DNA of 32,007 nt from Treponema sp. (lineage in GTDB: Bacteria > Spirochaetota > Spirochaetia > Treponematales > Breznakiellaceae): the NCBI GenBank assembly GCA_031270205.1, contig JAISYA010000243.1, positions 1 through 32,007 on the forward strand, written 5' to 3'. The notes beneath the pieces were generated by a model. That model worked only from the letters and a program-made list of their open reading frames with translations. It was not told the origin of the DNA and did not search any database. Within the stretch, counting starts at the first letter, position 1, and every line of letters begins with the position of its first letter. Of the stretch, positions 1 to 32,007 are shown piece after piece. The translations under genes were made by a program, and so were the position numbers.

Positions 1-167
1 CGCGTGAGGGAACAGGTAGCAGGGAGCAGGGAATTAACCGCGCGGTGTTCAACACACGGCGTCTGTCCGTTCCGCTAAGCCCATGCCTGAACACGGACGG
101 CGCGCACTTGCCAACGGCTTCCCGCTTCCGGCTTCTCACCTAATCGCGTCAGGAAAAAGAAGGTAGT

Positions 168-1259
168 ATGAACAAAGCGCGCTTTCGGATTAACGGCCGG
201 CAGGGAACCGCGGGGGATCGGAGAACAGGGGGCAAACCTGTTGTCTGTTATTTATTATTTATCATTTATGTATTATTTTGTTCGCCGCTTTCCGCCCAGT
301 ACCAGGGGTTTTCCCTGGGGATCGGCGCAGAGGGGAACGCCATCACGCTGATCGAGGGGATAGGGCTGGGCGGGCAGTTTGCCGTGGAGACCCGCCTTTC
401 CCGCCGCTTTGCTCTGGAGTTTCGCGCCGGGGTGTCGAGCCTCTTTTCCCAGACCCTGGACACCGCCTACTCCTTCATCGCCATGGAAGCCCTCGTGTAT
501 CCCCGGTGGTACTTTATCGCGCCGGAGGACCTGGCCGCGCCCGGCATTGAGCTGTTCGCCGGCGCGGGCGGCGGGGTTCTGGCGACGGTGAACAACCTGG
601 ATTTCCACGAGTCCCGGGGATCTCCGGAAGTGGCCGCCATTGCCGGGGCGCGGTTCCGCCTGCCGCACAATTTCTACGTGGAGCCTTATATCCGCGCCGG
701 CTATCCCACCCTGGTCTCCCTGGGCGTCATGGGCGGCCTCCGCTTTCCAGCGCCGGCGGAGGAAACGGTTGTGGAACGGGTGGTGGAACGGGTCGTAGAA
801 GTAGAACGGGTGGTGGAGAGGGCCGTTGAGCCGGTGGTGGAGACGGCGAGTGTCGAACAGGTGCTTACCGCCGCGGGTACAATACACAGCGTGTATTTTG
901 CCCCGGAGGTGGCGCGGTTTGACGGTCTTGAGGAGGCGGTTATCACCCAAAACGGGGAGACGCTGGAGGAGATCCTCAGGCTGCTTGAGGAAAACCCGCC
1001 GGTCCGGCTCCTGCTGGAAGGCCACGCGAACCCGGTGTACGGCACGGAGGAAGAACAGGAGCGGGAACTCCTGCCGTTGGCCGGGAACCGCCTGACGTAC
1101 GTGGTACAAACGCTCGTTGACCGCGGGGTGTCCCGGGAACGCCTCCTGACCGTCGCCTGGGGCGGGCGCTACCCTGCCGTGCCGAAGGAAGATCGGGAGA
1201 ACTGGAATCAAAACCGCCGGGTAGACATGCGGCTTCTGTTCCTGGCGCCGCCGGATTAA
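168..1259 (+). CDS. Outer-membrane protein with beta-barrel-like N-terminus, VVERVVE repeat linker and OmpA-like C-terminal domain
   Basis: ORF 363 aa; hydrophobic signal-like segment VVCYLLFIIYVLFCSPLSAQ; linker VVERVVERVVEVERVVERAVEPVVE; OmpA-like motif LLLEGHANP...LAGNRLTYVVQTLVDRGVSRERLLTVAWGGRYP...NQNRRVDMRL. Exact start uncertain. Confidence 0.8.
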   Translation: MNKARFRINGRQGTAGDRRTGGKPVVCYLLFIIYVLFCSPLSAQYQGFSLGIGAEGNAITLIEGIGLGGQFAVETRLSRRFALEFRAGVSSLFSQTLDTAYSFIAMEALVYPRWYFIAPEDLAAPGIELFAGAGGGVLATVNNLDFHESRGSPEVAAIAGARFRLPHNFYVEPYIRAGYPTLVSLGVMGGLRFPAPAEETVVERVVERVVEVERVVERAVEPVVETASVEQVLTAAGTIHSVYFAPEVARFDGLEEAVITQNGETLEEILRLLEENPPVRLLLEGHANPVYGTEEEQERELLPLAGNRLTYVVQTLVDRGVSRERLLTVAWGGRYPAVPKEDRENWNQNRRVDMRLLFLAPPD

Positions 1260-1408
1260 TATGCGCCGGCCAGGAATTCCGCTTGCGATTTAACCACGGC
1301 TGCGATTTAGCCACGGACAGAACAGCCGGAAGAAAAACCACGAAGGACACGGAGGCAGCACGGAGTTCTTGTTGCAAATCCGGTTTTTCCTCTTTAACAG
1401 GTAACAGA

Positions 1409-2383
1409 ATGTTCCGGTTCAGCCCCCTGCTTTTATGTTGTTTTCTGCTTTTCTCCTGCGCCGAAAAAGAGGTCGAAACGAAGGGGATTATTGTGGGCTT
1501 TTCCCAGATTGGAGCGGAGAGCGCCTGGCGGAACTGCAACACCCGCTCGGTGCAGGAGGCCGCCGCCGATGCGGGGATACAGCTGGTGTTTTTCAACGCC
1601 GAACAGAAACAGGAAAACCAGATCAAGGCTATCCGCTCCTTTATCGCCTATCAGGTTGACGTGATCGCCTTTGTACCCATTGTGTCCGACGGATGGGAAA
1701 ATGTGCTTGAGGAAGCCTCCGAAGCGGGGATTCCCGTGCTGATCTGCGACCGGGAAATTAATGTTGAAGACGAGAGCCTGTACGCCGGTTATCTGGGTAC
1801 GAATGCGATTCAGGAAGGGCGGAGTTCGGCGGAATACCTGTTGAAGGCATTTTCCGATTCGGAGACCGGGGAAGCGGCGGACAGGAAGCGTCCCGTGCGC
1901 ATTGTTGAATTGCGGGGGACCGAAGGTTCCTCGCCCGCGATTAAACGAGCCGAGGGTTTTCGGGAAGTACTTGCCGGAAATCCCGGTTTTGAAATTATTT
2001 ACAGCGCTTCCGGGGATTTTCTCCGCTCCAAAGGTTACGAGCTGATGTGCTCCATACTGGAAGATCTGGATGACATTGACGTTATCTATTCGCATAACGA
2101 CGGCATGACCCTCGGCGCGCTTGACGCCATGAAGGAACGGGGCATAAAGCCCGGCGGGGATATTATCATCGTAACCATCGATGCGGAACAGGCGGCCATT
2201 GACGCGCTGAAGCGGGGAGAGGTGAACTGCGTGGTGGAGTGCAATCCCAAGCAGGGGCCGGATATTATGAGCCTTGCCCTCCGGCTGGCCCGGGGGGAAT
2301 CCATCCCCCGTGTGATATACATGAACGAAGAAGTGTTTACTGAATGGGATGATCTTTCGTCCCTCGCGCCCAGAGGATACTGA
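1409..2383 (+). CDS. YtfQ-like periplasmic sugar-binding lipoprotein (candidate sensor accessory protein)
   Basis: ATG at 1409 inside ORF 1283..2383; lipobox-like MFRFSPLLLCCFLLFSC; YtfQ-like GFSQIGAESAWRNCNT..., QKQENQIKAIRSFIAYQVDVIAFVPIV. Stop overlaps the next ATG by 1 nt. Confidence 0.85.
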   Translation: MFRFSPLLLCCFLLFSCAEKEVETKGIIVGFSQIGAESAWRNCNTRSVQEAAADAGIQLVFFNAEQKQENQIKAIRSFIAYQVDVIAFVPIVSDGWENVLEEASEAGIPVLICDREINVEDESLYAGYLGTNAIQEGRSSAEYLLKAFSDSETGEAADRKRPVRIVELRGTEGSSPAIKRAEGFREVLAGNPGFEIIYSASGDFLRSKGYELMCSILEDLDDIDVIYSHNDGMTLGALDAMKERGIKPGGDIIIVTIDAEQAAIDALKRGEVNCVVECNPKQGPDIMSLALRLARGESIPRVIYMNEEVFTEWDDLSSLAPRGY

Positions 2384-3876
2384 TGGCACGGCGTCAGACG
2401 CTGCTGGAACGGCTTAAGTCTTTCCTTATCAGCGCCAGTATCATTAAAACCATCAAGACCTCCCATATTGTTATCATTGCCCTTCTTTTGGTTCCCCTGA
2501 TGCTGAGTATTGTGGTAACTTTCTACAATACGTTAAGCTACGACCGCCTGATCACCAACGTTGATAAGACCAACCGCCTTAACCGGATTGTAAAAACCGA
2601 TATTACCAATGAACTGTGGGATATTGTGGCGGGTAACAAATCATTCGCCGATGGAAACCAGTTTCGCATTATCAACCGAATCAATTCCGAGCTTGAGGAT
2701 ATTATGCGCACTACCAGGGCAACCGAAAACAGGCAGCTTCTGGAAGTCGCCGGCCGCGCCATGAATACCCTTACCCGTTATGTCAACCGGCTCGGCGATC
2801 AAATGGCAGAGCAATACCCGGTTATTGAAAACGAGCGTATGCTGGACGAAATCCGGGGCGTCTCGACACTGGTTTCGGAACTGCTGCAGGATTTTATTGT
2901 CAGGGAGATTGAATCCGCCGCGGAAGAAAACTTGCGGATAAAGGAACGGGCGATTATTATCAGTATCGTTGAATTGGTAATCATCATATTCGCCACCGTT
3001 TTCTCGGTATTTGTGCGGACTTCCGTGGCGCGGAGCGTCGACAAGTCCATCGGCTCTCTGGTTTCGCTTTCCTCTTCCATCGCCGAGGGAAACCTTGACG
3101 CCCGCGCGGACCTTCCCCGCGTACAGGAACTGGAGGCCCTTACCAAGGACCTCAACATAATGGCGGATAAAATCAAAACCCTCATTGATGAAAATATCCG
3201 GGAACAGCGGAATTTGCAAAAATCGGAGATGAAGGCTTTGCAGGCCCAGATCACCCCCCACTTTTTGTACAATACCCTGGATTCGATTGTCTGGCTTGCC
3301 GAGGGAAACCGGAACGAGCAGGTCATTTCCATAACGAGGGCTTTTTCGGACTTTTTCAGAATATCCCTCAACCGGGGTAATGAATGGGTGCAGGTGCGGA
3401 ACGAATTCAAGCACATCGAAAGTTACCTGACCATACAGAAAATACGTTACCGGGATATTCTTGATTATTCAATTGAGCATGAGCGCGAAATGGACGAGCG
3501 GATCATGCTTAAACTGCTCCTGCAGCCTTTGGTGGAAAACGCCCTGTACCACGGAATCAAAAACAAGCGGGGCAGGGGGATGATCAGCGCCAGAGGCTGG
3601 CGTGACGGCGGCTTTCTCTGCTTCAGCGTTGCGGATAACGGCATCGGCATGACGGGCGAGCAGCTGGCCTCGGTAAAGGAGCAGCTTGCCGGAATGCCGC
3701 AGCTTGCCCCCCCGGAGACCGGGGCGGAAACCCGCATATACGGACTTTACAATGTAGCAAAAAGACTGGAATTATACTATAACAGGACGGATCTCCTGGA
3801 CATTCAGAGTGTCTATAAAGAAGGAACTACGGTGAAGCTCCTCATTCCGCTGTCCGAGGCCTCACAAAATGTATAA
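2383..3876 (+). CDS. Sensor histidine kinase, YesM/LytS type (two TM segments, HAMP, His_kinase, HATPase)
   Basis: TM segments near HIVIIALLLVPLMLSIVVTF and IISIVELVIIIFATVFSVFV; phospho-acceptor region LQAQITPHFLYNTLDSI; ATP-binding region LLLQPLVENALYHGI and VADNGIGM. Confidence 0.93.
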   Translation: MARRQTLLERLKSFLISASIIKTIKTSHIVIIALLLVPLMLSIVVTFYNTLSYDRLITNVDKTNRLNRIVKTDITNELWDIVAGNKSFADGNQFRIINRINSELEDIMRTTRATENRQLLEVAGRAMNTLTRYVNRLGDQMAEQYPVIENERMLDEIRGVSTLVSELLQDFIVREIESAAEENLRIKERAIIISIVELVIIIFATVFSVFVRTSVARSVDKSIGSLVSLSSSIAEGNLDARADLPRVQELEALTKDLNIMADKIKTLIDENIREQRNLQKSEMKALQAQITPHFLYNTLDSIVWLAEGNRNEQVISITRAFSDFFRISLNRGNEWVQVRNEFKHIESYLTIQKIRYRDILDYSIEHEREMDERIMLKLLLQPLVENALYHGIKNKRGRGMISARGWRDGGFLCFSVADNGIGMTGEQLASVKEQLAGMPQLAPPETGAETRIYGLYNVAKRLELYYNRTDLLDIQSVYKEGTTVKLLIPLSEASQNV

Positions 3877-5485
3877 AGTGTTCCTGGTGGAGGATGAGAT
3901 CGTCGTCCGGGAAGGGATACGCAACAGTATCCCCTGGGACAAAACTCCCTATTCCCTGGCGGGCGAGGCGCCGGACGGCGAAATGGCCCTCTCCATGATT
4001 CAGGACATCAAGCCGGACATTCTCATCACCGACATTCGTATGCCTTTTATGGACGGTCTTGCCCTTTCCCGGATTGTCAAAAAAACCCTGCCGTGGATCA
4101 AAATCATTATCCTCTCCGGCCACGACGAATTTGAGTACGCGCGGGAGGCCATTTCCGTCGGGGTTGAGGAATATCTCCTAAAACCGGTTTCCGCCCGTGA
4201 CATGATCGCCACACTGGACAGGATCACCAAACGCATTGACGAGGAAAAAGAAAGACTGCTCAACATCGAAAAACTGAAAGCCCAGGCCCGTTCCTCCGCG
4301 GATATTTTGCGGGACAAATGGCTGTCCGATTTTATGAAAGGCAGAATTCCCGCGGTTGACGCCATTGAAAAGGGAAGGGAATTCGGCGTTGACCTTTTGG
4401 CCCGTTCCTATATTGTCCTTGTCGCGGGTATAGTGAGTCCCGCGGAAAAGGAAGAACAGCTTATTTCGGTGAAGATCATCCTCCTTGCCATAATGGAAAA
4501 GTACGCCAACAGCGTCTGGTTTTCGGAAAATGATAAACAATTTGTAATAATCCTTAAGGAAATGCCGAACAACGTGACGGGAGGCGATTCGCGCGCCGCG
4601 ACAGAGGAATTGGCCTATGCCATAGCCCAGGCCTTCAAGTACGAGGCGGAGCGGAACACCGGGTGCAGGGTGATGGTAGGCATAGGGCCGGTAACGGAAA
4701 GAATCGGCGAAATAGCAAAATCCTGTTCAGTTGCGCGGAAAATCGTTAATTACGGCATCGGTAAAGGGCTTGCGCAGATTGCCGACAGCAGCCTGCTTCC
4801 CAAAGAAGGTGATGATTTTGATCCCTCGCCGCTGCTCAATATTGACGGCGACATGTTCCTGACCAAGCTGAAATACGCCGCCAAAAAAGACATTGATTCC
4901 ATCATACAGGAATACACCAAAGGGCTGGGGAGTAATTTCAGCGAAAACCAAATGCTGGGCTATTTTGTTCTCGGCGAGATAATCGTGGCGGCGTCAAAAA
5001 TCGTGGAGGCCATGGGCGGGGATATCAGAAAAATTGCCCCTTTCAGCCTGAACCAGGAAGACATTCAGCATATCGTAAATTCCAGGGGGCTGTTTTTTGA
5101 AAAGGTGAAAGCGCTGCTGTCCGCCGTAATTGAATACCGTGACGCCCACACAAAGGGCAGGTACCAGTCGGTAATTGTAAAAGCCCGTGAATACATCGAC
5201 CGGAATTTTACCGCCGCGGATATATCCCTCTATTCTACCGCTTCCCATGTGGGGATCAGTCCCAACCATTTGAGCACGGTCTTTGCCCAGGAAACCGGGG
5301 AAAATTTTATCGAGTATCTTACGCGGGTGCGGATGGAAAAGGCAAAGCAGCTTTTACAGGATACCGCCATGAAAAGCGCCGACATCGCGTATGAGACCGG
5401 TTTCAGCGATCCCCATTATTTCAGCTATATCTTCAAGAAAAATACCGGCCTCTCTCCCAGGGAATTCCGTCTTTCGCGGCAGTAG
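3869..5485 (+). CDS. Response regulator, YesN type (REC domain plus AraC-type HTH)
   Basis: N-terminal MYKVFLVEDEIVVREGIRNSIPW...DILITDIRMPFMDGL...ILSGHDEFEYAREAI; C-terminal AraC HTH VGISPNHLSTVFAQETGENFIEYLTRVRMEKAKQLL...DIAYETGFSDPHYFSYIFKKNTGLSPREFR. Confidence 0.95.
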   Translation: MYKVFLVEDEIVVREGIRNSIPWDKTPYSLAGEAPDGEMALSMIQDIKPDILITDIRMPFMDGLALSRIVKKTLPWIKIIILSGHDEFEYAREAISVGVEEYLLKPVSARDMIATLDRITKRIDEEKERLLNIEKLKAQARSSADILRDKWLSDFMKGRIPAVDAIEKGREFGVDLLARSYIVLVAGIVSPAEKEEQLISVKIILLAIMEKYANSVWFSENDKQFVIILKEMPNNVTGGDSRAATEELAYAIAQAFKYEAERNTGCRVMVGIGPVTERIGEIAKSCSVARKIVNYGIGKGLAQIADSSLLPKEGDDFDPSPLLNIDGDMFLTKLKYAAKKDIDSIIQEYTKGLGSNFSENQMLGYFVLGEIIVAASKIVEAMGGDIRKIAPFSLNQEDIQHIVNSRGLFFEKVKALLSAVIEYRDAHTKGRYQSVIVKAREYIDRNFTAADISLYSTASHVGISPNHLSTVFAQETGENFIEYLTRVRMEKAKQLLQDTAMKSADIAYETGFSDPHYFSYIFKKNTGLSPREFRLSRQ

Positions 5486-5491
5486 CGCAGG

Positions 5492-5529
5492 TTCGTAAAA
5501 AAATTAACCGAAATTCGTAAAAAAATCAA
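5492..5529 (+). promoter_or_regulatory. Direct repeat TTCGTAAAAAAATYAA x2 at 22-bp spacing; candidate response-regulator binding site
   Basis: TTCGTAAAAAAATTAA at 5492-5507 and TTCGTAAAAAAATCAA at 5514-5529 (15 of 16 identical), upstream of the sugar-binding protein gene. Confidence 0.55.
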
Positions 5530-5660
5530 GTTTTTTTCCGGGTTTGGCGTTTTTCATCCTGAAACATAAAAATTTGAATGAAAATGCATAATAAAAATCA
5601 TGTACTAAAACCGAAACCTCGCTGTAATATAACGCATATCAATTTTTATGGAGGAAAGAA

Positions 5661-6731
5661 ATGAAAAAACTATTGGCCATTCTCCTGGTACTGGCTGTAG
5701 CGTCAATGGCGTTTGCCGGCGGCGGCGGTCAGCAGGGCGGAGCGAGTTCGGGCGGCGTGACCCGGGGCATGAATCGCAAGATCGTTATGGGTTATTCCCA
5801 GATCGGCGCGGAATCCGAATGGCGTACCGCATGTACCAATTCGGTTCAGGCGGCGGCGAAAGAGTGGAATATCGACCTGCGCTTCTCCGATGCCCAGCAG
5901 CAGCAGCAAAACCAGCTCCAGGCAATCCGTACCTTCATTCAGCAGAAGGTTGACATTATCGCCTTTACCCCCGTGGTTGAAACCGGCTGGGAAGCGATAC
6001 TCAAGGAATGTCTTGACGCGGGTATCCCCACGATCTGCGTAGACCGCAGCATTGAAGGATCGGATCGCAAAGCCGCCAATCCCAACGACATGACCGATCC
6101 GGACAACTGGTTTACCTGCTTTATCGGATCCGATATGGAACAGGAAGGAAACCGGGTGGCCAAATGGATGACGGCTAACGTTCCCAAACTTAAACCAGGC
6201 AAGAGCGTTTACAACATCGCCGAATTGCAGGGCACCGTCGGTTCCTCTGCCATGACCGGCCGTTTCAAGGGTTTCCGCGACACACTGGGGATTCCCGCCG
6301 CCACCGCGCTGGGAACCAGCTCCGACGGCAAATACAAAATCATCCTGAGCCAGACCGGCGATTTTACCCGCGCCCAGGGCAAGCAGGTCATGGAAGCTTT
6401 CCTGAAATCCAACCCCAACGACATTGATGTGCTCTTTGCCCACAATGACGACATGGCCATCGGCGCCATCCAGGCCATTCAGGAAGCCGGCAAAGTGCCC
6501 GCCAAAGATATCATTATCATCGGCGTAGACGCTGTCAAGGGCGCCTTTGAGGCAATGGTCGCGGGCACGATGAACGCGTCCATCGAGTGTAACCCCCTGC
6601 TTGGTCCCCAGGTAATGGAAACCGCCGTGAAGATCCTCAACAAGCAGGCGGTCGAAAAGTGGGTCGTTTCCAATGAGAGCGACTACGACCAGACCAACGC
6701 CGCGGCGGCCTTCCCCTCCCGGCAGTATTAG
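5661..6731 (+). CDS. ytfQ: Sugar ABC transporter substrate-binding protein, YtfQ family
   Basis: SD GGAGG at about 5651; signal peptide MKKLLAILLVLAVASMAFAGGGG; IVMGYSQIGAESEWRTACT, QQQQQNQLQAIRTFIQQKVDIIAFTPVVETGWE, VELQGTVGSSA-like and HNDDMAIGAIQAIQEAG motifs. Confidence 0.9.
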   Translation: MKKLLAILLVLAVASMAFAGGGGQQGGASSGGVTRGMNRKIVMGYSQIGAESEWRTACTNSVQAAAKEWNIDLRFSDAQQQQQNQLQAIRTFIQQKVDIIAFTPVVETGWEAILKECLDAGIPTICVDRSIEGSDRKAANPNDMTDPDNWFTCFIGSDMEQEGNRVAKWMTANVPKLKPGKSVYNIAELQGTVGSSAMTGRFKGFRDTLGIPAATALGTSSDGKYKIILSQTGDFTRAQGKQVMEAFLKSNPNDIDVLFAHNDDMAIGAIQAIQEAGKVPAKDIIIIGVDAVKGAFEAMVAGTMNASIECNPLLGPQVMETAVKILNKQAVEKWVVSNESDYDQTNAAAAFPSRQY

Positions 6732-6755
6732 TTTATTTGTTAAGGAAGGAATTGT

Positions 6756-6836
6756 AACCACGGACCGCACAGAAGAGCAGGAAAAGGCCGGAAACTGTTG
6801 TTTTGCCTGTTTTCTTCGTCTGTGTGGTCTGTGGTT
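6756..6836. repeat. Imperfect inverted repeat built on an AACCACGGACCGCACAGAAG motif
   Basis: AACCACGGACCGCACAGAAGAGCAGGAAAA...TGTTTTCTTCGTCTGTGTGGTCTGTGGTT folds back on itself; lies between the binding-protein and ATPase genes. Confidence 0.7.
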
Positions 6837-6899
6837 TTTCTTCTTTGGCGCTTTATACTTTTGGTTTTTTATGATATTATTTTCTAAAGGGGAAGGAAT

Positions 6900-8414
6900 A
6901 TGGAACCCAACGCCATTTTACAGATGTCCGGTATAGACATACAATTTCCCGGCGTTCACGCCCTTGACCATGTGGATTTTACCCTGCGGAAAAACGAAAT
7001 CCATTCAATCATGGGGGAAAACGGGGCGGGTAAATCCACCCTGATAAAGGTACTAACCGGAGTATATAAAAAAGACAGCGGGACCATGCTCCTTGAAGGG
7101 AACGATTTCAACCCCGCAAGCCCTCTTGAGGCCCGCCAGCATGGGGTCAATTCGGTATATCAGGAAATCAACCTCTGCGACAATTTAAGCGTCGCGGAAA
7201 ACATATACGCCGGGCGGCAGGAAACCCGCTTCGGCAAAATAAACTGGAAAAAAATTAAAACCGGCGCCGGAGAAGCCCTCATGCGGCTTAATGTCGATAT
7301 TGACGTCAGCAAGCTGCTGGGTTCCTATTCGGTGGCGATTAAGCAGATGATCGCCATTGCCCGCGCGGTGGACATGAATTCCAGAGTTCTCATTCTGGAC
7401 GAACCCACATCGAGTCTTGACCGGCCCGAGGTTGAACAGCTCTTTACCACCGTCCGCAAACTTCGGGACGACGGGCTTTCGGTCATATTCATATCCCACT
7501 TCCTCGATCAGGTCTACGAACTCTGCGACCGGGTTACGGTGCTGCGAAACGGAAAACTCATCGGCGAATACGTGTTGAGCGAACTTCCAAAACTGGAGCT
7601 GGTTTCCAAGATGGTGGGCAGGGATTTTTCAACGCTGGAAAAACGGAAAAAAAATCAAAATATCAGGGAAAGCAACGAAGTATTTATTGAGGCAAAAAGC
7701 CTGGGGAAAAAATATACCGTCCAGCCCTTTGACCTTGTTATCAGAAAAGGCGAAACCCTGGGACTTGCGGGGCTGCTTGGTTCGGGGCGGACCGAAGTGG
7801 CGAATTTGCTGTTCGGCATTGACGAAGCCGATTCGGGGGAACTGCTGCTTGAAAAAAAGAAATGGACATTCAGGAAACCCAAAGACGCGATAAATCACCT
7901 TATCGCCTTTTGCCCCGAAGACCGGAAAAAGAACGGCCTTATCCACGAGCTGTCGGTCCGGGAAAACATCATCCTTGCCCTGCAGGCAAAGCAGGGGATA
8001 TTTAAGTACCTGCCCCTAAAAAAGCAGGCGGAGATAGCGGCGGAATATATCCAAAAGCTGGGGATTGTTACGCCGGGAGCGGACGTGCCGGTGGGGAACC
8101 TTTCAGGCGGCAACCAGCAGAAAGTGATCCTCGCCCGCTGGCTCGTGACGAATCCGGCGCTGCTTATTCTGGACGAGCCGACACGGGGTATTGATGTCGC
8201 GGCCAAGGCGGAAATCATGAACCTGGCCATGCAGCTCTGCGGCGAGGGCATGTCCCTGGTTTTCATTTCTTCCGAGATAGAAGAAGTTATCCGCTGTTCC
8301 GATCGTATCGCGGTCATGCGGGACCGGAAGAAAATTGCCGAAATAGCGGGGGAAGATATGGATGAGGAAAAAATACTGAAAACCATAGCGGCCGATACCG
8401 GCGGGGCGGCGTAG
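6900..8414 (+). CDS. ytfR: Sugar ABC transporter ATPase with two ABC domains, YtfR/RbsA type
   Basis: Walker A GENGAGKSTLIKVLTG; LILDEPTSSLD; second domain LSGGNQQKVILARWL and LILDEPTRGIDV. Confidence 0.93.
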   Translation: MEPNAILQMSGIDIQFPGVHALDHVDFTLRKNEIHSIMGENGAGKSTLIKVLTGVYKKDSGTMLLEGNDFNPASPLEARQHGVNSVYQEINLCDNLSVAENIYAGRQETRFGKINWKKIKTGAGEALMRLNVDIDVSKLLGSYSVAIKQMIAIARAVDMNSRVLILDEPTSSLDRPEVEQLFTTVRKLRDDGLSVIFISHFLDQVYELCDRVTVLRNGKLIGEYVLSELPKLELVSKMVGRDFSTLEKRKKNQNIRESNEVFIEAKSLGKKYTVQPFDLVIRKGETLGLAGLLGSGRTEVANLLFGIDEADSGELLLEKKKWTFRKPKDAINHLIAFCPEDRKKNGLIHELSVRENIILALQAKQGIFKYLPLKKQAEIAAEYIQKLGIVTPGADVPVGNLSGGNQQKVILARWLVTNPALLILDEPTRGIDVAAKAEIMNLAMQLCGEGMSLVFISSEIEEVIRCSDRIAVMRDRKKIAEIAGEDMDEEKILKTIAADTGGAA

Positions 8415-8423
8415 GAGGCGGAC

Positions 8424-9476
8424 ATGGCAGAAAGAATCAATTTTCAAAGTCTGATGAAAAGCAAAGTCTTCAGCGCCCTTCTCGTCCTGGCCCTGTTGCT
8501 GCTGTTCAACCTGTTTTTTACGAAAAACTTTTTCGTCATCACGATCCACGAGGGGCATCTCTTCGGAACCCTCATAGACATCCTGAACCGGGGAGCGCCG
8601 CTCATGCTCCTTTCCATGGGCATGACCCTGGTCATCGCCTCCACCGGCGGGACGGATCTTTCCGTAGGCGCGATCATCGCCATCACCGCGGCCATGGTTT
8701 CAAAACTGATCGGCGGCAACCTCGTCATGGTGGATGGGGTACAGACATACATAACCGAGACGCCCATGTTCCTGGCGATTGTCATTTCCCTTTTTACGGC
8801 AATGGCCCTGGGGCTGTGGAACGGCGTCCTCGTAACGTACGGGAAGATACAGCCCATCGTGGCGACTCTCGTACTTATGGTCGCCGGCCGGGGCATAGCG
8901 CAGCTTATCACGAGCGGACAGATAATCACCATTTATTACGGGCCGTTCTTTTTTATAGGCGGCGGCTGGTTCCTGGGACTTCCGTTCGCGATTTTTATCG
9001 CGGCGTTTGTGTTTATCATCGCGCAGGTTTTTACGCGGAAAACGTCCCTGGGGCTGTTCATCGCCACGGTGGGCGGCAACGCCAGCGCCAGCTGGTACGC
9101 GGGGATCAATGAAAAAGCGGTGAAGCTCTTTGCCTTTGTTTTTTCGGGATTCTGCGCGGGGGTTGCGGGGCTTATCATCTGTTCCAACATAAAATCCGCG
9201 GACGCCAATAACGCCGGCCTTAACACGGAGCTGGACGCGATTCTCGCGGCGGTAATCGGCGGGACCAATATGGCAGGGGGCAAATTCAGCCTGATAGGAA
9301 GCCTTGTGGGGGCGCTGCTGATTCAGACGCTGACCACCACCATTTACGCCTTTGGCGTCCCTCCTGAAGTATCCCTGGTGGTGAAGGCCCTGGTAGTGGT
9401 GCTGGTCTGCTTCCTGCAGTCCAGCGTCGCGGCTGAACTTTTCGGGTCACTGGCCGGGAAGAGGGTAAAAGCATGA
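8424..9476 (+). CDS. ytfT: Sugar ABC transporter permease, YtfT type
   Basis: Multi-TM RbsC-type permease; GMTLVIASTGGTDLSVGAI; AAVIGGTNMAGGKFSLIGSLVGALLIQTL. Confidence 0.88.
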   Translation: MAERINFQSLMKSKVFSALLVLALLLLFNLFFTKNFFVITIHEGHLFGTLIDILNRGAPLMLLSMGMTLVIASTGGTDLSVGAIIAITAAMVSKLIGGNLVMVDGVQTYITETPMFLAIVISLFTAMALGLWNGVLVTYGKIQPIVATLVLMVAGRGIAQLITSGQIITIYYGPFFFIGGGWFLGLPFAIFIAAFVFIIAQVFTRKTSLGLFIATVGGNASASWYAGINEKAVKLFAFVFSGFCAGVAGLIICSNIKSADANNAGLNTELDAILAAVIGGTNMAGGKFSLIGSLVGALLIQTLTTTIYAFGVPPEVSLVVKALVVVLVCFLQSSVAAELFGSLAGKRVKA

Positions 9477-9541
9477 AGCTGCGCTTCCGGTTCGATGGTA
9501 CTGTGCGGTCATTCGGCCGCGCCAAGGCAGGGTTAGCATGA
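9473..9541 (+). CDS. Candidate 22-aa small ORF MKLRFRFDGTVRSFGRAKAGLA bridging the two permease genes
   Basis: Starts in an ATGA overlap with the ytfT stop and ends in an ATGA overlap with the yjfF start; SD-like AGAGGG upstream. Translated by hand. Confidence 0.4.
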   Translation: MKLRFRFDGTVRSFGRAKAGLA

Positions 9542-10533
9542 GCGAAAAACCAAAAGTAAACATATCGGCGTTCACTTCCAAATACCTTTCGGTTATTGCC
9601 GCGTCGGCGCTGTTTTTCATCGCCTTTATCGCCGGATCCGTATTGTACCGGGGGTTTTTTTCACTGCAGACTTTTCTCAATCTGTTTATCGACAAGTCTT
9701 TTCTGCTCGTTTCCGCTACGGGCATGACGCTGGTGATTCTCTCCGGGGGCATTGACCTTTCGGTAGGGTCGGTGCTGGCGTTCACCACGATGGTTATCGC
9801 CTCCCTCACCGAGTTTGCCCACATGGACCCGGCCCTCGCGATTCTGATCGCCCTCTTCGCGGGGAGTCTTATAGGCCTGGGGATGGGGCTTATCATTGCC
9901 TACTGGAAAGTGCCGCCGTTTATCGCGACCCTGGCGGGGATGTTCTTTGCCCGCGGCGCCTGTTATTTGATCAGCATTCAGTCCATCGCGATGCGGGATA
10001 AGACCATGCAGGCTCTGGCGCTGTGGAAACTGCGTTTCGGCGGCGCGGGCTTTATCTCCATCAACGTGATTATCGCCATCGTGATTATCCTGATAGGGAT
10101 TTACCTTTCCCTGTACACGAAATTCGGCCGGAACATTTACGCCATCGGCGGCAACGAAAATTCCGCCCTCTTAATGGCGATACCCGTCAAGCGGACCAAG
10201 GTGCTGATTTACACGATTAACGGTTTTTGTTCCGCCATGTCCGGGGTGGTGTTCAGCTTCTACATGCTCTCCGGCTACGGGCTGCACGCCCAGGGCATGG
10301 AAATGGATGTAATCGCTTCGGTGGTTATCGGGGGAACGCTGCTTGCGGGAGGCACGGGCTATGTCTTTGGATCGGTCTTCGGCGTGCTCACCCTGGGGAT
10401 CATCCAGTCGCTGATCATGTTTAACGGCAGGATCAATTCCTGGTGGACGAAGATCACCGTCGGCATTTTGCTTTTGATCTTCATCGGCCTGCAGCGCTTC
10501 ATCGTGGCGGTAGGGAACAAGAAAGACGTGTAG
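9538..10533 (+). CDS. yjfF: Sugar ABC transporter permease, YjfF type
   Basis: Multi-TM RbsC-type permease; GMTLVILSGGIDLSVGSVLAFTTMV; VIGGTLLAGGTGYVFGSVFGVL. Confidence 0.88.
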   Translation: MSEKPKVNISAFTSKYLSVIAASALFFIAFIAGSVLYRGFFSLQTFLNLFIDKSFLLVSATGMTLVILSGGIDLSVGSVLAFTTMVIASLTEFAHMDPALAILIALFAGSLIGLGMGLIIAYWKVPPFIATLAGMFFARGACYLISIQSIAMRDKTMQALALWKLRFGGAGFISINVIIAIVIILIGIYLSLYTKFGRNIYAIGGNENSALLMAIPVKRTKVLIYTINGFCSAMSGVVFSFYMLSGYGLHAQGMEMDVIASVVIGGTLLAGGTGYVFGSVFGVLTLGIIQSLIMFNGRINSWWTKITVGILLLIFIGLQRFIVAVGNKKDV

Positions 10534-10608
10534 CGAGCGGCCGCCACTTGCGCCGCGTGCCGCGGTTTTCCGCTGTTCCATTTCAGTGCGTTTATGGTAC
10601 AATCACTT

Positions 10609-11097
10609 ATGATTGAACAGGTTCGTGTGTATTTAAGCCGCTGGAACAGAGACCAGGATATTATCGAGATGGACGCTTCCACCGCCACGGTGGAACTTGC
10701 CGCCGCCGCCCTTGGCGTTATTCCCGCGAGAATTGCGAAAAGCATTTCCCTAAGGAGCGCTGACGGGGCCGTAATCGTCGTGGTCGCCGGGGACGTGAAA
10801 CTGGACAACCGGAAATTCCGCGATCAATTCGGCTTTAAGGCGAGAATGTTAAACTCCGCGGAGGCGCTTCAATGTACCGGCCACGCCGTTGGCGGCGTCT
10901 GTCCCTTTGCCCTCCCTCCCGGCGTTGCGGTGTACCTGGACAATTCCATGAAGCGTTTCCGGACGGTGTACCCGGCCTGCGGCAGCGGCAATTCCGCGAT
11001 AGAATTGACCCTGGCCGAACTGGAAGAATACTCGCAAAGCAAAGGCTGGGTTGACGTGTGCGTTCCTTATGCGCAGGGAATTCCGGATTCAAAATAA
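10609..11097 (+). CDS. YbaK/EbsC-type aminoacyl-tRNA deacylase family protein
   Basis: ALGVIPARIAKSISLR...GDVKLDNRKFRDQFGFKARML...ALQCTGHAVGGVCPFALPPGVAVYLDNSM...VYPACGSGNSAIELTLAELEEY. Internal ATG at 10609 preferred over 10594 because of the overlapping promoter-like sequence. Confidence 0.88.
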   Translation: MIEQVRVYLSRWNRDQDIIEMDASTATVELAAAALGVIPARIAKSISLRSADGAVIVVVAGDVKLDNRKFRDQFGFKARMLNSAEALQCTGHAVGGVCPFALPPGVAVYLDNSMKRFRTVYPACGSGNSAIELTLAELEEYSQSKGWVDVCVPYAQGIPDSK

Positions 11098-11230
11098 CCG
11101 CGGATGACCGGAACCGGCGGTTCCCTGGGCGGAACGGACAAAACGAAGATAGCACGCCAAAAGCCCGTGTCCGTCCGTGATTTTCCCTTTTTTCCATTCC
11201 TATGCTAACCAATCGCCGGATTCCGCTCCC

Positions 11231-11527
11231 AAGCGGGGGCAGGGTGCTGCCCTAAGCGGGGGCAGGGTGCTGCCCTAACGCTGGGGCAGGGTGCTGCCCT
11301 AACGCGGGGGCAGGGTGCTGCCCTAACGCGGGGGCAGGGTGCTGCCCTAAGCGGGGGCAGGGTGCTGCCCTAACGCTGGGGCAGGGTGCTGCCCTAAGCG
11401 GGGGCGGCACTCTGCCCTAAGCGAGGAAAGGATCCTTTCCTAAGCGAGGAAAGACCTCTTTCCTAATACGAGGAAAGCCCTCTTTCCTAAGCGAGGAAAG
11501 ACCTCTTTCCTAATACGAGGAAAGCCC
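11231..11527. repeat. Tandem array of 13 units of 23-24 nt, each a short hairpin with a 4-nt loop
   Basis: Seven units of (AAGCG/AACGC)GGGGCAGggtgCTGCCCT, one variant unit GGGCGGcactCTGCCC, then AAGCGAGGAAAGGATCCTTTCCT and (AAGCG/AATACG)AGGAAAG(acct/ccct)CTTTCCT units; unit 13 interrupted after AGGAAAGCCC. Confidence 0.95.
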
Positions 11528-11642
11528 CGCTCGACAAGCGCACGGCGTAAGCCGTGTAGCTGACTAATGCAGCAAAGCGTAGGCCCAATACCCGCCACGG
11601 TATGCGTAGACCGCGCGGCGGCTTTAGCCGCCGCGGTGGCCG
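11528..11642. other. Segment interrupting repeat unit 13, itself containing two hairpins
   Basis: 5' arm GAGGAAAG (11517-11524) and 3' arm CTTTCCT (11643-11649) of one unit are separated by unrelated DNA with CACGGCgtaaGCCGTG (11541-11556) and CGCGGCGGCtttaGCCGCCGCG (11614-11635); array resumes with AAGCGAGGAAAGaacgCTTTCCC. Confidence 0.65.
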
Positions 11643-11737
11643 CTTTCCTAAGCGAGGAAAGAACGCTTTCCCAGGCGGGGAGGGACGCCGCCCGCTCAGG
11701 CGGCCGGCGCGAAGATCCGGTTTAACGCCCGCGCCGC

Positions 11738-13504
11738 TCATTCGCCCTTTGCCTCAAGCGGAATGAATTTGAACGCTGCGGTGTCAAACAGGCCCCTGTC
11801 GGTTATTTTCAGGCGGGGAATGACCGGCAGGGACATAAAGCAGAGCGTCATCAACGGCTCAATTTTTTCGCTCACCCCCAGATCGTCTACCGCTTTTTGC
11901 TGAAGCGTTCTCAGTTTACGGTCCACCCACTCTCCGCTCTGATCGCTCATCAGGCCGCCCAGGGGAAGGGGCATCTCTTCGAGGATCGCCCCGTCCCTCA
12001 CCAGGACCGCGCCGCCGCCCAGGGCGATGAGGCGCTCCACGGCCCGCGCCATGTCGCCGTCTCCGGCTCCCGCGGCGATGATGTTGTGCGAATCGTGGGA
12101 CACTGAAATGGCAACCGCGCCCCGGCGGATTCCGTAGCCTCGGATAAGGCCAAGGCCCACGTTGCCGGTGTTTTGGTGCCGCTCCACTACGGCGATCTTG
12201 GCGATACCCGACGCGGGATCAAACTGAAAGGCCCCCGAAGAATCCCGCTTTACCGCCGCCCGTACCTTGCCGGTAACAACGCTGCCGGGGCGTATGTCGA
12301 TTACCCACACCTGGTCCGATGCGAGGGGCAGGGTGAGTTTCCGCGCCGAAAAGTCCTTTACGTGAAAACTGGAGCGCAAAAGCGTGCCGCCGGCAAGCGC
12401 CGCAGCGTGCGGTTGTGCGGACCGCGGCAAAAAACACCCGTCCCGTGCGGTAAGTTTCCCTTTGATAAACACCTGCCCCACGCGGAAGTCCCGCAGGTTA
12501 TCCACGAGCGCAATATCCGCCCGCAGGCCCGGCGCGAAACCGCCCCGGTCTTTCAGGCCGAAACATTCGGCGGCGTTCAGCGTGGCCATGCGCAGGGCGG
12601 TCATGGGGTCAAGGCCGTACTCAACGCAGAGCCGCAGATGCTTATCAATATGCCCCTCTTCAAAAATGGTCCGCGGCTGGCAGTCGTCGGTACAGAACAC
12701 ACAGCGGCGGCTGTTTTCCCTGGTTACGCCGGGGAGGAGCGCCCGTAAATCACGGCAGGCCGAGCCCTGGCGGAGCATCACGTACATGCCCATCTCAAGC
12801 CGCCGCCGCATCTCTTCCGGCGTGGAACATTCGTGATCGGTGTGGATCATGCCCGCCATGTAGGCCGAAAGTTCCCTGCCGCCCAGGCCGGGGCTGTGGC
12901 CGTCAATCAGCTTGCCCTGCCCCAGCGCCAAAAGGATTTTATCCAGCGCGCCGTCGCTTTCGTTAATCACCCCCTGGTAGTCCATCATTTCGCCCAGGCC
13001 CAAAATCCGCTCATGTTTCAGCGGCGCTTCCAGGGCGGCGGCGTCCAGCGCGGCCCCGTTGTGCTCAAACGGCGTGCAGGGTACGCAGGAAGGGGCCATA
13101 AACTTGATGTCCAGGGCGATGCCCTCGGATGTCTGCAGCATGTAATCCAGGCCCGTAAGGCCCGCGACATTCGCCACCTCGTGCGGATCGGCGATAATGG
13201 TCGCGGTCCCCCTCGGAACCAGCAGCCGGCCCAGTTCCGGCGGGCTTAAAAAAGACGACTCGATGTGGATATGGCTGTCGATAAACCCCGGAAGCACATA
13301 CTGTCCGGCGGCGTCAATTGTCTCATGCCCCTGATACGATCCCGCCCCGCCAATGGCCGCGACCAGCCCGTCCGTAACCGCAAGATCGCCCTCAATAAAC
13401 CGCCCCGAATACACGTCGGCGATTTTTCCGCCCCGCAGCACCAGTTCCGCCGGTGTTCTCCCCGCGGCAACGGCTATCAGTTTTTTTAAAGTGTTTTTGG
13501 TCAT
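11738..13504 (-). CDS. ade: Adenine deaminase
   Basis: ADE-type amidohydrolase: AELVLRGGKIADVYSGRF, VLPGFIDSHIHIESSFLSPPELGRLLVPRGTATIIADPHEVANVAG, VFCTDDCQPRTIFEEGHID, ISVSHDSHNIIAAGAGDGDMARAV. Start at ATG 13504 (MTKNTLKKL) preferred over 13531. Confidence 0.95.
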   Translation of the reverse strand: MTKNTLKKLIAVAAGRTPAELVLRGGKIADVYSGRFIEGDLAVTDGLVAAIGGAGSYQGHETIDAAGQYVLPGFIDSHIHIESSFLSPPELGRLLVPRGTATIIADPHEVANVAGLTGLDYMLQTSEGIALDIKFMAPSCVPCTPFEHNGAALDAAALEAPLKHERILGLGEMMDYQGVINESDGALDKILLALGQGKLIDGHSPGLGGRELSAYMAGMIHTDHECSTPEEMRRRLEMGMYVMLRQGSACRDLRALLPGVTRENSRRCVFCTDDCQPRTIFEEGHIDKHLRLCVEYGLDPMTALRMATLNAAECFGLKDRGGFAPGLRADIALVDNLRDFRVGQVFIKGKLTARDGCFLPRSAQPHAAALAGGTLLRSSFHVKDFSARKLTLPLASDQVWVIDIRPGSVVTGKVRAAVKRDSSGAFQFDPASGIAKIAVVERHQNTGNVGLGLIRGYGIRRGAVAISVSHDSHNIIAAGAGDGDMARAVERLIALGGGAVLVRDGAILEEMPLPLGGLMSDQSGEWVDRKLRTLQQKAVDDLGVSEKIEPLMTLCFMSLPVIPRLKITDRGLFDTAAFKFIPLEAKGE

Positions 13505-13510
13505 GCCTTT

Positions 13511-13538
13511 ATTATATGTAAAAAAAGGCAAAAGACAA
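13511..13538 (-). promoter_or_regulatory. Candidate ade promoter TTGTCT-16-TATAAT
   Basis: Reverse-strand ttgtcttttgccttttttTACATATAATAAAGGCATG; TATAAT ends 6 nt before the ATG at 13504. Confidence 0.6.
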
Positions 13539-13594
13539 ATGAGCCGGTTCCCGGCATGCCGGGGCGCGGTTTTGGACCTGGTGAGCCAAGCCGC

Positions 13595-14491
13595 TTATGT
13601 CAAATGGTTTTCGAGTACCTGTTTCCGGTAGTCGAAGTTTTCCATTTGCAGATAGTATTCCGCCGTATCCGCGAGCGCTTTTGCCGGCGTCAGCCCGATA
13701 AGCTCGCTGCCGGCAATCGTGACGCCCCAGCGCCGCGCTTCGGCGCGCACCGCCTCAAACACGCGGTAGAGCGGCGTGCCTTCAAAGTTAAGCATATTTA
13801 TCGACACCTGCGCCAGATTTCGCTCCGCAAGCATCACGCCGATTGCCCTGCAGTATCGGTAGCCGCCGCTTGAGCCGCGGATGGTTTTTGCGATGGCCCT
13901 GGCGACGCCCACATCGCCCGTGTTCAGGTTGATGTTAAACGCGATAAGCGGCGGGCGCGCGCCAATCACCGTAACGCCCGCTGTCGGGTGGATTTTCCGC
14001 TCGCCGTAATCGGGCGCCCATCCGTCTTGCAGCAGTTTTTCCGGCATCCCCTCGAACTCTCCCTTTCGGACGGCCGCCAGGTTCGCGCGTTCCGGTCCGG
14101 CCGCCGAATATTCATACAGGAAGATCGGTATGCGCAGTTCTTCCCAAATGCGTTTGGCAGCGCGCCTGGACAGTTCCACACATTCTTCCATGGTAGTTTC
14201 TTTTAGCGGCACAAACGGAAACACATCGCTCGCGCCCACGCGGGGGTGCGCGCCCCGATGCTTGCGCATGTCAATTTTTTCCGACGCCAGTTTACACAGG
14301 TTAAACGCGGCGTTTTCAATGCCCTCCGGGCCGCCGATCATCGTAAATACGCTGCGGTTGTGGCTTGCGTCGGACGAATAGTCCAGCAGCGTCACGCCCG
14401 CGACGCCCGTTGCCCCGGCAGCGAGCGCTTCGATAATGTCCTGCCTGCGCCCTTCGCTGAAATTCGGGATAAATTCAACAATTTTTGCCAT
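13595..14491 (-). CDS. ftcD: Glutamate formiminotransferase (formiminotransferase domain only)
   Basis: MAKIVEFIPNFSEGRRQDIIEALA, LLDYSSDASHNRSVFTMIGGPE, DMRKHRGAHPRVGASDVFPFVPL, IPIFLYEYSA. No cyclodeaminase domain in the 298-aa ORF. Confidence 0.93.
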   Translation of the reverse strand: MAKIVEFIPNFSEGRRQDIIEALAAGATGVAGVTLLDYSSDASHNRSVFTMIGGPEGIENAAFNLCKLASEKIDMRKHRGAHPRVGASDVFPFVPLKETTMEECVELSRRAAKRIWEELRIPIFLYEYSAAGPERANLAAVRKGEFEGMPEKLLQDGWAPDYGERKIHPTAGVTVIGARPPLIAFNINLNTGDVGVARAIAKTIRGSSGGYRYCRAIGVMLAERNLAQVSINMLNFEGTPLYRVFEAVRAEARRWGVTIAGSELIGLTPAKALADTAEYYLQMENFDYRKQVLENHLT

Positions 14492-14556
14492 ACAAAACTC
14501 CTCAACTCCCTTTTTGCCGTTTACCTGAAATACGCGGGGTTTCAGGTGTAACCCAT

Positions 14557-14645
14557 GAGCCTGTTCCGGGACTGCAGTTTAGGAACAGCCTCCCATACGT
14601 GTTAAATATAGCACGGGAAAAAAAACTGTCAATCGAGGCTGTTCC
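14557..14645. repeat. Three-armed inverted repeat GAGCCTGTTCC / GGAACAGCCTC / GAGGCTGTTCC
   Basis: Arms at 14557-14567, 14582-14592 and 14635-14645; the middle arm can pair with the first (one mismatch) or perfectly with the third. Confidence 0.65.
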
Positions 14646-14727
14646 AAAACAGAAAAAATTTAATGCTGGAAGCGGCTTAATCACATAGATTTCCGCGTAT
14701 TTTTCCGAAAAATATTTCAAAACCCCC

Positions 14728-14756
14728 TTGACCTTTTTTTTTTTTTTTGATAGATT
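14728..14756 (+). promoter_or_regulatory. Candidate rpsL-operon promoter TTGACC-17-TAGATT with T15 tract in the spacer
   Basis: TTGACC 14728-14733, T15 14734-14748, GA, TAGATT 14751-14756; about 136 nt upstream of rpsL. Confidence 0.6.
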
Positions 14757-14892
14757 TGTAATTCCTTCCTCGTTTGATTTTTTTGAAGGGTTTTTGCGCC
14801 TGTACGCCGGGGCTTTTAATTTGATTTTATGGCGATTTCCCCGAAATCGGGGGTTTTGGGACTTTTTTGAGGTTTTAAGGAGTTTTTAGCGA

Positions 14893-15267
14893 ATGCCTAC
14901 CATTAACCAGTTGGTTCGTTTCGGGCGGCGGCAGGTCGGTTCGAAAACCAAGTCGCCGGCTTTGCAGTCCTGCCCGCAAAAACGGGGGGTCTGTACCCGC
15001 GTTATGACGGTAACGCCCAAAAAGCCCAATTCGGCCCTGCGGAAGGTGGCCCGTGTGCGCCTTTCCCACGGAACCGAAGTTACCGCCTATATTCCCGGTA
15101 TCGGGCACAATTTGCAGGAACACTCGGTGGTTTTGGTTCGGGGCGGAAGGGTTAAGGACCTCCCCGGCGTGCGCTATCATATTATCCGGGGCGCAAAGGA
15201 TACTCTGGGCGTGGCGGATCGCAAGCGCAGCCGCTCAAAATACGGCGCCAAGCGGCCCAAGGCATAA
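14893..15267 (+). CDS. rpsL: 30S ribosomal protein S12
   Basis: [13 protein letters not shown]...[39 protein letters not shown]. Confidence 0.98.
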
Positions 15268-15283
15268 GGTTAACGGAAGAATT

Positions 15284-15754
15284 ATGGGACGGAAGAAAAA
15301 AACCATAGACCGGGGTATTGCCCCGGATCCTAAATACAACAGCGTGGTGGTTTCCAAGTTTGTGAACCGCATGATGTGGGAAGGCAAGCGCTCGGTGGGC
15401 CTGCGGATAGTACACGATGCCTTTGGGATTCTCCAGAGCAAGGCCGACAAGGAACCCCTTGAGGTATTTCTCAAGGCCCTTGACAACGTCAAGCCCGTAA
15501 TTGAGGTTAAGTCCCGGCGGGTCGGCGGCGCTACCTATCAGGTTCCGGTGGAAATTCGGGAAGCCCGGCGAGAAGCCCTGTGCATGCGGTGGATTATTAA
15601 AGCCGCCCGCGCCCGTTCCGGCCACGGCATGGGCGACCGGCTTGCGGCGGAGCTGCTGGATGCGTATAATAATACCGGTACCGCTTTCAAGAAGAAAGAA
15701 GATACCCACAAAATGGCCGAAGCCAACAAGGCGTTCGCCCATTACAGATGGTAA
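15284..15754 (+). CDS. rpsG: 30S ribosomal protein S7
   Basis: [37 protein letters not shown]... within ORF 15053..15754; ATG at 15284. Confidence 0.97.
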
Positions 15755-16172
15755 AAATCCTCCGGATATTTCAGGGGATCTTTGTAAAAACGAAGCCTCC
15801 GGTTCGCCGGGCGCTTCCGGGATTTTTGAAAAATAACCGTGCAGCGGTTGAACCGGAGGTTTGTCTTTGGTTCGGTGTCGGGGAGGTTAAGAAGGGTTAA
15901 TATCGTCGACCGAAAACCCCCTGCGCGGGGTCTTGGCATGGGATGGCTTTGGCCGTCCTACTGGAAAACTTTAAAAGGAAGGCGGCTTTGAAACAAAAGC
16001 TTCAGGCCGCCGGGTTTTCCGGCTCCAAACCGATCATCGGCACAGATTGAGATGAGACAGGTGGAACGGGACAACAGTGATGAAAGCCCGCCGGGTTTTT
16101 ATCGGAATTAAAGAAGCGCTTGGCCGCTGTCTTCATTTTCCGTTGTTTGCCTTTCTAATCACTCATTAACAA

Positions 16173-16201
16173 TTGACGCTGAATTTTCGCGGGAATGTTA
16201 T
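16173..16201 (+). promoter_or_regulatory. Candidate tuf promoter TTGACG-17-TGTTAT
   Basis: TTGACG 16173-16178, 17-nt spacer, TGTTAT 16196-16201; 58 nt upstream of tuf. Confidence 0.55.
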
Positions 16202-16259
16202 TCCTGTGGTTTTATTTGTGAGTGAGAAATTATTTAGGTGCCCATAAGGAGGACACGAA

Positions 16260-17459
16260 ATGGCTAAGGATAAGTTTAATAGAACAAAAATTCACATGAA
16301 TGTCGGTACCATCGGTCACGTTGACCATGGTAAAACCACGCTTTCCGCCGCTATCACCATGTACTGCGGCAAGAAGTACGGCGACAAAGTTATGAAGTTT
16401 GACGACATTGACAATGCCCCGGAAGAGAAAGCCCGTGGTATCACCATCAATACAAGGCATCTGGAGTATCAGTCCGACAAGCGGCATTACGCCCACATCG
16501 ACTGTCCCGGACACGCCGACTACATCAAGAATATGATCACCGGCGCCGCCCAGATGGATGGAGCGGTTCTGGTCGTGTCCGCGCCGGACTCGGTCATGCC
16601 CCAGACGCGGGAGCATATCATTCTGGCCCGCCAGGTCGGCGTTCCCAGCATGATCGTCTTCCTCAACAAGGTAGACCTGGTTGACGATCCCGAACTTTTG
16701 GAACTGGTCGAGGAAGAGGTCAAGGACGTGCTGACCCAGAACGGTTTTCCCGGCGACAAGATCCCCATCATCAAGGGTTCCGCCTTCAAGGCCATGGAAT
16801 CCCTCAACGACGGCACAGAGAACGACGATACCAAGTGCGTTCAGGAACTCCTTGACGCCATGGATAACTATTTCCCCGATCCGGTCCGTGACGCGGATAA
16901 GCCCTTCCTCATGCCCATTGAAGACGTGTTTACCATTCCCGGCCGCGGCACGGTGGTTACCGGCAAAGTGGATCGGGGTATACTTAAGGCCATGGACCCT
17001 GTTGAAATTGTCGGTATCAACCCGACCCAGCAGACGGTCGCCACAAGCCTGGAAATGTTCAATAAAACCCTCGAAGATGTGCAGGCGGGTGAAAATGTCG
17101 GCGTCCTGCTTCGTGGTATTGACAAGAAGGGGGTCGAGCGCGGCCAGGTGCTTGCCAAGCCCGGTTCCATTACCCCGCACAGCAAATTCAAGGGCCAGAT
17201 CTACTGTCTGTCCAAGGAAGAGGGCGGGCGGCACAGCCCCTTCTTTACCGGCTACCGGCCGCAGTTCTATTTCCGTACCACGGATATCACCGGCACGGTC
17301 GGCCTTTCCGAGGGGAAAGAAATGGTCATGCCCGGCGACAACACCGAGATTATCGGCGATTTGATTCATCCCATCGCCATGGAGAAAGGGCTTCGGTTTG
17401 CCATCCGCGAGGGCGGCAGGACGGTCGCTTCCGGTCAGGTTACCGAGATTATTGAATAG
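16260..17459 (+). CDS. tuf: Elongation factor Tu
   Basis: [103 protein letters not shown]. Confidence 0.99.
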
Positions 17460-17477
17460 CGCGCGAGGTTTTAGGCA

Positions 17478-17506
17478 TACCGGGCCGCGGTAATGCGGCC
17501 CCGGTA
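17478..17506 (+). other. Intergenic hairpin between tuf and rpsJ (no T tract)
   Basis: TACCGGGCCGC ggtaat GCGGCCCCGGTA, 11-bp stem with one bulged C. Confidence 0.7.
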
Positions 17507-17525
17507 GTACATTCCTGGAGGAATA

Positions 17526-17837
17526 ATGGCTGCTAAGGAAGGAATTCGCGTGCGATTGCGCGGTTTCGATGTTGAGTTAATCGATCAGAGCGCAAAATCG
17601 ATTGTGCAGGCGGTGCAGAAAGCGGGGGCGAGGGTTACCGGCCCCATCCCGCTTCCCACCTCCATCAACAAAGTAACGGTGCTTCGTTCGCCCCACGTGA
17701 ACAAGAAGAGCCGTGAACAGTTTGAGATGCGGACCCATAAACGGTTAATTGATATTATCAATCCCTCTTCCGAGGTGATGGATTCTTTGATGAAGCTGGA
17801 ACTCCCCGCCGGCGTGGACGTGGAGATCAAGCAATAA
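17526..17837 (+). CDS. rpsJ: 30S ribosomal protein S10
   Basis: [22 protein letters not shown]...[39 protein letters not shown]. Confidence 0.98.
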
Positions 17838-17935
17838 CGTTGATTTGTTTCTGTTTCTGAGCGCAGACGGTTCCGGGGACCTCGGAATAGCGTGCGTTGA
17901 AAACGGCCGTTGGAAAGCGGTCTAGGAGTTATGCG

Positions 17936-18556
17936 ATGTTAGGGCTTTTGGCCAAAAAAGTGGGCATGACGCAGGTCTTTGATGATGGGGGCAACCTTAC
18001 GCCGGTAACGGTGATGCGGGTTGACCCGAGTATCGTCATCGCCCAAAAGACAGAGGAAAAAGACGGCTACAGGGCCGTGCTGGTCGGTGTGGACGACGCG
18101 AAGAAAAACCGGGTAACCAGGCCCTACGCCGGCCAATTCCCGGAGAATATCGCCCCCAAAAAGCGGATTCGGGAACTGCGGGACTTTGAAAAAGAAGTCG
18201 CCGTGGGGGATTCCCTGGGGGTGGAAACGCTGGAAGGTGTCCGCTATGTGGACGTTTCCGGTATTTCCAAGGGCAAAGGTTTTCAGGGCGTTATGAGACG
18301 CTACGGTTTTGGCGGCGGGCGCAAGACCCACGGTTCCAAATTTCACCGCGAGCCGGGTTCCACCGGGCAGTCAACCTATCCGGGTAAAACCTTCAAGAAC
18401 GTGAAGCTGCCGGGCCGCATGGGCCGCGAAAAAGTAACGGTTCTCAGCCTGCGGGTGGTAAAGATGGACCCTGAAAAGCAGCTCATTATGGTTCGGGGCG
18501 CTGTTCCCGGCGTCAACAAGGGCCTTGTGTTTGTCCGGGCCGCGGTAAAGAAGTAG
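17936..18556 (+). CDS. rplC: 50S ribosomal protein L3
   Basis: MLGLLAKKVGMTQVFDDGGNLTPVTV...; start at ATG 17936 after AGGAG. Confidence 0.97.
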   Translation: MLGLLAKKVGMTQVFDDGGNLTPVTVMRVDPSIVIAQKTEEKDGYRAVLVGVDDAKKNRVTRPYAGQFPENIAPKKRIRELRDFEKEVAVGDSLGVETLEGVRYVDVSGISKGKGFQGVMRRYGFGGGRKTHGSKFHREPGSTGQSTYPGKTFKNVKLPGRMGREKVTVLSLRVVKMDPEKQLIMVRGAVPGVNKGLVFVRAAVKK

Positions 18557-18567
18557 CGGGGAAAGCA

Positions 18568-19212
18568 ATGAACTGTACAGTGTATTCAAAAGACGGCAAA
18601 GAACTGCGGACCATTGAGCTGGAAGAAAGCGTTTTCGGCCTTCCGATCAACGGGGACCTGATTTGGTACGCCATCAATAATGAACTCGCCAACAAACGGC
18701 AGGGAAACGCCAGCACCAAAGACCGCGGCGAAGTCCACGGTTCCAACGCCAAGCCCTACAAGCAAAAGGGTACGGGCCGCGCCCGGCGGGGCGATAAAAA
18801 ATCCCCGGTGATGGTCGGCGGCGGCGTAGTGTTCGGGCCAAAACCGCGTGATTTTTCCTACTCCATGCCCAAGAAAGCCAAGCGCCAGGCGATTAAAACC
18901 ATTTTAAGCCTGAAAGCCCAAAGCGACACCTTAAAAATAGTCGAAGACTTTTCAATTGAATCGGGGAAGACCCGCGATCTTGCGGGCCTGCTTGGCAGCT
19001 TTAACCCCGGTACGCGGACGGTGCTTGTCCTGAAAGACGATGATCCCAAGATCAAACGGGCCGCCGCGAATATCCCCTGGCTGAGTTATCTTTCCTATAA
19101 CCGCCTGCGGGCGCACGACCTGTTCTACGGCCGGCAGGTGCTGATGCTGGAAACAGCCGCGAAAAATCTTAACGATTTTTACGGAGAAAAGGCTGAGGAG
19201 GCCGGCGAATGA
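18568..19212 (+). CDS. rplD: 50S ribosomal protein L4
   Basis: [60 protein letters not shown]. Confidence 0.97.
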
Positions 19213-19493
19213 TTTACGAAGACATACTGGTGGAACCGGTGCTTTCAGAAAAAGCGAACCTGCTGCGTGAACAGGGAAAGTACGTGTTCAAGGTAGATCC
19301 GGCGGCAAACAAGATTCAGATTAAAGAAGCGGTACGCCGCCTCTTCAATGTGCATCCCATTGCCTGTACGGTGATGGTGGTGGGCGGCAAGCCCAAACGG
19401 CAGCGGAACCGCGCGGGTTATACCTCGACCTGGAAAAAAGCCATTGTACGGCTTCCCAAGGACGAGAAGATCGGCATCTTTGAGGGCGTGTAG
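19209..19493 (+). CDS. rplW: 50S ribosomal protein L23
   Basis: [40 protein letters not shown]; start overlaps rplD stop. Confidence 0.97.
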
Positions 19494-19501
19494 GGGAAAT
19501 C

Positions 19502-20332
19502 ATGGGGATAAAAACATATAAACCGATTACCGCGGGGATGCGGCAATGGACCAGCCTGGATTACTCGGAGCTTAGCAAAGGGGTAAAGCCGGAGAAATCC
19601 CTGGTTTCGGGCCGGCCCGAAAAAGCCGGACGCGATTCTAACGGCAGGATCAGCGTGTGGCACAAGGGCGGCGGACACAAACGCCGCTACCGGGATATCG
19701 ACTTTAAGCGTGACAAGATCGGCGTTCCCGGCAAAGTCGCTACCATTGAGTACGATCCCAACCGGAGCGCAAATATCGCCCTTGTTCACTACGTTGACGG
19801 CGAAAAGCGTTACATTATCGCCCCCAGGGGCCTTAAAGTCGGCGCCGCCGTTATGAGCGGTCCCAACGCGCCCATTGAGGCGGGTAACGCGCTGCCCCTG
19901 GAAAATATTCCCCTGGGCTTTACGGTGCATAACATCGAGCTTACCCTGGGAAAGGGCGGGCAGATGGTGCGTTCCGCCGGCGGCGGGGCGCTGATTGCCG
20001 CCAAAGAAGGGGACTACGTTACCGTCAAGCTGCCTTCAGGCGAAATGCGCATGGTGTTCAAAAAGTGCCGCGCCACCATCGGCACGGTGGGCAATGAGGA
20101 TCACATGAACGTGACCCTGGGTAAAGCCGGCCGCAAGCGCTGGCTGGGTATCCGTCCCACCGTGCGCGGTATGGTTATGAACCCCGTGGATCATCCCCAT
20201 GGCGGCGGTGAGGGCAAGAGCAAGGGCATTCACCCGGTTACCCCCTGGGGACAGCCTACCAAGGGCTTCAAGACCCGGAGCAAGCACAAACCTTCCTCGC
20301 GGTTTATTGTCAGCCGCGGCAGGAAGAAGTAG
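19502..20332 (+). CDS. rplB: 50S ribosomal protein L2
   Basis: [13 protein letters not shown]...[17 protein letters not shown]...[19 protein letters not shown]. Confidence 0.98.
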
Positions 20333-20341
20333 GAGATACGG

Positions 20342-20623
20342 ATGTCAAGGTCCATTAAGAAAGGGCCCTTCATTGAGAAGAGCCTGTATAAAAAGGTGCT
20401 GGAGTTGAGCAAGTCCGGGGAGCGGAGGATGATCAAAACCTATTCCCGGTGTTCTACCATCATTCCCGAAATGGTGGGTGGGACTATCTCCGTCTATAAC
20501 GGCAAAACCTGGATTCCCGTGTATATCACGGAGAACCTTGTCGGTCACAAGCTTGGCGAGTTTTCCCCCACCCGGATATTCCGGGGGCATGCCGGCTCGG
20601 ACAAGAAAGCCGCCTCGAAATAA
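20342..20623 (+). CDS. rpsS: 30S ribosomal protein S19
   Basis: [19 protein letters not shown]...[22 protein letters not shown]. Confidence 0.98.
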
Positions 20624-20635
20624 GCAGGTAGATGT

Positions 20636-21040
20636 ATGGAAACGAAGTACGGTTACAGGGCGGTCAGCAAATACCTCATCGCTTCTCCCTTCAAGATCCG
20701 GCCTGTGGCGGACCTTATCCGCCGCAAGCCCTATCCCGAGGCGATTTCCCTTCTGGAAAACATGCCTCACAAGGGGGCGCGGCTTATCCGCAAGACGGTA
20801 AAGTCCGCCGCTTCCAACGCCCTCAGCGGCAACAAGCAGCTTGACGAGGGCATGCTCTATGTGCGGGATATATTTGTTGACGAGGGGCCCCGGCTCAAGC
20901 GGGTATGGTTCCGCGCCAGAGGACGGGCGGATATGCTTTTGAAAAGGATGTGCCACATCACCGTGGTAGTCGATGAAACCGTAAATTCCGGCAATAAGAC
21001 CGGTTCCGGCAAGGTTGCTGCCAAGAAGGCGGAGAAATAA
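20636..21040 (+). CDS. rplV: 50S ribosomal protein L22
   Basis: [56 protein letters not shown]. Confidence 0.96.
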
Positions 21041-21747
21041 TGGGACAGAAAGTAAACCCGATAGGGCTGCGGGTCGGTATTAACAAAAACTGGGGTTCCC
21101 GGTGGTATGTTGATCCTAGAGAATACGCCAACACCCTTCATGAAGACCTGAAACTTCGCAAGCTCATCATGGATATGCCCGAAACCAGGGGCGCCGACAT
21201 TGCCGAACTTGAGATCATCAGGCATCCACAGCGGATCACGATCACGATTCATACCGCCCGGCCCGGTGTTATCATCGGGGTCAAGGGCGCCAATATCGAA
21301 AAGATCGGTTCCGGCCTGCAAAAGATCGTCAGCAAGAAGATACAGATCAAGATTAAAGAAGTGCGGAACGCCGACAACAGCGCCCAGATCATCGCCCAGA
21401 ACATCGCCCGGCAGCTTTTGGCCCGGTCCAGTTTCAGGCGGACCATGAGGCAGGCCATTACCAACGCGATCAAGAAGGGCAACGCCCAGGGCGTCAAGGT
21501 CCGGCTTTCGGGACGGCTCGGCGGCGCGGAAATGTCCCGTACTGAAGAGGCCAAAGAAGGGCGGATTCCCCTGCACACCCTGAGGGCGGACATTGACTAC
21601 GGTTTCGCGGAAGCCCACACCACCTTCGGCTCCATCGGGGTAAAGGTTTGGGTGTACAACGGCATGAAGTTCGGCAGGGAACAGAAGGAAGACGCCGGCG
21701 CGCTGGTCCGCAAGCGGCGGGAACGGGCGCCCGCGAGGAGTAATTAG
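21040..21747 (+). CDS. rpsC: 30S ribosomal protein S3
   Basis: [25 protein letters not shown]...KH domain [13 protein letters not shown]. Confidence 0.98.
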
Positions 21748-21749
21748 TT

Positions 21750-22178
21750 ATGCTGAGTCCGAAACGTGTAAGGCGCCGCAAAGTGCAGCGGGGCAATATG
21801 CCTGGAAACGCCACTCGCTGCAACACCGTGGTGTTCGGTGATTATGCCCTGGTTGCGATGGACCGGATGTGGATCACCAACCGGCAGATAGAGGCGGCCC
21901 GTATCGCCCTGAACCGTCATATAAAGCGCGGCGGGAAGATATGGATTCGCATTTTCCCCGACAAGCCCTATTCCAAGAAGCCCGCGGAAACCCGCATGGG
22001 CAAGGGAAAAGGCGCCCCCGAATACTGGGTGGCGGTGGTAAAGCCGGGGACCGTTATGTTTGAATTGGGCGGCGGTATCGACCGGACACTCGCCGAAGAG
22101 GCGATGGTGCTGGCGGGAGCCAAACTTCCCATCAAAACAAAATTTGTTGCCCGTTCCGACATGGAAATCGGGGCTTAG
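21750..22178 (+). CDS. rplP: 50S ribosomal protein L16
   Basis: [88 protein letters not shown]. Confidence 0.98.
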
Positions 22179-22190
22179 GCAGGCGCGGTG

Positions 22191-22424
22191 ATGAAAAATT
22201 CATTCAAGAACCTTTCCTTTCCGGAACTCAAGGCCAAACGGGACGAGTTGAAAAAGAAGTACATGGAATTCCGCTTCCAGGTAGTCATCGGCCATGTGGA
22301 TAATCCTCTGCAAAAGCGCACAATGCGCCGGCAGATCGCCCGGCTCAACACCCTTATTCACGCGCAGGAAATTGCGGACAGGAAGCAGGCGGACACAGCC
22401 GCGGCAGCGGCGGAGGCTAAGTAA
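22191..22424 (+). CDS. rpmC: 50S ribosomal protein L29
   Basis: [30 protein letters not shown]...[15 protein letters not shown]. Confidence 0.93.
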
Positions 22425-22696
22425 TGGCAGAGCAGGCAGTTAAGGCAAAAAGCGGGAAAAAAGAGTTTGTGGGAATCGTGAAGAGCGACAAAATGGACAA
22501 AACCATTGTGGTCTCCATTGAAACCCTCGCCCTGCATCCGCTGTACAAGAAATATGTCAAGCGGGTCAAAAAGGTGAAAGCCCATGACGAGACCAATGAC
22601 GCGAAGACCGGCGACCGGGTCCGTGTGATCGAGTGCCGGCCCATCAGCAAAGAAAAATGCTGGAAACTCGTGGAGATCCTCGATCGCGCCAAATAA
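22424..22696 (+). CDS. rpsQ: 30S ribosomal protein S17
   Basis: [75 protein letters not shown]. Confidence 0.97.
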
Positions 22697-22711
22697 GGGG
22701 AATTAGGGAAA

Positions 22712-23083
22712 ATGATACAAGTGGAAACCTTCCTGAATGTGGCGGACAATTCAGGAGCCAAAACCGTGCAGTGTATCAAAGTGCTGGGCGGCAGCCGCCG
22801 CAGATATGCGGGGATTGGCGATATTATCGTGGTTGCGGTAAAAACCGCCCTGCCCACATCGACAATCAAAAAGGGCACGGTGGAAAAAGCGGTGGTGGTG
22901 CGTACCCATAAGGAATACCGCCGCCCCGACGGCACTTATATACGCTTTGATGACAACGCCTGCGTCATTATAGACGGCGCGTTGAATCCCAAGGGAAAAC
23001 GTATCTTCGGGCCGGTAGCCCGGGAACTACGGGAAAAGGGCGCTTTTATGAAGATCGTGTCCCTCGCCCCTGAGGTTCTTTAG
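22712..23083 (+). CDS. rplN: 50S ribosomal protein L14
   Basis: [44 protein letters not shown]. Confidence 0.98.
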
Positions 23084-23094
23084 GAGAAATAAAG

Positions 23095-23418
23095 ATGGCT
23101 GAAGCAGCGCATAAATTCAAACTGAAGAAAGAAGATACTGTCGAGATCATCGCCGGCAAAGACAAGGGCAAGCGGGGGAGGATTCTCAAGATACTCCGCG
23201 ACAAGGACCGGCTGCTTGTCGAGGGTGCGAATATTGTCAAAAAGGCGCAGAAGCGCCGGAACCAACAGGACCGGGGCGGTATTGCCGAGATTGAGGCGGC
23301 GATTCACAGTTCCAACGTGATGATCGTCTGTAAAAAATGCGGCCCCACCCGGATCGGCTATAAGCAGGAAGGGACCGCTAAAATCAGGATCTGTAAAAAA
23401 TGCAGGGAGGCGCTGTAA
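23095..23418 (+). CDS. rplX: 50S ribosomal protein L24
   Basis: [26 protein letters not shown]...VEGANIVKK...[18 protein letters not shown]. Confidence 0.96.
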
Positions 23419-23969
23419 TGAGTAACTATGTGCCCCGGCTCAAGAAGATTTACAATGAACAAATCGCTCCGGAGTTGTTTAAGGAGTTCAGCTACAAGTC
23501 GCCCATGCAAACACCCCGGCTGGAAAAAATCGTGGTAAGCATGGGCGTAGGGGAGGCCCTGCAAAATAAAAAGCTGCTCGACGCGGCCATTGATACCCTT
23601 ACCCAGATCACCGGGCAGAAAGCGGTAAAGACCAAGGCCCGCAAGAGTATAGCGAATTTCAAGATCCGCGAAGGCCAGGAAATCGGCGCCAAAGTTACCC
23701 TGAGGGGGGCGATGATGTACGAGTTTCTTGATCGGCTGGTGAATGTGGCCCTTCCCCGTGTCAAGGACTTCAGGGGCGTCGGCCAGAACGCATTTGACGG
23801 TCACGGGGACTATTCCCTGGGCATTCAGGAACAGATCATTTTTCCGGAGATTGATTTTGATAAAATCGAAAAGGTGGCCGGATTGAACATCGTCATTGTG
23901 ACGACGGCAAAGACCGACGCGGAGGCGAAGGCCTTTCTTAGCAAATTCGGCATGCCCTTCAGGAAATAA
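23418..23969 (+). CDS. rplE: 50S ribosomal protein L5
   Basis: ATG overlaps rpl[51 protein letters not shown]. Confidence 0.97.
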
Positions 23970-23982
23970 GGGAGGAGATTGC

Positions 23983-24168
23983 ATGGCAAGAAAAGCGATG
24001 ATTATCAAGGCGCTGCGGACGCCTAAATATAAAACGAGGAAGGTTAACCGCTGCCGGATCTGCGGACGGCCAAGGGGCTATCTGCGGAAATATGAAATGT
24101 GCCGTCTTTGTTTCCGCAAATTTGCGAGCGAAGGGCTTATTCCCGGCGTAACCAAATCGAGCTGGTAG
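23983..24168 (+). CDS. rpsN: 30S ribosomal protein S14, zinc-binding (type Z)
   Basis: 61 aa with [25 protein letters not shown] CxxC pairs. Confidence 0.97.
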
Positions 24169-24177
24169 GAGAACAGG

Positions 24178-24576
24178 ATGAGCGTATCTGATCCCGTTGC
24201 GGACATGCTGACTAAAATCCGGAACGCCGGAATGGCAAAGCATGAAAAGGTTGATATCCCCACCTCCAAACTGAAACTTGAGATTGTCAAGATCCTGAAG
24301 ACCGAAGGGTATATCAAAAATTTTAAGAAGACGAACCAGGAGGGCGGAAGCGTGATCCGGGTTTTCCTTAAATACGATGATGCAACCGCCCCGATTATTC
24401 ACGGCATTGAAAAGGTGTCGAAACCTGGCCGTCGTGTGTACATGGGCTATAAAAATATGCCGAGAGTTTTTAACGGCTACGGAACCCTGATCGTTTCCAC
24501 GTCTCAGGGGGTAACTACCGGGAAAAAAGCGGCCGACAAACAAGTCGGCGGCGAAATCATCTGTACCGTGTGGTAA
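24178..24576 (+). CDS. rpsH: 30S ribosomal protein S8
   Basis: [41 protein letters not shown]...[17 protein letters not shown]. Confidence 0.98.
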
Positions 24577-24586
24577 GAGGGAAAAC

Positions 24587-25126
24587 ATGTCGCGTATCGG
24601 AAAAATACCGGTTAAAATTCCTAAGGAAGTCAAAGTTACCTTCGTAAACGGGGTAATGGCCGTAGAAGGCCCCAAAGGAAAATTAACCCAGAAGTACCAC
24701 CCGGTCATCAGTTTTGAGGACAAGGGAGAGGAAATAGTTGTCAGCCGGGCCAACGAAGAAAAGCAGACCAAGGCTTTCCACGGCCTGTACCGGAACCTCC
24801 TCAACAACATGGTGACGGGGGTTTCAACCGGCTTTACGAAGTCGCTGATCATCACCGGCGTCGGTTACCGCGCCGAGGTGCAGGGAAAGATTCTCTCCAT
24901 GAGCCTTGGCTATTCTACCGACATTTTTGTGGGCATCCCCGATGACCTTTCGGTAAGCGCCGACGCCGGCGGCAAGGTTACGGTGAGCGGCATCGACAAG
25001 CAGCGGGTAGGGGAATTCGCTTCCCAGGTCCGCAAGCTCAGGCTCCCCGAACCGTACAAAGGCAAGGGCATCCGTTATGAGGATGAAAAAATCAGAAGGA
25101 AAGTCGGAAAATCCGGCGTTAAATAG
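24587..25126 (+). CDS. rplF: 50S ribosomal protein L6
   Basis: [19 protein letters not shown]...[24 protein letters not shown]. Confidence 0.98.
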
Positions 25127-25135
25127 GGTGTGACT

Positions 25136-25498
25136 ATGCTGCGAAAGATGCTTGAAAAAGACAGGAAACGGCTTAAAAGAAAGGTTCATGTTCGCAAGCG
25201 GATATCCGGTACGGCGGAGCGGCCCCGGATGACCGTTACGCGAAGCAACCGCAGAATCTCGATTCAGATCATCGACGATTCTAAAGGGCATACCCTGGCG
25301 TCCGCTTCCACGCTGGAAAAGGATCTCAGGAATATCAAGGCGGATCTTGAAGGCGCCGGCCAGCTTGGCGAAATAATGGGCAAGCGGCTCATTGAAAAGA
25401 ATATTACGTCCGTGGTTTTTGATCGGAACGGATATTTGTATCACGGTTTGATAAAGGCTTTGGCCGACGGAACCCGGAAAGCCGGGGTTCAGTTCTAG
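25136..25498 (+). CDS. rplR: 50S ribosomal protein L18
   Basis: [49 protein letters not shown] 25136 (or upstream GTG 25130). Stop TAG lies within repeat copy 1. Confidence 0.96.
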
Positions 25499-25658
25499 CA
25501 GCCTGTTGTGCGGTGGATTTTTTTGCGGTCTTTCAGGAAAAACGCAAAGAAATCCCCGGTTAATGGACTGCTTGCCGCTAAAGCAGCTTAGCAGTTTGTA
25601 AGGTAAAAAATCGTCTGAGGGCGATTTTTGGAGGTTATAATGCGCGGAGCGCAACAAA
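25495..25658 (+). repeat. Structured interspersed repeat, copy 1 (between rplR and rpsE)
   Basis: CTAGCAGCCTGT...GTGGATTTTTTT...TTTCAGGAAA...CTGCTTGC...GCTAAAGCAGC...GCAGTTTG...AAAAAATCG...GGCGATTTTTGG...TAATGCGCGgAGCGCAACAAA, collinear with copy 2. Confidence 0.88.
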
Positions 25659-26317
25659 CTCCCGGGGGCGGAATGGAAAACGCAGAGCAGACAGAAGTCG
25701 CGGTTAACGGTGTTAATGAAGCCAACGCGGGCAGCGGGGCTAACGCGGGCGGCGCTGCCGGTCACGCTGAAGGAAGAGGCCGGGGAGACGGCCGCCGGGG
25801 CAGGGATCGCGGACGCGACCGTGACCGGGACTCCGGGGAAAAAGAATTTGTCGAAAAGCTGGTAAAGCTCAACCGCACAGCCAAGGTCGTTAAGGGCGGC
25901 AGGCGTTTTTCTTTTTCGGCCCTTACCGTAATCGGTGATCGGAAAGGCAGTGTGGGCTACGGCTTCGGTAAAGCCAACGATGTTTCCGAGGCAATCCGCA
26001 AGAGCATCGACAAGGCAAAGCGCAATATGGTGAAACTGCCGGTGAAGAACGGCACCATTCCCCATGAGGTAACCGGCCTTTTCAAGGCTTCGCGGGTACT
26101 GCTCAAGCCGGCCTGTTCGGGAACCGGCATCATCGCGGGAGGCCCGGTGCGGGCGATCATGGAAGCCGGGGGCGTTACCGACGTGCTGTCCAAGTCCATC
26201 GGCGCGTCAAGTCAGTACAATGTGGTCAAGGCGGCCTTCGATTGCATCAGCAAGCTGATGGACGCCAAGGCCATAGCGCAAAACCGGGGCAAGTCCCTGA
26301 ATGAACTGTGGGGTTAA
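25640..26317 (+). CDS. rpsE: 30S ribosomal protein S5 with low-complexity basic N-terminal extension
   Basis: [50 protein letters not shown]; candidate starts ATG 25640 (SD GGAGG, inside the repeat) or ATG 25673. Confidence 0.95.
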
Positions 26318-26318
26318 C

Positions 26319-26507
26319 ATGGCGAAAATAAGAATCCGCCTCGTAAGAAGCACAATAGGCGTCCTTCCCAAACAGCGCGCCACAGTTCGTTCGCTGGGCC
26401 TGCGCAAAATCGGCTCAAGCGCGGAGCAGGAAGCAAGCCCGGCGATTTTGGGAATGGTAAAAGCGGTATCCCACCTGGTATCGGTGGAGGAGGTTTCAAA
26501 CTCCTAA
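26319..26507 (+). CDS. rpmD: 50S ribosomal protein L30
   Basis: MAKIRIRLVRSTIGVLPKQRATVRSLGLRKIGSSAEQEASPAILGMVKAVSHLVSVEEV. Confidence 0.95.
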   Translation: MAKIRIRLVRSTIGVLPKQRATVRSLGLRKIGSSAEQEASPAILGMVKAVSHLVSVEEVSNS

Positions 26508-26538
26508 GGGAGTTTGAGCGTGGTTTTCTTGCGAAAAC
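26496..26538 (+). other. Two consecutive hairpins between rpmD and rplO, first with the rpmD stop codon in its loop
   Basis: TCAAACTCC-TAAG-GGAGTTTGA (26496-26517) and GTTTTC-TTGC-GAAAAC (26523-26538). Confidence 0.8.
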
Positions 26539-26553
26539 TACAAGGAGAGATGA

Positions 26554-27024
26554 ATGCACGATTTTAACCTGCACGCCCCCGCCGGCGCCAACAAGCGGAA
26601 GCGGATATTGGGCCGTGGACAGGGCTCCGGCCGGGGTACAACTGCCGGCAAAGGGAACAAGGGACAGCAGTCCCGTTCCGGGGGCAAGACATACATCGGT
26701 TTTGAAGGCGGGCAGATGCCCCTGTACCGGCGGCTTGCCCGCCGGGGTTTTTCCAATTACCCCTTCAAAAAGGAGTGGCAGATCGTCAACCTCGGCGAAA
26801 TTGAGAAGCGGTATGAGGCCTCCGAAACGGTAGACCCCGCTTCCCTTTTTAAGAAGGGACTCATCAAGGGTTCCGCGCCGGTGAAGGTCCTTGGAAACGG
26901 AGAGTTGACCAAGAAACTCAGCTTTAGGGTTGCCGCGGTTTCGGCCCCGGCAAAAGAGAAGATCGAAAAAGCCGGCGGCGACATAACAGTCAGCGAAGCG
27001 GCGAAAAAAGCGGACGGGAAATAA
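26554..27024 (+). CDS. rplO: 50S ribosomal protein L15
   Basis: MHDFNLHAPAGANKRKRILGRGQGSGRGTTAGKGNKGQQSRSGGKTYIGFEGGQMPLYRRLARRGFSN. Confidence 0.97.
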   Translation: MHDFNLHAPAGANKRKRILGRGQGSGRGTTAGKGNKGQQSRSGGKTYIGFEGGQMPLYRRLARRGFSNYPFKKEWQIVNLGEIEKRYEASETVDPASLFKKGLIKGSAPVKVLGNGELTKKLSFRVAAVSAPAKEKIEKAGGDITVSEAAKKADGK

Positions 27025-27027
27025 TCA

Positions 27028-28356
27028 ATGGCTAATCCCTTAATCGGCATTTTCAGAGTAAAGGAGCTCAGGGAGCGCATCCTGTTTACCGCCGCTATGC
27101 TGGTGGTGTTCAGAATCGGCGCGGTGTTGCCCATACCGGGAATCAATGTCCGGGAACTTTCAGCCTACTTCCTTTCCCAGGCAAATTCGGGAAATCCCAT
27201 CGTTGACTACCTGGACTTCTTTGCCGGCGGCGCTTTCTCGAATTTTTCGGTGTTCATGCTGGGGATCATGCCTTATATCTCCATGTCGATTATTATGCAG
27301 CTTTTGCTTATCGTGTTTCCCAGCCTCAAGAAGATATCCCAGGAAGAGGGGGGCCGCAAGAAGATACAGGCATGGCAGCGCTACGGAACCGTGGCGGTCT
27401 GCCTTATCCAGTCTTTTGCCGTTACGCAGTACGCCCAGAGCATCTCCCGTAGCGTGGAGAATCTGCTCAGTATCGGCATTGTTCCCTTTACGCTTATCGC
27501 CATGCTTACCGTCACCACCGGAACCATGTTTCTCATGTGGATAGGCGAGCAGATCACCAGGCGGGGAATTGGCAACGGCATTTCCCTTTTGATCTTTGCC
27601 GGTATCGTAGCCAGGCTGCCCCAGGCGGTGTGGGAACTGGTGGGCAGGGTGCGGAGCGGCGATCTTAACCTGGTTTTTGTGATAGTGGTCTTTGTGATGT
27701 TTGTGGCGGTAGTCGCCCTGGTTGTGTTTGAACAGCAGGGACAGCGGAAGATACCGGTGAATTACGCCAAGCGGGTAGTGGGAAGGAAGATGTATGGGGC
27801 GCAGAATACCTACATCCCCTTCAAAATCAACCCTTCGGGCGTTATTCCGGTTATCTTTGCCTCATCTATACTCACTTTCCCCCTGCAGATCGCTACCACT
27901 GTCGGCGGCAACGTTGCCTGGCTTGCCAGAGTGGCGCAGGTGCTAAGTCCCCAGAGAACCCTCTACAACGTACTCTACATTTTATTGATAATCTTCTTCG
28001 CCTATTTCTACACCCAGGTGAGCCTTAACCCCATAGAAATCGCGAAGCAGATTAGGGAAAACGGCGGCTCCATTCCGGGGATCAGGACCGAGCGGATTGA
28101 GGAATACCTCACCAGGATTTTGAACCGCATTGTACTGCCCGGCTCACTGTATTTGGCGTTAATCGCGGTCATTCCGACTTTTATTCAGTGGGCCTTTAAC
28201 TTTCCTTCGTCAATTTCATACCTTATGGGCGGTACCAGCCTCCTCATCCTGGTAGGCGTTGACCTGGATACCATGAGTCAGGTCGAGGGGCTGCTGAAAA
28301 TGCACCATCATTCGGGCCTGACCAAAAAGGGGCGGCTGAGAGGCCGCAATTTATAA
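27028..28356 (+). CDS. secY: Protein translocase subunit SecY
   Basis: RILFTAAMLVVFRIGAVLPIPGIN...LGIMPYISMSIIMQLL...GNGISLLIFAGIVARLP; multi-TM. Confidence 0.98.
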   Translation: MANPLIGIFRVKELRERILFTAAMLVVFRIGAVLPIPGINVRELSAYFLSQANSGNPIVDYLDFFAGGAFSNFSVFMLGIMPYISMSIIMQLLLIVFPSLKKISQEEGGRKKIQAWQRYGTVAVCLIQSFAVTQYAQSISRSVENLLSIGIVPFTLIAMLTVTTGTMFLMWIGEQITRRGIGNGISLLIFAGIVARLPQAVWELVGRVRSGDLNLVFVIVVFVMFVAVVALVVFEQQGQRKIPVNYAKRVVGRKMYGAQNTYIPFKINPSGVIPVIFASSILTFPLQIATTVGGNVAWLARVAQVLSPQRTLYNVLYILLIIFFAYFYTQVSLNPIEIAKQIRENGGSIPGIRTERIEEYLTRILNRIVLPGSLYLALIAVIPTFIQWAFNFPSSISYLMGGTSLLILVGVDLDTMSQVEGLLKMHHHSGLTKKGRLRGRNL

Positions 28357-28362
28357 TAGTGA

Positions 28363-28395
28363 GGCAGTTTCAAAGCGTCCAATTTTGAAACCGCC
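28363..28395 (+). other. Hairpin between secY and rpmJ
   Basis: GGCAGTTTCAAA gcgtccaat TTTGAAACCGCC, 12-bp stem with one mismatch. Confidence 0.75.
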
Positions 28396-28433
28396 GCAAT
28401 TGACGAATTTGAAGATTTAGGAGATTATGAAAG

Positions 28434-28547
28434 ATGAAAGTCAGGACCAGCGTGAAACCCATTTGCGATAAGTGCAAGGTGATTAAACGAAACGGGATCA
28501 TCCGTATCGTTTGTCAAAATCCAAAGCATAAACAAAAACAGGGCTAG
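28434..28547 (+). CDS. rpmJ: 50S ribosomal protein L36 (missing from the ORF track because it is short)
   Basis: Hand translation [37 protein letters not shown]. Confidence 0.97.
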
Positions 28548-28555
28548 GAGAGCTT

Positions 28556-28615
28556 ATGAAATTGTGTTCATATTCGATTATGTGCGGCCGGCCGTTTGTG
28601 CGGGGTAAGAGGTAA
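28556..28615 (+). CDS. Candidate 19-aa small [22 protein letters not shown] between rpmJ and rpsM
   Basis: SD CTAGGAG followed by ATG; stop TAA two nt before the rpsM ATG. Hand translation. Confidence 0.35.
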
Positions 28616-28617
28616 CT

Positions 28618-28983
28618 ATGGCGCGTCTTGTGGGGATTGACCTCCCGAATAAACACGTAAACATCGCTTTGACTTACATTTACGGTATCGGCAGGCCCAG
28701 CGCGGACGAGATTTGCCAAAAGGCGAAAATCGATCCCATGCGGCTTATCAATGATCTAACCCAGGAAGAACTCAACGGGCTGCGGCAGATTATTGAAAGC
28801 GACTATAAGGTGGAAGGCCGCCTTCGCACCGAAATAGCCCTGAATATCAAGCGGCTTATGGACATCGGCTGTTACCGGGGGCTGCGGCACCGCAAGGGAC
28901 TGCCCCTCCGGGGCCAGCGGACCAGGACCAATGCCCGCACCCGCAAGGGCAAAAAGAAAACGGTCGCCGGAAAGAAGAAATAG
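28618..28983 (+). CDS. rpsM: 30S ribosomal protein S13
   Basis: [32 protein letters not shown]...[24 protein letters not shown]. Confidence 0.98.
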
Positions 28984-28995
28984 TTGGAGGATTGA

Positions 28996-29379
28996 GTGGC
29001 TGCGAGTACGAAAAAACGGAAAGAGAAAAAATCGGTATACGAAGGCAACGTGTATATTCAGGCGACTTTCAACAATACGATTGTTACCATTACCGACCTC
29101 ATGGGGAACACCGTTTCATGGGCAAGTTCCGGCGGACACGGTTTCAGGGGCGCGAAAAAATCTACCCCCTTTGCGGCCCAGACCGTAACCGAGACCGCCG
29201 CCCAAAAAGCGATGCAGGCGGGCCTTAGGGAAGTGCATGTGTACGTGAAAGGTCCCGGTATCGGCAGGGAATCGGCTATCCGGCAGCTTGGGGCGCTGGG
29301 TATCAAGGTCAAGTCGATAAATGACGTTACCCCCATTCCGCATAACGGCTGCAGGCCGAGAAAAACCCGCCGTATCTAA
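28996..29379 (+). CDS. rpsK: 30S ribosomal protein S11 (GTG start)
   Basis: [46 protein letters not shown]...[18 protein letters not shown]. Confidence 0.98.
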
Positions 29380-29406
29380 CGGCGCCGCATAGTAAGGGAG
29401 AAAGAT

Positions 29407-30042
29407 ATGGCAAGATATACCGGCCCCGTATGCAGAATGTGCCGGGTTGAACAGAAAAAACTGATGCTTAAGGGGGACCGCTGCAAAAGCGATAAATGTC
29501 CCATCAATAAAAAGCGGGCCGCCCCCGGAAAAGATCCCAAGGCCCGGCCCGGAAAGCGCTCCGATTACGGCGTGCAGCTTAGGGAAAAGCAAAGGCTCAA
29601 AAGAATCTACGGCATGCAGGAAAAACAGTTCAGCCTGTTTTTTGAACGGGCGCTGCGCATGCCCGGCATTACCGGCGAGAACCTTTTTGTGCTGCTGGAA
29701 CGGCGGCTTGATAACGTGGTGTACCGGCTCCGCTTCGCTTCCTCCAGAAGCCAGGCCCGGCAGATTGTGCTCCACGGTCATGTGCTGGTCAACGGCAAAA
29801 AAGTTTCGATACCCTCTTATCTGGTAAAAGCGGAGGATGAGATTAGCATCGCCGAAGGCAGCCGCGGCATGATGGTTATTAAGGATGCGTTAAAGGAATA
29901 CGGCAAGTCCGGGGCCATGCCCTGGCTTTCCCTTGATCCTGACGCAATGAAAGGAAAGTTCCTTGCCGTGCCCCGGCGCAGCGACATCACCGATCTTGGA
30001 GATATAAAGGAACAGATGATTATTGAATACTATTCTAAATAA
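29407..30042 (+). CDS. rpsD: 30S ribosomal protein S4
   Basis: MARYTGPVCRMCRVEQKKLMLKG...S4 domain LERRLDNVVYRLRFASSRSQARQIVLHGHVLVNGKKV. Confidence 0.98.
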   Translation: MARYTGPVCRMCRVEQKKLMLKGDRCKSDKCPINKKRAAPGKDPKARPGKRSDYGVQLREKQRLKRIYGMQEKQFSLFFERALRMPGITGENLFVLLERRLDNVVYRLRFASSRSQARQIVLHGHVLVNGKKVSIPSYLVKAEDEISIAEGSRGMMVIKDALKEYGKSGAMPWLSLDPDAMKGKFLAVPRRSDITDLGDIKEQMIIEYYSK

Positions 30043-30051
30043 GGAGTTCTC

Positions 30052-31140
30052 ATGGCCCGTAAGAACCTTCTAAAAGGATTCAAGCGTCCCAAAGGTATTA
30101 TCTTTGAGCATGGTGAGCTTCATTCCGGTTATGGTCAGTTCATCGCTTCTCCCTTCGAGCCGGGTTTCGGCATGACAGTGGGTAATACCCTGCGCAGGGT
30201 CCTCCTTTCCTCAATTCAGGGATATGCCATTACCGCTATCAAGGTTACCTCATACGACCCCACGGGAACCGCCCACAGCGTTTCCAGTGAGTTCGAGGAG
30301 ATTCCGAATATCGTAGAGGATACCCTGGAGGTGATCAACAACCTCAAGCAGATACGCCTGAAACTTTCCGATGATCTTGAGCAGGACATACTGCTCTACG
30401 AATGGTCCGGCAAGAAAGATGTGATGAGCGATGATTTTGCCCGGCCCGGACAAGTGGAAGTGTTCAGTACCGGCCAGCACATTATGTCCCTGACGGACGA
30501 CGCCAGGCTTGAGCTTGAGGTTCAAATCGACCTTGGCCGGGGCTATGTGCCTTCGGAAGTGAACGAGCGCTATGTGGAAGTTATCGGGACCATTCCGCTG
30601 GACGCGATTTTTTCGCCGGTAAAAAAAGTTAAATTCGCCGTGGAGCCGACCAGGGTAGGCCAGCGGAGCGATTATGACAAGCTCGTGCTTGACATTTGGA
30701 CCGACGGCACTGTCAGGCCGGATGACGCGCTCGCCGAGGCTGCGAAGATCGCCAAGGATCATTTCTCCGTCTTTATCAGTTTTGATGAAAACAACCAGGG
30801 ACTTGACGACGACACAGATGAAAACAACGAGCGTATCACGGCGATTCTCAACACCCCTGTGGAGGAGCTTGAGCTTTCGGTACGTTCGTCAAACTGCCTC
30901 AAGAACGCCAACATAAAAACCATCGGGGAACTGACACGGAAAACCGAGGACGATATCGCCAAGACCCGCAACTTTGGGAAGAAATCCCTCCAGGAGATCA
31001 AGGAGAAACTCAACGAGTGGAACCTGGGCCTGGGGATTACCGACCTGAGCGCCCTCAAAAACGCGGTCCGTGTGGCGCCTTCGCAGCCTCTACCGCCACC
31101 ACCGCCGCCGCCCCAAAAGGAAGCAGAAGATGAAGCATAG
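30052..31140 (+). CDS. rpoA: DNA-directed RNA polymerase subunit alpha with poly-proline C-terminal tail
   Basis: [30 protein letters not shown]...alpha-[52 protein letters not shown]; tail [17 protein letters not shown]. Confidence 0.98.
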
Positions 31141-31540
31141 AAGAGGATTTAACCCCCTGGAACGAATGGCCGCTCACCGCAAGGCCCTGCACCGCAACAT
31201 GGTAACGAGCCTTTTCAGGCATGAGCGGATCAAAACTACCAAGGCCAAGGCCCTGGAAATACGCAGAAGCGCGGAAAGACTGATCACCCGCGCCAAAGAA
31301 GACTCGGTTCACAACCGGCGCATTGTCTCAAGCCGCCTTTTTGATGAGGGTATTGTAGCCAAGTTGTTTACCGACATCGCCCGGCGGATGAAGGAACGGA
31401 ACGGCGGCTATACCCGCGTCATTAAGCTCGGCGAACGGGCCGGGGATGCCGCGGAAATGGTGATTCTGGAACTGGTAGATTACAAACTTGATACCGGCGA
31501 AAGCGCCAAAAAAGCGAAGAAAAAAAGAAGCGAAAGCTAG
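31130..31540 (+). CDS. rplQ: 50S ribosomal protein L17
   Basis: [56 protein letters not shown]; start overlaps rpoA end. Confidence 0.97.
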
Positions 31541-31705
31541 CAGCCTGTCGCGCTTGTGGATTTTTTGCAATTTTTCAGGAAAGCGCAAAAAAATCCTCAA
31601 TCAAGAGGCTGCTTGCTGCTAAAGCAGCCCGGCAGCCCGGCAGTTTGCGGGGCAAAAAATCGCCAAGAGGCGATTTTTGGGGATTAATGCGCGAAGCGCA
31701 ACAAA
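31537..31705 (+). repeat. Structured interspersed repeat, copy 2 (after rplQ)
   Basis: Collinear with copy 1 at 25495-25658, from CTAGCAGCCTGT to TAATGCGCGaAGCGCAACAAA. Confidence 0.88.
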
Positions 31706-31728
31706 ATGCTGTAGATAAGGGGAAATAG

Positions 31729-31938
31729 ATGTCGAAAGCGCGCAGAGGCAAGGGGATTTGTGATCAAGTCGCCCATGGCCGGGGTATCTGCCCGGTCTGC
31801 GGCCGGAATAATGTGAAGATTCTCTACGAACAGGAAGCCGGCGGGGCAAAAGTCAAGGTATGCAAAATATGCAGGGCCGCCATCAAGCACGGCAAAAAAA
31901 CGGTAAGCGTATCAGAGCCGGCGGCCGCGGAGGCGTAA
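31729..31938 (+). CDS. Small basic CxxC/CxxC zinc-ribbon-like protein, unknown function
   Basis: 69 aa MSKARRGKGICDQVAHGRGICPVCGRNNVKILYEQEAGGAKVKVCKICRAAIKHGKKTVSVSEPAAAEA; SD AAGGGG. Confidence 0.65.
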   Translation: MSKARRGKGICDQVAHGRGICPVCGRNNVKILYEQEAGGAKVKVCKICRAAIKHGKKTVSVSEPAAAEA

Positions 31939-32007
31939 CCGCTTCGGGACAGGGAGCGAATTTAACCACACGGAACACGAAGGTTCGTTGGTACAAACCC
32001 TGACTTT

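Follow-up and report, generated by a model that had tools for sequence, protein, structure and literature searches.

The tandem hairpin array that separates a YbaK-like gene from ade in this Treponema sp. genome very probably belongs to a family of palindromic arrays that normally lie behind genes encoding HU-type proteins with a DUF4469 domain, and is a gene-less member of that family. We consider it moderately likely that the explanation holds as a whole, namely that the array is a solo member of this gene/array family and a candidate site recognized through its dyad symmetry. The more specific proposal, that an HU-DUF4469-type protein binds this very array, has about an even chance of being right.

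The window is the whole stretch of DNA that was analysed, 32,007 nucleotides long, and is contig C209 of a 2.48-Mb assembly in 253 contigs that is 78% complete. The features at the array are the following.

10594..11097, + strand: aminoacyl-tRNA editing domain protein (YbaK-like), flanking gene (PF04073, 86 bits)
11233..11394, + strand: block 1, seven tandem units, each a linker AAGCG, AACGCT or AACGCG followed by GGGGCAG-ggtg-CTGCCC (TRF, unit parse)
11395..11417, + strand: transition unit GGGGCGG-cact-CTGCCC, hairpin at 11401-11417 (sequence, parse)
11418..11511, + strand: block 2, four tandem units, each a linker AAGCG or AATACG followed by AGGAAAG-nnnn-CTTTCCT (TRF, parse)
11518..11524, + strand: 5' arm of the 13th hairpin, AGGAAAG (flank joining)
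11528..11641, + strand: 114-bp dispersed non-coding element in the loop of the 13th hairpin (genome search, alignment, folding)
11643..11649, + strand: 3' arm of the 13th hairpin, CTTTCCT, displaced by the insert (flank joining)
11655..11672, + strand: 14th hairpin AGGAAAG-aacg-CTTTCCC, end of the array (unit parse)
11738..13531, - strand: adenine deaminase (ade), flanking gene (PF13382 and PF01979)

The original prediction had placed thirteen tandem hairpin units between these two convergent genes. Tandem Repeats Finder (TRF) and parsing of the units confirmed the array, and the Pfam matches confirmed its neighbours, but the count was different: twelve units of 23-24 bp, spanning 11233-11511, are complete, the thirteenth is split by the insert and a fourteenth follows, the unit number itself being uncertain because the draft assembly is fragmented. 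TRF assigned periods of 24, 47 and 95 to positions 11233-11405, with 94-98% matches, and periods of 23 and 47 to positions 11416-11527. As a pattern control, CTTTCCTAAGCGAGGAAAG was matched four times against 0.01 expected. The complete hairpins comprise seven of the form GGGGCAG-ggtg-CTGCCC, one of the form GGGGCGG-cact-CTGCCC and four of the form AGGAAAG-nnnn-CTTTCCT. Both arms do change together at the switch between the blocks, as had been claimed, and the stem of the transition unit indeed keeps its pairing through one G-T pair. This unit is a loop-inverted version of the block 1 form, the reverse complement of GGTG being CACC and the loop here CACT, one change away. The AGGAAAG stem is found by itself on contig C160 of the same genome and GGGCAG..CTGCCC by itself on C147, so the window array may be a mosaic of two pre-existing unit types rather than the product of an in-place switch. 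The two strands, described earlier as equivalent, differ in sequence because the linker is directional. No flanking inverted repeat was evident around the window array.

The insert in the thirteenth hairpin has about 30 other matches in the window genome (contigs C8, C200, C236, C40, C60 and others), and joining its flanks gave AGGAAAGCCCGCTTTCCT, which restored the 18-mer hairpin (p<0.0025 versus shuffles). Copies of this element measure 114-118 bp (CGCTCA...GTGGCC), contain two hairpins, often stand in tandem and at several loci sit in the loop or the 3' half of array hairpins. Relatives were seen in genomes G007, G011 and G018 and in a Treponema sp. MAG (L118); copies at about 1493-1603 of L006 (G018:C96) and about 1492-1601 of L008 (G007:C17) abut the 3' end of a tRNA-Gly and the 5' end of an apparent tmRNA. 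We considered the possibility that the element generates the arrays and rejected it: the element covaries little (2 of 16 pairs) and is a dispersed repeat in its own right, with hairpin loops among its insertion sites. As named Treponema MAG records (L118) share the element, the source is probably a termite-gut treponeme, the habitat being read from isolate names. A wide pattern scan of contigs returned mostly unrelated GC-rich chance matches, and its informative part consisted of Treponema sp. loci, L118 foremost.

The search for arrays with other arms that had been proposed as a check disclosed 19 array segments with a common linker type in the window genome, amounting to 154 units in about 15 stem classes; they came from pattern searches and tandem-repeat scans of sampled stretches. 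Different arrays have the linker in common, not the stem: the linkers are of the (T/C)AAGCCT, TAACGCT or TAATACG types, and TAAGCCT, CAAGCCT and TAACGCT reappear as the 7-nt loop of differing stems, a pattern not seen in 200-kb samples of two array-less relatives. Across 15 stem classes, Watson-Crick pairing at the outer six positions reached 0.867, versus 0.432 (sd 0.059) when the 3' arms were shuffled, and none of 5000 shuffles was as well paired as the observed arms. In the 19 segments, the five stem positions outside the 4-nt loop formed Watson-Crick pairs in 96% of cases, and diversity within arrays was 0.09 for arms versus 0.30 for loops. Arms that vary independently, which would have spoken against the first interpretation, were not seen in these arrays, which also change both arms jointly. 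The window genome also holds palindromic tandem arrays built from other units, 21-23 bp long and in up to 36 copies, at L160:8116-8937 (G000:C1), L164:13154-13404, L169:316-545, L172:8470-8790 and L174:311-529, the first of them following an HU-DUF4469 gene. Next to hairpin arrays of two genera stands another short palindrome, GGTGnnTGACACC (L004, about 2640-2870, G000:C160; L379, about 4060, G108:C85).

The genes next to arrays in several species have common C-terminal ends such as '...REVRSEFKLTA', and those scanned encode an HU-DNA_bdg domain (PF14848) followed by DUF4469 (PF14734). All 28 aligned members of this protein family carry DUF4469, and 26 carry the HU domain. Among 30 genomes searched, DUF4469 was present in 14/14 array-positive and 2/16 array-negative genomes (p=8e-7), the genomes having been selected once arrays had been seen and including few complete assemblies; PF14848 was absent from all nine array-negative genomes tested. 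Two genomes counted as array-negative are exceptions: G009 has 23-bp arrays behind both of its DUF4469 genes, and G003 has AT-rich repeats with a TAAGCC linker. The separation may thus be cleaner than counted, though this is a post hoc reading. Position matters as well. An array with a period of 20-26 or 44-49 bp was found in the 3' flanks of 47 of 68 DUF4469 genes, versus 6 of 67 5' flanks (p=2e-13), which leaves 21 of the 68 genes with no detectable 3' array. The best repeat lag past the stop codon was 23 in 39 of 45 array-bearing genes. Taken individually, 12 of 33 gene-linked consensus units passed the palindrome shuffle test (mean score 5.3 vs 3.9), many of these units being weak palindromes.

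The link extends to another phylum. In Parabacteroides distasonis, all five DUF4469/HU genes examined are followed, right behind the stop codon, by a 23-24-bp array, and in three of the five the linkers are TAACGCT, CAAGCCTG or AAACGCT; one of the HU-DUF4469 genes of this species precedes an GGGGAGGCATCATCCCTAACACT array. The records concerned are labelled plasmids and are probably chromosomal pieces. On a human-gut phage contig (L469, MT836435.1), the gene of an HU-DUF4469 relative with 58.6% identity to a Parabacteroides protein is followed, after about 590 bp, by a 23-bp array, a hint that phage or prophage DNA may carry such genes. A distant HU-DUF4469 protein is encoded on two unannotated human-gut phage contigs, and a search of viral contigs with two Parabacteroides proteins returned no relatives. 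In an AF2 model (mean pLDDT 84, pTM 0.48), HU-type helices and strands are followed by a beta-rich Ig-like domain, the arrangement of the domains being uncertain at this pTM. The best structural match by far was 4FMR (BVU_2165), a putative DNA-binding protein of Bacteroides vulgatus. Model and match together support the presence of an HU-type DNA-binding fold in these proteins.

The window genome itself has three DUF4469 copies (contigs C1, C178 and C159), an HU-DUF4469 gene among them, and the window array has units of 23-24 bp, dyad symmetry and the linkers AAGCG, AACGCT and AATACG. It does not lie directly 3' of an HU-DUF4469 gene, and tblastn found neither such a gene nor a fragment of one beside it; we therefore call it a solo array. 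Solo arrays are the majority in this genome. Those with GATCGG stems (C16, C200) match the gene-linked array of C178, and the solo-array stems GTTCATG and GTTCCG match gene-linked arrays of G065 and G053, respectively, while no gene-linked array with the exact window stems was seen. A decayed C-terminal fragment of DUF4469 lies by a solo array at L172:189-314 (G000:C13; 67% identity over 42 aa), which suggests that arrays outlive their genes.

Linker-plus-palindrome arrays with other stems, detected with spaced linker patterns, occur in several species of the same genus (G007, G047, G052, G053), elsewhere in the family in other genera (G065, G085, G104, G108, G137) and, beyond it, in one more family of the order (G156, G133). 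The distribution is patchy, many complete genomes giving no matches, and reversed control patterns gave few matches save in some repeat-rich genomes such as G104. In G003, which has one DUF4469 copy, AT-rich 21-bp tandem repeats carry a TAAGCC motif (L253:1089-1148; L231, about 900-1010). In that species alone a close ybaK orthologue was found, with a different downstream gene, and no empty site could be read from the ybaK-ade synteny. Neither the window array nor the 114-bp element had matches pointing to a phage or plasmid source.

Several known systems resemble these arrays in part. In partition centromeres and iterons, such as parS arrays and replicon iterons, short repeats likewise stand in tandem next to a gene for a DNA-binding protein. 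Unlike them, the present arrays do not conserve their repeat sequence among close homologues and exist in many copies per chromosome, including solo arrays; their surroundings showed no sign of a ParA, Rep or replicon setting. BOX elements and MITEs can hold a tandem hairpin module within a mobile non-coding element. Such a frame was seen in one genome only, G156 (L360, L361, L363), where arrays with GGATA/TATCC stems lie inside the inverted repeat CACAGGAGGTTG...CAACCTCCTGTG. A CRISPR reading is weaker, as the units are contiguous and the linkers near-identical, with no unique spacers. REPs of the GTAG and CGTC superfamilies are, like the arrays, small intergenic palindromes, multicopy, lineage-specific and mostly downstream of coding regions (PMC3733652); their conserved unpaired motif, next to stems whose arms vary yet stay complementary, has its parallel here. 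GTAG/CGTC tags define REPs, which go together with RAYTs and seldom occur as head-to-tail dimers (PMC3733652); in contrast, the arrays have an AAGCCT/AACGCT-type motif, are strictly head-to-tail with a 23-bp period and are linked to HU-DUF4469 genes. No GTAG or CGTC terminal tag was present in the linkers of any parsed unit, and the RAYT (Y1 transposase, PF01797) was absent from the window genome, which is incomplete, and uncorrelated with arrays in the genus. The REP/RAYT reading was rejected on these grounds. The protein family of the proposed partner belongs to the HU/IHF superfamily (HU-DNA_bdg plus DUF4469, PF14848 and PF14734; 4FMR, BVU_2165). HU clades are reportedly expanded in Bacteroidetes, an observation ascribed to Burroughs et al. 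(2017, Cell Cycle). No mention of arrays beside DUF4469 genes was met in Pfam or PDB descriptions or in the literature found, so that this linker-palindrome type is apparently previously undescribed, with priority uncertain.

We considered the possibility that the arrays are selfish or neutral REP-like DNA, spread by slippage and recombination, with arms copied by template switching and a gene link that reflects a duplicated gene-plus-array cassette rather than binding. Template switching is known to homogenize the arms of inverted repeats and invert their spacers (PMC8604942), and hairpins are likewise known to arise and persist through it (PMC8794818); loop-inverted neighbours and whole-arm replacement are the footprints expected from it. 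Loop inversions on the same arms were indeed found (GTTCATG-gt/ac; GTTCCGTATGCGGAAC beside GTTCCGCATACGGAAC in G053), and the higher-order periods of 47 and 95, the patchy distribution and the different arms behind near-identical proteins are consistent with such an origin. Template switching plus slippage could, moreover, keep arms complementary without selection on pairing. Yet these processes, which explain the joint arm change, do not explain why a fixed site past the stop codon of one gene family, a strict 23-bp period and a conserved linker should persist across two phyla among arrays with no common stem, and homogenization should affect loops as much as arms, whereas arms are the less diverse. 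We therefore regard a selfish or neutral origin as unlikely, though it deserves to be taken seriously. If instead each HU-DUF4469 paralogue acted as a homodimer reading its own arms, orthogonality would arise from co-evolving arms. Each gene does tend towards its own stem, the near-identical pairs L416/L417 and L443/L379 have arm sequence in common, and loop 231-240 of DUF4469 is the most variable stretch among close pairs (0.44 vs about 0.2 elsewhere, in 12 pairs only). However, the arrays behind L392/L393 (90% protein identity), L442/L379 (84%) and L381/L396 (82%) have essentially no common 9-mer, and binding by HU-family proteins is as a rule not sequence-specific, making this mode of recognition quite improbable.

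A function at the transcript level, whether as 3'-UTR stem-loops, as terminators or as stabilizers of mRNA, would account for the location directly past stop codons, the strong predicted folds and the 7-nt loop that recurs on differing stems. If pairing were maintained in RNA, G-T mismatches should exceed A-C ones; yet outside the loop, stems showed 8 G-T versus 6 A-C events, no excess. A ratio of 19:2, obtained with a parser that rewarded G-T, had suggested strand-specific RNA pairing, which was dropped in view of the unbiased counts. Solo arrays have no fixed orientation with respect to genes, the linker of gene-linked arrays can face in either direction (L273 vs L379, L392 and L394), and an Rfam search returned no family, only sub-threshold miRNA chance matches. 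The lack of strand bias and the mixed orientation favour a DNA-level feature, and a function in RNA is very unlikely. As for an assembly artefact, the fragmentation and incompleteness of the draft and the position of several arrays at contig ends might suggest one, but arrays of this kind turned up in many genomes that were assembled independently, as well as in named P. distasonis records, and the window array lies between two intact genes within a 32-kb contig; doubt is limited to the number of units, and the chance of an artefact is negligible. Of the two targets of selection originally suggested, the RNA stem-loop was thus weakened, while the dyad-symmetric binding site is the best supported and now has a candidate partner in the HU-DUF4469 family.

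The unrelated arrays behind proteins that are 80-90% identical imply either few specificity residues or a reading of shape. HU binding to bent DNA, four-way junctions included, is independent of sequence (PMC5683647), and IHF binds four-way junctions with or without its consensus (PMC9820253); recognition of a dyad or cruciform would therefore fit sites that keep their pairing and are free in sequence. In the mechanism that we propose, tandem head-to-tail palindromic repeats of about 23 bp would have their home position immediately 3' of genes encoding HU-DNA_bdg (PF14848) plus DUF4469 (PF14734). The protein, presumably a dimer as in HU and IHF, would bind its own array and, in trans, solo arrays. 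What it recognizes would be mainly dyads at a regular spacing (bent, cruciform or hairpin DNA) and not one particular arm sequence, so that the arms would be free to change provided that both do. Units would multiply by slippage and unequal exchange, leaving the 47- and 95-bp higher-order periods, and new arms would arise where template switching at quasi-palindromes replaces a whole arm or inverts a loop, and where arrays exchange sequence at the common linker. A local nucleoprotein structure, with an insulating, silencing or partition-like role, is the outcome that we would favour over a purely selfish module.

The common linker, the 23-bp period, the joint arm change, the co-occurrence with the gene and the 3' position in two phyla are all read from sequence. 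From them we tentatively draw the picture of a gene/array system of Spirochaetota and Bacteroidota in which paralogues each have their own 23-bp array, solo arrays are served in trans, recognition is by shape, and arms are freely turned over or private to a paralogue; such a system might serve to mark or silence parts of the genome or DNA that invades it. DUF4469, a widespread, functionally uncharacterized domain that occurs with an HU-like domain, is thereby tied to a specific candidate DNA partner directly behind its gene; no function for DUF4469 or for structure 4FMR was found in the literature searched. The gene/array link reaches human-gut Parabacteroides, and the same two domains are recorded in TDE_2259 of the oral spirochaete Treponema denticola, which is down-regulated in a trtA mutant (PMC12724145). 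If shape recognition is true, the arrays would be a natural experiment in replacing paired arms while keeping a binding site, and would offer a clean test of template switching versus selection. Their gene-specific sequences allow one to ask what each protein-array pair does.
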